This document shows positions 1-64,000 of a DNA stretch of 64,000 nucleotides, in pieces. The notes under the pieces are model-generated. The model searched no databases, was not told the origin of the DNA, and saw nothing but the letters and a program-made list of their open reading frames with translations. Position 1 is the first letter of the stretch; every line of letters begins with the position of its first letter. Origin of the DNA: Paenibacillus durus ATCC 35681 (lineage in GTDB: Bacteria > Bacillota > Bacilli > Paenibacillales > Paenibacillaceae); assembly GCF_000993825.1 (NCBI RefSeq), contig NZ_CP011114.1, forward strand, positions 4,464,001-4,528,000, in the 5' to 3' direction. Position numbers and translations under genes: made by a program.

Positions 1-1
1 T

Positions 2-1927
2 AACCGCTACCTGTACAGTGCCTACAACAGTACCAATCACATGATGAATGTATTGATCGCGCCGGAAGGCGTTATCCGCTATCTTTATCCGATTGAGGGA
101 AATACAGCGATTCTTAATAAAAGCCTGTTTTTCGAATCCCGGCTTTCCACGCCTGGCTTGATTGAGGAGACCATCCGGTCGCGGACTATAACGATAGACG
201 GTCCCCGCGTTCTCGCCCAGGGCGAATATGGAATGGTGATCAGACAGGCGATTTTTAAAAATAATTCATTCGAAGGCATCGTCTCCGTCACGCTGCGGAT
301 CAACGACATCATCGACCATTTTCTAGGAAACAACTCCCGGGTGTACGTGACGCGGGAAGATCATACATTTTTATTCGGCTCCCGTGCGGAAAACAAGGGG
401 ACCCTGATCAGTATTCCGGTTCATTTCTACAACCAAAGCTGGCTGATTAACACTTATCTTGATCCGAGAGCAAAATGGAATGCGCTGGTCAGCGTGCTTC
501 TGGTGGATCTTGCCTTTTTGTCGATCATTGGCTCCGTACTCTATTTCCTCAGCCGGCAAAGACGGTTCAACCGCGAGCTGGAACAGGTCGTCAATATCCG
601 CACACGCGACCTGCGCATATCCGAGAGGCTGTATGAGAAGCTCGCTTATTATGACAGTCTGACCGAAATCCCGAACCGCCGGTTTTTTATGGACGAATTC
701 GACCGTTTGCTCAAGGCGGCGGAGCCCGCGCAGACCTTTACTTTATTCTTTTTCGATCTCAACCGGTTCAAGGAAATTAATGATACGCTGGGACACTCGG
801 CAGGCGATCAGGTGATACGGACACTCGCCGGACGAATACATAAGGTCAAGCTTCCTTGCAGGCTGTTCGCGCGAACCGGAGGAGATGAATTTGTCATGCT
901 GTTCCAGGACCTGCCCCGTGAGAGCATTGCGGAAATGGCCGAACAGCTCAGCGAGGCCGCTTCACAGCCGCTTGTGATATTCGGAACGCATCTCAGCCTG
1001 TCCGTCAGCATCGGTATTTCACTGTACCCGGAGCACTCCACGAATAAAGAAGACCTGCTTAAATACGCCGACATGTCCATGTATCAGGCCAAATCGACGG
1101 ATGGGCAAGGTTATTTCCTGTTTGACGATCAGCTCAGGGAGAAGCTGCAGCAAAAAACGATGATTGCCAAATATCTGCATTCCGCTCTGGAGAACCATGA
1201 ATTTGTGCTGCATTATCAGCCCCAGGTCAATGCCGCCACCGGTGCTGTCGCCGGTCTGGAAGCGTTGGTCCGCTGGAACCATCCTGAGAAGGGACTGCTT
1301 CTGCCGGGCTACTTCATCTCGGCCGTTGAGGAAGCCGGACTCATGACCCAGTTGACCGATTGGGTGATTCACGAAGTATGCCGGCAGCTAGCCGCGTGGA
1401 AGCGAGAGGGGCTGCAGATTCTGCGTACCTCCGTCAATATTTCCAACAGCTGGTTTTACAACCGCAACCTGATCCTGATGCTCCGCTCCATCCTGGATGA
1501 GTACGGGCTTACACCGGACTGTCTCGAATTCGAGATTACGGAGAGCACCGTCCTCTTGGAGGAGCATTACCCGCTGCTGCAGCAGATGCGCGATGAAGGG
1601 ATTCTTGTGTCTGTCGACGATTTCGGGACCAAGTATTCCTCTCTCAATTATCTGAAGCATTTTCCCGTCGGCAAAATCAAAATCGACCGCACCTTCATCA
1701 TCGGCATCGGCCAAAGCTCCATCGATGAGACGATTATCAAGTCGATCACATTTGTCGCTTCACAGCTCGGCTACGACCTGATTGCCGAAGGCGTTGATAG
1801 CGAGGAGCAGGTTGACTTCCTGATGGCGAACGGCTGTAAATATATGCAGGGCTTTCTATTTTACCGTCCCCTTCCCGCAGAGGAGATTAGATTGCTTCTG
1901 ACAGCAAAGGATGCGGCGGCGCAATAG
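2..1927 (+). CDS. Membrane GGDEF-EAL cyclic di-GMP turnover protein, 5' truncated by window edge
   Basis: The frame is already open at base 2, so the true start lies before the window. Numbering from the first internal ATG (base 41): residues 1-140 resemble the C-terminal half of an extracytoplasmic CHASE sensor (LIAPEGVIRYLYP). A membrane segment follows at about 148-170. A GGDEF domain (about 200-365) carries intact GGDEF at 280-284, and an EAL domain (about 375-620) keeps EAL at 407-409, EITES, DDFGTKYSSL and KIDRTF. In this family GGDEF makes cyclic di-GMP and EAL hydrolyses it, so both activities look possible. The usual RxxD inhibitory site five residues before GGDEF is not present (LPCR there), so product feedback through that site is unlikely. 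No operon partner is visible downstream. Confidence 0.9.
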   Translation, partial: NRYLYSAYNSTNHMMNVLIAPEGVIRYLYPIEGNTAILNKSLFFESRLSTPGLIEETIRSRTITIDGPRVLAQGEYGMVIRQAIFKNNSFEGIVSVTLRINDIIDHFLGNNSRVYVTREDHTFLFGSRAENKGTLISIPVHFYNQSWLINTYLDPRAKWNALVSVLLVDLAFLSIIGSVLYFLSRQRRFNRELEQVVNIRTRDLRISERLYEKLAYYDSLTEIPNRRFFMDEFDRLLKAAEPAQTFTLFFFDLNRFKEINDTLGHSAGDQVIRTLAGRIHKVKLPCRLFARTGGDEFVMLFQDLPRESIAEMAEQLSEAASQPLVIFGTHLSLSVSIGISLYPEHSTNKEDLLKYADMSMYQAKSTDGQGYFLFDDQLREKLQQKTMIAKYLHSALENHEFVLHYQPQVNAATGAVAGLEALVRWNHPEKGLLLPGYFISAVEEAGLMTQLTDWVIHEVCRQLAAWKREGLQILRTSVNISNSWFYNRNLILMLRSILDEYGLTPDCLEFEITESTVLLEEHYPLLQQMRDEGILVSVDDFGTKYSSLNYLKHFPVGKIKIDRTFIIGIGQSSIDETIIKSITFVASQLGYDLIAEGVDSEEQVDFLMANGCKYMQGFLFYRPLPAEEIRLLLTAKDAAAQ

Positions 1928-2078
1928 AATCACAGGTCTGCGCAATATGCAGGACACCCCAGATGGCACAGCTTCTTCAATATGGCTCCAGGGAAGCTTT
2001 GTATAAATTGTGAAAAATGGATATCCTCGCCTGAACCGCCCATACTAAGGTCATTCTCCCACGGAGGTGGCCAAGGCA

Positions 2079-2555
2079 GTGAACAAAAAAATGAATCTGC
2101 TGATGTTCAGCGGCGAATACGATAAGGCGATGGCCGGACTGATTCTGGCTAATAGCGCGCGAGAGATTGAGGTGGAGGTTTCGATATTCTTTGCCTTCTG
2201 GGGGCTGTTCCTGGTGCGGGACCCTGAAAAAATGACGCTCGAGGACAAGAGTATCTATGAAAAGCTGATGGACGTCATGACGCCCAAAGGGCCGGAGCAG
2301 CTTCCGCTGTCGCGGATGAATTTCAGCGGGCTCGGAAAATGGATGCTGGAGGAAATGATTGAGGACCAGGGCGCGCCGAAGCTGATTCATTTCTTGAAAG
2401 GCGCCCGCAAAAAGAACATCAAATTCTACGCCTGCAAGCTGTCTGTGGAAATTATGGGCTTTAAGCCCGAGGAGCTGCTGCCGGAAGTGGAGATCATCGA
2501 TGCGGCTTCCTATTTAAAAGACGCGCTGGAGAGCGACCTTCAGCTGTTTATTTGA
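2079..2555 (+). CDS. DsrE/DsrF-like family protein
   Basis: About 158 residues resembling the DsrE/DrsH-like fold (small sulfur-relay or peroxiredoxin-like proteins). The N-terminus NLLMFSGEYDKAMAGLILAN and the segment KFYACKLSVEIMGF, with a single conserved-looking cysteine near residue 119, are typical of this group. A GTG lies at 2067 but overlaps the GGAGG at 2063-2067, so the GTG at 2079 is the better start. A class V aminotransferase follows 146 bp downstream on the same strand. Such enzymes often mobilise sulfur, so a shared sulfur-transfer role is plausible but inferred. The true partner and substrate are unknown. Confidence 0.75.
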   Translation: MNKKMNLLMFSGEYDKAMAGLILANSAREIEVEVSIFFAFWGLFLVRDPEKMTLEDKSIYEKLMDVMTPKGPEQLPLSRMNFSGLGKWMLEEMIEDQGAPKLIHFLKGARKKNIKFYACKLSVEIMGFKPEELLPEVEIIDAASYLKDALESDLQLFI

Positions 2556-2701
2556 GTAGCAAGGCCGCCCTAACTGCCGCCTTGATACTTATCTGTTCCG
2601 GCTTGGCAAGCGGCCTTGCGTCTGGTTCTTGCTGGGCGTTCACCTATTTTTTGCCCCGGGCATATACTGAGCCAAAGACTCTTGGCTGGAGGGACTGCCC
2701 C

Positions 2702-4204
2702 GTGCTTAAATCCACCCTCGCCTCTTCTGCGGAAGAGGCTGATTCTCTGGAGGCGTATTTTAGCCCTTTTCGCGAACATACAATCGGCCTCGGACATCCC
2801 ATTTCAACCCCATACGGAAAAAAGCCTTTGCTGTACGCCGATTGGACGGCCAGCGGCCGTCTGTACGAACCGATCGAGCGGAGGATACAGGAGCGGTTCG
2901 GCCCGTTTATCGGCAATCCGCATACCGAGGCAAATGCCACCGGGATAACGATGACCCGGGCTTATGAGGAAGCCGGGCAGATCATTAAGCGCCATGTGAA
3001 CGCAGGCCCGCGCGACATTCTGCTCACCTGCGGCCATGGAACGACTGCGGCGGTGAACAAGCTGCAGCGGCTGCTTGGGCTCCGGCTGCCGGAATGGATG
3101 GAGGAACGGGTAACGCTGCCGCCGGAGGATCGGCCGGTTATTTTCATCACCCATATGGAGCATCACTCCAACCTCATCTCCTGGCAGGAGACTATCGGCG
3201 AGGTTGTCGTCCTCCCCCCGGGTCCGGACGGAAATGCCGATCCACGGCAGCTTGAAGCCGCGCTGCGGCCGTACCGGGGCCGCCGCCTGAAGATCGGCTC
3301 GTTCACCGCATGCTCGAATGTAACCGGAATCGAGACACCGTACAGAGAGATGGCAGCCGTCATGCACCGCTACGGCGGTCTGTGCTTTGTCGATTTCGCG
3401 GCAAGCGCCCCGTATACGGACATCGACATGCATCCGCCGTCTCCGATGGAGAAGCTGGACGCCATCTTCTTCTCGCCGCATAAATTTCTCGGCGGGCCGG
3501 GATCAAGCGGCGTCCTGGTGTTGAGCGCGGCGCTCTACGGCAACTGGCGGCCCGACGAGCCGGGCGGCGGCACCGTTTCCTGGGTAAGCCCGTGGGACGG
3601 CCCCAGCTACTCTCAGGGAATTGAGGCCAGAGAGGACGGCGGAACGCCCGGATTTCTGCAGGCGATCCGGACCGCGCTGTGCCTTCGGCTGAAGGAGCGG
3701 ATGACGACGCAGAACATATTGCGGCATGAGCGTACGCTGTGCCTTCAACTGCTGGACGGACTTCAAGCGATACCGGATGTCACGGTGCTGGAGGGAGGCT
3801 TCCGCCATCGTCTCGGCATCGTATCCTTTACGGTTCGGGATATGCATTACAACCTCGTCGTCAGGCTGCTGAACGACCGCTTCGGCATTCAGGCCCGCGG
3901 CGGCTGCTCCTGCGCGGGGCCTTACGGGCATTACCTGCTCTCCATCGGCAGGGAAGCCTCTGCCCTGATGAGCAAGACCATCCACAGCGGCGATCAATCC
4001 CTGCGGCCGGGATGGGTCCGCCTGTCGCTGCATCCCGTTATGACCTCCGGTGATGTCGCCTTGATCGTGTCGGCCCTGGAGGCGATTGTAAGGCACAGGG
4101 AAGCCTGGCGGGCCGACTACCGCTATAACCCCGCGACCAACTGCTGGCGGCACCGCTCAGAGGGCGAAGACGGACCGGATATGGAGCGGTTGTTTGCGCT
4201 GTAG
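2702..4204 (+). CDS. Class V aminotransferase-fold PLP enzyme (cysteine desulfurase-like)
   Basis: About 500 residues of fold type I. The PLP-binding lysine is in SPHKFLGG (about K261), with the substrate-loop motif FTACSNVTGIETP and the histidine-rich ITHMEHHSNL. Two cysteines in ARGGCSCAGPYGHYLL (about 402 and 404) sit where cysteine desulfurases carry the sulfur-accepting cysteine. The reading frame extends upstream to a TTG at 2552, but the GTG at 2702 has GGAGGG at 2688-2693 with an 8-base spacer and starts just before the conserved domain. Family members act as cysteine desulfurases or related lyases; the substrate here is not known. The DsrE-like gene upstream supports sulfur chemistry. 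Confidence 0.85.
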   Translation: MLKSTLASSAEEADSLEAYFSPFREHTIGLGHPISTPYGKKPLLYADWTASGRLYEPIERRIQERFGPFIGNPHTEANATGITMTRAYEEAGQIIKRHVNAGPRDILLTCGHGTTAAVNKLQRLLGLRLPEWMEERVTLPPEDRPVIFITHMEHHSNLISWQETIGEVVVLPPGPDGNADPRQLEAALRPYRGRRLKIGSFTACSNVTGIETPYREMAAVMHRYGGLCFVDFAASAPYTDIDMHPPSPMEKLDAIFFSPHKFLGGPGSSGVLVLSAALYGNWRPDEPGGGTVSWVSPWDGPSYSQGIEAREDGGTPGFLQAIRTALCLRLKERMTTQNILRHERTLCLQLLDGLQAIPDVTVLEGGFRHRLGIVSFTVRDMHYNLVVRLLNDRFGIQARGGCSCAGPYGHYLLSIGREASALMSKTIHSGDQSLRPGWVRLSLHPVMTSGDVALIVSALEAIVRHREAWRADYRYNPATNCWRHRSEGEDGPDMERLFAL

Positions 4205-4220
4205 TCGGCCGCTTGGGCGG

Positions 4221-4518
4221 AGCGCTGGCCGGGGGCGGGGCAGGCCGCTTAGGCAGGGACGCGGCCGGGGGCGGCACGCTTTTGCGGGGTGTGAGGGGTT
4301 CCGCCCAGGCGGTCGCTGACCGGGGCAGGCCGCTTGGACAGGGACACGGCCGGGGGCGGCACGCTTTTGGAGTGTGAGGCTGGCTGCTCGAGCAGTCGCT
4401 GGCCGGGGGCGGGCCGCTTGGACAGGGACACGGCCCGAGGACGGCACGCTTTTGCGGGGTGTGAGGCGGGCTGCTTGAGCGGTCGCTGACCGGAGCCAGG
4501 GCCGCCTGGGCGGAACGC
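4221..4518. repeat. GC-rich tandem repeat, about 85-bp period, 3.5 copies
   Basis: The core GGCACGCTTTTG or a close variant recurs at 4272, 4357 and 4442, exactly 85 bp apart. The block GTCGCTG(A/G)CCGG recurs at 4312, 4395 and 4482, and GCCGCTTGGACAGGGACAC occurs in two units with a degenerate copy in the first. Copies differ by scattered substitutions and short indels. The array begins about 16 bp after the aminotransferase stop. Long minus-strand frames across it have runs of Pro, Ser, Arg and Ala and are open in two frames at once, as expected of GC-rich non-coding DNA. No function is recognised. Confidence 0.8.
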
Positions 4519-5133
4519 GTCCGAAGCAGCCCTCTGAGGCGGAGCTTTGCGGGGGTGCCCTCCCCCTTAGCCCTGAAGCAACGAGCCGCAGAGGATGGCG
4601 TACTTTGCTCCATTCTCGGCGGCTCGTCTCCTGTCCTTGCTGTATAAAAGGCTTGCCCAAGACCGCAGGCAAGCCTCTCCATGAAGCGGAAATCCTCCCG
4701 CTTATTCATAAATTACAGCGCACTTTTATTCGCTGAACAGGAAAAGCTCCAGCTTATTTCCCGCTTCCCTGTCCATTCCGGCTTAAACGCGGAATTAAGA
4801 GGGAGCTTTTCCCGGCCAACCTTGGAAAAGCCCGATTTCAGGCAAAATAAAGGGGAACTTTTCCGCTTTATCCGTCCCCCTACATTCTGCTCCGTTCCCC
4901 TCTAGCCCTCCACAGTCCAGTCCAGCCAAAATATCCGGTCCGGCTCCCATTCCCATCCTTACCGCCTCGCTCCTTCATTTACGGCTCAGTACGATACGCG
5001 GCACGGCCCCTGACGTTCCCCTCTATTGGAGCGGGCGCTGCCAGCGGCATTGTCGTTGGCATTATTTTCGCCATCGGTTGCTCCGTTCCACTCTATCCCG
5101 GCCAGGCCTCATGTCCCTTCTTACCGCCCCAGA
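4519..5133. other. Long non-coding spacer with short degenerate repeats
   Basis: No convincing gene. Bases 4690-4890 contain several loosely similar units around GGGAGCTTTTCCCGG and GGGGAACTTTTCCGCTTTA, reading like a degenerate dispersed intergenic repeat. A 74-codon frame here (4681-4905) has no ribosome binding site and is probably chance. A second short motif, CTCCGTTCC(C/A)CTCTA or variant, recurs near 4891, 5015 and 5081. The spacer separates the aminotransferase from the convergent aldo/keto reductase. Confidence 0.4.
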
Positions 5134-6042
5134 CTACGCTTCCGCCACCATATCCAGATCAGCGGCCTGAGCGTTTGAGATGACCTGCTGCACATCTTTG
5201 CAGCCTGGGATCACGCTCGTCACCGCGGGATGCTGCAGGCACCAGCCCAGCGCCCACTGCGCCATGTTGAGGCCGGCCGGCACTTCGCTTGCGGCGATTT
5301 CGGCAACGATGCGCAGCTGCTCCTCCCGCTTCTTCGCATCATGGTTCGCCCGCACATCACCGGTCTGGAACACCGCATCGGCCTTGTATTTGCCGCTGAG
5401 GTATCCGCTCGCCAGCGGAACCCGGGCCAGCACCCCAAGGTTATGCTCCTTGCACAGCGGGAACAGCTTCTCTTCCGGCTGACGCTCCAGCCGGTTGTAG
5501 ACTACCTGAATCGCCTCGGCGCCGATCTCCGGAGCGGAGGACGTCTGATGAACGCCGTCATTCGCGGTGCTGATGGAAACACCCAGGTGCCGGATTTTCC
5601 CCGCCCGCTTCTGAGCGTCCAACATATTCCACAGCTTGTCGTTGTCATATTCGGTGTCGGTGCCGGAATGGAACTGGTACAGGTCGATATACTCCGTCTG
5701 GAGTGCGCGCAGCGAGTCGTCCAGCTGCTTCAGCACATCGTCCGCGCTCCACAGCTGTTCCCGTTTGAGATGGCCGCTGAAATGATGGCCGAACTTGGTC
5801 GCGACGATCCAGTCCTCGCGTTTGCGGCGGCTCAGGTAGCTGCCGATAAACTTTTCAGAGAGATGATCTCCGTAGCATTCAGCCGTATCAATCAGATTGA
5901 TGCCGAGCTCGCCGGCCTTGTCCAGCATTTCATCGACTTCTTTCTGAGCGAAATCCTTCCCCCATTCACCTCCGAACTGCCAAGTGCCCACTCCGATAAC
6001 CGATACGTTAAGACCCGTACTTCCAAGCTTTCGATACTTCAT
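5134..6042 (-). CDS. Aldo/keto reductase
   Basis: About 302 residues of the NADPH-dependent aldo/keto reductase superfamily (TIM barrel, carbonyl reduction in the cytoplasm). The catalytic tetrad is readable: D52 and Y58 in IDTAECYG, K83 in ATKFG, H125 in YQFHSG. The ATG at 6042 is preceded by AAGAGG with a 10-base spacer; the longer frame to 6168 encodes a cysteine-rich unrelated leader and overlaps the upstream gene. It lies 34 bp downstream of a VTT-family membrane protein on the same strand, so the two may be co-transcribed. The physiological substrate is not predictable. Confidence 0.88.
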   Translation of the reverse strand: MKYRKLGSTGLNVSVIGVGTWQFGGEWGKDFAQKEVDEMLDKAGELGINLIDTAECYGDHLSEKFIGSYLSRRKREDWIVATKFGHHFSGHLKREQLWSADDVLKQLDDSLRALQTEYIDLYQFHSGTDTEYDNDKLWNMLDAQKRAGKIRHLGVSISTANDGVHQTSSAPEIGAEAIQVVYNRLERQPEEKLFPLCKEHNLGVLARVPLASGYLSGKYKADAVFQTGDVRANHDAKKREEQLRIVAEIAASEVPAGLNMAQWALGWCLQHPAVTSVIPGCKDVQQVISNAQAADLDMVAEA

Positions 6043-6076
6043 CTGTCGCATTCCTCTTTTCTTAAGGGAGTTTGAA

Positions 6077-6691
6077 CTATGAGCTTCCACCGCTGCGTGT
6101 GAGTCTTGAAAAATAACCCTCAATCGACTTGACACCCCACAGCGACAGCAGAACGAACAGCACCACATAGATCATTTCAACGGGATTTCGGATGAACCGT
6201 CCGGCATCATTGCCGATATTCGATACGGCGAACACCATAACCGCCTTGCCTGCGGCCAGAGCCAGCAGATAGGAGCGCAGCCGCATACCGGCAAGCCCGG
6301 CGGCCATATTAATGATAACGAACGGCCCAACCGGGAACAAGCTCAGCAGGAACACAAAGCTGAAACCGCTGCGCCGTACCCACTCCATGGCTCTGGCCAC
6401 CTTCGGCCGCTGCGCCCATTTGCGCAAGAAGCGCTGAGAGGCGATTTTGCGGATGATCAGGAAAGTTGCCAGACAGCCAGCTACAAGACCAGCCCAGGAG
6501 TACAAAAAACCGAGCCATAACCCGTACACCGCCGCATTCAGGCCGACGATAAGCAGAGTTGGCAGCGGCGGAACAAATGATTTCATAAAGGTCAGCGCAA
6601 TCCCAGGGAAAGGACCGAGCGACCGGTAACGCTCCAGCATGTCCCGCAGATTCTCCTCGGTCAGCCAGGAGATGGCATTGAGTGCATACAT
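6077..6691 (-). CDS. TVP38/TMEM64 (VTT domain) family membrane protein
   Basis: 204 residues with about five hydrophobic segments. The VTT-domain signature is visible in FVPPLPTLLIVGLNAAVYG and in SLFPVGPFVIINMAAGLAGM. Family members (DedA/TVP38 superfamily) are inner-membrane proteins with lipid scrambling or transport roles; the specific role here is unknown. It is the first gene of a probable two-gene unit with the aldo/keto reductase 34 bp downstream. Confidence 0.85.
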   Translation of the reverse strand: MYALNAISWLTEENLRDMLERYRSLGPFPGIALTFMKSFVPPLPTLLIVGLNAAVYGLWLGFLYSWAGLVAGCLATFLIIRKIASQRFLRKWAQRPKVARAMEWVRRSGFSFVFLLSLFPVGPFVIINMAAGLAGMRLRSYLLALAAGKAVMVFAVSNIGNDAGRFIRNPVEMIYVVLFVLLSLWGVKSIEGYFSRLTRSGGSS

Positions 6692-6858
6692 AACGGACCT
6701 AAGCGCTCCTCATCTATCCAATGATTTCAACAGCCCTATTATACATGATAACTGTGCGGATTTCCCTTCTGGAAATCTCCCCATCCCTATATGCAAATTC
6801 GTTCTTCAGCAATCGACGGCGTTCCCTTACGGCTTTCTTATTTTTGGGCATTGAATAA

Positions 6859-6999
6859 AATGTCAAACCTCCGGAAACGTTCGCCATCGTGATTGCGCTG
6901 TCTCTGCTCGGACTTGCCATCAATTATTCATTGGCGGCGCTGGAAAAAAGAACGTTCAAATACCGGGAGGAGCTTCCTGGTACCGGCAAAACGTTCTGA
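6859..6999 (+). pseudogene. C-terminal remnant of an ABC-transporter permease
   Basis: A 46-codon open segment after an in-frame TAA at 6856 reads ...PETFAIVIALSLLGLAIN then YSLAALEKRTFKYREEL, ending at TGA 6997-6999. One hydrophobic helix followed by a short basic tail is the usual C-terminus of nitrate/sulfonate/HMP-type ABC permeases. No start codon, binding site or upstream coding sequence fits, so this is the end of a decayed gene. A strong hairpin follows directly, consistent with its original terminator. Confidence 0.5.
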
Positions 7000-7005
7000 G
7001 AATGG

Positions 7006-7056
7006 AAAAAGGTTGGCCCGCCGTCCGCTCACACAGGACGATGGGCCAACCTTTTT
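7006..7056. terminator. Bidirectional intrinsic terminator
   Basis: Perfect 14-bp arms AAAAAGGTTGGCCC (7006-7019) and GGGCCAACCTTTTT (7043-7056) flank a 23-base loop. It gives a U-run in both directions, closing the permease remnant on the plus strand and the KDPG aldolase operon on the minus strand. Confidence 0.9.
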
Positions 7057-7070
7057 CATTAACAGCAGCC

Positions 7071-7736
7071 TTATTTAATCGCTGCTTTGAACGCCTCGAT
7101 GTACTGAGCCGATTTCTTGGCAACGAGACTGTAATCCTTCTCACGCAGGGCATCTGTGGTCAGGTCGGAGCCGATGCCAACAGCAAATGCTCCGGCTTTG
7201 ATCCAATCTTTAAGGTTTTCCAGATTGACGCCGCCTGTCGGCATCACATTCGCCTGCGGCAGAGGGCCTTTAAAGGCCTTGATCATGGACGGGGAATACA
7301 GATTTCCAGGGAACAGCTTCACAACATCAACACCCAGGTCGAGTGCTTCCTGAATTTCCTTCGCCGTCATAACCCCCGGCATGATAGGCACACGGTACCG
7401 ATTGCACAGCTTAACCGTATCCGGATTCAGAGAAGGTCCAACCACAAATTCCGATCCGCTTAGGATAGCGGCGCGCGCAGTCTCAGGGTCGAGCACGGTT
7501 CCCGCGCCGATAACGGCATATTTATCGGAGTCGGCAGGCGCGCTCGAAGAGTATTCGGCGGCCAGCTTCTCAATGGCTCTCAAGGCAAACGGCACGGTCA
7601 GCGTAACCTCGATAATCTTGATGCCTCCAGCGATCGATTGCTTCGCCATTTCCACGACTTCTTCGGGGGAGTTCCCGCGGAGCACCGCGACAACGCCTCC
7701 CTCATGTATTTGATTAATGATGCGCAGCTTTTTCAT
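7071..7736 (-). CDS. eda: 2-keto-3-deoxy-6-phosphogluconate (KDPG/KHG) aldolase
   Basis: 221 residues of the class I KDPG/KHG aldolase family. E43 in IIEVTLT and the Schiff-base lysine K140 in DVVKLFPGN are present, with R20 in VLRG and the phosphate-site GGVNLEN. The enzyme splits KDPG to pyruvate and glyceraldehyde-3-phosphate in the cytoplasm. The start is supported by AAAGGGG upstream. It is the last gene of the six-gene sugar-acid operon beginning at 13645, and a perfect terminator follows. This fits the final Entner-Doudoroff step for whatever acid the operon degrades. Confidence 0.92.
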   Translation of the reverse strand: MKKLRIINQIHEGGVVAVLRGNSPEEVVEMAKQSIAGGIKIIEVTLTVPFALRAIEKLAAEYSSSAPADSDKYAVIGAGTVLDPETARAAILSGSEFVVGPSLNPDTVKLCNRYRVPIMPGVMTAKEIQEALDLGVDVVKLFPGNLYSPSMIKAFKGPLPQANVMPTGGVNLENLKDWIKAGAFAVGIGSDLTTDALREKDYSLVAKKSAQYIEAFKAAIK

Positions 7737-7790
7737 TTCCAGTTCCCCTTTGCTTAATATGAGATGATAATGCGAACGTATTGGCTTCGA

Positions 7791-8756
7791 TTACTTGCTA
7801 ACCGGGGCCTTGACCGGGAATTTAGGCGCTTCTCCGTTAACCGCACGGATGGCTTCTTCCGCAGCCATCTTCGCCATGCGGTAACCGGCCTCTACCGTGT
7901 TGGAGCCGACATGCGGGGAAGTCACCACGTTAGGCAGTCCGACGATATCCAGCGTTGCCGGCGGCTCCTGAACAAAGGTATCCAGACCCGCGCCCGCGAT
8001 TTGCCCCGAGGACAAAGCCTCGTACAAATCCTGCTCAACGACCAGGTCGCCCCGTGCCGTATTGATCAGTATTGCGGACTTCTTCATTTGCGCCAGAGAT
8101 TCCTTGTTGATCATACCGACCGTTTCAGGAATCGCCGGAGCATGCAGAGTAATGAAATCGGACTGCGCGTACAGTTCCGGAAGGGTAACGTACTGCACAC
8201 CATACTTGTCGATCATGTCTTGACGGACAAACGCGTCATACGCAATGACCTTCATATCAAATGCAACGGCACGCTTTACGACTTCGGCTCCGATAGCGCC
8301 GAGACCGACAACGCCCAGCACTTTGTCTCCGAGCTCCGAGCCGGTAGTGCGGCCCCAGCCTCCGTCCCTTACTCCCGCATTCATTTGCGGAATATGGCGG
8401 GCGACGCTCAGCATCAGGGTGAGCGCCAGCTCCGCTACCGAACGGGTAGGAGCGCCCGGTGTAATCGTGACCGGAATGCCCAGACGGCTCGCGGCTTCCA
8501 CGTCAATATTATCGTAGCCGACGCCGTATTTTGCAACAACCTTCAAGGTCGGAGCGCCCGCTTCCAGCACCTTCGCAGTCACCTCGTCGATCCCGGTAAT
8601 CAGCGCATCCGCGCCCTTGATTACTTCGATGAGCTCCGCTTCTTTCAGCGGACGGCCTTCCGTATTCCAGATGACCTCGAATCCCGCCTGAAGCAGCATT
8701 TCCTTCGCTTCCTCCGAACGGGAGAAAGAACGCGGCAGTGCAACTACTTTTGGCAT
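7791..8756 (-). CDS. D-2-hydroxyacid dehydrogenase, candidate 2-keto(-6-phospho)gluconate reductase
   Basis: 321 residues, D-isomer-specific 2-hydroxyacid dehydrogenase family. The NAD-binding GLGAIG is at 151-156, with catalytic R235 (NTARGD), E264 and H282 (SPHVGSN). By sequence alone it could be called a phosphoglycerate dehydrogenase, but it lacks the regulatory ACT/ASB domains of full-length SerA. It sits between a sugar-acid dehydratase and KDPG aldolase. Together with the KguE-, KguK- and KguT-like genes upstream this suggests the KguD role, reducing 2-keto-6-phosphogluconate to 6-phosphogluconate. Its start overlaps the dehydratase stop by 13 bp, with GAGGGGG as binding site. The substrate is inferred from context only. 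Confidence 0.82.
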   Translation of the reverse strand: MPKVVALPRSFSRSEEAKEMLLQAGFEVIWNTEGRPLKEAELIEVIKGADALITGIDEVTAKVLEAGAPTLKVVAKYGVGYDNIDVEAASRLGIPVTITPGAPTRSVAELALTLMLSVARHIPQMNAGVRDGGWGRTTGSELGDKVLGVVGLGAIGAEVVKRAVAFDMKVIAYDAFVRQDMIDKYGVQYVTLPELYAQSDFITLHAPAIPETVGMINKESLAQMKKSAILINTARGDLVVEQDLYEALSSGQIAGAGLDTFVQEPPATLDIVGLPNVVTSPHVGSNTVEAGYRMAKMAAEEAIRAVNGEAPKFPVKAPVSK

Positions 8757-10435
8757 ACGGTTACCCCCTCTTTCACAGCTGGAGCCTCGCTCTTGCCTTC
8801 GGACACGACGCGAACGCCGCCTTTTGAAGCCGAGGAAGCATGCTGTGCATACAGACGCAGCAGCTTGCTGGCTTCAATCTTGAACTCTTCCAGACGCTCC
8901 GCACGTTTCGCCAGTTCTTCATCCGATACATGCAGCTGCAGCTTGCGGCTGGCGATATCGATCTCAATCATATCGCCGTCCTGTACCAGCGCAATCGTTC
9001 CGCCTTCAGCGGCTTCAGGGCTCGCATATCCGATCGACAGGCCGGACGTCGCGCCCGAGAAACGGCCGTCCGTTACCAGCGCGGCGCGCTTGAACTTGCC
9101 AAGGATTTCCGTACAGCGGTGCAGCTCGCGCATACCAGGTCCGCCTTTCGGTCCTTCATAACGGATGACGACGGCGTCGCCTTCCTGGATCAGACCCGCT
9201 TCATAGGCTTCCGAGAAGGCTTCCTCGGAGTTGAACACCTTAGCCGGTCCCGTGAAGCTTCTCAGCTCAGGAGCTACCGCCGACTGCTTGATCAGCGCGC
9301 CGTCTACAGCCAGGTTGCCTACCAGTACGGCTACGCCGCCTTCCTTGTCGAGCGGCTCTTCCAGCGTGCGGATAACATCGCGGTCGAGTACAGACGCATC
9401 CGCAATGTTGTTCTCCACGGAATCGCCTGTCACGGTCAGAGCTCCGGTGTGCAGCAATCCGCCGAGTTCCTTCATTAAAGCCTTCATTCCGCCGGCACGC
9501 TGCAGGTCGTTCGTGGTATATTCTTGGTTATTCGGCGTTACACCCGCCAGGAACGGTACGCGGCGGCTGATGTCGTCGAACAGGGTCATCGGCAGTTCGA
9601 TGCCGAGTTCATGCGCAATCGCCGGCAGATGCAGGCACGCGTTCAGCGAGCCGCCCATAGCGAGCAGCACGGAAATGGCATTCTCGAACGCTTCGCGGGT
9701 CATGATTTGGCTCGGCGTAATGCCTTTCTTCACCAGCTCTACGGCTTGACGTCCGGCAGCTTCAGCAGCGTCCAACTGCTCGTCCGACAATGCCTGCATC
9801 CAGGACGTATTCGGCATAGCCATGCCGAGCGCCTCGGACAATCCCTGCATCGTGTTCGCCGTTCCGAGGAACGGGCACGCTCCAGGACCCGGGTAGTATT
9901 GGTTGGTCACTTCAACCAGACCTTTTTCATCCAGCTTTCCGTCGAGGAATGCCCGTCTTGCCGCTTTGGATTCCTTCGGCTTGATGTGGTTCGGCATAAC
10001 TCCGCCAAGTACAACCAGACCCGGCAGGTTCAAGCGAGCGGCTGCCATCAGCATGCCTGGAACGATTTTGTCGCAGGAGCTAAGGACGACCATGCCGTCA
10101 AAAATACCATGCGCCTTCACCATCGTTTCCACGCTGTCGGCTACAATTTCGCGGCTCGGCAGCGAATATTTCATGCCTTCATGCCCTTGCGCGATTCCGT
10201 CGCAAACGGCGATGGTGTTGAATTCGAGCGCCAGACCGCCAGCAGCCTCGATCCCTGCCTTTACACGGTCAGCCAATTGGCGCAAATGCACATGTCCCGG
10301 CACGATTTCGTTCCAGGAGTTGGCTACGGCGATGACAGGCTTATCCATTTTGGAGTAGTCTACTCCGCAGGAACACAGATGGGCCTTCAGAATTGCTCTG
10401 GTAAACGGCGAGATGGTAGAAATCCGGTTGCTCAT
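8744..10435 (-). CDS. IlvD/Edd-family sugar-acid dehydratase
   Basis: 563 residues of the iron-sulfur IlvD/Edd dehydratase family. Candidate cluster cysteines: C78 in AVCDGIAQGHEGM, C121 in SSCDKIVPG, C187 in GACPFLGTANTMQ. From memory of the families, CDG plus GxCxFxGTANT is closer to 6-phosphogluconate dehydratase (Edd) than to branched-chain IlvD, although length and the C-terminal half look IlvD-like. It probably turns a gluconate-type acid, free or 6-phosphorylated, into the 2-keto-3-deoxy form for the aldolase. The ATG at 10435 has GGAGGG with a 7-base spacer; the longer frame to 10450 begins inside that site. Catabolic context argues against valine/isoleucine biosynthesis. Confidence 0.87.
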   Translation of the reverse strand: MSNRISTISPFTRAILKAHLCSCGVDYSKMDKPVIAVANSWNEIVPGHVHLRQLADRVKAGIEAAGGLALEFNTIAVCDGIAQGHEGMKYSLPSREIVADSVETMVKAHGIFDGMVVLSSCDKIVPGMLMAAARLNLPGLVVLGGVMPNHIKPKESKAARRAFLDGKLDEKGLVEVTNQYYPGPGACPFLGTANTMQGLSEALGMAMPNTSWMQALSDEQLDAAEAAGRQAVELVKKGITPSQIMTREAFENAISVLLAMGGSLNACLHLPAIAHELGIELPMTLFDDISRRVPFLAGVTPNNQEYTTNDLQRAGGMKALMKELGGLLHTGALTVTGDSVENNIADASVLDRDVIRTLEEPLDKEGGVAVLVGNLAVDGALIKQSAVAPELRSFTGPAKVFNSEEAFSEAYEAGLIQEGDAVVIRYEGPKGGPGMRELHRCTEILGKFKRAALVTDGRFSGATSGLSIGYASPEAAEGGTIALVQDGDMIEIDIASRKLQLHVSDEELAKRAERLEEFKIEASKLLRLYAQHASSASKGGVRVVSEGKSEAPAVKEGVTVCQK

Positions 10436-10584
10436 AATAATTCCCTCCAAGTTTTACTGCTTGATTTTGTCTACTTGATTTTTTCTGAACGAATATGTCA
10501 ATCCTACATTATTAATAATACATAAAGGGAAGAGACGACGCTGTGCCAAAATTGACAGGCGCGCCGTATCTTCCAGGATGAAAT
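10436..10584. other. Intra-operon spacer between carrier and dehydratase genes
   Basis: 149 bp, AT-rich near 10490-10530. No clear terminator or consensus promoter was recognised, so read-through is assumed, though an internal promoter is possible. Confidence 0.35.
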
Positions 10585-11859
10585 TTACGCTGCCATTTTC
10601 TCGTCAGGGAGGGTTCCCTTCGGAGTTTTTACCACAATGGTCATTACGACGGATACAACGAGCGCCAGCGCCATGAAGATAAAGGAGGCGTCAGGTGAAC
10701 CGGTAGAGCCGTTCAGGTAACCTACAATGTAAGAGCCTGCGAAGGAACCAAGCGCTCCAAGGCTGTTGATCAGCGCCATCGCGCCGCCCGAAACGTTCTT
10801 GGGGAGAATTTCCGGAATGATGGCGAAGAAAGGTCCATATGGCGCGTACATCGCTCCGCCAGCGATAACCAGCAGCGTGTAGGACAGCCAGAAGTTCGAG
10901 GCTCCGATCAAATAAGAACCATAGAAGGCGACCGCGCCGATGAGCAGACAAATCCAAACGGCGCCTTTGCGGTTCATGGTACGGTCAGCGTAGTAGGATA
11001 CGCCAAGCATACCGATGATGGCTGCCAGGTACGGGCCTGCGGACAACCAGCCTGCATTGACAATTCCCATGCCCGAAGACTCTTTAAGAATGGACGGAAG
11101 CCACATCACAAAACCGTAAACACCGATACTCCAGAAGAAATATTGGATGGACAGCATAATAACCTTCGGGTTCTTGAACGCTTCACGGTAGTTCTTGACT
11201 TCTTTTATACCCTTTTGTTCTTCAAGAAGCGCTTGTTCAAGATCTTTCTTTTCGTTGTCGGACAACCACTTGGCTTCGCTAGGTTTGTCCTTAACCAGCC
11301 TCCACCAGAAGAATGCCCAAATTATGGAAGGCAGACCTTCTACGACAAACATATGCCGCCATCCGAGGCCATGTACCAGATATCCGGAGACAATAGACAT
11401 CCACAGAACCGTAACGGGATTTCCGAGAATCAGGAACGTATTCGCACGGGAACGTTCGCTTTTGGTGAACCAGTTGCTGAGGAAGACCAGCATCGCCGGC
11501 ATTACAGCGCTTTCTACAACTCCAAGTGTGAACCGGATGACATAGAGAACTCGGATATCGTTTACAAGACCGGTCGCAGCAGCGCATGATCCCCACAAGA
11601 TCAGACAGAAAAATACGAGTTTCTTCGCACTTCTCTTGGCGGCGTAAGTCGCGCCGGGAATCTGAAAGAAGAAGTATCCCAGGAAGAACAGCGCGCCCAG
11701 CAGCGAGGAAGCGGACGGAGTAATATGCAGATCATCCGCCATACCGGATGCCGAACCGAAACTGTAGTTTGCGCGGTCCAGGTAGGCCAAGCTATAAGTA
11801 AAAAATATAACAGGAATCAGTTTCAGCCACCGGCTGGGCGCCAGCTTTTTGTTATCCAT
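10585..11859 (-). CDS. MFS sugar-acid/anion symporter (ACS family, KguT-like)
   Basis: 424 residues with about 12 transmembrane helices. The ACS-family pattern is clear: the N-terminal helix with YLDRANYSFGSA, and RFTLGVVESAVMPAML in the first half. Members import sugar acids such as galactonate, glucarate or 2-ketogluconate with protons. It lies 14 bp downstream of the sugar kinase and 149 bp upstream of the dehydratase start. Context points to uptake of 2-ketogluconate or a related aldonate; this is inferred. Confidence 0.88.
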   Translation of the reverse strand: MDNKKLAPSRWLKLIPVIFFTYSLAYLDRANYSFGSASGMADDLHITPSASSLLGALFFLGYFFFQIPGATYAAKRSAKKLVFFCLILWGSCAAATGLVNDIRVLYVIRFTLGVVESAVMPAMLVFLSNWFTKSERSRANTFLILGNPVTVLWMSIVSGYLVHGLGWRHMFVVEGLPSIIWAFFWWRLVKDKPSEAKWLSDNEKKDLEQALLEEQKGIKEVKNYREAFKNPKVIMLSIQYFFWSIGVYGFVMWLPSILKESSGMGIVNAGWLSAGPYLAAIIGMLGVSYYADRTMNRKGAVWICLLIGAVAFYGSYLIGASNFWLSYTLLVIAGGAMYAPYGPFFAIIPEILPKNVSGGAMALINSLGALGSFAGSYIVGYLNGSTGSPDASFIFMALALVVSVVMTIVVKTPKGTLPDEKMAA

Positions 11860-11873
11860 AATCGTTTCTCTCC

Positions 11874-12827
11874 TTATTGAGTTATAACGGATGCATTCAT
11901 AAAGGCTTCCAGCTGCTCACGGGTAGGCAATCCTTCCGCGTCACCTTCTGCCGTTACGGCAAGGGCTCCGATCGCATTACCGCGGCGTACCGCTTCTTTA
12001 ACCGCCAGACCGTCAAGCAGACCGCTGATTACGCCGACCGCAAAACCGTCACCGGCTCCAACCGTATCGACCGCCTTTACTTTGAAGCCTTCAACAACGC
12101 CTTCTTCAGTCGGTGTGCGGTAGTATGCGCCTTCTGGTCCGAGCTTCACAGCAACAAGCTTCACTCCGCGGTCAAGATAGTAAGCCGCAATATCCCTGTG
12201 ATCGGAATAACCGGTGAGCAGCTTGCCTTCTCCTACGCCCGGAAGCACCCAATCCGCCTGAACAGCCAGGGCATTGACGTTCTCGATCATTTCCGCTTCG
12301 CTGCTCCACAGCTTCGGCCGCAGATTCACATCAAAAGAAATGCTCCGTCCGGCCGCTCTCATTGCTTTAATCGCTTCAAAGGACAGCTCGCGGGCGGATT
12401 CCGAGATTGCCGCAGGAATTCCTGTCAAATGGAGATGCTTTGCAGTGGTAAAGTATTGCATATCGACATCTGCCGGGCAGATTGTGCTGGCGGCGGAGCC
12501 TTTACGGAAATATTGAACCTGCGGATCTCCGTCCAAGACCTTGGATTTCATTTGAAATCCTGTCGGATAACGCTCATCCGTAAATACGGCATCCACATCA
12601 ACGTTCTCTTTGCGAAGAGCATCAATAATGAATTTTCCAAATGCGTCATTTCCGACCTTACTGATCCACCGCATGCCAAAGCCGAGGCGTGCCAGACCCG
12701 TGGAGACATTTGTTTCCGCTCCGGCAAGAGCCTTTGTGAATTGTTCGATTTGATGCAGCTCGCCCGGACGATCGGCGATGAACATAGCCATGGCTTCTCC
12801 GAATGTTACAACATCGCATGCTTTCAT
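11874..12827 (-). CDS. PfkB-family sugar kinase, 2-keto-(3-deoxy)gluconate kinase type
   Basis: 317 residues of the ribokinase/PfkB superfamily. It has the N-terminal GE motif (FGEAMAMF), GG-like segment ALAGAETNVSTGLARLG, and the ATP/anion-hole motif DTVGAGDGFAVG with catalytic D260. The pattern GIPAAISESAREL plus WVLPGVGEGKLLTG recalls pseudomonad KguK (2-ketogluconate kinase); 2-keto-3-deoxygluconate kinase (KdgK) is the alternative. The start at 12827 has AGGAGG with a 7-base spacer; the ORF to 12884 adds an unrelated leader. It phosphorylates the imported ketoacid so later enzymes can form KDPG. Confidence 0.88.
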   Translation of the reverse strand: MKACDVVTFGEAMAMFIADRPGELHQIEQFTKALAGAETNVSTGLARLGFGMRWISKVGNDAFGKFIIDALRKENVDVDAVFTDERYPTGFQMKSKVLDGDPQVQYFRKGSAASTICPADVDMQYFTTAKHLHLTGIPAAISESARELSFEAIKAMRAAGRSISFDVNLRPKLWSSEAEMIENVNALAVQADWVLPGVGEGKLLTGYSDHRDIAAYYLDRGVKLVAVKLGPEGAYYRTPTEEGVVEGFKVKAVDTVGAGDGFAVGVISGLLDGLAVKEAVRRGNAIGALAVTAEGDAEGLPTREQLEAFMNASVITQ

Positions 12828-12880
12828 AACCATTCCTCCTAAAGTGTGCACTTCGCAATATGGGCCTCGAAAGCGTAAAC

Positions 12881-13645
12881 TCATGCTTCCGATATCATGG
12901 ATACATACTGCCGCAGAACCTCTTCAACATCTTCACCTTCAACCGGAAACTCAATTGTGCGCGGCACATCGCGCGGGAGCAGATCCAGAATGTTACGCCA
13001 GAGGCTATCTTTTTCTTCCGGAAGTCCCAGAGTTACCAGCTTCCCATCGATTTTCTCTACATGTTTTAAATGAATATAGCCGACATATTTGTTTAGTTCC
13101 GCCGCCGCTTTCATGGCTTCTTCTTCGGTAAATTCCCAGTTGCCGATATCAAAGGTCATCTGGATAAAAAGCCCCGCTTCTTGGCAATCTTCAAAAAATT
13201 TCCGGAGCTTCAGTACATTACCGCCATGAAGTGTTTGGTCATTCTCAACCGTCAATTCCAAAGCGTCCGAATCGGATACAAGGCTCTTCCAGTACTTCTT
13301 CAGCCCTTCAAGATCCGATACTCCGGATTTGTAATGCCCAAGCGAAGTCTTGAGCCATACTGCTCCGATTGACAGCGCCTCCGGTATAACAACACCCAGC
13401 TTCTCCACATTCAGCGAACCATCCGCCTTCCACAACTCAATGGGTGCCGAATAAACGCTTACAAGCTGACCCTTTCTGATCAAGCCTTTCAGATCGTCCA
13501 GGCGAGGGGTTTCCTCCCGAAACAGCTCTCTGCGGATTTCAATACCGGCACAGCCTGCGGCTATGGCTACCGGGATACATAATTCCTGTCCACCGTCTGC
13601 GGCCAGAGGCCCCAGGGAAGCCGTTGTTGTAAATACCTGAGTCAT
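12881..13645 (-). CDS. TIM-barrel sugar isomerase/epimerase-like protein (KguE-like)
   Basis: 254 residues of the AP-endonuclease-2-like TIM-barrel superfamily (sugar phosphate isomerases/epimerases). Candidate metal ligands include E in GIEIRRELF, E in LTVENDQTLHG, D in FDIGNW, H in IHLKHV and E in IEFPVEG. KguE of the pseudomonad 2-ketogluconate operon is of this type, with an unsettled biochemical role. First gene of the operon, with GGAG 8 bases before the ATG at 13645 and two LacI-type operator repeats upstream. Confidence 0.8.
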   Translation of the reverse strand: MTQVFTTTASLGPLAADGGQELCIPVAIAAGCAGIEIRRELFREETPRLDDLKGLIRKGQLVSVYSAPIELWKADGSLNVEKLGVVIPEALSIGAVWLKTSLGHYKSGVSDLEGLKKYWKSLVSDSDALELTVENDQTLHGGNVLKLRKFFEDCQEAGLFIQMTFDIGNWEFTEEEAMKAAAELNKYVGYIHLKHVEKIDGKLVTLGLPEEKDSLWRNILDLLPRDVPRTIEFPVEGEDVEEVLRQYVSMISEA

Positions 13646-13736
13646 CCCAAATTCTCCTTTAGTCAAAAAATAGTCCTTCAAATCCCTAGAATTCGGCGTG
13701 TGGTTAACTGCCTCCACGTATCGCCCTGCTAATGGT

Positions 13737-13759
13737 ACCGATAAACGGTATCGGTTCCA
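13737..13759. promoter_or_regulatory. Proximal LacI-type operator
   Basis: Inverted repeat ACCGATA (13737-13743) and TATCGGT (13749-13755) in the leader of the sugar-acid operon. It shares CGGTATCGGTTCCA (13746-13759) exactly with the distal site. Probable binding site of the LacI protein encoded just upstream. Confidence 0.65.
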
Positions 13760-13840
13760 TTAAACTTCTAAAGATGAGCCGCTTTAGTTAAAAGCGACCC
13801 TACGTGACACTTTTCACAACCTACGCTAATCGATTAGGAA

Positions 13841-13867
13841 TGGAATCGGTTATCGGTATCGGTTCCA
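13841..13867. promoter_or_regulatory. Distal LacI-type operator
   Basis: 27-bp imperfect palindrome with TGGAA and TTCCA ends; contains CGGTATCGGTTCCA at 13854-13867, repeating the proximal site 108 bp away. Two spaced identical sites suggest DNA looping or cooperative repression of the operon, and possibly an effect on the regulator, whose 3' end is 45 bp away. Confidence 0.6.
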
Positions 13868-13911
13868 CTGGCATTAAGATACATGAGGGGAGGCTCCCCA
13901 GTCAATACAGT

Positions 13912-14970
13912 TCACAGGATCTTAGCATTTCGTGAAGGAGTTGAGCCTCTTGTGATCAAATTCGCAGACAGGGCATAATGCCCCGGCTGCCCATTATCGC
14001 CGGCAATACGCTCCAGAATGAGCTCCATCGCCTTATTGCCGATCTCATAAGTTGGCTGCGCAATGGTTGTAAGTCCGGAGCCCACAACGGGAGCCCACTC
14101 GGAATCGTCAACACCGGCAAAGCCGACATCCTCGGGGATACGGAGCCCCCGCTTCTGCAGAGCGTTGATCAATTTCAGTTGGGTCACTACGTTGACCGCA
14201 AAAATCATGCGGTATTGACCCTGCGTCTCGGCAATAAACCGGTCCAGTTGTTCGTCGAACTGCCCCTGGATCCGGGGCTCATATTCGTAAATATCGTCGA
14301 CGCTCGGATGTCCGGCCGCAGCCAGAATCTGGACAAAGGTCTGGGCCCGCTCAATCCGGGAGCTGACATGCTGAATAGGCTGCGAGAAGAATCCGATCCG
14401 CTCAAATCCCTGCTCAAGAAAATACCCCGTCGCTTCGGTCATGGCCTTGTCATTATCGGTTCCGACCGTATCGACTTCAAGTCCCGGGATGCTGCGGTCG
14501 ATCAATACGATCGGAATTTGGTCCTCCGAGAGTTCCTGCAGATTCTCCAGGTTCTGTCCGGTCGGGTGGATGATCAGCCCGTCAACGCGCTGGGCATGGA
14601 GCATCGCGATATAATTTTTTTCCTTCTCGGGATCGTTATCCGTATTGCACACAATCATGCTGTACCCCTGTTTCGTGCACACGTCCTCGGCCCCCTTAAG
14701 AACGGAGGTGGAGAAGGGATTGGAAATGTCGGCAAAAATCATGCCGATGGAGTAGCTGCGGTCCTGCCGCAGGCCTCTTGCCAGTCGGCTTGGCCGGTAG
14801 CGAAGCTCCTTCACACTCTGCTTAATTCTTTGCAGGGTAGCTTCGGAGATGGATTTATAGTCTCCGCTTAAATAGCGGGATATCGTCGTTTTGGAAACCC
14901 CCGCCGCTTTGGCCACATCGGCGATGGTCGCTTTTTGCGGGGGCCTGGAAGGTTGATTTATGGAATCCAT
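13912..14970 (-). CDS. LacI-family transcriptional regulator (PtxS/KdgR-like)
   Basis: 352 residues. The N-terminal LacI HTH (TIADVAKAAGVSKTTISRYL, about 15-34) is followed by the hinge YRPSRLARGLRQ and a periplasmic-binding-fold effector domain. It is encoded on the same strand, directly upstream of the sugar-acid operon, with two copies of a matching operator between. LacI regulators of aldonate operons usually repress until the sugar acid binds; PtxS does this with 2-ketogluconate. The effector here is inferred. Confidence 0.9.
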   Translation of the reverse strand: MDSINQPSRPPQKATIADVAKAAGVSKTTISRYLSGDYKSISEATLQRIKQSVKELRYRPSRLARGLRQDRSYSIGMIFADISNPFSTSVLKGAEDVCTKQGYSMIVCNTDNDPEKEKNYIAMLHAQRVDGLIIHPTGQNLENLQELSEDQIPIVLIDRSIPGLEVDTVGTDNDKAMTEATGYFLEQGFERIGFFSQPIQHVSSRIERAQTFVQILAAAGHPSVDDIYEYEPRIQGQFDEQLDRFIAETQGQYRMIFAVNVVTQLKLINALQKRGLRIPEDVGFAGVDDSEWAPVVGSGLTTIAQPTYEIGNKAMELILERIAGDNGQPGHYALSANLITRGSTPSRNAKIL

Positions 14971-15172
14971 ATATTTTCCTCATTCTTAAGAAGTTTTGTG
15001 ATTCTTAATTATATCACGTCAGCTACCCCGGGCCAAAGCCGCGAGTGTCTTTTTGCAAACAAATGAATATTTACAGAAAACAGTGTACTCCCGTATTCTA
15101 ACAGATGTCAGGGCGACAAAACTTCTTCTTTAATATATAATTATGAAAATTTATGGAAGGAGAGAGCGGAAT

Positions 15173-15673
15173 TTGATCGAATCAGGAAAAATACGTCTGC
15201 GGAAGACGGAAGAGGGCGACTTGGCATTCGTGATTGAGGCCGAGCGGGATCGGCACAACAGCCTTTATGTAGGCCAATGGAATGAGCAAGAACATCGGAA
15301 TGCACTGCGGGACCCCGATATTTTGCACATCATCATCGAAGATGCGGCGGGGGAGCAAGCGGGATATGTGATCGTAACGGGTCTTACCGATCCCAATCTG
15401 TCGATATGCATCAAGCGTATAGTCGTGGTGAAAAAAGGAAGCGGCTACGGCAAAGAAACGCTCCGGCTGCTTAAGGAATGGCTGTTCCGCAGCACATCCG
15501 CACACCGCCTATGGCTGGACGTCAAGACGCATAACGCCAAAGCGCGCCATATTTACGAGGGGGCCGGCTTCACTCCGGAAGGCACCTTGCGGGAATGCGT
15601 AAAGGCCGACGACAGGTTCGATTCGCTTCACATCCTGTCGATTCTGCGGACGGAATACGAGGCGGGACGTTAA
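15173..15673 (+). CDS. GNAT-family N-acetyltransferase
   Basis: About 166 residues. The acetyl-CoA loop VVVKKGSGYGKETLRLLKEW and the terminal LDVKTHNAKARHIYEGAGF are typical of RimJ/RimL-like GNAT proteins. The frame opens at an ATG at 15143, but GGAAGGAGAG at 15155-15164 precedes a TTG at 15173 with normal spacing, so the TTG start is preferred. Monocistronic; the acceptor substrate cannot be predicted. Confidence 0.82.
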   Translation: MIESGKIRLRKTEEGDLAFVIEAERDRHNSLYVGQWNEQEHRNALRDPDILHIIIEDAAGEQAGYVIVTGLTDPNLSICIKRIVVVKKGSGYGKETLRLLKEWLFRSTSAHRLWLDVKTHNAKARHIYEGAGFTPEGTLRECVKADDRFDSLHILSILRTEYEAGR

Positions 15674-15873
15674 CGCGAGCAGTCCGGCGCGCTTGCGGCC
15701 GATCCGCCATGCGCTTCCGGCAGATTAGCCATTCGCTGCCGTGCAGCATAGCGGGTGGCCGGGGCCGGTGTGCCGAAGCCAAGCTCCTACTCGGCATGAC
15801 TTTATCCGGAAGAGTATGCCGCGCCGAAATCCGCACTCTGTTCTTCCGGCTGCTCCGGCCTTTAGTCCCCGCG

Positions 15874-16722
15874 TTACTCCAGCAGCGTCACGGACACGCC
15901 GACTTCAAGCGTGCTGCTGCCCCCGCGGTACACGCCCTGCAGCGGGCTGACATCCGCATAATCGCGCCCTGTTCCAACACGGATGTGATTGTCCAGCGCC
16001 TCCACATTATTGGTCGGGTCAAGGCCGACCCAGCCGATGCCAGGCACCATGACCTCGACCCAGGCATGAGTGGCCGCATCGCCCTTAAGGGCGGAATCTT
16101 GGCCGACGTACAAATACCCGCTTACATACCGGGCCGGGATGCGGCCCGCGCGCAGGATGCCGATCATGATATGGGCCAGATCCTGACACACCCCTTTTTT
16201 CAGCTCAAAAGCCTGCCGGGCCAGCGTATCCACGCTTGTCGCCTCTCCGCAATAGGTGAACGTTTCGTATACATAATTCATGACTCGTAAAGCGTACTGC
16301 ACGGGATTATCCATCTCGCCCAGCCCGCGCTTCACTTCCGACAACTGTTCCGGGTGCAGCAAGGTATAGTCGGTCTCGTTCAGATAGGACAGATAATGCT
16401 GCCGGAATTGCTGAGAATGAAAAATATCCTGCATCCGCTTCGAATACCGGATTTCATGAATAAAGGAGCCCCGCTGAATGCTCACGACCGACGTGGTCTT
16501 CACTTCCAGCAGATTATGCTTCTCGGGTATAAAAAAGGTCTCCACCTGGTTGCCCCATAAATCGGTATATTCCTTCGTCAGGGAAGCCGGTGTGATCTCC
16601 GCCCGGTACATCAGCAGCCGTTGTACTTCATCCGTCAAGGGTTTAAGCCGGATCGTATTCAGGCTTTGATCGACTTGCGTTTCATATGTGAACGTATTCG
16701 TATGCACAATTTCATAATTCAT
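15874..16722 (-). CDS. Transglutaminase-like cysteine-protease-fold protein
   Basis: 282 residues. It starts with the bacterial transglutaminase-like N-terminal domain (MNYEIVHTNTFTYET) and then the transglutaminase core. The triad is C179 (KKGVCQDLAH), H219 (THAWVEV) and D235 (GLDPTNN). Members act as proteases or amidases; the target is unknown. The ATG at 16722 fits the domain start and has AAAGGAG 12 bases upstream; an ATG at 16767 is possible but has a weaker site. No signal peptide, so cytoplasmic. Confidence 0.85.
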   Translation of the reverse strand: MNYEIVHTNTFTYETQVDQSLNTIRLKPLTDEVQRLLMYRAEITPASLTKEYTDLWGNQVETFFIPEKHNLLEVKTTSVVSIQRGSFIHEIRYSKRMQDIFHSQQFRQHYLSYLNETDYTLLHPEQLSEVKRGLGEMDNPVQYALRVMNYVYETFTYCGEATSVDTLARQAFELKKGVCQDLAHIMIGILRAGRIPARYVSGYLYVGQDSALKGDAATHAWVEVMVPGIGWVGLDPTNNVEALDNHIRVGTGRDYADVSPLQGVYRGGSSTLEVGVSVTLLE

Positions 16723-16778
16723 CGGAACTAACGTCTCCTTTGAGGCATTCTGTTGTACATTACCCATAGGCGCCTTTT

Positions 16779-18320
16779 TTAGCTGATCGTAAATTTATTA
16801 GAATCCCTTAGTTTTAGGTACTCTAAATGTACATGCCCATCTGTCCATAGTCTCAATCCATCTGAAGACAAATCATTTAATATTAAATTACTCAGCACGT
16901 ATTCCCCGTCATTGATAAATACTTCGACGGCATTCTTATCCACTAATATTTCCAGCTTAATTTTCCCCTCTTTCGGGTGTACAATCACTCTTTGCGGTCT
17001 GTTGAACTCCTCAACATCAACCTTTATCCTTGAATTTTCCCTATTGAACACAAATTCATTTATTGATTTATCATATGTCAGGTCTGCATACTGCCCATCC
17101 CCATCTCTAACAAAAAACCCAAACTTTCCTTCCGTTAAATCTCCGACATCGATTTGGGTCTCAATAGTATAAGAAAGTCCGTGAAAATCTTTAAAAATAT
17201 TCTCTTGGCCAGTGTATATATCTACCCCTCTTATATCCAATATTGTGGAAAAATTGTCCGGAAGATTCCATATTGGTTTTTGTACCAGCTTTAATCCGTC
17301 TGTTGTTGTTTTTAACCGTATTTCTCTTACAATGCTCGTATTTCCATTAAACGTATCCCACGGGAGCTGACGTGCGTAATTCCAATTATTCATCCACGAA
17401 ATAAAGTACCTGAAGTTCCCATTGGTATACGGAGCATCCCAAGTAACCCCTGTATAGGAGTCTGCGCCCTGTTCCAGCCATTTGACAGGAGTTTCAGCAT
17501 GAAACCCCCTTCCATCAAAGTCACCTACAAAGTAACTGGAACCTGTGGTTACACCATAATTAAACCCATTTCCCCCTACCACCAAGACCCATTTTTTATT
17601 GTCGCTATTATCATCTACGTTCAATTGAAAAAGATCAGGACATTCAACAATTCCAATATCCTGTTTGACAAAAGAAGAAGCATACTCCCAGTCTTTTAAG
17701 TTAGAAGAGGTATAAAATCCCACTTTATCTCTTTCTGCTAATAGCATGACCCACTTTTGGGTTGGTTCATGCCAAATGATTTTGGGATCTCTAAAATCGG
17801 CACTTCCTGTTGGGTTATGCTGGACGATATCATAATGTTTAAAGGAATTTCCGCCATCTGTACTATACCAAAGGTGAGTAGATTGTCCCTCAAACGGCAT
17901 CGTTACTAGCGCAATTACAGCATTTTTACCAAACCCTGCTGTGTTATTTTCATCGATAACCGCACTGCCCGTCCAAGGGTCTCCATACGGAGTTTTATAT
18001 TTTTCTATAGCTACTGGTTTTCGCTCCCAGTGAACTAAATCCGTAGATACCGCATGAGCCCACTCTGTGCCATTTCCACCCAATGAAAAGTCGTCGTTAT
18101 AAAGATAGTATAGATGGTGTTGACCGTTGATGTATAAAGGTCTTTGGACGTCGTTCATCCACTCTGCTTGAGGAGTAATGTGATACTCCGGACGATTTAA
18201 TTCACCATACGCAAAGGCTTCGTTCGATCCAACAAATCCAAAAGAAAATAATAATCCAACAAGGGCTGCGCACAGTACACCTCTTACTTTATTACTTATA
18301 CATTTTACTCTCACTCTCAT
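16779..18320 (-). CDS. Secreted glycoside hydrolase family 32 enzyme, levanase type (LevB-like)
   Basis: 513 residues with a signal peptide (basic start, hydrophobic 14-30, cleavage near AFA-YG at 37-38). The five-blade GH32 catalytic domain has WMND at 54-57 (nucleophile D57), FRDP at 176-179 and ECP at 226-228 (acid/base E226), followed by a C-terminal beta-sandwich. WMNDVQRP replaces the usual WMNDPNG, as in B. subtilis endolevanase LevB (WKNDPQKP). It likely cleaves levan or related fructans outside the cell. Base composition is clearly more AT-rich than the flanking genes, suggesting separate ancestry. No fructose transporter or regulator is adjacent. Confidence 0.88.
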   Translation of the reverse strand: MRVRVKCISNKVRGVLCAALVGLLFSFGFVGSNEAFAYGELNRPEYHITPQAEWMNDVQRPLYINGQHHLYYLYNDDFSLGGNGTEWAHAVSTDLVHWERKPVAIEKYKTPYGDPWTGSAVIDENNTAGFGKNAVIALVTMPFEGQSTHLWYSTDGGNSFKHYDIVQHNPTGSADFRDPKIIWHEPTQKWVMLLAERDKVGFYTSSNLKDWEYASSFVKQDIGIVECPDLFQLNVDDNSDNKKWVLVVGGNGFNYGVTTGSSYFVGDFDGRGFHAETPVKWLEQGADSYTGVTWDAPYTNGNFRYFISWMNNWNYARQLPWDTFNGNTSIVREIRLKTTTDGLKLVQKPIWNLPDNFSTILDIRGVDIYTGQENIFKDFHGLSYTIETQIDVGDLTEGKFGFFVRDGDGQYADLTYDKSINEFVFNRENSRIKVDVEEFNRPQRVIVHPKEGKIKLEILVDKNAVEVFINDGEYVLSNLILNDLSSDGLRLWTDGHVHLEYLKLRDSNKFTIS

Positions 18321-18506
18321 TGAATCCCCTTCCTCTAACCGTTTTTAACTTCAGCTCTTCCTCATATATTTGATTTATCGGAATACGCCAGCTCAAATAC
18401 AATATCTGGATCGACAAATTTCACCAAATTGCTGTATAATTCTTCTAATGGAGCTCTCAATAGGTGCGCGGAATTGGTCGAAAACTGCGTTTTTGTGCAG
18501 GAAAGC

Positions 18507-18544
18507 CGGAGTAAAACGGATAGTAGCGGAGTAAAACGTGTAGT
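18507..18544. repeat. Two-copy direct repeat, 20-bp period
   Basis: CGGAGTAAAACGGATAGT (18507-18524) and CGGAGTAAAACGTGTAGT (18527-18544) differ at two bases. They lie in the 775-bp gap between the GH32 gene and the next gene on the plus strand. Frames across 18362-18728 have no binding site and look like a decayed dispersed intergenic element rather than a gene. Confidence 0.55.
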
Positions 18545-18713
18545 GGATATGAACTGAAGCTGCGGATACACCGGCGTGAAAGCTGTGAGGACTATCTGCT
18601 AATGAAGGCATGTACCAAGGCGAAAGGAACCCGGAAGATCGGGGGTGAGCATGGAGGTCAGGCGGCTTTCGCTCGCCCATAATTTGCTGAAGAAACATGC
18701 GGTAGACAAAATG

Positions 18714-18764
18714 AAACCGGCCGGCCAAGGATGAATTCCTTGACCGGCCGGTTTGCTGTTTTTT
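18714..18764 (+). terminator. Strong hairpin followed by a T-run
   Basis: Arms AAACCGGCCGGCCAAGGA (18714-18731) and TCCTTGACCGGCCGGTTT (18736-18753), with one mismatch, precede TGTTTTTT (18757-18764). It has the form of an intrinsic terminator on the plus strand, yet no intact plus-strand gene precedes it. It may be left over from a lost gene. Confidence 0.65.
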
Positions 18765-18832
18765 ATGTGGGGAGTCCCTAAAGATTTTAGAAACCTGCTT
18801 TTAGGACAGCCTCAAAAATGGATTGTATTAAA

Positions 18833-18880
18833 TGTCTAAAGAAAATAAAGTTGTAGACTGAGAAAATATAGTATTAGACT
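18833..18880 (+). repeat. Left end of element: two TnsB-like sites
   Basis: Site 1: GAAAATAAAGTTGTAGACT (18841-18859) within the terminal inverted repeat. Site 2: AAAATATAGTATTAGACT (18863-18880), directly adjacent. Both read outward-to-inward like the right-end copies. Confidence 0.65.
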
Positions 18881-18971
18881 ACCGTCACTTCATTAAACTA
18901 ACGGGCAGGATAACGTGGAAACATATTTCACATACTCCAATTCCAGGTTATGGTAATATAGGGTTGAATTT

Positions 18972-19064
18972 ATGAAAAGTGTACAAGGGAGTGTAAGCGA
19001 AATGGCTGAAGAACCGTTCATCTTTCTAGCGTGTATAATAGGTTTTATCGTTAAGAATGGATGA
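18972..19064 (+). CDS. Possible 30-residue hydrophobic micro-ORF
   Basis: The frame runs from ATG 18972, or ATG 19002 with GGGAGTG upstream, and encodes MAEEPFIFLACIIGFIVKNG at its end, a single hydrophobic stretch. It stops 31 bp before the S51-like gene. It could be a small membrane peptide, a leader peptide or a remnant. No recognised family. Confidence 0.25.
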   Translation: MKSVQGSVSEMAEEPFIFLACIIGFIVKNG

Positions 19065-19095
19065 ATGTAAATAGTACATATGGAGGTAATTAAGT

Positions 19096-19764
19096 TTGAA
19101 AACTCACTACTATCTCAGTTGGTTTAATGATTTTTTTCCAGAGAAGCTGGTCCAATGGTTGCATGAGGATATAAAAGACAGAAAATCGCTTGTTATGATT
19201 AGCGCTCAACCGTCTGGTTATAAAGTTGAGCAAATTAACATTGATGATGTTTCTGAATGGACATGGTTGAATCAGGCTAACATTATTTTTAATGAATATC
19301 ATTTAATTGATAACCGCATGCAGAAGGAAGATGCCCAGCGATTAATTCAAAACGCTTCTGTCATTTTTTTATGCGGTGGAGATCCTGTTTTGCAGAACGA
19401 TTTTTTGGCGGAATATGAATTATCCGATGTTATTAAAAGCAGCAATGCCGTTATAATGGGTGCCAGCGCCGGTGCGATAAACATGGCTGCAAAATGGTTA
19501 AGCTTGAAAAACACTGGCTATGAAGTTGAAACAAGTACTATTTATGATGGTATTGGCTTTGATCATTTTGCCTATGAATCTCATTCTAAACGCGACTACG
19601 CCGCGTTTGTTCAAGGCTACCTGTTCCCCTTGTCTGAAGAGATTGATGTTTATGCGGCAGAACAGGAGAGCGCTATGCGTGTAAAGGACGGCAAAATAGA
19701 CATAATGGGGCCTGTATATTTAATTTCCCACTCAAAGATTCAGAAATTGGTTGAGACGCTCTAA
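19096..19764 (+). CDS. Peptidase S51 / dipeptidase E-like protein
   Basis: 222 residues with a class I glutamine-amidotransferase-like fold of the S51 group. The nucleophile elbow is GASAGA at 122-127 (S124), preceded by FLCGGDP at 92-97; the AYESHSKRD segment may supply histidine. Family members are serine peptidases (aspartyl dipeptidase, cyanophycinase relatives). TTG start with GGAGGT and a normal spacer. It is AT-rich and is the main intact gene within the putative Tn7-like element. Substrate unknown. Confidence 0.8.
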   Translation: MKTHYYLSWFNDFFPEKLVQWLHEDIKDRKSLVMISAQPSGYKVEQINIDDVSEWTWLNQANIIFNEYHLIDNRMQKEDAQRLIQNASVIFLCGGDPVLQNDFLAEYELSDVIKSSNAVIMGASAGAINMAAKWLSLKNTGYEVETSTIYDGIGFDHFAYESHSKRDYAAFVQGYLFPLSEEIDVYAAEQESAMRVKDGKIDIMGPVYLISHSKIQKLVETL

Positions 19765-19934
19765 ATAGGGTGAGTGGCTGTGACCTAACTGATTTAATTC
19801 CTTTTGATGTATAAAATCAAGGCTTACAGCGAATCATCTCAGGTTTCCTCTCTATGTTTGGAATACGGTTTGTAAACAGATGCAATCTTAATATCCCCAG
19901 GACTTATTGTTGGGCAGAAATAATAAATTTTGTA

Positions 19935-19957
19935 AACCGCCTTCAATGGCGGTCTTT
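19935..19957 (+). terminator. Small intrinsic terminator-like hairpin
   Basis: ACCGCC, loop TTCAAT, GGCGGT then TCTTTCT; in the gap after the S51-like gene. Confidence 0.5.
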
Positions 19958-19989
19958 CTATGCTCGGCGGATGCTAGCTGCTCATTTTA

Positions 19990-20016
19990 TTGAACTAACG
20001 GAGAACGTTAGTTCAA
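19990..20016. repeat. Perfect 11-bp inverted repeat
   Basis: TTGAACTAACG and CGTTAGTTCAA around a 5-base loop, without a T-run, so not an obvious terminator. Could be an operator or a recombination site. The rest of the gap 19765-20127 holds only the two terminator-like hairpins. Confidence 0.6.
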
Positions 20017-20055
20017 TGCCATGGGGTAGACCATTAGTTAAATCACATATCGGAC

Positions 20056-20085
20056 GAGCCTCTGCAAAACAGCAGGGGCTTTTTT
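20056..20085 (+). terminator. Intrinsic terminator
   Basis: GCCTCTGC and GCAGGGGC arms followed by TTTTTT; about 43 bp before the interrupted secreted-protein gene. Confidence 0.65.
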
Positions 20086-20127
20086 CGTTTTAAAACATGA
20101 AATATCTCAAACTATAAAGCGAAGAAG

Positions 20128-20457
20128 TTGTTATTCTTGATTAAGTCAGGTAAAATTCTCTTCAGAAACTTAGCCATTATCGCTGTTTTGTTGCTTACTT
20201 TTACTACCACAGGCAAGGTTACTTTCGCTAGCGAAGTTTCGACGGCTCCGGAACCTACAAGCACAACCACACTTTCAACTAAGGCTCCAGCGGCAGCAGA
20301 AAACTTTAGCGGCCCTAATGCTGGAGGTGTGACTTTCACTAAAAATTAGACATACTATACACCAGGAACCTACAGCGTTGGCGCGGTCGCCCAAATTTAT
20401 ACAGATAAAGGCCCAGCATCTTGCTTTGTAGGTCCGAGAGTAGTAGTTATTTTTTAA
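20128..20457 (+). pseudogene. Small secreted protein gene interrupted by an in-frame TAG
   Basis: Codons from TTG 20128 encode a signal peptide (KSGKILFRN then AIIAVLLLTF, cleavage near TFA-SE) and a Thr/Ala-rich segment, and reach TAG at 20347-20349. The same frame continues without further stop for 35 codons (TYYTPGTYSVGAVAQIYTDK...RVVVIF) to TAA at 20455-20457. The part after the TAG looks like normal beta-rich coding sequence, so a nonsense mutation in a gene of about 110 codons is the simplest reading. Readthrough cannot be excluded. Start codon uncertain: no good binding site. Confidence 0.55.
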
Positions 20458-20485
20458 TGATATTTTACATTTTTGAGGTGAGCAT

Positions 20486-20737
20486 TTGAAAGTTATTGAG
20501 TTGGCAATTGTATTAAATGAGGATCCGCGCGCTGAATATTCTGATCTGGTTGCGTTGCCGTTCATTCCAAGAACAGGCGAGCTTCTTCTATGGAATAGCA
20601 AACTCTATATTGTGACAAACGTTATGTATAGTTTTGACACAAACCCGGCGGATTATAATTATGACGCAGATCCCAATAAACAAAGCACTTTTGCCCATGA
20701 TATATGCTATAAAGTTTTTTTGAAGCCTACTAGATAA
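20486..20737 (+). CDS. Small hypothetical protein
   Basis: 83 residues, TTG start with GAGGTGA five bases upstream. The sequence (IPRTGELLLWNSKLYIVTNVMYSFD) has the look of a small cytoplasmic beta protein. It lies 28 bp after the interrupted secreted gene, inside the putative transposon. No family recognised. Confidence 0.6.
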   Translation: MKVIELAIVLNEDPRAEYSDLVALPFIPRTGELLLWNSKLYIVTNVMYSFDTNPADYNYDADPNKQSTFAHDICYKVFLKPTR

Positions 20738-20739
20738 AA

Positions 20740-20925
20740 ACTTGTCCTCCGACAGCCGACACGCAGCATATCCGCGAGCTGGGATCCGAGCGCCTGGCCG
20801 TACTGCTCGCCATTGCTTCGCATATGGACGAGACCGGCAGCTGCTACCCGACACAGGAGCAGATCGCGGATATGCTCGGGATCAGGCACGACGGCCAACA
20901 AGCGAATAAAACAGCGACAGTCTAG
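20740..20925 (+). pseudogene. Fragment of a replication-initiator-type HTH protein
   Basis: The open segment reads HIRELGSERLAVLLAIASHM followed by DETGSCYPTQEQIADMLGI, the pattern of the HTH_36-like domain of plasmid and phage replication/replisome proteins. It has no start and breaks off after the first helix-turn-helix. GC is higher than the flanking AT-rich DNA. It probably marks a past plasmid or phage recombination. Confidence 0.5.
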
Positions 20926-20959
20926 GACTTTATTTTCTCGTCCTTTGCTGTCGCTGTTT
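20909..20959 (+). terminator. Inverted repeat overlapping a transposon-end site
   Basis: AAACAGCGACAG (20909-20920) and CTGTCGCTGTTT (20948-20959), perfect 12-bp arms around one TnsB-like site. May act as terminator for rightward cargo transcription. Confidence 0.55.
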
Positions 20960-21069
20960 CAGTTTCTAGGGTCAGTCTAAAACTTATTTTATGAAGTCTG
21001 ACGGTATGACAATTGGGAGAACCGCGTGGAACATAGCCATCGAGTCTAATACTTTATTTTCTGCTGACA
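20919..21069 (-). repeat. Right end of element: three TnsB-like sites
   Basis: On the minus strand, AAAATAAAGTATTAGACT (terminal, 21043-21060), ATAAAATAAGTTTTAGACT (20974-20992) and AGAAAATAAAGTCCTAGACT (20919-20938). Inverted relative to the left end; unequal numbers of sites at the two ends are usual in Tn7-like elements. Confidence 0.65.
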
Positions 21070-21091
21070 CTAAAGTTTCATTGGCAATTAT

Positions 21092-21946
21092 CTAAAAAGC
21101 CGGAACGACAGCGACGCCGTATTTATCTTCGATAAATTTTTTGACATCCGGACTGGTCAGGGCTGCATCCAGCTTCTTGATCTCCTCGCGGTTCTCATCG
21201 CCTTTGCGGACAACGACTACGTTGGCATAAGGCGAATTCGCATCTTCGCGGAACAGCGCTGTCTTGGGATCAATCTTTGCCTCCAGAACGAGGTTGGTGT
21301 TGATGATGGCTCCGTCCAGATCGGGCAGCGAACGCGGAAGGGTAGCCGAATCCGCCTCGACGAACTCCAGGTTGTGCGGGTTATCCACGATATCTTTAGG
21401 AGTTGCCTCGTAAGTCGTAATACCGTCCTTCAGCTTGATCAGCCCTTGCTGCTGAAGCAGCACAAGCGCCCGGTATTCGTTGGAGGGATTGTTCGGGATG
21501 CCGATTTTCGCGCCGTGCGGGATTTCGTCCTTGCTCTTCAGCTTCTCGGAGTAGAAGCCGATCGGTTCCACATGCACTTTGGCGGTAACTACGAAATCAT
21601 AGCCCTTCTCTCCTTTAACGGAATCCAGATAAGGGACGTGCTGGAAGTAGTTGGCGTCGATCTGCTTCTCCTGCAGCGCAGGATTAAGCTGTCCGTCATC
21701 ATCCAGCGTCACTACCTCCAAATTGACGCCTTCTTCCTTCAGCTTCGGTTTGATAAACTCCAGAATCTCGGCATGCGGCACAGCCGACGCCCCGACCTTA
21801 ATTGTCACTTCCTTCGGCGCTGCACTTTCTGCCGGGCTTGTCTGCGGAGCAGCCGCTTCCCCGTTCCCGTTCTGCGATCCGCAGCCGGCCAAGATTCCTG
21901 TCGCTACAATGACCGCCGCAAACCATAAGCTTCTTTTTCTCGCCAT
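21092..21946 (-). CDS. metQ: D/L-methionine ABC transporter substrate-binding lipoprotein
   Basis: 284 residues. Lipoprotein signal with lipobox ILAGC (C22), a Gly/Ala-rich spacer, then the NlpA/MetQ domain (VGASAVPHAEILEF, ANYFQHVPYL, IGIPNNPSNEYRAL). It captures methionine outside the membrane for MetNI. The ATG at 21946 fits the signal peptide; the longer frame to 22090 adds an implausible leader overlapping metI. Last gene of metNIQ, and its stop lies 22 bp from the putative transposon end. Confidence 0.93.
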   Translation of the reverse strand: MARKRSLWFAAVIVATGILAGCGSQNGNGEAAAPQTSPAESAAPKEVTIKVGASAVPHAEILEFIKPKLKEEGVNLEVVTLDDDGQLNPALQEKQIDANYFQHVPYLDSVKGEKGYDFVVTAKVHVEPIGFYSEKLKSKDEIPHGAKIGIPNNPSNEYRALVLLQQQGLIKLKDGITTYEATPKDIVDNPHNLEFVEADSATLPRSLPDLDGAIINTNLVLEAKIDPKTALFREDANSPYANVVVVRKGDENREEIKKLDAALTSPDVKKFIEDKYGVAVVPAF

Positions 21947-22061
21947 CCTAATCCCTGCTTTCTCTGAAAATGTATGTAAAAGAATGTACAACCGGTATAT
22001 CCTCGAAGGCCCTAAGCCCTCGTCTAGAACGGGGAACCTAAACCCGGCGGCGGCAGCCTCC

Positions 22062-22730
22062 CTACCCGTTCTTAAAGCGCCGCCGGTCAATGGAACGGGC
22101 GATATAGTCGCCGGACCATTGCAGAATCTGGACGATCAAAATGATAAGAAGGACCGTACCAAGCAAAATATCGGTGCGGAACCGCTGATAGCCGAAGCGG
22201 ATGGCCAAGCTCCCCAGTCCTCCCGCTCCGATAGCTCCGGCTACCGCCGTGAATTCGGTGATGGAGATGACAGCAATCGTCATTCCCCGGACCAGAGCGG
22301 GTAAAGCTTCGGGTATAAGCACTTGCAAGATGATGGTGAACGGCCCAGCGCCTACCGATTTGGCCGCTTCGATCTTGCCGTCCCCCACTTCGCGAAGAGC
22401 ATTCTCGATGATTCGCCCCAGAAACGGCGCCGCGCCGATAGATAAAGAGACGATCGCCGCCGTCGGACCGAGCGTAGTACCCACAATCAGCCGTGATAAA
22501 GGCAGCAGCAGCACAATCAGGATAATGAACGGAATGGAACGGACGCCGTTAATTGCGGTGCTGATCACCTTGTTCACTCCGGGAGCGGCAAGAATCCCGC
22601 CCTTATCCGTAACTACCAGTGTAATCCCTAGCAGCGTGCCCAGGAGCAGCGCAAAGACCGACGACCATGCCACCATGTACAGCGTCTGCCGCAGCCCTTC
22701 CCACAGCAGACTGACTACATCTTCTCTCAT
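22062..22730 (-). CDS. metI: Methionine ABC transporter permease
   Basis: 222 residues with about five membrane helices. The EAA-loop region is GAGPFTIILQVLIPEALPALVRG; IGAGGLGSLAIRFGYQRF is typical of MetI. Start overlaps the metN stop (ATGA, 22727-22730), indicating translational coupling. Forms the membrane channel of the methionine importer. Confidence 0.93.
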   Translation of the reverse strand: MREDVVSLLWEGLRQTLYMVAWSSVFALLLGTLLGITLVVTDKGGILAAPGVNKVISTAINGVRSIPFIILIVLLLPLSRLIVGTTLGPTAAIVSLSIGAAPFLGRIIENALREVGDGKIEAAKSVGAGPFTIILQVLIPEALPALVRGMTIAVISITEFTAVAGAIGAGGLGSLAIRFGYQRFRTDILLGTVLLIILIVQILQWSGDYIARSIDRRRFKNG

Positions 22731-23536
22731 CGCAGCACAGCCTCTCTTTCCTCCGACTTCGGAACTTCGAGCTGTCCGCTATTCCCGCTATTGTTGTAGA
22801 AGTCGTAAATTCCGGCGAACCGCTTGGCCGTATCGCTTTGCGGGTTATGGAACAATTGCCGGACCGGAGCGTTCTCTACGATTCGGCCCGCCTCAATTAC
22901 GGCGGCATTGCCGCATATATGGCGCAGAACATCCATCTCGTGCGTGATCAGCACAACGGTAAGGCCCAGCCTGCGGTTAATATCCGCGAGCAGCTCCAGG
23001 ATGGAATGGGTCGTCTGCGGATCAAGCGCCGATGTCGCTTCATCCGACAGCAGCACATCCGGTTCTCCGGCGAGCGCCCTTGCTATGCCTACCCTCTGCT
23101 TTTGTCCGCCGCTCAGTTCGGAAGGATAGCTTCCTGCCTTGCCGCCAAGCTCAACCAGGTCGAGAATTTCGCCCACCCGCCGCTCGATCTCAGGCTTCTT
23201 ATAACCCGCGGCCTTCAGCGGAAAGGCGACGTTTCCAAAGACCGTCTTGGAATCAAACAGATTAAACTGTTGAAAAATCATCCCGATTTTACGGCGGGCC
23301 AGCCGCAGCTCGCGCTCCTTCAGATCGGTAATGATCGTCTCGCCAATTTGAATGCTGCCCGAATCCGGCTCCTCAAGCCGGTTCAGACAGCGGATAAGCG
23401 TAGATTTTCCGGCGCCGCTGAAGCCGATAATGCCGAATATTTCGCCTTTTTCGATATGCAGATTTATATCCGTAAGCGCCGAAACCGTCCCGCTGCGTGT
23501 CCGGTAGCTCTTGTTCAGATTCGTGACGGTTATCAT
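22727..23536 (-). CDS. metN: Methionine ABC transporter ATP-binding protein
   Basis: 269 residues. Walker A GFSGAGKST (38-46), signature LSGGQKQRVGIARAL, Walker B VLLSDEATSALDP, H-loop ITHEMDV. MetN usually has a C-terminal ACT-like regulatory domain (total about 340 residues). Here the protein ends soon after the ATPase core, so the methionine-sensing trans-inhibition domain is missing or very short. First gene of metNIQ, with a promoter and leader terminator upstream. Confidence 0.93.
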   Translation of the reverse strand: MITVTNLNKSYRTRSGTVSALTDINLHIEKGEIFGIIGFSGAGKSTLIRCLNRLEEPDSGSIQIGETIITDLKERELRLARRKIGMIFQQFNLFDSKTVFGNVAFPLKAAGYKKPEIERRVGEILDLVELGGKAGSYPSELSGGQKQRVGIARALAGEPDVLLSDEATSALDPQTTHSILELLADINRRLGLTVVLITHEMDVLRHICGNAAVIEAGRIVENAPVRQLFHNPQSDTAKRFAGIYDFYNNSGNSGQLEVPKSEEREAVLR

Positions 23537-23564
23537 GGCTGAACCTACCTTCTTTCCAAGGAAT

Positions 23565-23612
23565 AAAAAAAATCAAGCCCTAATACGCCTAACGGCGTCA
23601 TTCGGCTTGATC
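23565..23612 (-). terminator. Leader terminator upstream of metN
   Basis: On the minus strand ATCAAGCC, an inner GCC/GGC stem, GGCTTGAT, then eight Ts, 29 bp before the metN ATG and downstream of the promoter. Placed to attenuate metNIQ. No canonical S-box or T-box motifs were recognised in the roughly 60 bases between promoter and hairpin. Confidence 0.75.
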
Positions 23613-23674
23613 TCCAGTCAACTGGTCAATCAATCATAATTCCTATTAATTCAATGAGATTAATTGTTATTAAT

Positions 23675-23703
23675 AATATAGAGTAATCATTAGATGATGT
23701 CAA
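23675..23703 (-). promoter_or_regulatory. Sigma-A promoter of metNIQ
   Basis: Minus strand TTGACA (23698-23703), 17-base spacer, TATATT (23675-23680). About 140 bp before metN. Confidence 0.8.
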
Positions 23704-23781
23704 TCTAAAAAAGCGTACGCCCGAGTTCCCGGCGGGGAAAGATTATAATGCTCCCATATTGTATTGCCTGTCTTGTTCATT

Positions 23782-24165
23782 TTACTCCGTGATTTCAATT
23801 TGATTATCTTCCGGGTCGAGCACACAGCTCTCGTAATACCCGTCACCGGTTGTGCGTGGTCCGCTTATCACTTTAAAGCCTGCATCTGCAAGACGTTTTG
23901 TCAAATGATTCACGTTTTCTTTGCTTCCTGCAGAAAAAGCAAGATGAATATACCCGTTTCGTCTATAATCTTTTTCAAGCTTAACCATATTAGGATGATT
24001 CATAATTTCAAGTCTTGCACCGTCTTGAAATTTCAAAAAATATGATCTGAAATCTGTTTTTTCATTATGATATCCCTCATTTGATTCCGCCCCGAAAAAT
24101 GAGATATAAAAATCCCGCATTCTTTCCAAATCTTCAACATACAAAGCAATGTGTTCGATTCTCAT
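23782..24165 (-). CDS. VOC-family (glyoxalase-like) protein
   Basis: 127 residues, one vicinal-oxygen-chelate unit: RIEHIALYVEDLERMRDFY at the start and VLDPEDNQIEITE at the end supply the metal ligands H5 and a C-terminal glutamate, with further ligands at E53 (ARLEIMNHP) and H74 (IHLAF). The complete set suggests an active lyase or dioxygenase. Four bp downstream of the MFS gene, probably co-transcribed and under the divergent AraC regulator. Confidence 0.85.
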   Translation of the reverse strand: MRIEHIALYVEDLERMRDFYISFFGAESNEGYHNEKTDFRSYFLKFQDGARLEIMNHPNMVKLEKDYRRNGYIHLAFSAGSKENVNHLTKRLADAGFKVISGPRTTGDGYYESCVLDPEDNQIEITE

Positions 24166-24169
24166 TTTG

Positions 24170-25339
24170 TTACTCCTTTACCGTAATAGCTCTGATCAGC
24201 CGCTCTGACATCAAGAGCATAAGGATTGCGAAAAACATTAAATAGATCGGATACAATCCAATACTTATATGATCGGCAATCAAACCAAAGAGCGGCGGCA
24301 TAAAGGTGCTGCCCATATAAGCGCTTGCCATTTGGATACCGATAATTGCCTGCGAATTCTCCTTGCCGAAGTTTGTAGGCGTTGAGTGAATAATCGAGGG
24401 AAAAACCGGAGCGCAGCCGAGACCGATAATGACAAGCCCAAGCAAGACCGTGATATTGCTCCCGATAGGGAGTCCAACCAAGACAATGCCGAACATAATT
24501 GTTATTATTCCAAAGCGAATCAGCCGTTTATCGCCTACTTTATCGGCGATGAAGCCGCTGAGAAAGCGCCCAAAGGTTATGCCGAGGAAAAACAGAGAGG
24601 CAAATCTTGCGGCAGTTTCGGCATCAATTCCACGGTATCGGACAAGATAACTGCTTGCCCATAGCCCCGTTGTGCTTTCAAGTGCACAATATCCGAAGAA
24701 AGTGAAAAGAATGAATATAACTCCCTTAATCTTTAAGGCTTGCGACAGACTCAGAGCCGCCGCAGGCGTTTCACTGCTGTTATGGGCGATTGTTTTTCTT
24801 TTCCAAAGCGGAAGACTGAGAAAAAGTATCGCAGTCAACACAATCTGTATACCAGCTACCGAACGATAGCCGTTATTCCAACCCAATCCGCTTGTCAGGC
24901 AATAGCTCATTATGTATGGGCTAACCGCTGCTCCGACACCCCAAAAGCAGTGCAGCCAGCTCATATGCCGGGAGGCGTAGTGCAGCGCAACATAATTATT
25001 TAAGGCCGCATCAACCGCGCCTGCTCCGAGTCCGTACGGAACTGCCCACAGGCAAAGGAAAATTAAAGAGCCGGAAATTGAAAAGCCGAACAGGGCGACC
25101 GCCGTCATCATCACACTGATTGCGGTTACAAGCCCTGCACCGAGTTTTCTTGTCAGCCTGTCGGACATAAGGCTGGATACGATTGTACCGCCGGCAATAA
25201 TCATGGTTACAATTCCGGCATAAGATATTGGCACATCAAACTGTTCGTACATCACAGGCCATGCAGAGCCGAGAAGCGAATCGGGCAGACCGAGACTGAT
25301 AAACGCGATATATATGATTACAAGCAAAAGTGAATACAT
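24170..25339 (-). CDS. MFS transporter
   Basis: 389 residues, about 12 helices. FISLGLPDSLLGSAWPVMY at the N-terminus and GLGCAPVFPSIIHSTPTNFG in the second half resemble the fucose-permease-like MFS branch. Paired with a VOC protein 4 bp downstream and divergent from an AraC regulator, suggesting a small inducible uptake or export unit. Substrate unknown. Moderately AT-rich compared with the surrounding operons. Confidence 0.87.
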   Translation of the reverse strand: MYSLLLVIIYIAFISLGLPDSLLGSAWPVMYEQFDVPISYAGIVTMIIAGGTIVSSLMSDRLTRKLGAGLVTAISVMMTAVALFGFSISGSLIFLCLWAVPYGLGAGAVDAALNNYVALHYASRHMSWLHCFWGVGAAVSPYIMSYCLTSGLGWNNGYRSVAGIQIVLTAILFLSLPLWKRKTIAHNSSETPAAALSLSQALKIKGVIFILFTFFGYCALESTTGLWASSYLVRYRGIDAETAARFASLFFLGITFGRFLSGFIADKVGDKRLIRFGIITIMFGIVLVGLPIGSNITVLLGLVIIGLGCAPVFPSIIHSTPTNFGKENSQAIIGIQMASAYMGSTFMPPLFGLIADHISIGLYPIYLMFFAILMLLMSERLIRAITVKE

Positions 25340-25408
25340 AAACCCTCCAAAACTACTCTGTTGAAATAATTCGATTGCTGATTGATAAAAAGAATTTTTG
25401 ATACAATA

Positions 25409-25422
25409 TTGTTATATAACAA
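25409..25422. promoter_or_regulatory. Palindrome TTGTTATATAACAA
   Basis: Perfect 14-bp palindrome in the MFS/araC divergent spacer; a near-identical copy lies 45 bp away, suggesting a pair of regulator sites. Confidence 0.55.
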
Positions 25423-25453
25423 AATTATATGACCATCTACCCACAATGAAGCA

Positions 25454-25467
25454 TTATTATATAACAA
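25454..25467. promoter_or_regulatory. Near-palindrome TTATTATATAACAA
   Basis: One base different from the site at 25409; ends 21 bp before the araC-type start. Candidate autoregulatory operator. Confidence 0.5.
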
Positions 25468-25488
25468 TCGTGTAAAAGGAGAGTTCCG

Positions 25489-26421
25489 ATGCTGGTAAAA
25501 ATAGACTTGTATGATGATAATTCCGAGTGTGTTTCGTATAATTCGCCCGATCTGCCCTTGCTTTCTAACAAAGCTAAGATATCCTATTATCCTAATTATG
25601 CGGCAACAAGCCACTGGCACGACGATATCGAGTTTATTATTATGTTGTCGGGATATATGAGCTATAATGTCAACGGAGAGGTAAATGTTCTACAAGAAGG
25701 TGATGGCGTTTTCATTAATTCGCGGCAACTTCACTTCGGATATTCGGCCGACAGAAGCGATTGCGAGTTTATATACGTTTTACTTCATCCGATTTTGCTT
25801 TGCGCAAATCAGTATATGGAGCAATCACTTGTCACACCAATAATCGCTAACAGTACATTTCCGTATAAACACCTGTCGAGTAAAATTACATGGGAAAAGG
25901 AGATTATCGATTCGGTTATCAAGATTTATGAAACGGAGCTTGGAAAAAACAAGTCCTATCCGCTAACGGTACAAAGCCTTTTTTATCGTATTTGGGCGCT
26001 CCTTTTTGAACACAACCCCAATACCTTAAAAAACGAAAAGAGAACTCACTACAAGCTTTCTTCGTTGAAAGAAATGGTTGGATATATTCAAAAGCATTAC
26101 AGTAAAAAGATTACGCTTGAGGACATAGCAAATGCCGGTAAGGTTTGTAAAAGCAGTTGCTGTCGGATTTTTCAGGACTATCTACACCAAACTCCTATTG
26201 TTTATCTTACAGGGTATCGCCTAAATAAGAGCATGGAATTGCTTAGGATAACAGACATGCATATTTCGGAAATAGCTTATGTGACGGGATTTTCAGGAGC
26301 AAGCTATTTCACTGAAACATTCCGAAAAACTTTGGGATATACGCCGAGCGAGTATAGGGATAACATGAAAGGTTCTTCTTCATTTTCTTTACGGCTGCTG
26401 TCGTCAAGACCTGGTCCTTGA
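25489..26421 (+). CDS. AraC-family regulator with altered C-terminus
   Basis: 310 residues. N-terminal cupin-like sensor ([20 protein letters not shown]) and C-terminal double HTH ([20 protein letters not shown]...[23 protein letters not shown]). AAAGGAGA seven bases before the ATG. After EYRDNMKG (about residue 294) the last 16 residues are encoded by DNA that, on the other strand, is transposase sequence, so the original stop has been replaced. The DNA-binding domain is intact and the protein probably works. Likely controls the divergent MFS-VOC unit. Confidence 0.85.
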
Positions 26422-26556
26422 CGTTGGCTAGCCCGCGCAAACGACAATAGCGAAACCCATGGAGCTCTTTAGCGTCCACGAAGCTTCGCTCTATCGTTTC
26501 TTTTCGTTTGCGGTACAGTTGTTTGCCGTCCCGAATCTCCTTAATTTGGCGAACGG
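26370..26556 (-). pseudogene. C-terminal remnant of an IS1182-type transposase
   Basis: Minus-strand translation reads [20 protein letters not shown] then [20 protein letters not shown] and [15 protein letters not shown]. This is the C-terminal RKxxxERxFxDAKExHG...RyRG block of IS1182-like DDE transposases (recognised from memory). No upstream part remains: it begins at the stop codon of the 73-residue gene. It overlaps the 3' end of the AraC gene in antisense. Confidence 0.65.
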
Positions 26557-26778
26557 CTACTCTACCTTCTGCAGGCCTGCAAAAACCAGCGTCGTCACAT
26601 ATTTCCGGGCGTCCGCCGTCAGAAGCAGCAGCTCTACGCTCTCACTCCCCGGCTCTCCTCCGTCAAACTTCACTTTGGCTCCATCCAGGGTTTCCAGCAT
26701 GCCGGTAACGGTATAGCCCTGAAGCAGCAAATCGTCGATCTCCTGCTTCTCCTTGGCAAAATCATCGTATGCGGACAT
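26557..26778 (-). CDS. Small conserved-looking protein of the pyrimidine cluster
   Basis: 73 residues, start overlapping the last base of the dihydropyrimidinase stop (TAATG-type junction at 26778), so translationally coupled. Acidic, soluble, with a beta-rich C-terminal half ([19 protein letters not shown]). Function unknown; the tight coupling suggests an accessory role in pyrimidine catabolism. Its stop abuts a transposase remnant. Confidence 0.65.
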
Positions 26779-28205
26779 TAGACCACACCTCCGCCAACCT
26801 CGGCTTTGGCCGGAAGTACCGGAGCGGCTCCGAACCGTTTACGGCGCAGATACTTGCCGGAGCCCGGCTTGCCAACGAACTGCTTGTCGCGGATAACGAA
26901 CTCGCCTCGGCTGAGGACGGACACCGGTTCTCCCTTGACCTCGAAGCCCTCAAACGCGTTGTAATCGACGTTCATATGATGGGTCTCGGCGGAAAGGGTC
27001 CGCTTCACGGACGGGTCGAAAATAACGACGTCGGCGTCGCTTCCGACAGCGATCGCCCCTTTTTGCGGGAACAGGCCGAACAGCTTCGCACTGGTCGTCG
27101 AAATAATGTCCACGAACTTGTTCAGCGAGATGCGGCCTTTTTCCACACCCTCGGAGTACAAAATGGTGAACCGGTCTTCAATTGTCGGCCCGCCGTTCGG
27201 TATTTTGGAGAAATCGCCAAGGCCCAGCTCCTTCTGACCCTTGAAGTTAAAAGAGCACTGGTCGGAGCCGATCGTTTGCAGACTGCCGTTCCACAAGGAT
27301 TTCCACAGCACATCCTGGTTCCACTGCTCGCGCAGCGGCGGGGACCAGACGTATTTGGCCCCTTCGAAGTTCGGCTTCTCAAGCGCCGTCTGGTCAAGCA
27401 CAAGATACTGCGGGCAGGTCTCGCCGTAGACGCGCAGCCCCTTCTTGCGGGCCTCCTCGATCTTCCACGCCGCTTCGGCGCAGGTCACATGCACCACATA
27501 CAGCTGCGAATCGGTCAGCTCGGTCAAATAGGCGGCGCGGCCCGTGGCTTCGCCTTCAAGCTCCGGAGGCCGGGTCAGCGCATGGTAGATCGGATCGGTG
27601 TTGCCCTCGGCCAGCGCTTTGCTCACAAGATAGTCAATGACATCGCCGTTCTCGGCGTGGACCATCACGAGCGCGCCTTCTTGCTTGGCGGCCTGGAGCG
27701 TCTTGAAGAGCGTGCCGTCGTCGGACTGGAGCACATTTTTGTAAGCCATGAACACTTTAAGGGAGGTGATCCCTTCGTTCTCGATAATTTGCGGCAGCTC
27801 CGCAAGCACGGTGTCGTTCAGCTCGGACACCATCAGGTGGAAGCCGTAGTCGATCACGGCTTTGTCCTGCGATTTCTCATGCCAGGTGTTCACCGCCTGC
27901 TGGAGAGGCAGCCCCTTGCTCGTCAGGCAGAAGTCGATCACCGTCGTCGTTCCGCCATAGGCGGCGGCAATGGTGCCCGTCTCGAAGTCGTCGGCGGTTA
28001 CGGTTCCGCCAAACGGCATATCCAGATGCGTATGCGGATCCACCCCGCCCGGGAAGACATAGCAGCCGGAAGCGTCTATGATCTCGGCCCCGTCTGCTTT
28101 CAAATTAAGGCCGATTTCCGTAATAATTCCGTTCTCGATCGCGACATCCCCGGTAAACGTATCCGCCGCCGTTACAATCGTCCCGTTCTTGATGAGCTTC
28201 TTCAT
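26778..28205 (-). CDS. hydA: Dihydropyrimidinase / D-hydantoinase
   Basis: 475 residues of the cyclic amidohydrolase family. Binuclear metal site: H58 and H60 in GGVDPHTHLDM, carboxylated K150 in SLKVFMAYK, H183 in VHAENGD, a later histidine in VVHVTCAEA, and aspartate in IGSDQCSF. Opens the ring of 5,6-dihydrouracil or dihydrothymine to the N-carbamoyl-beta-amino acid. The ATG at 28205 has GGAGGTG with a 9-base spacer; the frame to 28346 overlaps preA and is not used. Two bp downstream of preA. Confidence 0.93.
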   Translation of the reverse strand: MKKLIKNGTIVTAADTFTGDVAIENGIITEIGLNLKADGAEIIDASGCYVFPGGVDPHTHLDMPFGGTVTADDFETGTIAAAYGGTTTVIDFCLTSKGLPLQQAVNTWHEKSQDKAVIDYGFHLMVSELNDTVLAELPQIIENEGITSLKVFMAYKNVLQSDDGTLFKTLQAAKQEGALVMVHAENGDVIDYLVSKALAEGNTDPIYHALTRPPELEGEATGRAAYLTELTDSQLYVVHVTCAEAAWKIEEARKKGLRVYGETCPQYLVLDQTALEKPNFEGAKYVWSPPLREQWNQDVLWKSLWNGSLQTIGSDQCSFNFKGQKELGLGDFSKIPNGGPTIEDRFTILYSEGVEKGRISLNKFVDIISTTSAKLFGLFPQKGAIAVGSDADVVIFDPSVKRTLSAETHHMNVDYNAFEGFEVKGEPVSVLSRGEFVIRDKQFVGKPGSGKYLRRKRFGAAPVLPAKAEVGGGVV

Positions 28206-28207
28206 TC

Positions 28208-29497
28208 TCAAAACACCTCCGCTTTGGAATAAGAACCGCTTAGACTGCCGACGACGCGCTGGCGCTCGTTCCAGGTCATCGGCGGCAGGCCGCTGTCGAC
28301 CTCCACCATGTCGATAGCGCCTTCCGCCGGGCAGACGATCGAGCATAGGTTGCAGCCGACGCAGTCTTCCTCGCGCACCTTAAGAATCGCTTTACCTTCT
28401 GCATTCGTCAGCATATCGATACATTGATGCGAAGTGTCCTCGCAGGCAATATGGCATTTGTTACAGTTAATGCAGTTCTCCTCGTTGATCCGGGCCACCA
28501 CTTTGTAGTTGAGGTTAAGGTCGCCCCAGTTCGAGTACTTAGACACCGATTTGCCGGTCAGTTCAGTCACGGATGCGAGGCCCTTCTCATCCAAATAATT
28601 GTTCAGGCCGTCGATCATTTCCTCCACGATCCGGAAGCCGTGATGCATAGCCGCCGTACACACCTGGATGGCGGTTGAGCCCATCAGCATAAATTCAACG
28701 ACATCCTGCCAGGTGGAAATGCCGCCGATGCCGGAGATCGGAACGGTCACCTCCGGGTGGCGTGCGCATTCGGCAACCATGTTGAGCGCGATCGGCTTCA
28801 CAGCCGGGCCGCAGTAGCCGCCGTGAGCGCCCTTGCCGCCGATATGGGGAATCGTGTTCCAGGTATGAATGTCCACTCCTGCGAGACTGTTGATCGTGTT
28901 GATCAAGCTGATCGCGTCGGCGCCCCCCTTAACGGCGTGGCGGGCTGTAACCGTGATGTCGGTAATGTTGGGAGTCAGCTTGACAATGACGGGGGTTGTT
29001 GCCACTTCTTTTACCCAATACGTCTGCGCTTCAACCAGATCGGGCTGCTGCCCGGATGCGGCGCCCATGCCGCGCTCCGCCATCCCGTGCGGACAGCCGA
29101 AGTTCAGCTCCAGACCGTCTACGCCGACATCCTCTACTCTTTTGACAATTTCATGCCACTTCTCCTGTTTGGGCTCGACCATCAGGGAGGCGACCACGGC
29201 GTGATTCGGGAAGCGCTTCTTGGTCTCGTAGATTTCCTTGAGGTTGACATCCAGCGGACGGTCCGTAATCAGCTCGATATTGTTGAAGCCGGCTACGCGC
29301 TGACCGTTGAAATTGACGGCGGCAAAGCGCGCGGACGTGTTGATGATCGGGTCGCCGAGCGTCTTCCATACGGCGCCGCCCCAGCCCGCTTCAAAAGCGC
29401 GCTGTACTTGATAGCCTGTATTGGTTGGCGGCGCGGAGGCCAGCCAGAACGGATTGGGCGACTTGATCCCTGCGAGATTAATGCTCAAATCTGCCAT
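28208..29497 (-). CDS. preA: NAD-dependent dihydropyrimidine dehydrogenase, PreA subunit
   Basis: 429 residues. FMN-binding dihydroorotate-dehydrogenase-like barrel (1-310) with the active-site cysteine in GAHGGYCGPAVKP. Two C-terminal [4Fe-4S] motifs, CINCNKCHIAC and CVGCNLCSIVC. With PreT it interconverts uracil/thymine and dihydropyrimidines. Strong AGGGAGGG site; 26 bp downstream of preT. Confidence 0.95.
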   Translation of the reverse strand: MADLSINLAGIKSPNPFWLASAPPTNTGYQVQRAFEAGWGGAVWKTLGDPIINTSARFAAVNFNGQRVAGFNNIELITDRPLDVNLKEIYETKKRFPNHAVVASLMVEPKQEKWHEIVKRVEDVGVDGLELNFGCPHGMAERGMGAASGQQPDLVEAQTYWVKEVATTPVIVKLTPNITDITVTARHAVKGGADAISLINTINSLAGVDIHTWNTIPHIGGKGAHGGYCGPAVKPIALNMVAECARHPEVTVPISGIGGISTWQDVVEFMLMGSTAIQVCTAAMHHGFRIVEEMIDGLNNYLDEKGLASVTELTGKSVSKYSNWGDLNLNYKVVARINEENCINCNKCHIACEDTSHQCIDMLTNAEGKAILKVREEDCVGCNLCSIVCPAEGAIDMVEVDSGLPPMTWNERQRVVGSLSGSYSKAEVF

Positions 29498-29523
29498 TGA
29501 TAATTCCCTCCCTGAAAAATATT

Positions 29524-30915
29524 TTATACCGCAGAGCCGACAACGCCGTCTTGCTGCGGTGTGAATTGCTTAACAATCGCGTGAGCGGCGAGCTTGCCCT
29601 GCTGGGCCGCGGATACGACCATCGCTTCGCCTTTGCCGAAGCCGAAGACGATGTCACCAACGGCATAAATTTGCGGATCGGAGGTCCGATGGGTCTCCTC
29701 GTCGATCTTCACGACGCCCCATTCATGGTCCAGGCCGAGATGCTCGATCAGGCCGGTATGGCGCTTCTGCCCGATGGCCAGCACAACTGCTTCTACCGGC
29801 ATAATGAATTCGGAGCCTTCCACCGGCACCGGCTTAAGTCTGCCGTCGCTGCCAGCCTCGCCGCTCAGCTTCATCGTTACACATTCAAGGCCCGTCACCT
29901 TACCGAGCTCGTCGCCGATAATGCGCTTAGGCAGCGTCAGCCAGCTGAACTCGACGCCTTCCTGCTTGGCGAATTCATACTCGAAGTCGTAGGCTGTCAT
30001 CTCCTCGCGGGTGCGGCGGTAGACCATCTTCACATTGGCCGCGCCAAGCCGTACGGAGCAGGTTGCGGCGTCAATCGCCGTGTTGCCCGCGCCGATAATG
30101 GCAACGCGCTGTCCCATCAGCTGCACATCGGACACGCCCGTCTTCGTCGATTCCACCAGCTTGATCGCGTCGTACACGCCTTCCAGCTCCTCGCCAGGGA
30201 TGCCCAGCTCGGGCACGTAACCCATACCAGCAGCAAGCACGATCGCGTCATATTCCGCCTTCAGCTCATCCACCGTTACATCAATCCCTACCTTTACGCC
30301 TGTGCGGATGTCCACGCCAAGCTTCTCGACCTGCTCCACTTCCCACAGGGAGACGGACTGCGGCAGACGGAAGGATACGATGCCATGTGTGTCCAATCCT
30401 CCGGCCAGTTCCCTCGCTTCGTAGATCACGACGGAGAAGCCTTCGCGGGCCAGCTCTCTGGCAGCCGACAATCCGGCCGGGCCGCCGCCGATCACGGCAA
30501 CCTTTTTCCCGCTCGGAGCACCCGCCTTGAACAGCTTCACGTCATTATTCATTGCCCAATCGGTCGCATAGCGCTGGAGGAGGCCGATCTGGATCGGCTC
30601 AGAAGCGTCGTTCAGGACGCAGGCTCCTTCGCACAGCTCTTCGGTCGGACAGACGCGCGAGCAGCTTGCGCCTACCGGGTTGGATTCCATTATCGTATGC
30701 GCGGCGCCCCGCAGGTTGTCCGTGGCAATACGCTTAATAAAGGAGGGAATGTTAATGCCCGTCGGGCAAGCCTTGATACAAGGAGCGTCGTAGCAGTAAA
30801 GACAGCGGTTGGATTCTTCGGCAGCGCCCTTGCGGGTAAGCCCCGGTTCGGCCTCAGCGAAATTTCGCATGAACATGTCAGGTGAAAATGCAGTCAACGG
30901 TGAAGCGTGTTCCAT
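29524..30915 (-). CDS. preT: NAD-dependent dihydropyrimidine dehydrogenase, PreT subunit
   Basis: 463 residues, homologous to the glutamate-synthase small subunit. N-terminal iron-sulfur motifs (CLYCYDAPCIKACPTGI, CSRVCPTEELCEGACV), FAD motif VIGGGPAGLSAA and NAD motif IIGAGNTAIDAA. It passes electrons from NAD(P)H to PreA. First gene of the preT-preA-hydA unit, with AGGAGGG before the ATG; divergent from the PucR regulator. Confidence 0.94.
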   Translation of the reverse strand: MEHASPLTAFSPDMFMRNFAEAEPGLTRKGAAEESNRCLYCYDAPCIKACPTGINIPSFIKRIATDNLRGAAHTIMESNPVGASCSRVCPTEELCEGACVLNDASEPIQIGLLQRYATDWAMNNDVKLFKAGAPSGKKVAVIGGGPAGLSAARELAREGFSVVIYEARELAGGLDTHGIVSFRLPQSVSLWEVEQVEKLGVDIRTGVKVGIDVTVDELKAEYDAIVLAAGMGYVPELGIPGEELEGVYDAIKLVESTKTGVSDVQLMGQRVAIIGAGNTAIDAATCSVRLGAANVKMVYRRTREEMTAYDFEYEFAKQEGVEFSWLTLPKRIIGDELGKVTGLECVTMKLSGEAGSDGRLKPVPVEGSEFIMPVEAVVLAIGQKRHTGLIEHLGLDHEWGVVKIDEETHRTSDPQIYAVGDIVFGFGKGEAMVVSAAQQGKLAAHAIVKQFTPQQDGVVGSAV

Positions 30916-31108
30916 CAGTTATCCCTCCTAGATGTATGTTACATAATATAACACAATTACGATTTTTGCCTTATAATTCTACATACTTCGACAGATTTAT
31001 ATAGTAAAATAAGCTGTATCCCTTTTAAAACAAGCTTATCTCTGCCTATTTAGGTTAGTTATTCTAACATTTATATTCACACTATAGTCAATTCATTTTT
31101 TCGTTACA

Positions 31109-31125
31109 TTAGACATAATGTCTAA
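31109..31125. promoter_or_regulatory. Palindromic operator TTAGACATAATGTCTAA
   Basis: Perfect 17-bp palindrome (one central base) in the preT/pucR divergent region; 97 bp before the regulator start. The rest of the 306-bp spacer is AT-rich and includes GTTACATAATATAAC just upstream of preT. Likely binding site of the PucR-family protein. Confidence 0.6.
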
Positions 31126-31221
31126 TTTCAAAAGTGTATTTTTTACGTGAGGGAACTAGGCTCAAAATGGACTTCGGTACAAGAAAAATATACGGCGTCT
31201 GCCAAGACGAGGAGGATGACT

Positions 31222-32913
31222 ATGGACTGGGAACTTGTGTTTACGATTCGGGAAGCGCTGAAAAGACCGCTGTTTGCCGACGCCAAAGTCGTCGGAGGAA
31301 GCTCGGGCCAGGGCCGGGCGATCCGCTGGGTGCATGTGCTGGAAAGCTCCAGCATCGAGAGCCTGATTCACGGACAGGAAATGATACTCACAACAGGCAT
31401 CGGGATGAGCGCCGATCTCCCCGCCTCACTTGAGTTTCTGGAGTACCTGATCCACAAGAACGCCGCTTGCCTGTGCATCGAGCTGGGGACTTATTTCAAC
31501 ACCGTACCAGAAGAGCTGGTCTCCCTGGCGGATCAGCATGATTTTCCACTTATTGTCTTCAACCGCACGGTTCGGTTCGTCGACATTACGCTTGATCTGC
31601 ATTCACTTATTATCAACCGCCATCACCGCATGCTCGGGGAGCTGGAGAGCATCTCCCGCGAGTTCCACCGGCTGACGCTGACCTCGCAGGGAACGGTAAA
31701 GGTGCTGCAGCTGCTGTCCAGAAGCACGCGCACGCAAATTCTCTACATGCAGCTCCAAGGCAAGCCGCAGTTCTTCCCTTCGCTGCCGCCGGAAGAGCAG
31801 GAGCCTCTGCTGCGCTTCTTCTCGGCTTTTTATGAAGAAATGGAAGGAATTCACCAACCGGACGCAGCCCCGAGCTTCCGCGAATTCGGCGGCAAGACGG
31901 TCGTGCTCAAGCCGGTCGGCGCTCTGGACCAGACATGGGCCTACATTCTGATGATATGCCCCCATAAACCGCAGGAGTTCGATTGTCTGCTGCTTGACTC
32001 CGCCTCGCTGTCCATCGCCCAGGAGCTGCTGCGCACACGCTACATGGAGGAGCGCAAGCTTTTTTCCGAAAATTTGTGGGTCGACGAATTGATCAACGGG
32101 CGCATTGACGATGAAAACCGGCTCAAGAGCTTGATCGGACCGGATTTCGGCGTTGTCAACGAGCTTGCTTACCGTGTATGTCTGATCGAGATCGAAAATC
32201 CCCGAAACGTAAAATGGAACAGCTCGGAAAATGAATGGGAGTCGATTACGTTTCACCTTTCACTTGTCCTGCGTTCCATTTTCGAGAAATATTCGCTCCG
32301 GCCGCTCATTACGCTAAAGAACAACCGCCTGACCGTCATTGCGCTGGACATTCAGTCCAAGGTACCCGGGCGGACCCGGCTGCAGCAGGCGCTGGAAGCC
32401 CTGCAGAATATCCGCTCCGACGAGAAGCTGAAGGATCTTCAGCTCGTCATCGGCGTCGGCAAATCGCATACTCAGCTTAAAAATGCTCCAACCGGCTACC
32501 GGGAAGCGGTGCAGGCGCTGTCGCTCTACCCCTGCCACCAGAAGCCGACCCTGTTCTACGAAGAGCTTGGCGTCTTCCAGCTGCTGCTGAGCCTGAACGA
32601 CGGCAAGACGCTGCAGAACTTTATCCGCACCTATCTCGGTCCGCTGATCGACCATGACCAGCAGAAGGGCAGCGAGCTGCTGCTGACGCTGCGGGTCTAT
32701 CTGGATCATGACGGGTCGAAGCAGATCGCGGCGCGGAAGCTGTTCATCGTCAGACAATCGCTGTACTACCGTCTGGACAAAATTACAGAGCTGCTCGGCG
32801 AGGACTTTATGTCGCCGGAGAACCGCATATCCATTCAGGTCGCGCTGCGGGCCTATCAGTTCCTGTACCCGGAGAAGCTTACTTTGCCCAGTTCCCGTTC
32901 AGTACCTCTGTGA
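31222..32913 (+). CDS. PucR-family transcriptional regulator of pyrimidine catabolism
   Basis: 563 residues. N-terminal PucR sensor domain (LVFTIREALKRPLFADAKVV...WVHVLE), a GGDEF-like middle, and the C-terminal PucR HTH (LRVYLDHDGSKQIAARKLFI...YYRLDKI). ATG 31222 has GAGGAGG with a 6-base spacer; the frame from 31147 adds a weakly supported leader. PucR proteins respond to purine or pyrimidine breakdown intermediates; position between preT and the aminotransferase suggests control of both arms. Its 3' end overlaps the convergent aminotransferase by 35 bp. Confidence 0.9.
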   Translation: MDWELVFTIREALKRPLFADAKVVGGSSGQGRAIRWVHVLESSSIESLIHGQEMILTTGIGMSADLPASLEFLEYLIHKNAACLCIELGTYFNTVPEELVSLADQHDFPLIVFNRTVRFVDITLDLHSLIINRHHRMLGELESISREFHRLTLTSQGTVKVLQLLSRSTRTQILYMQLQGKPQFFPSLPPEEQEPLLRFFSAFYEEMEGIHQPDAAPSFREFGGKTVVLKPVGALDQTWAYILMICPHKPQEFDCLLLDSASLSIAQELLRTRYMEERKLFSENLWVDELINGRIDDENRLKSLIGPDFGVVNELAYRVCLIEIENPRNVKWNSSENEWESITFHLSLVLRSIFEKYSLRPLITLKNNRLTVIALDIQSKVPGRTRLQQALEALQNIRSDEKLKDLQLVIGVGKSHTQLKNAPTGYREAVQALSLYPCHQKPTLFYEELGVFQLLLSLNDGKTLQNFIRTYLGPLIDHDQQKGSELLLTLRVYLDHDGSKQIAARKLFIVRQSLYYRLDKITELLGEDFMSPENRISIQVALRAYQFLYPEKLTLPSSRSVPL

Positions 32914-34246
32914 ACGTGTCCAGGATGAACTGGATGTCCTCGTCGGTTGAGGCGAGCGGCGGGGCGAAGGTCAGTACGTTATTGTAACCCGCTACCGTAT
33001 CGCCGTTCTTGCCGATAATCAGACCCTTGGCCTTGCAATCGGCGATGATACCCTTCACCGTATCCAGCGGAGCCGGCTCCTTGGTCGTCTTATCCGCCAC
33101 AAGCTCGACGCCGGTGATCAGGCCGAAGCTGCGGACATCGCCGACCAGCTTGTGCTCCAGCAGCCCGGACAGTCCGGCGCTCAGCCGCTTGCCGAGAAGA
33201 TCGCCGCGTTCGACGAGGTTCTCCTGCTCCATGATTTCCAGATTCCGCAGCCCCAGGGCGCAGGCGGCCGGATTGCCGCCGAACGTATTGATATGCCGGA
33301 AGTAGCCGTAGTCGTCGCTGTTATCCTTGAAGACCTCGTAAATCTCCTTGCGGACGGCGGTCGCCGACAGCGGAAGATAAGCGCTGGTCAGCCCTTTGGC
33401 CATCGTCACGATATCCGGCTTCACGCCGAAGTTGTGGTGGCCGAATTTACGCCCCGACCGGCCGAAGCCGCAGATGACTTCGTCGATAATGAGCAGCACG
33501 CCGTGTTTCTTGCAGATTTCCTGCACGCGGTCCATATAGACCTGATGCGGCACAATGACGCCGCCGCCGGTAATCACCGGCTCCATGATAACGGCCGCTA
33601 CCGTCTCTGCGCCCTCCCAGACAATGGTGTCCTCAATCTGCTGGGCCATCAAGAGGTTGAATTCCTCTACGGACTGCCCAGCGGGACGGCGGTAGCTGTC
33701 GGGCGGCGCCACATGCAGGAAGCCCCCGCTGAGCGGTTCGTATTTGTATTTGCGCTGGGCCTGACCTGTCGCGGACAGGGCGCCGAAGGAGTTGCCGTGA
33801 TAGCCCCGGTAACGGGCAATGAACTTGTGCCGGTAATGCTGTCCGCTCTGCTGGTGGTACTGCCGCACCATTTTAAAGGCGGCTTCATTCGCTTCCGATC
33901 CGCTGTTGGAGAAGAAGATCACATACTCATCTCCCAGCCATTCGTTCAGCTTCTCCGCCAGCAGAATGGCCGGCATATGGCTCTGCGTCAGCGGAAAATA
34001 AGGCAGGCTGAGCAGTTGATTATATGCGGCTTCCGCCAGTTCCTTACGTCCGTAGCCCACATTAACGCACCACAGGCCCGACATGCCGTCCAGATATTTC
34101 TTTCCGTCGATATCGGTAACCCAGGAACCGCTGGCGGACGCGGCGATCATCGGCGGATTGGCTTCGCTGTAAGGCGAAATGTGATGCCACAGATACTTCC
34201 GGTCTTTGCTGATTGCAAGTTCGCTCTCTATCCCCGTTTCGAGCAT
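32879..34246 (-). CDS. Class III aminotransferase, probable beta-alanine:pyruvate type
   Basis: 455 residues, fold-type I class III. FFSNSGSEANEAAFK, the PLP-aspartate IIDEVICGFGRSG and the PLP-lysine TMAKGLTSAYLPL are present; SYRRP and HINTFGGNPAACA match omega-amino-acid:pyruvate transaminases. In this cluster it would turn beta-alanine (from uracil) into malonate semialdehyde. 33 bp downstream of the semialdehyde dehydrogenase; AGAGGGG site. Confidence 0.9.
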   Translation of the reverse strand: MLETGIESELAISKDRKYLWHHISPYSEANPPMIAASASGSWVTDIDGKKYLDGMSGLWCVNVGYGRKELAEAAYNQLLSLPYFPLTQSHMPAILLAEKLNEWLGDEYVIFFSNSGSEANEAAFKMVRQYHQQSGQHYRHKFIARYRGYHGNSFGALSATGQAQRKYKYEPLSGGFLHVAPPDSYRRPAGQSVEEFNLLMAQQIEDTIVWEGAETVAAVIMEPVITGGGVIVPHQVYMDRVQEICKKHGVLLIIDEVICGFGRSGRKFGHHNFGVKPDIVTMAKGLTSAYLPLSATAVRKEIYEVFKDNSDDYGYFRHINTFGGNPAACALGLRNLEIMEQENLVERGDLLGKRLSAGLSGLLEHKLVGDVRSFGLITGVELVADKTTKEPAPLDTVKGIIADCKAKGLIIGKNGDTVAGYNNVLTFAPPLASTDEDIQFILDTFTEVLNGNWAK

Positions 34247-34279
34247 TGCACTTATCCCCTCTCCATGGCCCGCGCGGCT

Positions 34280-35743
34280 TTAGTAGCGGGCTGTAATCAT
34301 TTTTTTGCGTGTATAGAACTCTACGCCGTCGCGTCCGTTCGCATGCAGGTCCCCGTAGAACGATTTCTTGTAGCCCGAGAACGGGAAGAACGCCATTGGC
34401 GCGGGTACGCCCAAATTGACCCCCAGCATGCCTGCGTCGATCTCTTCGCGGAATTCGCGGATGGCCTTGGCGCTGTCAGTATAGATGCAGGCGCCGTTGG
34501 CGAACGGCGACTGATTGGTAACGGAGATCGCCTCCGCCAGATCCTTCACGCGAACGACGGCCAGCACCGGTGCAAAAATCTCATCCCGCCAAATCGTCAT
34601 CCCCGGCTTCACATGATCAAATATCGTCGGGCCGATGAAATAGCCCGCTCCTTCAGTCGCGGCGTCTTTCCGGCCGTCCCGGACAAGCGTCGCCTGCTCC
34701 CGCTCCCCGGTTTCAATATACGACACGGTCCTTTCCTTGTTGGACCTCCGGATAACCGGCCCCAGGAACACCCCGGCGTCCAGGCCGCTGCCGATTTTGA
34801 GATTGTCGGCAGCAGCCTGGAGGCGCGTAACCAGCTCGTCGGCGATCTCTTCATGAACAACTACAACCGAGCAGGCCATGCAGCGCTCGCCGGCGGAGCC
34901 GAAGGCGGCGGAGGTGATGTTCTTGACCGCATTATCCATGTCGGCATCCGGCAGAACGATCGAGTGATTCTTCGCTCCGGCCAGCGCCTGAACCCTTTTG
35001 CCATGCGCGCTTCCGTTCTTGTAGACGTATTCCGCGACCGGCTGGGAGCCGACAAAGGATATCGCCTTGATGTCCTCATGCTCCAGCATTCCGTTAACGA
35101 CCTCATGCGCCCCATGAACAACATTCAGCACGCCGGGCGGGAACCCCGCTTCCATGAACAGCTCGGCGAGACGGCCCACAAGAAGCGGCGTCCGCTCTGA
35201 CGGCTTCAGCACGAATGTATTGCCGCAGGCAATCGCCAGCGGGAACATCCAGCACGGGACCATCATCGGGAAATTGAACGGCGCAATCCCGCCCACAACG
35301 CCGAGCGGATAGCGGTACATTCCCGACTCGATGCCTGTGGCAATGTCCGGCAGCTGGCTGCCCATCATCAAGGTGGGAGCGCCTGCGGCAAATTCGACGC
35401 ATTCGATGCCGCGCTGAACCTCTCCGCGCGCTTCTTCAAGGCTCTTGCCATTCTCCAGCGTGATCAGTTCAGCAAGCTCTTCCGCATGCTTCAGCAGCAG
35501 CTGCTGGTATTCGAAGAAGTAACGGGCCCGGCGGGGCACAGCAACCTTTTTCCAGTTGTAAAACGCCGCCTTTGCCGCAGCAACCGCGGCATCCAGCTCC
35601 TCACGGCTGGACAGCGGTACATAAGCGATCACTTCCTCCGTTGCCGGATTGAATACTTCTTCCTCCCGCCCGGAAGACGACTCCACCCATTGCCCGTTGA
35701 TAAAATTTCTCACTTTCTCAGTCTGTCTGACCAGCAGAGACAT
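34280..35743 (-). CDS. mmsA: CoA-acylating (methyl)malonate-semialdehyde dehydrogenase
   Basis: 487 residues of the aldehyde dehydrogenase superfamily. The catalytic cysteine lies in [11 protein letters not shown], with [19 protein letters not shown] and [17 protein letters not shown] typical of MmsA/IolA. It converts malonate or methylmalonate semialdehyde plus CoA and NAD to acetyl- or propionyl-CoA and CO2, the end of the beta-alanine route. The ATG at 35743 has AGAGGTG and matches the usual start ([11 protein letters not shown]); 35764 is an alternative. Confidence 0.92.
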
Positions 35744-35826
35744 GCAAGGCACCTCTTTTTCCATAAAATTACCCCCGATAACCGGAGCTTGGCGCTTCAA
35801 CGCTATCCATTGACATGACGGCTCTG

Positions 35827-35894
35827 AAAAAAACCGCCTCCGCAAAATCAGATCCGCTTCAGGCAAGGCGGGCTGTCAGGAATTTCGCGGAGGC
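35827..35894 (-). terminator. Intrinsic terminator between ABC operon and mmsA
   Basis: On the minus strand GCCTCCGC (35887-35894), a long loop with an inner stem, GCGGAGGC (35836-35843), GG, then seven Ts. Ends the ABC transporter transcript, or attenuates into mmsA. Confidence 0.7.
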
Positions 35895-35934
35895 TCCAGG
35901 ATCAAGCCCAGAGGGGCTTATCCTGCGGATTGCA

Positions 35935-37029
35935 TTATTTTGAAGCCATGTCCATAATTTCGTTCGTGTACGCCTCGGACAGATTGGCCTCTTTCTTGAT
36001 TACACCGAACTTAAAGGCGATGTCTGCGGTTTGCTTGAATGCGGCTTCGTCCGTGTAGCCCAGCTTGGAGATGTCGAAGCCTTCCGGTTGAATCAGCTTG
36101 GCGACTTCCTCCATCATTTTCAGCTGATGCTCTTTCGTTGTGCTGCCGGCTTCCGCTTGTTCCATCACAATATCGACTGCCGCCGCCGGATCGGCGATGG
36201 CATCCTTCCAGCCTTTAAGCGAAGCGCGGACGAATTTCGCCGCCGTCTCTTTATTGGCTGCCAGCCATTCCTTGTTGGCGAACAGATTGTCTTCCAGCAT
36301 GGCGACGCCCTCGTCGTTCATGTCGATGACATTCAGATCTTCGGCTTTGACGCCCGACTCAAGCACAACCTGATATTCGTTGTACGTCATCGCGGAAGCC
36401 GCGTCCAGCTCACCGCCGAGGAATTGGTCCATGGTAAAGCCTTGTTTCGTAAATTTGATATCCTTGTTCGAATCGAGCTTGTATTTGTCGAACAGCGCCA
36501 GCAGCTCGAACTCGTTGCCGCCCATCCAGTTGCCGACCCGTTTGCCTTTTAGATCAGCCGGGCTGTTGATATTCGCCGATTTCTTGGAGACCAGCACAAG
36601 ACCGCTCTTTTGGTAAATTTGAGCGATTTGCACCAGCGGCATTTCCTGCTCCTGGCTCGTCAGCAAGCTCGCTACCCAATCGACGCCGATGTCAGCCGAT
36701 CCGCCCGCAACCTGCTGCTCAGGCACGATATCCGGTCCGCCAGGCAGGATTTGAACGTCCAGACCTTCGTCCTTGTAGTAGCCTTTGCTGAGCGCGACGT
36801 AGTACCCGGCAAATTGAGCCTGCGGCACCCATTTCAACTGCAGCTTAACCGGAACAAGGTCCGCTGAAGGCGCCGTGCTTGCTGCCGGAGCAGCCGAGCT
36901 TCCTGTGGAAGCAGTTGGCTCACTTCCCGAAGAACTATTGTTGCCTCCACAGCCTGCAAGAATCGACAATACCAACGCCATTACCGCCAATAACAGCACA
37001 CCGCGAAATTTTCTGTTTTTTACGCTCAT
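35935..37029 (-). CDS. ABC transporter substrate-binding lipoprotein (NMT1/ThiY/SsuA-like)
   Basis: 364 residues. Lipobox LSILAGC and a Ser/Ala-rich spacer, then the NMT1/THI5-like fold (VKLQLKWVPQAQFAGYYVAL, ADIGVDWVASLL). The LKWVPQAQFAGYYVA start is common to binding proteins for pyrimidine-like compounds (HMP precursors, riboflavin, pyrimidines), so uptake of a pyrimidine is plausible given its position upstream of pyrimidine catabolism. The ATG at 37029 fits the signal peptide. Last gene of a four-gene ABC operon. Confidence 0.87.
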   Translation of the reverse strand: MSVKNRKFRGVLLLAVMALVLSILAGCGGNNSSSGSEPTASTGSSAAPAASTAPSADLVPVKLQLKWVPQAQFAGYYVALSKGYYKDEGLDVQILPGGPDIVPEQQVAGGSADIGVDWVASLLTSQEQEMPLVQIAQIYQKSGLVLVSKKSANINSPADLKGKRVGNWMGGNEFELLALFDKYKLDSNKDIKFTKQGFTMDQFLGGELDAASAMTYNEYQVVLESGVKAEDLNVIDMNDEGVAMLEDNLFANKEWLAANKETAAKFVRASLKGWKDAIADPAAAVDIVMEQAEAGSTTKEHQLKMMEEVAKLIQPEGFDISKLGYTDEAAFKQTADIAFKFGVIKKEANLSEAYTNEIMDMASK

Positions 37030-37181
37030 CAAACGAATTCCCCCCGCTGAAAATTTTGAATAGATTTGAGAAAATGATTTCTGGAACAATGTGGCTACCT
37101 CATGATGCGCTGTATGCAAACGGCCGGTCCCGATTCCTCAGGGGTAAGCCTAGCGGCCGATTGTACCGTTTATTCCTTTGC

Positions 37182-38099
37182 CTATGAAGCCCGCCGCGAA
37201 GGATGCCAGCGAATGAACACCTTCTCCAGCCTTTCCACCACCAGGTAAAAAATGACGCCGGCAACCGCCGCAAGCACGATGCATGACCAGCCGAGCGGCA
37301 TTTTGGCGACCTTAATGGAGTTGGACAGCAGATAACCGAGCCCTCTCGAGGAGAAAAAGAATTCGCCGACAATCGCCCCGATCATGCTTGCCGTCGCGTT
37401 GATTTTCAGCGCGGTGAACACATAGGGCAGGCTGTTCTTGATCCGCAGGTGGCGGAACACCGCAGATTTGGGCGCGGCGTACGAATGCATCAGATCCAGC
37501 GCCAGCGGATCGATTGCCGCCATTCCTTTATAGGCGTTGATCGCCATCGCGGCCATCGTCGTCGCCGTTACAATGGCGATGCGGGAGCCCAGCCCATCGC
37601 CGAACCACAGGTTCATGATCGGCGCAAGCGCCACGATGGGAACGGCGTTCAGCGCGGCTACCAGCGTCAGGCTGCCGCTGCCCCATCTTGGCCAGGCCGT
37701 GGCGGCCAGGGCAATGATGAAACCAAGCGCCGAGCCGACAAGCATGCCTAGCACCGCTTCAGTGAGCGTATATCCCGTATAGGACAGCAGCAGGCTGATA
37801 TTATCGCCCATCGCCTTCGCAATCGCCGACGGCAGCGGAAGCTGGTATTTCTTCAAATCAAATATCTTATGGATGACCTGCAGCTCCCACAGCGCCAGAA
37901 ACAGGACGCCCGCGAGCACAGGAAGGATGACGCGAAAGATCGCGGCTTTCCGCGCACGGCGGCGCGGCTTGCCGTTCTGCGCGGGGGCCGCCGAAGGCGG
38001 CGGAGCCGGTTTAGCCGTCATAGCGGCTTGCGGACGGCTTCCATCCTCTTGGCTGCGAGCAGCAACCAGCGCTGCTTCACCAACTGTGTTGCCTTCCAT
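37182..38099 (-). CDS. ABC transporter permease, second of pair
   Basis: 305 residues. An unusual 50-residue Pro/Ala/Arg-rich cytoplasmic N-tail (KPAPPPSAAPAQNGKPRRRA), then about six helices of the nitrate/sulfonate/taurine permease family (SYAAPKSAVFRHLRIKNSLP EAA loop). Start overlaps the previous stop (ATGA at 38099). A 152-bp gap separates it from the binding-protein gene. Confidence 0.87.
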   Translation of the reverse strand: MEGNTVGEAALVAARSQEDGSRPQAAMTAKPAPPPSAAPAQNGKPRRRARKAAIFRVILPVLAGVLFLALWELQVIHKIFDLKKYQLPLPSAIAKAMGDNISLLLSYTGYTLTEAVLGMLVGSALGFIIALAATAWPRWGSGSLTLVAALNAVPIVALAPIMNLWFGDGLGSRIAIVTATTMAAMAINAYKGMAAIDPLALDLMHSYAAPKSAVFRHLRIKNSLPYVFTALKINATASMIGAIVGEFFFSSRGLGYLLSNSIKVAKMPLGWSCIVLAAVAGVIFYLVVERLEKVFIRWHPSRRAS

Positions 38100-38911
38100 C
38101 AGCGGCTGCCCCCTTTCGGACGGAATTCAGGCTGCCAAGGAGCAACAAGCCGCTCGATCAGGCTCATGAGCCCATAGCTGGCCATGCCGAGAAATGCACC
38201 GACCAGAATGGTCGACCAGAACATGTAAGTATGCGAAGGACCGTAATACAGATTGCGCAGCATAATGACGCCGATTCCATGCTGCGCGCCCATCAGCTCG
38301 ACGAGAATCGCGCCGGTAACCGCAAGCGGAGCAGCGATCTTCAGTCCGCTGAACAGGCCGGGAAGGGCGGCGGGAAGCCGAAGCTTCCAATAGACGGCCC
38401 AAGGTTTGGCCGCGTAAGAATGCATCAGCTCGAGAGCCGAGAGATTGACGCTTCTGAGTCCCCGCAGCATATTGAGCGATACAGGGAAGAACGTAATATA
38501 ACCCGAGATAATGATCCGCGAAATCTGCTCGTCGCGGACGATGCCGTAGATGATCGGGGCGAGGCCCAGGATCGGAATCATCTGTGATGCCACTGCGTAG
38601 GGGAAGGTAAGCTGCTCAATCGTCTTCGATACGCTCATCAGCACCGCGAGCAGCACCCCTGCGGCGGCGCCGAGCAGGAAGCCGATGGCGGCGTTCCCGA
38701 AGGTCGCGGCCCCCTCTTTCAGCAGTGTGCCTGCGTACTGAAAGAGCGTCGCAACCAGCTCATGCACATAGGGCAGCTTCGATTGGGCCAGCGGCGTATG
38801 CACTACATTCAGCAGCACCCACGAAAGGGCCTCCCAGACAATCAGCAGCCCTGCTACCCAGACAAACAGAGGCAGGAACCGCCCTTTGGCCAGCATGCTG
38901 TTTCCTTTCAT
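38099..38911 (-). CDS. ABC transporter permease, first of pair
   Basis: 270 residues, about six helices. EAA loop ALELMHSYAAKPWAVYWKLRLPAAL. Related to but distinct from the next permease, so the channel is a heterodimer. GGGAGTG site before the ATG. Confidence 0.88.
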   Translation of the reverse strand: MKGNSMLAKGRFLPLFVWVAGLLIVWEALSWVLLNVVHTPLAQSKLPYVHELVATLFQYAGTLLKEGAATFGNAAIGFLLGAAAGVLLAVLMSVSKTIEQLTFPYAVASQMIPILGLAPIIYGIVRDEQISRIIISGYITFFPVSLNMLRGLRSVNLSALELMHSYAAKPWAVYWKLRLPAALPGLFSGLKIAAPLAVTGAILVELMGAQHGIGVIMLRNLYYGPSHTYMFWSTILVGAFLGMASYGLMSLIERLVAPWQPEFRPKGGSR

Positions 38912-38914
38912 AAA

Positions 38915-39697
38915 TTACACTCCCTCGAAGCTGTCGCGAATGCCTGCGATCAGATCAAAAAATTCCGGACTGTTTCTCATCTCGGCCGTCCGCGGACGCG
39001 GCAGAGGAATATCAACTACCGCCGACAGGCGGCCCGGATGCGGGGACAGTACGAAGACCCGGTCAGACAGGAAGATGGATTCGGGAATGCTGTGAGTAAC
39101 GAATACAACCGTGTTGCCTACCTTGCTCCACACGGATAACAGCTCTTCATTTAGACGCTCGCGTGTGAATTCATCGAGGGCCGAGAACGGCTCATCCATC
39201 AGCAGGATTTCCGGTTCCATCGACAACGCCCGGGCGATGGCCACCCGCTGCTGCATCCCTCCGCTCAGCTGCCAAGGGTATTTGTCGGCGAAGCCCTTCA
39301 GGCCGACAAGCTCCAGCAGCTCCAGCGCCTTCTCGTCGCGGCGGGCTTTCTTGACGCCCATTAGCTCCAGCGGTAGCGTGATATTGTCCTTCACCTTGCG
39401 CCAGTCGTACAGCACGGGGCTTTGAAAGACGATGCCGTATTTCTGGGCGAGCCGCGCCTCCTTGGCGCTCTTGCCGGCGACCGTTACCCGGCCTCCCGTC
39501 GGCTCGATCAAATCGGCCATCAGCCGAAGCAGCGTTGTCTTGCCGCAGCCGGACGGGCCAAGCAAAGAGACAAATTCTCCCTTGGCGATATCCAGGCTCA
39601 CCTGATGCAGCGCCAGAACTTCCGCCGTATCCGTCTGATAGCGCATCTCCACATTTTCCAATTCAATTTCAGGAACCTTTGCCGCAATAAGTGACAT
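38915..39697 (-). CDS. ABC transporter ATP-binding protein
   Basis: 260 residues. Walker A GPSGCGKTT, Q-loop FQSPVLYDWRKV, signature LSGGMQQRVAIARAL, Walker B ILLMDEPFSALDEF, H-loop VTHSIPE: the SsuB/TauB/ThiZ group. The ATG at 39697 has GGGGGG six bases upstream (39712 would start inside that site). First gene of the operon. Confidence 0.9.
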   Translation of the reverse strand: MSLIAAKVPEIELENVEMRYQTDTAEVLALHQVSLDIAKGEFVSLLGPSGCGKTTLLRLMADLIEPTGGRVTVAGKSAKEARLAQKYGIVFQSPVLYDWRKVKDNITLPLELMGVKKARRDEKALELLELVGLKGFADKYPWQLSGGMQQRVAIARALSMEPEILLMDEPFSALDEFTRERLNEELLSVWSKVGNTVVFVTHSIPESIFLSDRVFVLSPHPGRLSAVVDIPLPRPRTAEMRNSPEFFDLIAGIRDSFEGV

Positions 39698-40042
39698 CGA
39701 TATTCCCCCCATTCCCGAATTATTTGTATAAATGGCATGTAAGTTAACACCATATTGATATTTACGGAAAAGTCACATCGTCCATGTAGCTTTAACTAAC
39801 ATGTTACACTGTGCTCTTGCCCCTCACACTAGACAAAAAGTAAAATAGCTTTGAGGAATTTCCGTCATTTTGTCCAGCACGTCAGTTTGAGTAACACGAT
39901 TTCACTTTTTCGAGGCTGATCAAGCCCGCAGCCGGGCTTTAGCCCCCTCTTTTTTGTTTTTCACCTGCTGTATTCAGTTTAAATAGAAGGTATCCGGGTA
40001 CTACCCGCATTCATTTGTGTTAAGAATAGGAGGAGATCGCCT
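39698..40042. other. Intergenic region with divergent promoters and an orphan terminator
   Basis: AT-rich 39713-39810 with TAACTAACATGTTAC (39793-39807), similar to GTTACATAATATAAC before preT, so a shared regulator site is possible. A plus-strand hairpin at 39912-39948 (AAGCCC/GGGCTT inner stem, GAGGCT/AGCCCCCTC outer) followed by TTTTTTG has no gene before it. No coding sequence seen. Confidence 0.4.
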
Positions 40043-40900
40043 GTGATCAAGGTCGGTTTGACGGGATTTGGCGACCATGATGAACTGTATGGAAAGATTA
40101 AACCCGCAGACCGTTTGTCCGCATACAGCGCACATTTTTCCATCGTGGAGATCGACAGCTCCTTTTACGCCGTGCAGCCGGTTAAAAATTACATCAACTG
40201 GGTAAATCAGACCCCCGATGATTTCGGTTTTATTGTCAAAGCCTATCAGGGTATGACCGGGCATCTGCGGGACAAAAAGAATTACTTCGATACCGCCGAA
40301 GACATGTTTCGGGCGTTTCATACCTCCATTGAACCCGTCATAGAGGCGGGCAAACTGACGATGACGCTTTTCCAGTTCCCGCCCTGGTTTAACTGCACGA
40401 AAGAAAACGTGGATGTGCTGCGGGAGACGAAAGAAAGGATGCTGGATGTGCCCTGCGCGCTCGAATTCCGCAACTCCACCTGGTACAGCCCGGAATACCA
40501 GGAGCGGACGCTGGCTTTTATGAAAAAAGAAGGCTGGATTCATACGGTGGTTGACGAGCCTCAGGCCGGAATCGGCTCCATTCCGATCGTGTCCGTGGCA
40601 ACTTCGCCGGAAGCAACTTATGTGCGGATGCATGGGCGAAACGCCCAAGCCTGGCATCAAAGCAGCCATCCCGAATGGCGCAAGCTGCGCTATTTGTACC
40701 GCTACAGCACGGAAGAACTGACAGAATGGCTGGGCCGGCTGAAAGAATTGGAGAAGGACTCTAAGAATGTGTATGTCGTCTTCAACAACAATTCGGCGGG
40801 CGATGCCACGCCTAACGCTAAAGAGCTTCAGGCTCTCCTTGGCGGAGAAGACAGCGGACTGGCGCCGCTGCAGCTTGACCTATTTGACCATCCGTCATGA
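40043..40900 (+). CDS. DUF72 (YecE-like) family protein
   Basis: 285 residues. VGLTGFGDHDELYG near the start, SIVEIDSSFYAVQP, and YVRMHGRNAQAWH are DUF72 hallmarks (TIM-barrel fold, unknown function). GTG start with AGGAGG eight bases upstream. Monocistronic or with the amylase 52 bp downstream. Confidence 0.88.
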   Translation: MIKVGLTGFGDHDELYGKIKPADRLSAYSAHFSIVEIDSSFYAVQPVKNYINWVNQTPDDFGFIVKAYQGMTGHLRDKKNYFDTAEDMFRAFHTSIEPVIEAGKLTMTLFQFPPWFNCTKENVDVLRETKERMLDVPCALEFRNSTWYSPEYQERTLAFMKKEGWIHTVVDEPQAGIGSIPIVSVATSPEATYVRMHGRNAQAWHQSSHPEWRKLRYLYRYSTEELTEWLGRLKELEKDSKNVYVVFNNNSAGDATPNAKELQALLGGEDSGLAPLQLDLFDHPS

Positions 40901-40952
40901 TTTGCATATATTAACTACGTCTATGCCGGATCAAACATTCAGGAGGCCGATC

Positions 40953-42491
40953 ATGATGAAACGCAATCATACGATGATGCAGTTTTTTGAATGGCATGTG
41001 GCAGCCGACGGCCAGCACTGGAAGCGTCTGGCAAGGCTGGCGCCGGAGCTGAAAGCGGCGGGAATCGACTCCGTCTGGATTCCTCCGGTGACGAAGGGCC
41101 AATCTGCCGAGGACACCGGATATGGGATATACGATCTGTACGATCTTGGGGAATTCGATCAAAAAGGCACCGTCCGGACGAAGTACGGCACGAAGCAGGA
41201 GCTGATCGACGCGATTGCGGAATGTATGCGGCACGGTATTGCGGTCTATGTGGATGTGGTCATGAACCACAAGGCCGGCGCGGATGAAACGGAGGCGTTC
41301 AAGGTCGTTGAGGTTGATCCGGCCAACCGCCTAAAGGTCATATCGGGGCCGTTCGAAATCGAAGGCTGGACGAAGTTCACGTTCCCGGGACGCGGCGATG
41401 AGTATTCCTCGTTCAAATGGAATTTCGAGCATTTTAATGGTACGGACTATGACGCCAGGAAAGGACGGACCGGCATCTTCAAGATTATCGGCGAGAACAA
41501 GGATTGGAACCGCAATGTGGACGATGAGTTCGGAAATTACGATTATCTGATGTTCGCCAATATTGATTACTGCCAACCTGTCGTCCGCTCCGAAATGCTG
41601 GAATGGGGAAAATGGCTCGTCGATACGCTTCAGTGCAGCGGCTACCGCCTGGATGCGATCAAGCATATCAACTATGATTTCATCAGGGAATTCGCGGCGG
41701 AAATGACCCGCAAGCGCGGAGAGGACTTCTATATTGTCGGCGAATTCTGGAACCCGGATGTGGAGGCCTGCCGCCAGTTTCTGGATACGGTCGATTATCA
41801 GATCGACCTGTTCGATGTGGCGCTCCACTACAAATTCCAGGCCGCTTCGCTGGGCGGCAGGAACTTCGACCTGACGACTATTTTCCATGACACGCTGGTG
41901 CAGACGCATCCCACCAATGCCGTCACTTTTGTCGATAACCATGATTCCCAGCCCCATGAATCGCTGGAGTCCTGGGTCGGCGACTGGTTCAAGCCCAGCG
42001 CGTATGCGCTGATCCTGCTCAGGCTGGATGGCTATCCGGTCGTATTCTACGGCGACTATTACGGCATCGGCGGACCGTCGCCGATTAACGGCAAACGCAA
42101 AGCGATTGACCGGCTGCTGTACGCCCGCTACCACAAAGCCTACGGGGAGCAGAACGATTACTTCGACCATCCGAATACCATCGGGTGGGTTCGACGGGGT
42201 GTGGATGAAATTCCGGGCTCGGGCTGCGCGGTCGTCGTATCGGGCGGAGACGACGGCGAGAAGCGCATGTTCGTCGGAACGAAGCGCGCCGGAGAGTCCT
42301 GGACCGATCTGACGCTGAACCGGGACGACACGGTAGTGATCGGGAGGGACGGATGGGCCGTTTTTCCGGTAAATAGCGGCAGTGTGTCCGTATGGGCGCT
42401 GCCGGTGGAGCAGCCGGACGGAGACGAAAGCGCCTTGGAAAATACCCTTGAGACGGATACGACGGCAGAAGCGGCAGCCGGGGAGAAATAA
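40953..42491 (+). CDS. Cytoplasmic alpha-amylase, GH13
   Basis: 512 residues, no signal peptide. Conserved regions: DVVMNHKAGAD; nucleophile D in GYRLDAIKHI; acid/base E in IVGEFW; third aspartate in FVDNHDSQ. Resembles the liquefying (AmyS-type) amylases; cytoplasmic forms handle internal maltodextrins or glycogen. The ATG at 40953 has AGGAGG with a 6-base spacer; the frame from 40767 overlaps the DUF72 gene and is not used. A short acidic tail (DGDESALENTLETDT) follows the C-terminal beta domain. A terminator follows. Confidence 0.92.
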   Translation: MMKRNHTMMQFFEWHVAADGQHWKRLARLAPELKAAGIDSVWIPPVTKGQSAEDTGYGIYDLYDLGEFDQKGTVRTKYGTKQELIDAIAECMRHGIAVYVDVVMNHKAGADETEAFKVVEVDPANRLKVISGPFEIEGWTKFTFPGRGDEYSSFKWNFEHFNGTDYDARKGRTGIFKIIGENKDWNRNVDDEFGNYDYLMFANIDYCQPVVRSEMLEWGKWLVDTLQCSGYRLDAIKHINYDFIREFAAEMTRKRGEDFYIVGEFWNPDVEACRQFLDTVDYQIDLFDVALHYKFQAASLGGRNFDLTTIFHDTLVQTHPTNAVTFVDNHDSQPHESLESWVGDWFKPSAYALILLRLDGYPVVFYGDYYGIGGPSPINGKRKAIDRLLYARYHKAYGEQNDYFDHPNTIGWVRRGVDEIPGSGCAVVVSGGDDGEKRMFVGTKRAGESWTDLTLNRDDTVVIGRDGWAVFPVNSGSVSVWALPVEQPDGDESALENTLETDTTAEAAAGEK

Positions 42492-42510
42492 GCAACAGAG
42501 GTTAGATGTG

Positions 42511-42540
42511 AAGAGCTCCGGCAGAGGGGAGCTCTTTTTT
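42511..42540 (+). terminator. Terminator of the amylase gene
   Basis: AGAGCTCC and GGGAGCTCT arms followed by TTTTTT. Confidence 0.88.
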
Positions 42541-42627
42541 ATTGAATTCGATTATCAATGCAGAAATATCGAACTCCGCTTGGAGTGTAGGCCGTTCAGG
42601 AAGCAGACATACGTGTGAAAAACGGAA

Positions 42628-42668
42628 AGCCCCGCTGTCCGCGCAGGATGCATGCGGACAGCGGGGCT
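42628..42668. terminator. Strong hairpin between amylase and bioY
   Basis: Perfect 15-bp arms AGCCCCGCTGTCCGC and GCGGACAGCGGGGCT; minus-strand reading ends in TTTCCGTTTTT, so it likely terminates bioY. Confidence 0.8.
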
Positions 42669-42716
42669 ATTTGTTATAAGTGCGTGATATACTTCATTTG
42701 TGGCTTAGGACAAGCC

Positions 42717-43319
42717 TTATTCGTGCGCGCTCTCGCCAACCCAATCCGAGCTTCTTTTGCCGACAATCCGTTCGATCGGATAGACTCTCCATACGGCGGT
42801 GACAACCGAAGCGCATAAAGCGGCCTTGAGGAAGTCTCCCGGCAGGAACGGCAGCATGCCCGCAGTCAGCGCTTTGGTCAGCGTGTCCAAGCTGGGAATG
42901 GAGTGAGCCAGCCAGGCTACACCGGTCGGATAGACAAGCAGGGAGCCGAACAGGAAGTTCACCCCGAGCAGCTTGCCGAAGGTGAATTTGCCCTGCGACA
43001 TCCGCTCTGCGGACCATCCGATCAGGAAAGCCGCAAACGGCCAAGTGATGATGTAACCGGCGGTCGGTCCGACCAGGACGGACATTCCTCCTCTTCCCGC
43101 CATTACGGGAAACCCGGCGGCGCAAAGGCCAATGACGATCAGGACAGCGAGCGCTCCATATCTGGCGCCCAGTACGGAACCAGCCAGCATGACAGCCAGC
43201 GTCTGCAGGGTAATCGGCACCGTTGAGAACGGAAGCGATACTTTCATCGAGCTTAACGCGATCATCACACCTGCAAAGAGCGCGCTGAAAATAAGTCCGC
43301 GCAAGGACCATCTGTTCAT
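42717..43319 (-). CDS. bioY: Biotin transporter S component
   Basis: 200 residues, about six helices. BioY motifs: FSTVPITLQTLAVMLAGSVLG, GFPVMAGRGGMSVLVGPTAGY, PFLPGDFLKAALCA. S component of a biotin ECF transporter. GGAGAGG precedes the ATG at 43319 by 12 bases; the ATG at 43340 is possible but lacks a site. Divergent from the ECF ATPase genes, which makes a dedicated biotin module likely. Confidence 0.92.
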   Translation of the reverse strand: MNRWSLRGLIFSALFAGVMIALSSMKVSLPFSTVPITLQTLAVMLAGSVLGARYGALAVLIVIGLCAAGFPVMAGRGGMSVLVGPTAGYIITWPFAAFLIGWSAERMSQGKFTFGKLLGVNFLFGSLLVYPTGVAWLAHSIPSLDTLTKALTAGMLPFLPGDFLKAALCASVVTAVWRVYPIERIVGKRSSDWVGESAHE

Positions 43320-43376
43320 GAGTTGATTATTCCTCTCCATTTTTTTAAATTAATATAACATCTCACGTCAAATACA

Positions 43377-43408
43377 TCAATCCGTCAATCCGTTAATCCG
43401 TTAATTTG
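43377..43408. repeat. Four tandem 8-bp repeats upstream of bioY and ecfA
   Basis: TCAATCCG, TCAATCCG, TTAATCCG, TTAATTTG in perfect 8-bp register, immediately before a TATAAT box (43410-43415) facing the ECF genes. Located between the divergent bioY and ecfA starts, so a candidate operator or flexible promoter spacer. Confidence 0.65.
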
Positions 43409-43460
43409 TTATAATCGATAACGCAAGTGTGAGACACTCTCTACGAAAGCGAGCGTAAAT

Positions 43461-44285
43461 ATGATTCATGCCAATCAATTGACCCTGTCGCTGCGGGACG
43501 GCCAGCAAAGCCTGACGGTGCTTCAGGATATTCATATACATATCAAAAAAGGGGAATGGGTCGCGCTGACGGGCGCCAACGGCAGCGGCAAATCCAGCCT
43601 TGTCCGGACCTTCAACGGTCTGCTCATCCCATCCGGCGGCAGCCTGACGGCGGCCGGGCTGGATTTGCGGTCGGCCGCAAACCGCAGTGCCGTCAAGCAA
43701 AGCATTCAGCTCGTCTTCCAGAGCCCGGAAGCCCAAACCATCGGCTCGACGCCGGAGGAAGACGTAGCCTTCGGCCTAGAGAACCGGGGAATTCCCCGGG
43801 AAGAGATGAAGGCGCGGACGCTGCACGCGCTGCGGCAGACGGGCCTCGGGCATAAAGCCGCTGTTCCCGTATCGGACCTGTCGGGTGGAGAGCGGCAGCG
43901 CCTGGCGATCGCCTGCTGCCTTGCGCTGGAGGCGGAGATGATTATCTTTGACGAGGCGACCTCCATGCTGGACCCGGTCTCGCGCAAAGAGATTTTCGCG
44001 TTCAGCCGAGAGCTGTGGCGGCGGGGAGTAACCGTGCTGTGGGTCACGCAGCGGATGGAGGAACTGGCGGCCGGGGAACGCGTAGCCGTTATGGACAAGG
44101 GGCGGCTGGTGTACGACGGCGATCCGCGTACGCTGTTTTACCGCTCCGGGCTGCCTGCCGCGCTACGCTGGGAAGATCCCCCCGTCATCGGCATTGGCCG
44201 AATGATGCAGGATAACGGCTGGCCGGCTGAGCTTCTGCCGCTTACGGAGCAGGAACTGGAGGAAGCGCTATGGCGGTACAGTTAA
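43461..44285 (+). CDS. ecfA1: ECF transporter ATP-binding protein EcfA1
   Basis: 274 residues. Walker A GANGSGKSS, Q-loop VFQSPEAQTIGSTPEEDVAFG, signature LSGGERQRLAIACCL, Walker B MIIFDEATSMLDP, H-loop replaced by VTQRMEE (glutamine instead of histidine), so this site may be weakly active. Binding site is weak. Ends 16 bp inside the next gene. Confidence 0.9.
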   Translation: MIHANQLTLSLRDGQQSLTVLQDIHIHIKKGEWVALTGANGSGKSSLVRTFNGLLIPSGGSLTAAGLDLRSAANRSAVKQSIQLVFQSPEAQTIGSTPEEDVAFGLENRGIPREEMKARTLHALRQTGLGHKAAVPVSDLSGGERQRLAIACCLALEAEMIIFDEATSMLDPVSRKEIFAFSRELWRRGVTVLWVTQRMEELAAGERVAVMDKGRLVYDGDPRTLFYRSGLPAALRWEDPPVIGIGRMMQDNGWPAELLPLTEQELEEALWRYS

Positions 44286-46093
44286 CCGGGGTGTTCTACC
44301 ATTACGGCCAATCCCCCGCCCTAAGCAATATCGATCTGCTGATTCCGGAGGGCGGCGTTACGGTTCTGTGCGGAGTAACGGGCAGCGGCAAATCGACGCT
44401 GCTGCGGCTGCTGTCCGGACTCGCGAAGCCTACTTCGGGCAGTATTGACTATCCGCCGGAAAGCTCTGCCGCCTCCGTCTCCATCGTCTTCCAGCAGCCG
44501 GAGAGCCAACTCTTCGCAGGAAGCGTCAGACAGGATGTCGAGTACGGCCTGGAGCAGCGTGATGTTCCGGAGCCCCGGCGAAGCGAGGCGGCGGCCCGGG
44601 CGATGGAGCAGGCCGGACTCGATCCTAAGCGATACGGCCAGCGGTCGCCGTTCCTGCTGAGCGGCGGCGAGAAGCGGCGGGTCTGCATCGCAGGCGCCAT
44701 CGCCCCGCTGCCAAGGCTCCTGCTGCTGGACGAGCCGACGGCCGGGCTTGATCCCCCCGCCGCCCGCGCGCTGCTGGATACCGTCAAGGAATTGAAACAG
44801 GGCGGCTATACCATTGTGATCGCCACCCATGACCTGGACAGCTTCTTCCCCTTGGCGGATCAGGTCGCGGTCCTGTCGCACGGGGCCTTGCGGTACAGCG
44901 GCCCGGCCCCCGGCTTATGGACCAAGGCCCGCGTGCTCGAAGACGCGGGCCTGGAACCTCCGGCCTACATCCGGATCGGCCGGATGCTTATGCGCCAAGG
45001 CAGGCTGGACGCCCTGCCCGCCAGCGCCGGGGAACTGCTGGCCAGGCTGGACAAGCGCAGCCTGGTGTACCGCGGGAGCGGCGCCGCTTCCTCTCCCGGC
45101 GCCGGGGAATGGCCTTCTGCGGACAAGGACAGCCTTGCCTTGTCCGCAGAAGGCGGGCCCTTGCCGGCGGACGGCGGACCGCCGGCAGAGGGCATGCCGC
45201 CGCCGGCGAATGACGGCCGCCCGGCAAGGAGCGGAGGGCGCCGCGTTTCAGGCGACGGCAGCGCGGCGCAGTCTCCGGTGAGCGGAGCCGCCGCCGATGC
45301 AGGCGCCCGCCCTGCGGCAGATGCAGCCGCCTTGAAGTTCCGCAGCGGATCGGTCTTGCAACTGCTCGACCCCCGTGTAAAGTGGCTGACGATGATATTG
45401 TGGTCGCTGGTGATTCTGCAAATAAAGGGAGCCTTGCCGCTGGCGCTTGCCGCGCTGATGATCGGCGGACTGATAGCCGCTGCGGGCATTCCCCGGAAAC
45501 GGACAATCTGGTTCTATCGGCCGTTCCTGCCGATGTTTCTGTTCCTGTGGCTGCTGTCCGCCTTTTCTTGGCGCGGCACGGATACGGGGATGCCCTTCCA
45601 ATTCTCCGCCGAAGGAGCCTTAATAGGCGGTCTGTCCGTTCTTCGGCTGGGGCTGCTCATCTCGCTCGGCTTCCTGTTCACGGAGACGACATCGGGAGCG
45701 CCGCTGCGCGAAGGGCTGGAGTGGGCCATCAAGCCGCTGGGCAAACTGGGCGTCAGAACGCGGAATTGGTCGCTCGCCGTTTCCGTTACTCTACAGTTCA
45801 TCCCCTGGGTTCTAGGGAAAATTTCATCACTGCAGCTGGCGCTCGCCTCCCGGGGAAACCGAAAGCGTGGACGGATGCGCTGGACGCCAAAGCAGATTTC
45901 ATTGATGGCCGTCCCTCTGCTCCTCCAAGTGATCGGCATGGGCGATGAACTGGCCACCGCCATCGAAGCCCGGGGTTATGACCCGTCGAAGCCGCGCACG
46001 CCCTGGCTTGTTCTGAGCTGGCGGCGGCGGGATACGGCGGCGGTGCTTATCGCCATGCTCTCGGCGGCGCTGCTGTGGTGGGCCTCGGCCTAG
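44270..46093 (+). CDS. Fused ECF ATPase and transmembrane protein (EcfA2-EcfT)
   Basis: 607 residues in three parts. 1-265: EcfA2-type ATPase with Walker A GVTGSGKST (35-43), signature LSGGE (130-134), Walker B LLLLDEPTAGLDP and H187. About 268-355: a low-complexity Ala/Gly/Pro/Ser linker. 360-607: EcfT, about five helices, with the two coupling motifs as SRG (LALASRGN) and ARG (AIEARGY). EcfA2 and EcfT are normally separate proteins. The frame is continuous, the start overlaps ecfA1 with GGAGG seven bases upstream, and both ends are full length, so this looks like a real fusion. Confidence 0.9.
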   Translation: MAVQLTGVFYHYGQSPALSNIDLLIPEGGVTVLCGVTGSGKSTLLRLLSGLAKPTSGSIDYPPESSAASVSIVFQQPESQLFAGSVRQDVEYGLEQRDVPEPRRSEAAARAMEQAGLDPKRYGQRSPFLLSGGEKRRVCIAGAIAPLPRLLLLDEPTAGLDPPAARALLDTVKELKQGGYTIVIATHDLDSFFPLADQVAVLSHGALRYSGPAPGLWTKARVLEDAGLEPPAYIRIGRMLMRQGRLDALPASAGELLARLDKRSLVYRGSGAASSPGAGEWPSADKDSLALSAEGGPLPADGGPPAEGMPPPANDGRPARSGGRRVSGDGSAAQSPVSGAAADAGARPAADAAALKFRSGSVLQLLDPRVKWLTMILWSLVILQIKGALPLALAALMIGGLIAAAGIPRKRTIWFYRPFLPMFLFLWLLSAFSWRGTDTGMPFQFSAEGALIGGLSVLRLGLLISLGFLFTETTSGAPLREGLEWAIKPLGKLGVRTRNWSLAVSVTLQFIPWVLGKISSLQLALASRGNRKRGRMRWTPKQISLMAVPLLLQVIGMGDELATAIEARGYDPSKPRTPWLVLSWRRRDTAAVLIAMLSAALLWWASA

Positions 46094-46266
46094 CCCGAAG
46101 CTCCTTGAGAGCTGCGACCGGCAATATCGGAGAGAGAGGCAAGCCGATGCTCCAGTTTTTCCACGGGGTCATGGAGGCCATGTTGGAAGAAGATGGCGGC
46201 ACCAGTTAGAATCGTCAACTCTCCGCGCTAATTTTGAGCCCGCGCTGATGCGTACATAAATAAGCA

Positions 46267-46304
46267 TAAGCCTGCCGGAACCCATGAGGGCCACAGCAGG
46301 CTTA
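46267..46304 (-). terminator. Terminator of mprF
   Basis: TAAGCCTGC and GCAGGCTTA, perfect 9-bp arms, 13 bp after the mprF stop on the minus strand, followed by TGCTTATTTATG. The preceding 46094-46266 has no supported gene. Confidence 0.65.
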
Positions 46305-46316
46305 TTGGCGTTTTCT

Positions 46317-48959
46317 TCATTTTGATTTCGGCTTGCGGGATACAAGCCTAACCAAATCCAGCGTCAGAACGGGCAGGGACAGGGAGACGGGATAAGCCAA
46401 GTAGCGGGGTTCCCATTCCGGTGAAAATTTTTCTTTATAGCGGCGCAGGCCCAAGAATCCGTACCAATGCCCTCCATGCTTGAACACGACATGGGCCATT
46501 TTCTCTTCGCGAAGCGCTCCTGGGTTCCGCCCTACGCTGGACAGGGGCGCGTTGCCAAGGTTAAACCGCTCGTATCCCTGAGCCTTCGCCCATTCCAGCA
46601 GGGAAATAAACAGGAAATCCATCGTTCCGTTCGGACTTTTCAGGCGGTGGCGCATCAGGTCGATTGAAATGGTAACTCCTCCGTCATAGCCTGGTGCGAG
46701 CGAGGCAAAGGCGATAACGGCGCCCCCGGCATCCCGAAGGAGGGCAATCGGCGCAAGCTGCAAATAGGATTCGTCAAACCATCCGAGCGAAAATCCTTTT
46801 TCCGCCCGGCCTCTCAGCCATTCCTCCGAAATCGAATGAAGTTCTTTCAGCAGCTCCGCCGCAAACGGAGGCTCCGCCAATTCAAACTTGCAGCCTTCGC
46901 GGACAAACCGGTTCTTTACGCTCCGCAAGTCGCTGTTTCCCTTGCCGCTTAGAGTGAACTTGTCCAGCGGAACCAGCGCCTCCTCGCCGAGCTTAAAGAA
47001 ATGGTAGCCCTGCTCATGGTAGATCGGCAAGTAGTCAGGCGTCGCCTGGTAGAAGACGGCGGAAAGTCCGTACCGGTCGGCCTCGGTCCGGAATTCGCTG
47101 ATTGCGTCGTTCACCAGACCTTTGGGTCCAAGCGGGTCGCCAAGCACGACAGCCTTGTCCCGCACTCTGGCGAACGGAAGCATGACCTTGCCGTCCTGCG
47201 CCCAGTAGAAGCTCTTGTCCCCCGTGAAGAGCATATGGGTCAGCGCGTTCCCGGATTCCGACTTAAGATAACGCCTTAGCCGGTCCATATCCGGCGGCGC
47301 GGTTAATGCCTCCGCACGGCGGTTGGGCCGAAGCGCCACAATCATCGAGAACAGCAGCCACGCGGTCACAAGTCCGCCCACAGCCGAAAAGGCAAAATGG
47401 CTGTGCTGCTGCAGCCACTCGGTCGGCGCGCCGGGCCGCAGAGCTTTAAAGAAGCCGCGATGCGAGTAGCTTGCCAGCAGATAGTAGCTCAGGGCGATAC
47501 CGGAAGTCAGCAGCAGCCACCACAGCAGGCTTTGCCGCGAAATCGGCGCGCTGACCCGGTAGAAACGCGCCCTTGAAATCCATAGAAGAAAGGCCACTAA
47601 CAGCAAAAAGAGCGCCTCTTCGTAATCAAATCCCTTGGTGAAGGCAAACACGGCGCCAAGAGCCAGCGTAATGCTTGACCAGATATAGGCTCTACGTATC
47701 CGCAGCGAGATGCCCCGGGACAGCAGCACCAGCATAAAACCGATGACCACGGCCAAATGATGCGATACCCGCATGATCGGAAGCGACAACAGCTCCTCCA
47801 TGAAGCGCAGACGGTAGAGCAGCTCGGGCGTAGCCGCCGACAACAGCAGAAGGAGGCCGGCTGCAAGCACAAGCTTGCCGAGCGCCCACACGCCAAGATC
47901 GCTAAGGAAGGTATATTGTCCAGGCCAAGTCCAAATCCTCTGCCAAGTATTAAGGGGAGTTTCCAGCGCCGAGCTGCGCAGTAGCCGTATGCCCTGCTGT
48001 CCGATTTCAAGCGCAGCCAGCACAAGCCCGATCAGCCATGGAATAACAAAATAGAACAGCCGGAAAATGACGAGCACAGCCATCGCCCGCTCGCTGGAAT
48101 AGCCCATCTGCTGAATTCCCAGCAGCGCGATAAGATCAAATGCGCCGATCCCTCCGGGAGCCATGCTGAGTATGCCCGCAATCGCCGCGATCACATACAG
48201 GCTCATCATCGGCTGAAAAGGAGCGCCGCCCAAAATATGCTTCGCGATCACCGAAAAGGTAATTCCCGCGCTTAGCCATTCCAACAGCGAGGAGCCTACC
48301 GAAGCGTATACCGTCATCCACGGCGTTTTTCCTTCTCCCCGGTTGATCCATTTGGCGAACAGCGAGGAGCGCTGCAGCATGATAAAGAAAGGCAAATACA
48401 GCGCCATACCCCAGACGGCGAATACAAGCCAGCGATGCTTATGAAACAGCCCCTCCGCCGGCAGAATGCCGAAAATGCTGGCCCAGGACAGCAGCGACAG
48501 GCCCGTAATCATCAGCGGAGACAAAAAAACGATCGCCGGTGTCAGGACCGCTGCGGGTACTCCGCTTTTTTTATAGAGCAGCGTACGTAGGCCGACTCCA
48601 GCCAGACCGGCAAATCCGATCAAATTATTAAAGGTATTGGCAATCCACGAATAGCGGAAGGTGCTCCAAACCCCGATTTTCATCCGATAGTGGGCCCGGA
48701 TTAGAAAATCGTAAGCGCTCATCAATGCAACCGCCGCCAACGCCGTCCCCATCATCTGCATAATGCCCTGCGCCGGAATTAGCCTAAGTTCCCGCAGCGT
48801 CTTGGCAAGCCGGACTCCTTTCAGTTCATGCTGCCCTTCCCAATACACAAACGCGATAATCAGTACAGGGACAAGCACCCGTACCGCCTTGATGCGATAA
48901 ATGGACGCCAGCAGCCTTATCAATTTTAATTGTTCTAATCTTGGTTTATGTGCATGCAT
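46317..48959 (-). CDS. mprF: Phosphatidylglycerol lysyltransferase/flippase
   Basis: 880 residues, typical MprF size. The N-terminal two-thirds contain about 14 helices, including the flippase domain (FAGLAGVGLRTLLYKKSGVP, MAPGGIGAFDLIALLGI). The C-terminal GNAT-like synthase domain (from about 590) has KDKAVVLGDPLGP-type and FNLGNAPLSSVGRNPGAL motifs. MprF attaches lysine from lysyl-tRNA to phosphatidylglycerol and flips the product outward, lowering surface charge and sensitivity to cationic peptides. The ATG at 48959 has AGGTAGAG upstream; 48983 is an alternative. Confidence 0.93.
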   Translation of the reverse strand: MHAHKPRLEQLKLIRLLASIYRIKAVRVLVPVLIIAFVYWEGQHELKGVRLAKTLRELRLIPAQGIMQMMGTALAAVALMSAYDFLIRAHYRMKIGVWSTFRYSWIANTFNNLIGFAGLAGVGLRTLLYKKSGVPAAVLTPAIVFLSPLMITGLSLLSWASIFGILPAEGLFHKHRWLVFAVWGMALYLPFFIMLQRSSLFAKWINRGEGKTPWMTVYASVGSSLLEWLSAGITFSVIAKHILGGAPFQPMMSLYVIAAIAGILSMAPGGIGAFDLIALLGIQQMGYSSERAMAVLVIFRLFYFVIPWLIGLVLAALEIGQQGIRLLRSSALETPLNTWQRIWTWPGQYTFLSDLGVWALGKLVLAAGLLLLLSAATPELLYRLRFMEELLSLPIMRVSHHLAVVIGFMLVLLSRGISLRIRRAYIWSSITLALGAVFAFTKGFDYEEALFLLLVAFLLWISRARFYRVSAPISRQSLLWWLLLTSGIALSYYLLASYSHRGFFKALRPGAPTEWLQQHSHFAFSAVGGLVTAWLLFSMIVALRPNRRAEALTAPPDMDRLRRYLKSESGNALTHMLFTGDKSFYWAQDGKVMLPFARVRDKAVVLGDPLGPKGLVNDAISEFRTEADRYGLSAVFYQATPDYLPIYHEQGYHFFKLGEEALVPLDKFTLSGKGNSDLRSVKNRFVREGCKFELAEPPFAAELLKELHSISEEWLRGRAEKGFSLGWFDESYLQLAPIALLRDAGGAVIAFASLAPGYDGGVTISIDLMRHRLKSPNGTMDFLFISLLEWAKAQGYERFNLGNAPLSSVGRNPGALREEKMAHVVFKHGGHWYGFLGLRRYKEKFSPEWEPRYLAYPVSLSLPVLTLDLVRLVSRKPKSK

Positions 48960-49169
48960 ATCTCTACCTGCCTTTGGTTGCATAAGCCGGGTCTTCGCCC
49001 TTTGCGGGCCAGAAATACGGCTGTCGTGAGTATTATATCCATTTGACGGCAGCCATTTCCAAATTCCCTGAAATCCTTTAAAAATCCTACCCCGAACAAG
49101 CCCCTTTATGCAACAAATGACGAAAAAACCATGCCAAAACTCGCTCCTTTTGTTTCGTTCATCCCTTTG

Positions 49170-49718
49170 TTATAAGGCCCTCCCCTTATACCATTGCCCG
49201 TCAAAAGAAAGGTTCAGCGCCTGTCCGAGCACAGTGCCAAATTGTATGAAATTTCTTCCGGTTGCCGTGATCAGATTCCCGTCCCGGACCACAGGCTCCC
49301 CGGAATAATTCTCCGCTTCAAAAACGCCTGTCTTTTTCCGATTTTCCTCGGTCATTCCGATCGTATATTTCTTCCCTTGCAGAAGCCCTGCTTTTGCCAG
49401 CAGAAACGGCGAACTGGAAATACTTGCAATGACGGAAGCATTGCTCCCTGTTTTCCGTATAAATTCAATTAAATCCGCCTCATTCTGCAATGCCAGTACA
49501 TCCATACATCCTGTTAACAAAAGGCTGTCTATTTCCGCCTGGTTGGCCTGGTCAATCGTCGTATCGGGAATACATGTCAGCCCTGCCTCTCCCCTAACCG
49601 GCCGATCATTCAACCCTATCGTTACAACGGGCTTCTTCCCTTGCATAAGAATGGACAATGCGACAGTCAGTTCGTATTCGCTAAATTTCGGATACAATAG
49701 TACCGCCGTTTTTTTCAC
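49170..49718 (-). CDS. DJ-1/PfpI family protein lacking the nucleophilic cysteine
   Basis: 182 residues of the DJ-1/PfpI fold: AVLLYPKFSEYELTVALSIL at the start, then an elbow reading IASISSSPFLLAKAGLLQGK. Active members have cysteine in this elbow (A-I-C-x-x-P-x-x-L-A); here only serines are present, so protease or glyoxalase chemistry is doubtful and a binding or regulatory role is possible. The GTG at 49718 has GGGGGAA six bases upstream; the frame to 49751 is less likely. Monocistronic. Confidence 0.8.
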   Translation of the reverse strand: MKKTAVLLYPKFSEYELTVALSILMQGKKPVVTIGLNDRPVRGEAGLTCIPDTTIDQANQAEIDSLLLTGCMDVLALQNEADLIEFIRKTGSNASVIASISSSPFLLAKAGLLQGKKYTIGMTEENRKKTGVFEAENYSGEPVVRDGNLITATGRNFIQFGTVLGQALNLSFDGQWYKGRAL

Positions 49719-50070
49719 AGATTTCCCCCGCTCACCGCGATATAACCGCAATCATTATATATTATTTCAGACTTTTCCAAGTGTACCATAGCTGGCTCCA
49801 TTGAGAAACTGGTACCCTAGCGGTACTGCGCGTCATGCTTGAAACCTCGTTGTTCACCCCCGGAAACGGCTATTCCCAGAATGCATCCTTCCATAACGGA
49901 GCTGCAAGTCGCCCTTAAGACTTTAGAAAAGCTTTATCCTAACCAAGAGTTCAAGATAACTATCTGAAATCTATAACAATAGCCGCGGCAGCATGCCGCG
50001 GCTAAACGTATTTCAGGCTTCAGATCTCAATAACTCCGCAGGCTTATTCGAGCGTTTCGGCAATACCGGC
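49719..50070. other. Spacer with a short orphan reading frame and a hairpin
   Basis: A 28-codon frame at 49881-49967 (plus strand, MHPSITELQVALKTLEKLYP...) looks protein-like and could be a remnant of a longer gene, but has no binding site. A perfect inverted repeat AGCCGCGGCA/TGCCGCGGCT lies at 49981-50003, possibly terminating the DMT transporter gene. Nothing else is recognised. Confidence 0.35.
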
Positions 50071-50955
50071 TTACGCCCCCTTTTGTCCAACGGCCTTTCT
50101 TGCCCGGCCGCCGATCAGCAGGATGCCCAGCAGAATGATCCCGAGCCCCCCCACCGTATTCAAATAGATCGGTTCATGCAGAAAAATGACTCCCCACAGC
50201 AGTCCGAACACCGGGACAAGAAAGGTTACGCTCACCGTTCTGACCGCGCCCACACTGGCGATCAGCCGAAAATAAAGCAGGTAGGCAAAAGCGGTGCATG
50301 CCAGCGCGAGGCCAAGCACCGACAGCGCCGCTGCCATTGTCGGCCGCTCCGGCGGCGGGAATACCGCAGCGAGCGGCAGCAGCCAGATCGCGGCTCCAAG
50401 CTGCTGGCCGATGGCGAGCGTCAGCGGCTGCACTCCTTTGCCGACCCGTGCGGCATAGAGCCCCCCGAATCCATAGGCCAGCGCGGCCCCCAGCGAGAAC
50501 AAGACGGAATACAGCACGGTCTTGTCCAGCGGCTCCGGGCTCCAACCGACCAGAACCCCAACGCCGCCCAGCCCCAGAATAAGTCCAACCGACCGGGTCA
50601 GCCCGGGTCTCTCCCCGCCGGTACCCCAAGCTGCCAGGGCCGCAAAAATCGGCGTGGTCGCATTCAGAATGGCGGCCAGGGATGCGTTCAGGTGCAGCTC
50701 CGCCGCGCAGATGAGTGAGAACGGCAGCGCAGCGTTCAGCCCGCCCAGCAGGAGAAACGGCTTCCAGTGCCTGCGGATCTCGATCCGGCTGCGTGCAAGA
50801 CTTGCGTAGAGCAGCAGGGCGGCGGCCGCGATGGCGACTCTAAGCTCGGTCGTCACGACCGGCCCGAAGACCGGCGAGGCTATGCGCATGAACAGAAAAG
50901 AAGCGCCCCAGACAAGGGCCAGAAGGAGCAGGGCCGACACATCCTTTCGGTTCAT
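50071..50955 (-). CDS. DMT-superfamily transporter (two EamA domains)
   Basis: 294 residues, ten helices in two EamA repeats (LVWGASFLFMRIASPVFGP; LGLALACTAFAYLLYFRLIA). Typical of metabolite or drug exporters; substrate unknown. The ATG at 50955 has AAAGGGG upstream. Overlaps the stop of the MFS gene (50952), so co-translated with it. Confidence 0.87.
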   Translation of the reverse strand: MNRKDVSALLLLALVWGASFLFMRIASPVFGPVVTTELRVAIAAAALLLYASLARSRIEIRRHWKPFLLLGGLNAALPFSLICAAELHLNASLAAILNATTPIFAALAAWGTGGERPGLTRSVGLILGLGGVGVLVGWSPEPLDKTVLYSVLFSLGAALAYGFGGLYAARVGKGVQPLTLAIGQQLGAAIWLLPLAAVFPPPERPTMAAALSVLGLALACTAFAYLLYFRLIASVGAVRTVSVTFLVPVFGLLWGVIFLHEPIYLNTVGGLGIILLGILLIGGRARKAVGQKGA

Positions 50956-52184
50956 TCGGCACGCCCCTTTCTTCTCACCAGCAGGCTGTACGACAGTACG
51001 GAGCAAATGCCTGCGACCACAATCACCGTCCCCATAGGCAGCGCGGTTTCCCCGCCTCCCATGCCCACAAGCGGAGACAATAGCCCGCCTGTCAGCAGCG
51101 GAAGCAGTCCAAGCATGGCGGAGGCGCTGCCCGCATTGTCTCCCTGATCCTGCATCGCCAGCGAAAAGGAGGCCGTTCCCACAAGCCCCACGCTGGAGAC
51201 GATAGCGAACAGCGCGATCAGCAGCAGCGGAAGCCCGCTGGCCGTTACAATCGAGTACATAAGGAGCAGCCCGCCCAATAAGCACTGAAGAAGACCCCAT
51301 ACTAGCAGCCTCGTCTCTCCGATCCGTCCCGACAGCTTGCCGGCGATTTGTCCAGTAATGATAATGCCGAGGCCGTTCACGGCGAAGATCACGCTGTATA
51401 TTTGCGGAGATACGCCGAACATATTTTGCAGTACAAAGGATGATCCGGAAATATAGGCGAACATCGCCCCAAAGACAAAGCTTTGCGACAGGACATAACC
51501 CATAAACTTAGAATTGCGCAGCAGCTTCCCGAAGGTCATCAGCGTCTCCTTAAGCCCGCCCTTGGAGCGGCGGTCAGGCGGCAGGGTCTCCGGCAGGCGA
51601 AGCCAGATGGTCAGGCAAAAAATCACACCCGCTCCGAACAGCACGAAAAAAACGCCCTGCCATGTCGTAAACCGCAGCAGCTGCCCGCCGATCACCGGCG
51701 CCGCGATCGGTCCCAGGCCGTTAACGACCATCAGCAGCGCGAAGAACCGGGTCAGTTCCGAACCTGAGAAGAGATCACGAACGGCGGCCCGGGATATGAC
51801 GACTCCGACTGAGCCGGACAGTCCCTGGATCAGACGCATTATTACCAAAAAGCCGATGGAAGGGCTGAATGCGCACAGCAGCGAGGAAAGGGCATATACA
51901 GCCATTCCGATCATTAGCGGGCGGCGGCGTCCGTACACATCGCTCAGCGGCCCGGAGAACAGCTGCCCAAGCGCCAGTCCGATCAAAAAACAGCTTAAAC
52001 TGAGCTGTGCGAGCGCAGGCGAAGTTTCAAACGATCTTCCCAGCTCGGGAAGCGCGGGCAAATACATATCGATCGACAGCGGACCGATGGTAGCGACCGC
52101 GCCCAGAATGATAGCCAGCTGAAGCCTTAGCTTCCGGGAAGACCGGACGGCGGCTGGTTTAAGTCCACTTGCTTTCGTGTTCAT
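50952..52184 (-). CDS. Bcr/CflA-family MFS drug exporter
   Basis: 410 residues, 12 helices. The Bcr/CflA start IGPLSIDMYLPALPELGRSF and motif A GPLSDVYGRRRPLMIG are clear; RLIQGLSGSVGVVISRAAVRD is the antiporter motif C region. Likely proton-driven export of drugs or metabolites. The start at 52184 is chosen from the domain; GAAAGGT lies about 13 bases upstream, so the exact start is uncertain. Confidence 0.88.
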   Translation of the reverse strand: MNTKASGLKPAAVRSSRKLRLQLAIILGAVATIGPLSIDMYLPALPELGRSFETSPALAQLSLSCFLIGLALGQLFSGPLSDVYGRRRPLMIGMAVYALSSLLCAFSPSIGFLVIMRLIQGLSGSVGVVISRAAVRDLFSGSELTRFFALLMVVNGLGPIAAPVIGGQLLRFTTWQGVFFVLFGAGVIFCLTIWLRLPETLPPDRRSKGGLKETLMTFGKLLRNSKFMGYVLSQSFVFGAMFAYISGSSFVLQNMFGVSPQIYSVIFAVNGLGIIITGQIAGKLSGRIGETRLLVWGLLQCLLGGLLLMYSIVTASGLPLLLIALFAIVSSVGLVGTASFSLAMQDQGDNAGSASAMLGLLPLLTGGLLSPLVGMGGGETALPMGTVIVVAGICSVLSYSLLVRRKGRAE

Positions 52185-52412
52185 ATCCGTTGTTCTACCT
52201 TTCTGTTGTAACCAAATAAGGCCGTTTATGTATCTCTTCATACTACCCGAGGCAAGCCGAAATGTTCAATGTAAACTTTGAGAATATGTATCCCAGCCCG
52301 CCGCCGGTTCGTCTCACGGTTCTCCAAGATATGAAATCCATATTCAGGATATCTTCAGCTCCGGCTTCTATAATGGCTGTATTTTAAGACAAGAATGAGA
52401 GGAGAATAGCCC

Positions 52413-54140
52413 GTGAGCCTGATTAAAAATCATAAATGGACCGCCGCCCTGGCCTTGGCGCTGCTGATATCGCTGGGCATTTGCATATATTCCTTGGCAA
52501 AAGTGAGCGGCAGCGCCGCAGGTACCGGCTCCGGCATGCGGCAGTGGGGCGGCGAAGGAGCCTCCTTCCGCAGCGGAGAGAGAGGCGTATTTCCGGGGAA
52601 CCGGAACGAAGCGCAGGCCGCTGGGCAGCAGAGCAGATGGGAGGGCGGTCTGCAGAGCACGGCGGGCGCCAGTGATTCCAGTGCGGAAGATGGCTCCGGG
52701 CAAGGACAAGACGGCGGCCAACAGAGCGAAGCGCCGGGCGATCCGCAGAATGCAGCGGACGGCGGCGGTTCCGGTTCCGGATTCACACGCCCTGCCGGGA
52801 TGAACCCTGGCGGATTCGGAAGCGACAGCAAGTACGGAACGGTACTGGCCGTCTACGCGGCGCTGTTCGCCGGGCTGCTGGGGGCGGCCTTCTACTACGC
52901 GAAGGCGGGCAGGCTGCGCATTAACGAGAGCCGCAGAGGGCTCCTCGCCTTCTTGCTGCTTGCAGCGGGCCTGTGCCTGAAGCTTGCCGCCGCCCCCTGG
53001 ATTTCCGGGTACCGGGGCGACATCCGCTTCTTTACAACCTGGGCGCAGGAGGCGGCACACGGCCTTGGCTCCTTTTACGAGAACAGCTCCAGCGATTACC
53101 CGCCGCTATACATATACATCCTGTACGCTACCGGCAAAATCGTCACACTGACGCATATCGAGCCCTTTTTCCTGACGCTGATCAAGCTGCCCTCCATAAT
53201 CGCGGATGCGGTTACTGCCTGGCTGCTGTATAAGGCGGCTAGCCGCCGCCTCCCATTTGAGACGGCGCTCCTGATTGCCGGATTCTACATGTTCAACCCG
53301 GCGGTGCTGATCAACGCCACCTTCTGGGGACAAGTCGATTCCTTGTTCACCATGATCGTAGTCGCGGCCGTTCTTGCGGTGACCCGGCGGAAGCTTGGCT
53401 GGGGGGCCTTTTTCCTCACCCTCTCGATTCTGATGAAGCCGCAGGGCATCATCTATACGCCGGTGCTGCTGTTCGCGCTTCTCCGGACGGGCAAGCTTGG
53501 GCCTTGGTTCAAAGCGGCGGCGATCGCCGCCGTGACAACCGTTCTCGTCGCCCTGCCCTTCTCTGCGGGTAAAAACCCACTGTGGCTCTATCAGTTGTAC
53601 AGCGGCACGGTGAACGAATACCCGTATGCATCGGTTAATGCCTTTAATCTGTTCGGACTGCTCGGGGCCAACTATGAGAATTCTTCATCTATATTCCTGC
53701 TCTTCAGCTACCATGTCTGGAGCTTGATCTTTATCGCCTCCGCTACGATACTGTCGGGCTGGTATTACTTGCGCAGCCGCAGCGCGGCGTTCGCCTTGCT
53801 GTCCGCCCTGCTGCTGATATCCGGCGTGTTCACCTTCTCATCAAGCATGCATGAGCGCTATCTATTCCCGGCGGCGGCGCTGGCGCTGCTCGCCTACATC
53901 TACTTCAAAGACAAGCGCCTTCTGTGGATGGCTTTTGGCTTCAGCGCGACGATCTTCCTCAACACCTATGCTGTCTACTACGGCTATACGAGCCGCGACG
54001 GCCACGTCGGCTTCCTGCTGTTCTTCTCGGCGCTGCTTAACATTACCATGTGCATCCTGCTCGTCAAAGTGATGCTCGACTTGTCGCGGCGGCAGACCAC
54101 CCCTAATCTTGAAGCGGTTCTCCTTCCGGAGCGGCTGTAA
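52413..54140 (+). CDS. Gpi18-like multi-pass mannosyltransferase family protein
   Basis: 575 residues. N-terminal membrane helix (14-30), a 100-residue Gly/Ser/Gln-rich extracytoplasmic loop, then about ten helices. The DIRFFTTWAQEAAHGLGSFY segment, SSSDYPPLYIY and AFYMFNPAVLINATFWGQVD match the GT-C fold COG5542 type. These enzymes use lipid-linked sugars outside the membrane, suggesting cell-surface glycosylation. GTG start with GAGGAGAA. Function beyond the fold is inferred. Confidence 0.8.
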   Translation: MSLIKNHKWTAALALALLISLGICIYSLAKVSGSAAGTGSGMRQWGGEGASFRSGERGVFPGNRNEAQAAGQQSRWEGGLQSTAGASDSSAEDGSGQGQDGGQQSEAPGDPQNAADGGGSGSGFTRPAGMNPGGFGSDSKYGTVLAVYAALFAGLLGAAFYYAKAGRLRINESRRGLLAFLLLAAGLCLKLAAAPWISGYRGDIRFFTTWAQEAAHGLGSFYENSSSDYPPLYIYILYATGKIVTLTHIEPFFLTLIKLPSIIADAVTAWLLYKAASRRLPFETALLIAGFYMFNPAVLINATFWGQVDSLFTMIVVAAVLAVTRRKLGWGAFFLTLSILMKPQGIIYTPVLLFALLRTGKLGPWFKAAAIAAVTTVLVALPFSAGKNPLWLYQLYSGTVNEYPYASVNAFNLFGLLGANYENSSSIFLLFSYHVWSLIFIASATILSGWYYLRSRSAAFALLSALLLISGVFTFSSSMHERYLFPAAALALLAYIYFKDKRLLWMAFGFSATIFLNTYAVYYGYTSRDGHVGFLLFFSALLNITMCILLVKVMLDLSRRQTTPNLEAVLLPERL

Positions 54141-54173
54141 GCCTTGCCCCCGGCCGGGTCCCGCTAACGTAAG

Positions 54174-54229
54174 GCAGCGGCATTCCCAGGACATGATTTC
54201 CTCGTCCCGGAGCTCCCGCTGCTTTTTTT
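54174..54229 (+). terminator. Terminator after the glycosyltransferase gene
   Basis: GCAGCGG and CCGCTGC arms, then seven Ts. Confidence 0.75.
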
Positions 54230-54230
54230 C

Positions 54231-54974
54231 TTAAATAAATCCGCCATTAACACGAACGGTCTGTCCCGTCACCCACTGCGATTCCGGGCTGGCCAGGAAC
54301 AGCACAACCTTCGAAATGTCCTCCGGCTCAGCCAACCGTCCTAATGAATTGGCACTGCCCACCGCCTTGATCTGCTCCTCCGTTTTGCCTACAGTAAACA
54401 ACTCCGTGTTGACCGGACCGGGCGAAACCGCGTTAATGGTAATCCCTTTCGGTCCAAGCTCTTTTGCTAACTGACGGGTAAACTGCTCCACGGCTCCTTT
54501 CGTTCCGGCATAGGTGCTATAAGTCGGGAGCATATGGCCAATCACCGATGTGGAGAAGTTGATGATGCGCCCGTTCTCCTTCATATGCAGCGCCGCCTGC
54601 TGGATGGCAAAAAACGTCCCTTTGACATTAATCGCGAACTGCTTGTCGAAATCCTCCTCTGTAATGTTCGCAAGCGGCTTCGTAATTATAATCCCGGCGT
54701 TGTTGACGAGAATATCCAGCTGCCCGTAAGCGTCCAGCGTCTTCTTGAACAAGCTCTCGACTTCCGCCACCTTGCTGATATCCGCCTGTATCGCCACCGC
54801 TTCTCCGCCGCTCTGTTTGATTCCGGCCACCACTTCTTCCGCTTTTGCCGGACTGCTTGCGTAATTGACGACAACCTTCGCCCCTTGCTCCGCCAGCTCC
54901 TCCGCAATTTTCCGGCCTATTCCTCGCGATGCGCCCGTTACCAAAGCGACTTTGCCTGCAAGCTTCTTTTCCAT
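54231..54974 (-). CDS. Short-chain dehydrogenase/reductase
   Basis: 247 residues, classical SDR. Cofactor motif TGASRGIG, NNAG in LDILVNNAGII, catalytic S/Y/K in NFSTSV...YSTYAGTK, and PG motif SPGPVNTELF. NADP preference is suggested by the SR after TGA. The ATG at 54974 follows GGATGGGGA. A perfect sigma-A promoter with a dyad operator lies upstream, and a TetR gene further upstream probably controls it. Confidence 0.9.
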   Translation of the reverse strand: MEKKLAGKVALVTGASRGIGRKIAEELAEQGAKVVVNYASSPAKAEEVVAGIKQSGGEAVAIQADISKVAEVESLFKKTLDAYGQLDILVNNAGIIITKPLANITEEDFDKQFAINVKGTFFAIQQAALHMKENGRIINFSTSVIGHMLPTYSTYAGTKGAVEQFTRQLAKELGPKGITINAVSPGPVNTELFTVGKTEEQIKAVGSANSLGRLAEPEDISKVVLFLASPESQWVTGQTVRVNGGFI

Positions 54975-55029
54975 CGTAAATCCCCATCCTTTTTTGGTAT
55001 TGTGTGTCTTTGCTGTGCTTGATGATTTG

Positions 55030-55058
55030 ATTATAGAATGACACAAAACAAATGTCAA
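55030..55058 (-). promoter_or_regulatory. Consensus promoter of the SDR gene with overlapping operator
   Basis: Minus strand TTGACA (55053-55058), 17-base spacer, TATAAT (55030-55035). The dyad TGACA-N9-TGTCA (55039-55057) lies across spacer and -35, a position where a bound TetR repressor would block polymerase. Confidence 0.8.
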
Positions 55059-55098
55059 CTGACATAATTATATTTTTGTCATTAGTTATGCAAACAAA

Positions 55099-55161
55099 AA
55101 AATACGCCTCTTAGAAACAAACACCCGGAATAACCCGTTCTGTTTCTAAAAGGCGTATTTT
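55099..55161 (-). terminator. Terminator of the tetR-type gene
   Basis: Long stem with AAAATACGCCT (55099-55109) and AGGCGTATTTT (55151-55161) as outer arms and TTAGAAACA/TGTTTCTAA inner arms; overlaps the stop codon. Confidence 0.85.
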
Positions 55162-55747
55162 ACTTAAGGCCGGAAAGAATCAAGCACCATACCGTTTCGA
55201 AGTCTTCGTCGATCGTTTCGGACGACCATTCCTGGGCATGGGCAGGATGATGAAAGCTTTCTGTTGCCATGAACACAGCCTTTGCAATGGCATCTGCCGA
55301 ATCCGGTTTGAATTCGCCCGCCTGCATGCCGCGTTCGATAATCGATGCAATCTGCTCGATCAGGCGATGGATGTGCATCGCGATCATGTCGCCTATTCTC
55401 ACCGTAACGTCGGCGTACATGACAAACATCTCGGGATCATCCATAGCATGCATCCGCTTCTTCTTGATGAGCGTCTCCATCCACAAGCGCAATTGCTCAG
55501 CGGCGCTCCCCTCAGCCTTATCCGCAATCTCCTGCAGAGGTTCGGCAATGCTTTTATCTAGCCATCTCTCCGTAACGGCCTCCCGTAAAGCAGCTTTGCT
55601 CGCGAAATGCCGATATAGCGTTCCGTGACTGACTTCAAGGTATTTGGCTATATCTATAACGGAGGTTTTATCCGGCCCATAACGCCGCAGCACCTGTTCC
55701 GCGGCATCCAAAATCATGTCTTTCGTCAATGGCAGATCATTGGTCAT
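55160..55747 (-). CDS. TetR-family regulator
   Basis: 195 residues. The N-terminal HTH is visible in TSVIDIAKYLEVSHGTLYRHFASKAALREAV; the ligand-binding half is helical. Same strand as, and 186 bp before, the SDR gene, whose promoter carries a fitting dyad. A related TTTTGTCATT appears before its own start (55868-55877), so autoregulation is possible. Confidence 0.9.
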   Translation of the reverse strand: MTNDLPLTKDMILDAAEQVLRRYGPDKTSVIDIAKYLEVSHGTLYRHFASKAALREAVTERWLDKSIAEPLQEIADKAEGSAAEQLRLWMETLIKKKRMHAMDDPEMFVMYADVTVRIGDMIAMHIHRLIEQIASIIERGMQAGEFKPDSADAIAKAVFMATESFHHPAHAQEWSSETIDEDFETVWCLILSGLK

Positions 55748-55917
55748 ATTACTAAAAGAGCAATCGTTCTTTGGTTTAGCTGCCGACTCATCATTTGATT
55801 GCTCGCACGCCCCCTCTAATTATTATCATAGCACAAGAAGCGGCTTCAACAAATAACAATATCTTTATTTTGTCATTTATTATAAATAGATGGTGCCTTA
55901 TCAGGGTCACTGTCACG

Positions 55918-55964
55918 AAAAAAAGAACGCAGGACCAGCGCCCTCGCCTCTGATCCTGCGTTCT
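55918..55964 (-). terminator. Terminator of the mhqPOD operon
   Basis: AGAACGCAGGA and TCCTGCGTTCT, perfect 11-bp arms, followed on the minus strand by a seven-T run. About 78 bp after mhqD. Confidence 0.88.
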
Positions 55965-56041
55965 CCTATATGTTAACGGGCCGCCCTGCGCTTAAAAGGC
56001 GCAAGACCATCCCGGAGCTGCCCGGGCACACGCCCGGCGCA

Positions 56042-56653
56042 TCATTTAAAGCTTTGACCGTCCAGCCAGTCCTTCGCCGCTTCCGCTTCGGCGGCGCTCA
56101 GCCGATGTCCCTGGTTGCTCCAGTGCACTGTCACGTCAGCGCCCGCGCTTGCCAGCAGCTCGTGAAGCTCCTTAGTCTCCGCGACTGAGACTAGGGGATC
56201 GTTAACGCCTGCGCCGATGAAGACGGAGACGCCGTCAAGCGGCTGGGGAGTGAGCCCCCGCAGCGGAACCATCGGATGCAGCAGCACCGCGGAAGAAAAG
56301 AGGTTCCCGTAATGCAGCAGCAGACTGCCCGCGATATTGGCTCCATTGGAATAGCCGACGGCCGTAAGCCGGGCGGGATCGAAGCCGTATTTTGCCGCCG
56401 CCTCGTCCAGAAAAGCTTTCAGCTCATGCGTCCGAGCGACCAGGTCGGCTTCGTCGAATACACCTTCCGACAGACGCCGGAAGAAACGGGGCATCCCGTT
56501 CTCCAGCACGTTGCCCCGGATACCCAGCAGGGACGAGCCCGGCGACAGCATCTCGGCGAGCGGGAGCATATCATGCTCGTTGCCGCCCGTCCCGTGGAAC
56601 AGCACCAGCGTCGGCTTGGAGGAATCGGAACCTTGCTGGAAGATATGAATCAT
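56042..56653 (-). CDS. mhqD: Carboxylesterase-like alpha/beta hydrolase
   Basis: 203 residues, phospholipase/carboxylesterase family. HGTGGNEHDM oxyanion region, nucleophile in VGYSNGANIA, aspartate in GVNDPLVS, histidine in SNQGHRLS. Matches MhqD in type and context: in B. subtilis the mhq genes protect against 2-methylhydroquinone and quinones. Start overlaps the mhqO stop (ATGA). Confidence 0.88.
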   Translation of the reverse strand: MIHIFQQGSDSSKPTLVLFHGTGGNEHDMLPLAEMLSPGSSLLGIRGNVLENGMPRFFRRLSEGVFDEADLVARTHELKAFLDEAAAKYGFDPARLTAVGYSNGANIAGSLLLHYGNLFSSAVLLHPMVPLRGLTPQPLDGVSVFIGAGVNDPLVSVAETKELHELLASAGADVTVHWSNQGHRLSAAEAEAAKDWLDGQSFK

Positions 56654-57600
56654 TTTTCCTTCACCTCAATTTCCCGCACCTCAAAAGGAGCCAGGTTGCT
56701 CTCAATCTCCGCCCGGTGCGGCTCATACCATGCAGGGAGCATCAGCTTTTCGCCCAGATGGTTCGGGTCCTCATCGTTGGCAAAGCCAGGAGGATCAGTC
56801 GCAATCTCGAACAGGATACCGCCCTCTTCACGGAAGTAGATGGCGTTGAAGTAATTCCGGTCCTGCACCGGAGTCACATGAAAGCCCCGGGTCTGTACGA
56901 ATTCTCTCCATTCCAGCTGCTCCGCATCGTCTTTGGCGCGCCATGCGATATGATGCACCGTACCGCTTCCCCCGGCGCCAAAAGGCAGCGGGTCAGTCTT
57001 GATATCGATAATATTGCCGTACGGTCCTTCCGATTTGAAGCGCACATAACCGTCTCCTTCGGCGATTCGTTCAAATCCGAGCGTGTTAACCAGCGTATCT
57101 TCCGTGCTCGCCGGATTGATGCTGTACAGCACCGCTCCGCCGAATCCCTTAATGGCATGCTCTACCGGAATTCCGCCGAACGACCAAGCGCTCAAAGGCC
57201 CTTCTTCACGCTCCACCAGTTCGACCCGCAGGCCGTCGTAATCAGCCAGGGAAAGATAGGTCTCTCCGATGCGATGAACATTGGTATAGGGAATGTCGTA
57301 GGCGTTCAACCGTTCTTCCCAGAATCCGAGTGAGCCGACGGGTACAGCATAGGTCGTCACGCCGACCATGCCGCTGCCGATTCTTCCCTTACGTCCTATA
57401 GGCGAAGGAAAGAACGTAATGATCGTGCCCGGCGTGCCGCTTTCGTTGCCAAAGTACAGGTGATAGACCTCGGGCGCGTCGAAATTGACTGTTTTTTTCA
57501 CGAGCCGCAAACCAAGAATGCCTGCATAAAAATCCGCGTTCCGCTGAGCGTCCTGAACGAACGCTGTAATATGGTGAATCCCTGCAGTTTGAAGTGTCAT
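56650..57600 (-). CDS. mhqO: Ring-cleaving dioxygenase, MhqO type
   Basis: 316 residues with two VOC modules. Candidate metal ligands are H in GIHHITAFV, H in GTVHHIAW and E in GGILFEIATD. Proposed to open (hydro)quinone rings. Between mhqP (46 bp) and mhqD (4-bp overlap). Confidence 0.9.
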   Translation of the reverse strand: MTLQTAGIHHITAFVQDAQRNADFYAGILGLRLVKKTVNFDAPEVYHLYFGNESGTPGTIITFFPSPIGRKGRIGSGMVGVTTYAVPVGSLGFWEERLNAYDIPYTNVHRIGETYLSLADYDGLRVELVEREEGPLSAWSFGGIPVEHAIKGFGGAVLYSINPASTEDTLVNTLGFERIAEGDGYVRFKSEGPYGNIIDIKTDPLPFGAGGSGTVHHIAWRAKDDAEQLEWREFVQTRGFHVTPVQDRNYFNAIYFREEGGILFEIATDPPGFANDEDPNHLGEKLMLPAWYEPHRAEIESNLAPFEVREIEVKEK

Positions 57601-57646
57601 AATAATCTTTCTCCTCTCGGTATTAGAAATTAGTAGTTAAATCGGC

Positions 57647-58042
57647 TTAGAACAACAGATGATCCAGTGAAATCGAGCCTGGGCCCGCCAGCGCGACACC
57701 CGCCGCCACAACAAGCAATGTCAATGGATATTCATAACCGTTCGCAGTGGCCCAGAAACCATTAGACAAATGCACTTTCATCGCTCCGGCCATGGCCAGG
57801 ATCAGCATCACAGCCCCCACCGGCGTGAACAGCCCCGCCGCGAACAATAGTCCGCCGCCAAGCTCAAGAATTCCGGCCAGCACCGCCATCGCCACGCCCG
57901 GCTTAATGCCGACCGATTCCATCCATCCGCCTGTTCCCTTCGGACCGTAGCCTCCGAACCAGCCGAACAGCTTCTGCGCTCCATGACCGATAAAAGCAAC
58001 ACCGATAAACAAACGAATCAACAGCAATCCTATACTAATCAT
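57647..58042 (-). CDS. mhqP: DoxX-family membrane protein
   Basis: 131 residues, four helices. DoxX pattern: RLFIGVAFIGHGAQKLFGWFGGYG, ILELGGGLLFAAGLFTPVGA. First gene of the mhqPOD operon, preceded by an ATCTT-N6-AAGAT box. Confidence 0.88.
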   Translation of the reverse strand: MISIGLLLIRLFIGVAFIGHGAQKLFGWFGGYGPKGTGGWMESVGIKPGVAMAVLAGILELGGGLLFAAGLFTPVGAVMLILAMAGAMKVHLSNGFWATANGYEYPLTLLVVAAGVALAGPGSISLDHLLF

Positions 58043-58074
58043 TTTTAACTCTCTCCATTCTCTTGTGTTTAATA

Positions 58075-58090
58075 ATCTTTACTTTAAGAT
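58075..58090. promoter_or_regulatory. MhqR-type operator before mhqP
   Basis: ATCTT (58075-58079), six bases, AAGAT (58086-58090); same architecture as the box before mhqR. Confidence 0.7.
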
Positions 58091-58127
58091 ATTTAGTAAA
58101 AATTTATGGGGCTTCCCGGCAATTAAG

Positions 58128-58604
58128 CTAGGAACCGGCCCCTTTACCAAGCAGCTTCAACCATTCGGTCGCCTGCTCCTTCTCCTCCGTATTCAGTCCG
58201 CCCATCATTCCGTGGAGCATCGCTACATGCTTCGGAAAAATTTCGTCGAACAGCTTACGGCCCTCTTCAGTAATCTCCGCGTAAGTCACGCGTCGGTCCT
58301 CGCTACAGGGAACGCGCTTCAGCAGCCCCTTCTTCTCCAGCTTGTCGATGTTATAGGTGATGCTCCCGCTGGTGACCAGAATCTTCTCTCCAATCTGCTG
58401 CAGCGGAATGCGGGTTCTGTGATAGAGCACCTCAAGCACCATAAACTCGGCGGACGACAGCCCGTAGCTCTTCATATCCTTGACCGCCCGGTCCATCAGA
58501 CTCCGGTAAGCCTTGGACAGAACCACGAACAACTTCAGCGATGCCGCTTCATCCCGGCCGCGTACATCTCCGGCTACGATTAGCTCTTCTTTCGGTCCGC
58601 TCAT
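58128..58604 (-). CDS. mhqR: MarR-family regulator, MhqR type
   Basis: 158 residues. Winged HTH (SSAEFMVLEVLYHRTRIPLQQIG, GSITYNIDKLEKKGLLKRVP, DRRVTYAEITEEGRKLF). The ATG at 58604 has GGAGGTG with an 8-base spacer. One cysteine in RVPCSEDRR. Repressor of mhqPOD and itself, judged by the shared operator boxes. Confidence 0.88.
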   Translation of the reverse strand: MSGPKEELIVAGDVRGRDEAASLKLFVVLSKAYRSLMDRAVKDMKSYGLSSAEFMVLEVLYHRTRIPLQQIGEKILVTSGSITYNIDKLEKKGLLKRVPCSEDRRVTYAEITEEGRKLFDEIFPKHVAMLHGMMGGLNTEEKEQATEWLKLLGKGAGS

Positions 58605-58630
58605 TTCAATCACCTCCGTGTTCATTAAGT

Positions 58631-58661
58631 ATCTTTAAGATAATTATCTTTAACTTAAGAT
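58631..58661. promoter_or_regulatory. MhqR-type operators before mhqR
   Basis: ATCTT-N6-AAGAT at 58646-58661, plus a compressed ATCTT-T-AAGAT at 58631-58641. Located 27-57 bp before the mhqR start. Confidence 0.7.
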
Positions 58662-58738
58662 AAATATACATCCTTATTTTTATTTTGTCAACACTCTCTG
58701 CAAAATAAACCTGAGGCGCTTTATGCATAGGCCGTAAA

Positions 58739-58767
58739 TTGACCTTACCCTCAAAAGGGCGTATCCT
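58739..58767 (+). promoter_or_regulatory. Possible promoter of mqnB
   Basis: TTGACC, 17-base spacer, TATCCT; 48 bp before the GTG start. Confidence 0.45.
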
Positions 58768-58815
58768 TTTCTTTGCGAAAAAAAGATATTTTCTATATAT
58801 AAGGAGGGCTGCGCG

Positions 58816-59523
58816 GTGACTTCCCGCTTTGACCCCGGCAATGCCGGGGAACAAGATTTATCCAAGCCAGGACAAGCCCTCCCGGGCGTCCTGATTGTAA
58901 CCGCCGTGGAGGCCGAGGCGGAGGCCGTCCGGCGCGGTCTCGGCGGCGCGGCCGGTTTCACCGTCATTGCCGCGGGTGCGGGCCCTGCCGCGGCGGCGGC
59001 CGGAACTGCCGCTGCGCTTGCAGCCGGCTCCTACGGCTGCGTCGTCAGCGCCGGGATCGGCGGCGGCTTCCCCGGCAGGGCGGCGTTCGGCTCGCTGGTC
59101 GTTGCAAGCGAGCTGGTCCACGCCGACCTTGGGGCCGAGACGCCGGAGGGCTTCCGCAGCGCGGCCGAGCTCGGCTTCGGCCGCACGCATTACCCGGCCG
59201 ACACGGGCCGGGCAGCGAGGCTCGCCGCCGGACTTGCGGCGGCGGGGCTTGACGTGAGCACGGGACCCGTGCTCACGGTCTCGGCGGCGACCGGCACCGC
59301 AGAGACGGCCGCCGCCCTCGCGGCGCGCGTGCCTGGCGCGGCCGCCGAAGCCATGGAAGGCTGCGGGGTCGCCGCAGCCGCGCTGGCGCGGAATCTCCCG
59401 GTGCTGGAGATTCGCGCGATCTCGAACCCGGTCGGTCCCCGCGACCGGGATGCCTGGCGCATCGGCGAGGCGCTGGAAGCGCTCGCCGCAGCCGGGCCCA
59501 TCCTATCGGAGGTGCTGAAATGA
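58816..59523 (+). CDS. mqnB: Futalosine hydrolase
   Basis: 235 residues of the purine-nucleoside phosphorylase/MTAN-like fold. GVLIVTAVEAEAEAVRRGL, GCVVSAGIGGGFPG, AAEAMEGCGVA and the terminal EIRAISNPVGPRDRDAWRI match MqnB. Cleaves futalosine to dehypoxanthine futalosine and hypoxanthine in the futalosine menaquinone pathway. GTG start with AAGGAGG. Very Ala/Gly-rich with high third-position GC, unlike the AT-rich DNA just upstream. Coupled to mqnD by an ATGA overlap. Confidence 0.88.
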   Translation: MTSRFDPGNAGEQDLSKPGQALPGVLIVTAVEAEAEAVRRGLGGAAGFTVIAAGAGPAAAAAGTAAALAAGSYGCVVSAGIGGGFPGRAAFGSLVVASELVHADLGAETPEGFRSAAELGFGRTHYPADTGRAARLAAGLAAAGLDVSTGPVLTVSAATGTAETAAALAARVPGAAAEAMEGCGVAAAALARNLPVLEIRAISNPVGPRDRDAWRIGEALEALAAAGPILSEVLK

Positions 59524-60371
59524 CCGCAGAACTGAATATTGCTTACTCGCCTTGCCCCAACGATACGTTTGTCTTTCACGCCTGGGCGCACGGACTGGTG
59601 CCGGGCGCGCCGAAGCTGAATGTCACCTACGCCGACATCGACATCACGAACGGTCTTGCCGCTGACGGCACAGGCCCTGAGCTGCTGAAAATCTCTTATG
59701 CCGCCCTGCCGTGGGCGCTGGAGCGGTATAAACTGCTGCCCTGCGGCGGCGCGCTTGGCCGGGGCTGCGGGCCGCTGCTGCTGACCAAGGGCGGCCCGCA
59801 GGACGCCAACAGCATGTCGTCGCTGTCCGGCCGCCGCGTTGCCGTGCCTAGCGAGCGCTCCACCGCCTACCTACTGTTTCGGCTGTGGGCGGCGCAGCAG
59901 GTGCCGGGAGGCATCGGCGAAATCGTCGTCATGCCTTTTCATGAGATTATGCCTGCCGTACGGGACGGCGCAATCGACGCCGGACTCGTCATCCACGAGG
60001 CCCGCTTCACCTATACCTCTTACGGGCTGCATATGCTGGTCGACCTCGGAAGCTGGTGGGAGAGCGACACGGGACTTCCAATCCCGCTCGGCGCGATCAT
60101 CGCCCGCCGCGATCTGGACACGGACGCCGTCAGCGGCTGGATTCGCACCTCTCTCCGTCACGCCTGGGACAACCCGGAAGCCTCACGGGAGTATGTGCTC
60201 AGCCATGCCCAAGAACTGTCTCCCCAGGTGGCCAAGTCACATATCGATCTGTATGTGAATGACTTTACAATGGATCTGGGCGAGAACGGCTATGCCGCCA
60301 TATCGGCCCTGCTGAACCGGGCGGCGGGTGAAGGGCTCGTCCCCCCAATCGATCCGGCGCTGCTGCGTTAG
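59520..60371 (+). CDS. mqnD: 1,4-dihydroxy-6-naphthoate synthase
   Basis: 283 residues, periplasmic-binding-like fold. IAYSPCPNDTFVFHAWAHGL at the start, KISYAALPWAL, and PLGAIIARRDLD are MqnD hallmarks. Converts cyclic dehypoxanthine futalosine to dihydroxynaphthoate. MqnA, MqnC and later enzymes must be elsewhere. A terminator follows. Confidence 0.92.
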   Translation: MTAELNIAYSPCPNDTFVFHAWAHGLVPGAPKLNVTYADIDITNGLAADGTGPELLKISYAALPWALERYKLLPCGGALGRGCGPLLLTKGGPQDANSMSSLSGRRVAVPSERSTAYLLFRLWAAQQVPGGIGEIVVMPFHEIMPAVRDGAIDAGLVIHEARFTYTSYGLHMLVDLGSWWESDTGLPIPLGAIIARRDLDTDAVSGWIRTSLRHAWDNPEASREYVLSHAQELSPQVAKSHIDLYVNDFTMDLGENGYAAISALLNRAAGEGLVPPIDPALLR

Positions 60372-60395
60372 CTGCACGGCAGCCGCCAAACGTCA

Positions 60396-60446
60396 AATCC
60401 CCCGGGAATGCTTTATTCTGTCTGAAGCGCTCTCGGGGATTTTTTG
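60396..60446 (+). terminator. Terminator of mqnBD
   Basis: AATCCCC and GGGGATT arms followed by TTTTT. Confidence 0.8.
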
Positions 60447-60654
60447 CAGTAAACAAGCCTTTCCTCACAATGCAGCACCGGAAAAACGCATATCAGAACC
60501 TCCTAAGCTCCTGCCGCGTATACCGCATCATTTGCCCACAGCCTCTTTTGTAAGCCCTTTCTATCAAAATGTATATTACTCTACGTTATTCGTCGTGGCC
60601 TCGATAGATTTCCAACATAGAATGTACTATCAAATGGAAAAGGAGGTTATCAGG

Positions 60655-60942
60655 ATGGCCATCTTGTTACCGCAGCAATTCTTCAACCTGCCAGCAGGCG
60701 TAGGCAAATCCTTTTACGAGAATCTTACCGGAGGGATTAACGCCGCTGTCACCGTACAAAACAACTCCACTTTCCCTGTCGATCTTGTGCTTTTCAGCGT
60801 AAACGCGCCTGTCATCACTTATACGATTCCCGCATTGAACAGCCTTACAATCGCAGTTAACCGGCTTCTGGTTGCCGCGCTTCGCGCTTCCGCCGCCGGA
60901 GCAGTCTTCGGCACGATCCAAGTCGCCACTTCGGATTTCTAA
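60655..60942 (+). CDS. Small beta-rich hypothetical protein
   Basis: 95 residues, ATG with AGGAGG eight bases upstream. No cysteine, no signal peptide. The alternating hydrophobic pattern (AAVTVQNNSTFPVDLVLFSV, VFGTIQVATSDF) suggests a beta-sandwich. It could be a structural or spore-surface type protein, but no family is recognised. Monocistronic with its own terminator. Confidence 0.75.
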   Translation: MAILLPQQFFNLPAGVGKSFYENLTGGINAAVTVQNNSTFPVDLVLFSVNAPVITYTIPALNSLTIAVNRLLVAALRASAAGAVFGTIQVATSDF

Positions 60943-61010
60943 TGATCCGCCGCTGACGGCAAGCTCCGCTGCCGCATTTGGTTTCCCCCATTCTACCCGC
61001 ATAAGCTTTT

Positions 61011-61042
61011 AGCCCTCGGCCTTATAGGCTGGGGCTTTTTTT
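61011..61042 (+). terminator. Terminator of the small beta-rich protein gene
   Basis: AGCCC and GGGCT arms with inner GGCC/GGC pairing, followed by seven Ts. Confidence 0.8.
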
Positions 61043-61067
61043 ACGAAATCCCGCCTGTTAGTCTTCT

Positions 61068-61556
61068 CTACTTTAAGAAAGCCTTCAGCCTTTTTCGTGT
61101 TTCAAGCCCCAGCCACAACAGCAAAGATTGATAGAAATTAAGTAACAGCAAGATAACCAGCACTACGCCCTCATTATTCCATTCATTACTTATTAACTTG
61201 AAAATATAATATGACGAAAAGTTATACCCCGCACTAAGAATCCAAATAAATTCTGGACCTAAGAAACTAGGAGAGTCATGATAACTGATGTAATTTAATA
61301 AGCAGAAGAACCAAATTACAATTCCAATCATTGATATCAAACTATATGAAAATAAATTACCAAGAGCTTTGCCCGAATCTATTCCAAATATGAATCCGAA
61401 TATAAAATATAATAAATTTAAAACTACATAAAAAATGATTGACCCCTGATTAGAAAAAAATGTATTTGAGACTTTATCCGAGTTAATTATCATAAAGACA
61501 ACGAATATTAATAAGCAAATATGAAATGCCGTAGACATTACATTATTATATTTCAA
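61068..61556 (-). CDS. AT-rich hypothetical membrane protein
   Basis: 162 residues, about five helices, Ile/Phe/Asn-rich. No recognised family. Composition differs sharply from mqnBD, marking the edge of an AT-rich island. Confidence 0.65.
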   Translation of the reverse strand: MKYNNVMSTAFHICLLIFVVFMIINSDKVSNTFFSNQGSIIFYVVLNLLYFIFGFIFGIDSGKALGNLFSYSLISMIGIVIWFFCLLNYISYHDSPSFLGPEFIWILSAGYNFSSYYIFKLISNEWNNEGVVLVILLLLNFYQSLLLWLGLETRKRLKAFLK

Positions 61557-61661
61557 GATTTTACTCCTCTCAGCAACTCTGCAATCGACTTACTTATTTT
61601 TGCATCGACAAATTTGGCTGCTTCCATTCCCAAACCTCCTTGCAGTTAAAATCATATACAC

Positions 61662-62207
61662 TCACACATCTGTCTTTCCGGGCTTCCAGCCTGTTTCTTG
61701 CGACCAAACATGGGCTTTCTGCAAAATATCCCATACGATCGGACCTTTTCCTTCAACATATTTCGGCCGCTCGTTCTTATAAAGATTCATCAGCCGATGT
61801 TTTTCTTGAATATATCGTTGACGATCTTCAGAGGAATTTCGAAGGTAATCTCGAAAAAGCAATGTCAATTGCTCTGAATAACTCCCGGCCTGTCTAACAT
61901 GAATATGAGTCCTTCTTTTACCTGGTATCTCGCGAAAATACTTTTTAGTTCTATCCGGATTCTCAGGTCTCAGCTCGAATCCATTTTTTTCGATCAATAA
62001 TCTATAACAGGACTCGTCCTCCATGTTTTCGACTGAAATCTGAATGTCAATAATGGGCTTTGCATCCATACCTATAATGGAGGTTGAACCGACATGATCA
62101 ATACGAATGGCCCGTTCCCCTAATGAGTGTCTTAGCTTTAATCCAATTTCAAGAAAAAGTTCTCTCCATTCAGCATTAAATGGGGCTATCCGCCACTGAT
62201 CTTCCAT
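61662..62207 (-). CDS. GrpB/UPF0157 family protein
   Basis: 181 residues with nucleotidyltransferase-like fold. RIAPFNAEWRELFLEIG, IRIDHVGSTSIIGMDAKPIIDIQI and KRRTHIHVRQAGS are typical. The biochemical role of the family is not established. The ATG at 62207 has AAAGGAGG. Confidence 0.9.
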   Translation of the reverse strand: MEDQWRIAPFNAEWRELFLEIGLKLRHSLGERAIRIDHVGSTSIIGMDAKPIIDIQISVENMEDESCYRLLIEKNGFELRPENPDRTKKYFREIPGKRRTHIHVRQAGSYSEQLTLLFRDYLRNSSEDRQRYIQEKHRLMNLYKNERPKYVEGKGPIVWDILQKAHVWSQETGWKPGKTDV

Positions 62208-62360
62208 AATGAGCCTCCTTTGAGTCATCCTCAATATATAAGTGTGAATTCGGTGTTATACGAAGGATTTTACTTCCTCGAATATTTATATAACATCATT
62301 CCAGAATATTTTATATAAAAACCACTGCGGGAGAAAAATGCAGCAGTGCATACTTAGGCA

Positions 62361-62744
62361 TTAACTCACTTTTTTCCTAGCTACAGGTGCAATTGCCGTT
62401 AATACTGTAATAAATATTAATTGTACGAGGCCATAGATAATTGGGATAGCAAGCTCCCAAAGCCCCCAATCCCACGGAAAGCTTATCCAACCTCTTGAAT
62501 TGTCAGAAAACCTAGCATATGTCATAAAAAGTAAGCCCGGAATAGTAGAGCTCGCTATCCAAATTTTAAATATTTTGAGTCCTTGACGATGTATCATCCA
62601 ACAATTTATCAATGAGATTATTAGTAAAAAACTATATTCGACTATTATGAAATAATTAATTTCTTCAAAAAAAGAACTTTGATATATTACGCCAAAAAGC
62701 AAGTATAAAATTATAATAAATAAAAGTCCGAATATTCCTTTCAT
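62361..62744 (-). CDS. Hypothetical membrane protein
   Basis: 127 residues, four predicted helices, one loop with SRGWISFPWDWGLWE. No family recognised; AT-rich like its neighbours. Confidence 0.6.
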   Translation of the reverse strand: MKGIFGLLFIIILYLLFGVIYQSSFFEEINYFIIVEYSFLLIISLINCWMIHRQGLKIFKIWIASSTIPGLLFMTYARFSDNSRGWISFPWDWGLWELAIPIIYGLVQLIFITVLTAIAPVARKKVS

Positions 62745-62833
62745 GTTCCCTCTCCTGTCTCTTTAACCCTGAATTTCGCAAACCGCAATAGGCGCTAATA
62801 CGATCACCTCATGCTGATTATTCCCTTCAACTA

Positions 62834-63034
62834 TCACTGCCTTGCTCTAATTCTAATCAAACTTATGGATAATACCACCAGTCCAAATATTCTAATCATT
62901 AATCTCCATTTCTTATTAAGAATTCCTTTATTGTAAGCCCTTACGCCCAAATAAAACCATTCCCAAAATTTTTGAGGGAATATCAAAGAAAATATCCCTA
63001 CCAACAGACCAAACGAATATACATACAATGCCAT
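62834..63034 (-). CDS. Small hypothetical membrane protein
   Basis: 66 residues: hydrophobic N-terminal helix, FPQKFWEWFYLGVRAYNKG, then a second helix and a basic tail. Weak binding site (GAGGAGAAGC upstream is acceptable). Unknown function. Confidence 0.55.
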   Translation of the reverse strand: MALYVYSFGLLVGIFSLIFPQKFWEWFYLGVRAYNKGILNKKWRLMIRIFGLVVLSISLIRIRARQ

Positions 63035-63066
63035 AAGCTTCTCCTCATATTCTAGACTTGTTATTT

Positions 63067-63936
63067 TTATATTCTATGGAGAATTTTCATCACTTTTCTC
63101 TTAGCGATTACTGTTATTATTTCTGTCTTTTCTTCGTATTCTCGTCCAGTGACGTCTGAATAAAATTCAAGTTCTTCAAAGCCGATACAGCTAAGAATGG
63201 AAGAAAGCTCATCCACTGTGTATGTCTTATCCCAAATATTATATATTGGCACATCCTCAAGATCATCTACCACTATGGCTTGGTGTAAATGAACTCTTTC
63301 TTCCGAGTACCAATAATTAGAGCTCAGACACAAATGAGGAGTCGGTCTCCAAAAGCCGCTTTGATACGAATTCCACGTTCTTGAATCCGCATGATTTTTA
63401 TATTTATTAGGTGTAAAAACATCAAAGACTAACTTTCCGCCGGGCTTTAGGCTACTGAAGATTTTATGCAACAATGCATTCCGTTCGTATTCGTTAAGAA
63501 CCCCAAAATCACAATATATGAGCAGGACAACATCAAAGCAATTGGTAAAATCGAGGGTCAGATAATCCTGACAAACATAGTTGACATGCAAATTCAACTC
63601 CGATGCCTGGTTTTTAGCATATTCAATTGAACGGCTTGAAAAATCCACCCCCGTTACATTATTAAATCCAAGCTTAGCCAACCGATTGGTATAAAGCCCT
63701 GGCCCGCATCCTAAATCGAGCACTTTTTGTTGGGCGTTATTACCACAAATATATTCTTTGATCCATTTCACAGAAGCATCAATTGTATGGGGCTTCCTGC
63801 TTGCTGCATCTGTATTGGGATCTAAGTGAGCCTCCAGCATTTGTTGTGATATGTATTCGTCCACCCACATTTGTGAGCTACCCTTTTCGAATAACAGGGG
63901 TCTTTTGGTTTGTTCGATTATTTTATTTATCATCAT
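63067..63936 (-). CDS. SAM-dependent class I methyltransferase
   Basis: 289 residues. SAM motif I VLDLGCGPGLYTNRLAKLG, motif II VTGVDFSSRSIEYAK, motif III region LKPGGKLVFDVF. The N- and C-terminal additions fit small-molecule methyltransferases; substrate unknown. GAAGGAAA before the ATG pair. Last gene in the window. Confidence 0.88.
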   Translation of the reverse strand: MMINKIIEQTKRPLLFEKGSSQMWVDEYISQQMLEAHLDPNTDAASRKPHTIDASVKWIKEYICGNNAQQKVLDLGCGPGLYTNRLAKLGFNNVTGVDFSSRSIEYAKNQASELNLHVNYVCQDYLTLDFTNCFDVVLLIYCDFGVLNEYERNALLHKIFSSLKPGGKLVFDVFTPNKYKNHADSRTWNSYQSGFWRPTPHLCLSSNYWYSEERVHLHQAIVVDDLEDVPIYNIWDKTYTVDELSSILSCIGFEELEFYSDVTGREYEEKTEIITVIAKRKVMKILHRI

Positions 63937-64000
63937 GAAAGATTTCCTTCTTTCAAAAGAATATGATCGTTATGATAGAATTTCGTTGCGTTAACGCGTG

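Follow-up and report, generated by a model that had tools for sequence, protein, structure and literature searches.

The element at positions 18833-21069 of the window, which is the whole 64,000-nucleotide stretch of Paenibacillus durus ATCC 35681 analysed here, is probably a non-autonomous carrier of exchangeable, integron-like gene cassettes bounded by short inverted-arm sites (cores), and it would belong to a Tn7 family of Paenibacillus (probability roughly 0.8, judged from sequence comparison). That this segment entered as a single unit and duplicated 5 bp of its target is near certain. Three relatives (G018, G053 and G071; 90, 89 and 88% identity, respectively) have a contiguous empty site, which defines a 2237-bp insertion with exact ends. 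These empty sites fit both ends predicted in a preliminary description, and nothing found in strains without the insertion counted against those ends. Compared with the joined flanks, each empty site lacks 5 bases, which bears out the suggestion that TTAAA and CTAAA are copies of a target duplication. In G018 the target is CTAAA, from which G053 and G071 each deviate by one base. The left end of the element in a further genome (G099) has CTAAA, so the simplest account of the TTAAA at the left in the window is a change of one base. G021 is also without the element, with a rearranged flank that is uninformative on the empty site. The 2.2 kb had been described as AT-rich, and its G+C content is 40.6%, compared with 53.5% for the window. 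The element sits 22 bp beyond metQ and not at attTn7 downstream of glmS; metQ was considered as a stand-in for attTn7, but it is faced by the L end of the element and not by the R end. Another target route (TnsE) is possible for this insertion beside metQ.

The terminal inverted repeats, TGTCTAAAGAAAATAAAGTTGTAGACT and TGTCAGCAGAAAATAAAGTATTAGACT, are identical at 22 of 27 positions, as first described, and the extra motif copies number two on the left and three on the right when the terminal sites are counted in. At the left end, TnsB-type sites are found at 18844 (exact) and 18865 (1 mismatch), 21 bp apart. At the right end they are found at 21043 (exact), 20974 (2 mismatches) and 20919 (exact), with spacings of 69 and 55 bp. 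The sites are inverted between the two element ends, as in Tn7-type arrays. With up to one mismatch, AATAAAGTNNTAGACT occurs 21 times in the P. durus genome (13 + 8), compared with 10 for the reversed control; ten copies are exact, three of which lie inside the element. The two-site tandem, with up to two mismatches, was found in 44 of 100 genomes of the genus, P. durus included, and its reversed control in none. The search for a tnsABC-bearing element with the same ends, suggested earlier, was also positive. Relatives have tnsA immediately within ends that bear these sites, and two such elements are at glmS (GlmS domains). For example, Pfam identifies TnsA, TnsB (Mu-transpos_C), TnsC, TnsD and TnsE in G059 and TnsC, TnsD and TnsE in G077. 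The TnsB of the Paenibacillus family matches TnsB of Tn7 (7pik) with E=7e-111. The tns-bearing Paenibacillus elements with the same end sites identify the motif, likened earlier to the TnsB sites of Tn7, as the TnsB-type repeat at the ends of a Tn7 family in this genus.

No tns gene was matched within 18833-21069, which agrees with the earlier statement that no transposase is present. TnsA and TnsB also gave no match in the P. durus genome, and among 100 genomes of the genus the same searches were positive in 30 and 29, respectively. The TnsB search in the P. durus genome used the TnsB protein as query instead of rve (PF00665), a model that TnsB proteins of this family fail to match and that was therefore dropped as a test. 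The same ends, the exact duplication and the absence of TnsA and TnsB together support a transposase-less element with Tn7-family ends, which would be a non-autonomous derivative and not an autonomous Tn7. Two classes of R end were identified: 10 of 11 tns-type ends had tnsA/B in their locus, compared with 1 of 35 core-type ends with at least 1.5 kb downstream. The tandem layout of the R end in the window matches the tnsA-proximal end of tns-bearing relatives. The L-end hairpin was recognized by eye in 22 of 30 distinct L ends and was not seen in the 4 belonging to tns-bearing elements. Among 23 paired elements, 13 have a perfect 5-bp duplication and 3 more match at 4 of 5 positions; tblastn with tnsA-E matched none of the 23. 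A core lies directly before the L-end hairpin in 17 of these 23, and the window element has none there. Origin by recent deletion from a tns-bearing element was considered and is unlikely, since the sequences just inside the ends are of another type. The features of the element are collected in the following table.

Features of the element and its flanks, in positions of the window
Feature	Position	Strand	Remark
Target duplication, left copy TTAAA, likely once CTAAA	18828..18832	.	Empty sites; left end in G099
R-type end: TGTC terminus and two tandem TnsB-type sites (18844-18859, 18865-18880), 21-bp period	18833..18880	+	
Core site 1, palR, attI-like: TTAAACTAACGGGCAGGATAACGTGG	18893..18918	+	Left boundary of shared module
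Cassette gene, peptidase S51 family protein, 222 aa	19096..19764	+	PF03575
Terminator-like hairpin ACCGCCTTCAATGGCGGT, then T-rich, near cassette end	19936..19959	+	Read in sequence
Core site 2, palL, cassette end: ATTGAACTAACGGAGAACGTTAGTTCAAT	19989..20017	+	Right boundary of shared module
Further cargo	20018..20909	+	Two ORFs and a gene fragment
L-end hairpin around innermost TnsB-type site (20919-20934)	20910..20958	.	
L end, middle TnsB-type site, 2 mismatches	20974..20989	-	Spacing as in other L ends
L-type terminal inverted repeat, TnsB-type site 21043-21058	21043..21069	-	
Target duplication, right copy CTAAA	21070..21074	.	Empty sites
metQ ORF (NlpA lipoprotein)	ends 21092		

Within the cargo, a peptidase module (about 18890-20016) starts and stops in inverted-arm sites of about 26 bp, TTAAGCTAAC-GGG...-GATAGTTTAA. 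Its protein scored 26.6 bits with PF03575 (cut-off 23.9), and the hairpin near its end is conserved in four module copies. The module is also found in three other species (L203, L204 and L205), at other loci and beside other neighbours, and in each comparison with the window the similarity stops inside core sites. In each bounding core, one half moves with the module and the other half varies. Among 85 cross-genome similarities, 24 of 168 ends had a core no more than 25 bp away in both of the compared sequences, by a core pattern with a noisy control (359, compared with 166 for the reversed pattern). In 200 random trials the number of such ends had a mean of 0.09 and a maximum of 2. The 24 ends represent four module families and are not independent, because 11 of them come from the peptidase module; cores at both ends were found for 6 of the 85 similarities, 5 of these being the peptidase module. 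A loose core pattern, with 721 matches over all loci, was replaced by stricter ones. Judged from these boundaries, exchange of cassettes at the cores is well supported. To the right of the module, the ORFs at 20128-20349 and 20486-20737 had no Pfam match, a GC-rich gene fragment lies near 20745-20905, and part of this region is also present in G099 beside the same flank. The right-hand cargo is ragged and contains gene fragments. In G099 the contigs break within the element and its R end adjoins a sequence unlike that in the window, so this locus could represent a cassette swap at an orthologous insertion.

The core pattern was identified in 95 of 100 Paenibacillus genomes, in up to 101 copies, and the reversed control gave 0-1 per genome. 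A core consists of two inverted arms of about 10 bp around 6-7 bp. In some places the cores form one-strand arrays that separate genes. For example, five of the 20-kb stretches carry 7-10 palR cores on one strand and 0 on the other; other 20-kb stretches of array genomes have few cores or none (none in L310, L308 and L272). The longest ORF follows the direction of the core in 37 of 44 intervals and opposes it in 7, and the array modules are mostly co-oriented, mostly single-gene and shared as units, which is an array layout of the integron type. Members of the acetyltransferase, phosphotransferase and glyoxalase families were among the arrays examined. In the P. durus genome the palL-type pattern is barely above chance, with 2 places compared with 1 for the reversed control. 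The core consensus is GTTAGYT / ARCTAAC. The ends of attC sites read GTTRRRY / RYYYAAC, and the core is one position off this rule.

The recombinase that would swap the modules is most likely a tyrosine recombinase of a Tn554-like TnpA/TnpB/TnpC trio, as gene content and position suggest. A tandem trio of two tyrosine recombinases and a DUF6262 protein is found at L282 (6602-10337). TnpA (392 aa) and TnpB (624 aa) are PF00589 recombinases, and TnpC (131 aa) is the DUF6262 protein. A core follows tnpC within 400 bp in 10 of 19 distinct loci, the loci with a core including near-identical copies (G022, G060 and G025), and none is found within 400 bp in the other 9; in nine loci no more than about 62 bp separate the end of the tnpC match from the start of a core. 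In addition, in four loci the trio, or what remains of it, is immediately preceded by a TnsB-type site. There is no TnsB-type end before the trio in G046 and G074, and the nearby site in G017 is inverted. Of 16 genomes searched, only 3 yielded a TnpB of nearly full length. The array-rich G020, G034 and G065 have no good TnpB match, so another recombinase may act there. It is conceivable, though rather unlikely, that the cassettes are real and that their mover is a host XerC/XerD-type enzyme or a tyrosine recombinase of about 280 aa, as in pdif modules, with TnpABC as a passenger. The arms and spacer of the core have the usual layout of Xer-type sites, many cores occur in genomes without a good TnpB match, and the gene for a separate recombinase of about 280 aa is itself a cassette common to G018 and G074. 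However, the core seems unlike the dif consensus, it lies close behind tnpC in the nine loci noted above, and the TnsB-type site before the trio in four loci puts the trio in the position expected of an integrase module.

Two further explanations are improbable. The first is an ordinary decayed or cargo-only Tn7-like element in which the palindromes are just transcription terminators and the peptidase module is shared through ordinary horizontal transfer. The ragged right-hand cargo would fit such decay. Many palindromes also sit just 3' of genes, and a terminator-type hairpin was found between cores in 35 of 35 intercassette segments, each folded alone. (RNAalifold gave zero consensus pairs for these segments, in which the hairpins are probably not in register with one another.) Terminators alone, however, would not account for module boundaries that fall inside cores in both partners far above random and in four module families, for bounding cores of which half moves with the module and half changes, for palR cores confined to one strand in several stretches, or for a core after tnpC in about half of the loci. 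The second, similarly improbable, is that homologous recombination between dispersed core repeats shuffles the modules and no dedicated recombinase is involved. The cores are numerous and alike, but they are only about 26 bp long and diverged, which is short for RecA, and the breakpoints are confined to one core with no spread into neighbouring sequence. A true integron, with an IntI integrase and attI and attC sites, is very improbable: the array layout, the mostly single-gene modules, the cassette-type gene content and the hairpin in every intercassette site resemble one, but the G046 proteins TnpA and TnpB reach 42 and 29 bits with TIGR02249, for which the integron-integrase cut-off is 265, and the core reads GTTAGYT where attC has GTTRRRY. 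Against an integron is also a survey that records a single complete integron in Firmicutes (PMC9024848).

In the favoured reading, a carrier of exchangeable cassettes, fuller loci would have the order R end - tnpABC - core - cassettes - core - hairpin - L end, and the window element would be derived, with the TnpABC trio missing. TnsA and TnsB, with TnsC and a target selector, would have come from a co-resident or incoming tns-bearing element and cut and pasted the window element in trans, and a tyrosine recombinase would exchange modules at the cores. Since the window element is without the trio, transposition and cassette exchange would both need helpers from elsewhere. The cassette system apparently operates without an integron integrase. 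With somewhat better than even chances, it is a system of Paenibacillus's own, mechanistically apart from integrons, with duplex inverted-arm cores, an intercassette hairpin and a Tn554-like trio beside a site. It would occur both in sedentary chromosomal arrays and in mobile form flanked by Tn7-type ends, and the window element would be a small example of the mobile form that has lost the recombinase. Firmicutes are named among the integron-bearing phyla in another paper (PMC8618304). Among the titles and abstract openings listed in a literature search, with subscription journals mostly outside its reach, neither cargo-only Tn7 elements nor such cassettes were described from Paenibacillus. 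Should the cassette reading hold, genes would be stored and traded independently in a phylum where complete integrons are rarely found (PMC9024848). This gene-trading system would moreover ride on Tn7 ends, and related sites on Bacillaceae plasmids, if present, would extend it past Paenibacillus.

The window element resembles Tn7 in its TnsB-type arrays, with a tandem at the R end and three spaced sites at the L end, in its TGT...ACA termini and 5-bp duplication, and in having relatives with tns genes at glmS whose TnsB is related to that of E. coli Tn7. It differs from Tn7 in the absence of tns genes, in its position beside metQ rather than glmS, in the sequences inside both ends and in the hairpin that encloses the inner site at the L end. 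Mini-Tn7 vectors and Bacillus MIC elements likewise have cargo between transposon ends, no transposase and a helper in trans; however, the Paenibacillus elements are natural and widespread in the genus, their ends are of the Tn7 family and not of IS type, and their cargo is organised in cassettes. Integrons, including the class 2 integrons on Tn7, have in common with the Paenibacillus system small genes in one-strand arrays, shared as units between repeated sites, a recombinase module beside a site, and carriage between Tn7-type ends, but the candidate Paenibacillus recombinases do not look like integron integrases and the core seems to be of a duplex, inverted-arm type in place of canonical attC. 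The pdif modules of Acinetobacter plasmids are also bounded by short cores of the tyrosine-recombinase type, whereas the Paenibacillus sites are in direct orientation, have a hairpin between modules and an unrelated core, and form chromosomal arrays. Lastly, Tn554 and other TnpABC elements have TnpA, TnpB and TnpC in the same order and of approximately the same sizes; in contrast, the Paenibacillus trio has a cassette site beside it and, in four loci, a Tn7-type end immediately before it.

Comparison with related genomes identifies the element beside metQ as an insertion (see table). Three other genomes of the 100-genome genus set (G018, G053 and G071) have joined flanks free of the element, at 90, 89 and 88% identity, and all three alignments show one identical 5-base gap, which bears out the suspected 5-bp target duplication. 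For example, G018 has the empty site TGGATTGT-ACTAAAGTTTC, against TGGATTGTATTAAA-[element]-CTAAAGTTTC in the window. The target is CTAAA in G018, with a single-base difference in G053 and in G071. The left end of the element in G099 also has CTAAA, so the left copy in the window has most likely changed by one base. G021 lacks the element too, but its flank is rearranged. The insertion is common to the window and G099, whose contigs break within it; the sequence beside the R end differs between the two, and no L end is present where the G099 contig meets the metQ side.

As first described, the 27-bp terminal inverted repeats (TGTC at the start of the element, GACA at its finish) are identical at 22 of 27 positions, and the cargo is AT-rich. 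Two predicted TnsB-type sites lie at the left end (21 bp apart) and three at the right (spaced 69 and 55 bp), and the G+C content of the element is 40.6%, that of the window 53.5%.

Positions of the features discussed (window positions, unless a contig, C1, of the own genome, G000, or a fetched locus, L, is named)
Feature	Position	Description
Hairpin left of element	~18714-18754	Same hairpin found soon after metQ in empty-site relatives
Window element	18833-21069	Predicted R and L ends
Peptidase module	18893-20016	Bounded by cores
GC-rich fragment	20745-20905	Just inside L end; on reading, resembles part of a helix-turn-helix replication-type protein
metQ	ends at 21092	Minus-strand ORF right of element; NlpA lipoprotein family
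Second own-genome element	C1:5252045-5257347 (L018 1546-6848)	CCAAG each side (perfect duplication); TnpB/TnpC remnant; after a core, an ORF that combines ricin-type lectin repeats with an insecticidal Toxin_10 domain; inverted DUF2239 / DUF1330-like / hydrolase module
Other own-genome TnsB-type ends, single or unpaired	C1:2013879, 3347201-3347268, 4171454-4171489, 2126343-2126388, 4163298, 1552624	Look like decayed elements; a core adjoins some
G059 element	L087 5208-17876	Gram-positive, glmS-linked Tn7 relative; complete TnsABCDE, including TnsE_C match; type I restriction-modification cargo
Cassettes coding for a ~280-aa tyrosine recombinase	L203 6288-7127; L281 17442-18284	One cassette common to two species
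Tiny Tn7-ended element	L312 (G096) 9324-9622	Convergent L and R ends, seemingly within a chromosomal cassette array

By its ends, the window element belongs to a Tn7 family; its end motif presumably resembles the TnsB sites of Tn7 itself. The two-site tandem (at most 2 mismatches) occurred in 44 of 100 genus genomes, the own genome included, with zero in the control. Exact copies of the tandem were found in 53 stretches from GTDB genomes that carry a name; most of these are Paenibacillus, and the rest include Cohnella and Brevibacillus. TnsA (PF08722) was present in 30 of the 100 genomes and TnsB in 29, and the same searches matched neither in the own genome, in agreement with the claim that no transposase is present. 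A tns-encoding element of the kind that the preliminary description had proposed to look for, with end sites of the same type, was found in G059. It codes for TnsA, TnsB, TnsC, TnsD and TnsE, its TnsB matches that of Tn7 (7pik) at E=7e-111, it has a 5-bp duplication at its two ends (GTTAT/ATAAC) and, as does the tandem-site element of G012, it adjoins a gene with GlmS domains. Repeats of AAATAAAGT, approximately 20 or 40 bp apart, also lie upstream of tnsA in Tn7-like elements of Klebsiella, Escherichia and Peribacillus plasmids, and thus this half of the motif is spread more widely, although the remainder of the site is unlike that in Paenibacillus.

Cargo-only Tn7-ended elements are common in the genus. 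In the loci available, 23 R ends could be paired with the L end that follows, one nested R end being excluded, and the pairs span 335-8711 bp. A perfect 5-bp duplication flanks 13 of these and 4 of 5 bases agree in 3 more; among the pairs that lack a duplication there may be false ones, above all that of 8711 bp. No match to tnsA-E was found in any of the 23, and the core, an inverted-arm site of ~26 bp, lies close to the R end in 17 and close to the L end in 17. These elements do not appear to have arisen by recent deletion from tns-bearing ones, because the R-end flank classes differ and tnsA/B is nearly confined to one of them. Among 89 distinct R-end flanks, 43 had a core within 60 nt, 11 had tns-type sequence and 35 had neither; where at least 1.5 kb lay downstream, the locus held tnsA/B for 10 of 11 tns-type R ends vs 1 of 35 core-type ones. 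A hairpin surrounds the innermost L-end site in 22 of 30 distinct L ends, judged by eye, one of the 22 being weak. No such hairpin is present at the four L ends attributed to elements with tns genes (G059, G077, G004 and G012); for G059 and G077 a matching duplication backs the pairing. In addition, a third R-end flank type, palindromic and like TCCATGCCGCTAACGCGGCACCATCAG, replaces the usual core in L202 (G099), L017, L022, L052 and L120, and L043, L112 and L133 hold minimal, MITE-like elements (335-504 bp), each of which has the two ends and neither core nor L-end hairpin.

The core adjoining the R end of the window element is CATTAAACTAACGGGCAGGATAACG, and that past the peptidase gene is TTGAACTAACGGAGAACGTTAGTTCAA. 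When 63 selected loci were compared all against all, the peptidase module also came up in L203 (G018), L204 (G002) and L205 (G053). On the left of the four-copy alignment the flanks are dissimilar as far as the core arm and the modules are similar starting at GGGCAG; on the right similarity runs through CTAACGG and is lost beyond the second arm. Since similarity starts and stops inside core sequences, the module has evidently been cut within both cores, and the alignment places its boundaries there. Among the 168 ends of 85 between-genome similarities of at least 300 bp, 24 had a core no more than 25 bp away in each of the two sequences (random mean 0.09). The 24 are not independent: the peptidase module accounts for 11, a tyrosine-recombinase module for 4, a third module (L100, L275, L281 and L286) for 6 and the tnpC-core junction for 3. 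Both ends lay in cores in 6 similarities, 5 of them of the peptidase module. Other shared modules have less clear ends: one stands first in both L035 and L203, and another, of the S51 family, links an array in G020 with a Tn7-ended element in G048. Two loci, L051 and L117, have seemingly cassette-free junctions, the R-side half of one core being fused to the L-side half of another.

The pattern TTAAGCTAACGGGCAGNWTA (at most 2 mismatches) was found in 95 of 100 genus genomes, with a maximum of 101 copies per genome and 5 in the own genome; the reversed control gave 0 or 1. Two core types, palR and palL, occur. One-strand arrays of 7-10 palR cores, with none on the opposite strand, lie in 20-kb stretches L273 and L274 (G020), L282 (G046), L312 (G096) and L281 (G074), and cores are few or absent in other fetched stretches of these genomes. 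A palL core is followed 46-74 bp later by a palR core in 35 distinct places; all 35 segments fold into a hairpin, whose stem is 6 bp or longer in 34 and whose z is below -2 in 31, and the stem sequences are highly diverse. The longest ORF runs along the core direction in 37 of 44 core-to-core intervals. Pfam gave no match for 3 of 19 array or module proteins; the remainder include 3 acetyltransferases, a phosphotransferase (APH), glyoxalases, NUDIX, S51 and S66 peptidases, a FabA-like protein and tyrosine recombinases.

The likeliest recombinase acting on cores is a Tn554-like TnpA/TnpB/TnpC trio. In G046, TnpA (392 aa) and TnpB (624 aa), both PF00589, are followed by TnpC (131 aa, DUF6262), and a core starts within 10 bp past tnpC. 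A core lies within 400 bp after the tnpC match in 10 of 19 distinct loci, 3 of which (G022, G060 and G025) are near-identical there. In the second own-genome element, G037, G096 and Paenibacillus sp. ACRRX, the trio or what remains of it directly follows a TnsB-type site; in G017 the site near the trio is inverted, and in G046 and G074 none lies immediately upstream. Near-full-length TnpB was found only in G046, G074 and G096 among 16 genomes searched, with pieces in the own genome and G017. The assignment is not settled, because the others, some core-rich, have only weak matches compatible with any tyrosine recombinase. The ~280-aa tyrosine recombinase is possibly a second integrase. Pieced together, the loci suggest a full form of R end, tnpABC, core, cassettes, core, hairpin and L end, of which the window element would be a reduced version; no single locus at hand holds it complete and intact.

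Beyond the genus set, a Cytobacillus plasmid S51 gene is 73% identical across 63% of the peptidase module, with core-like sites in its intergenic spaces (loose pattern, at most 5 mismatches), and a module of three genes is present at 87% on a Paenibacillus plasmid, with an exact core nearby on the opposite strand. A separate gene-cassette system in Paenibacillus is a stronger claim than that on the window element and is kept apart from it; we hold it to be slightly better than an even bet. Searches of an open-access library listed no account of a Tn7-ended cassette system. Of two earlier studies, Benler et al. (PMC8649781) required tnsB and Faure et al. (PMC10293859) started from tnsC; the main text of neither names Paenibacillus. 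For integrons, IntegronFinder 2.0 (PMC9024848) lists Firmicutes with one complete integron and a few isolated attC clusters, and a review (PMC8618304) counts Firmicutes among the integron-bearing phyla.
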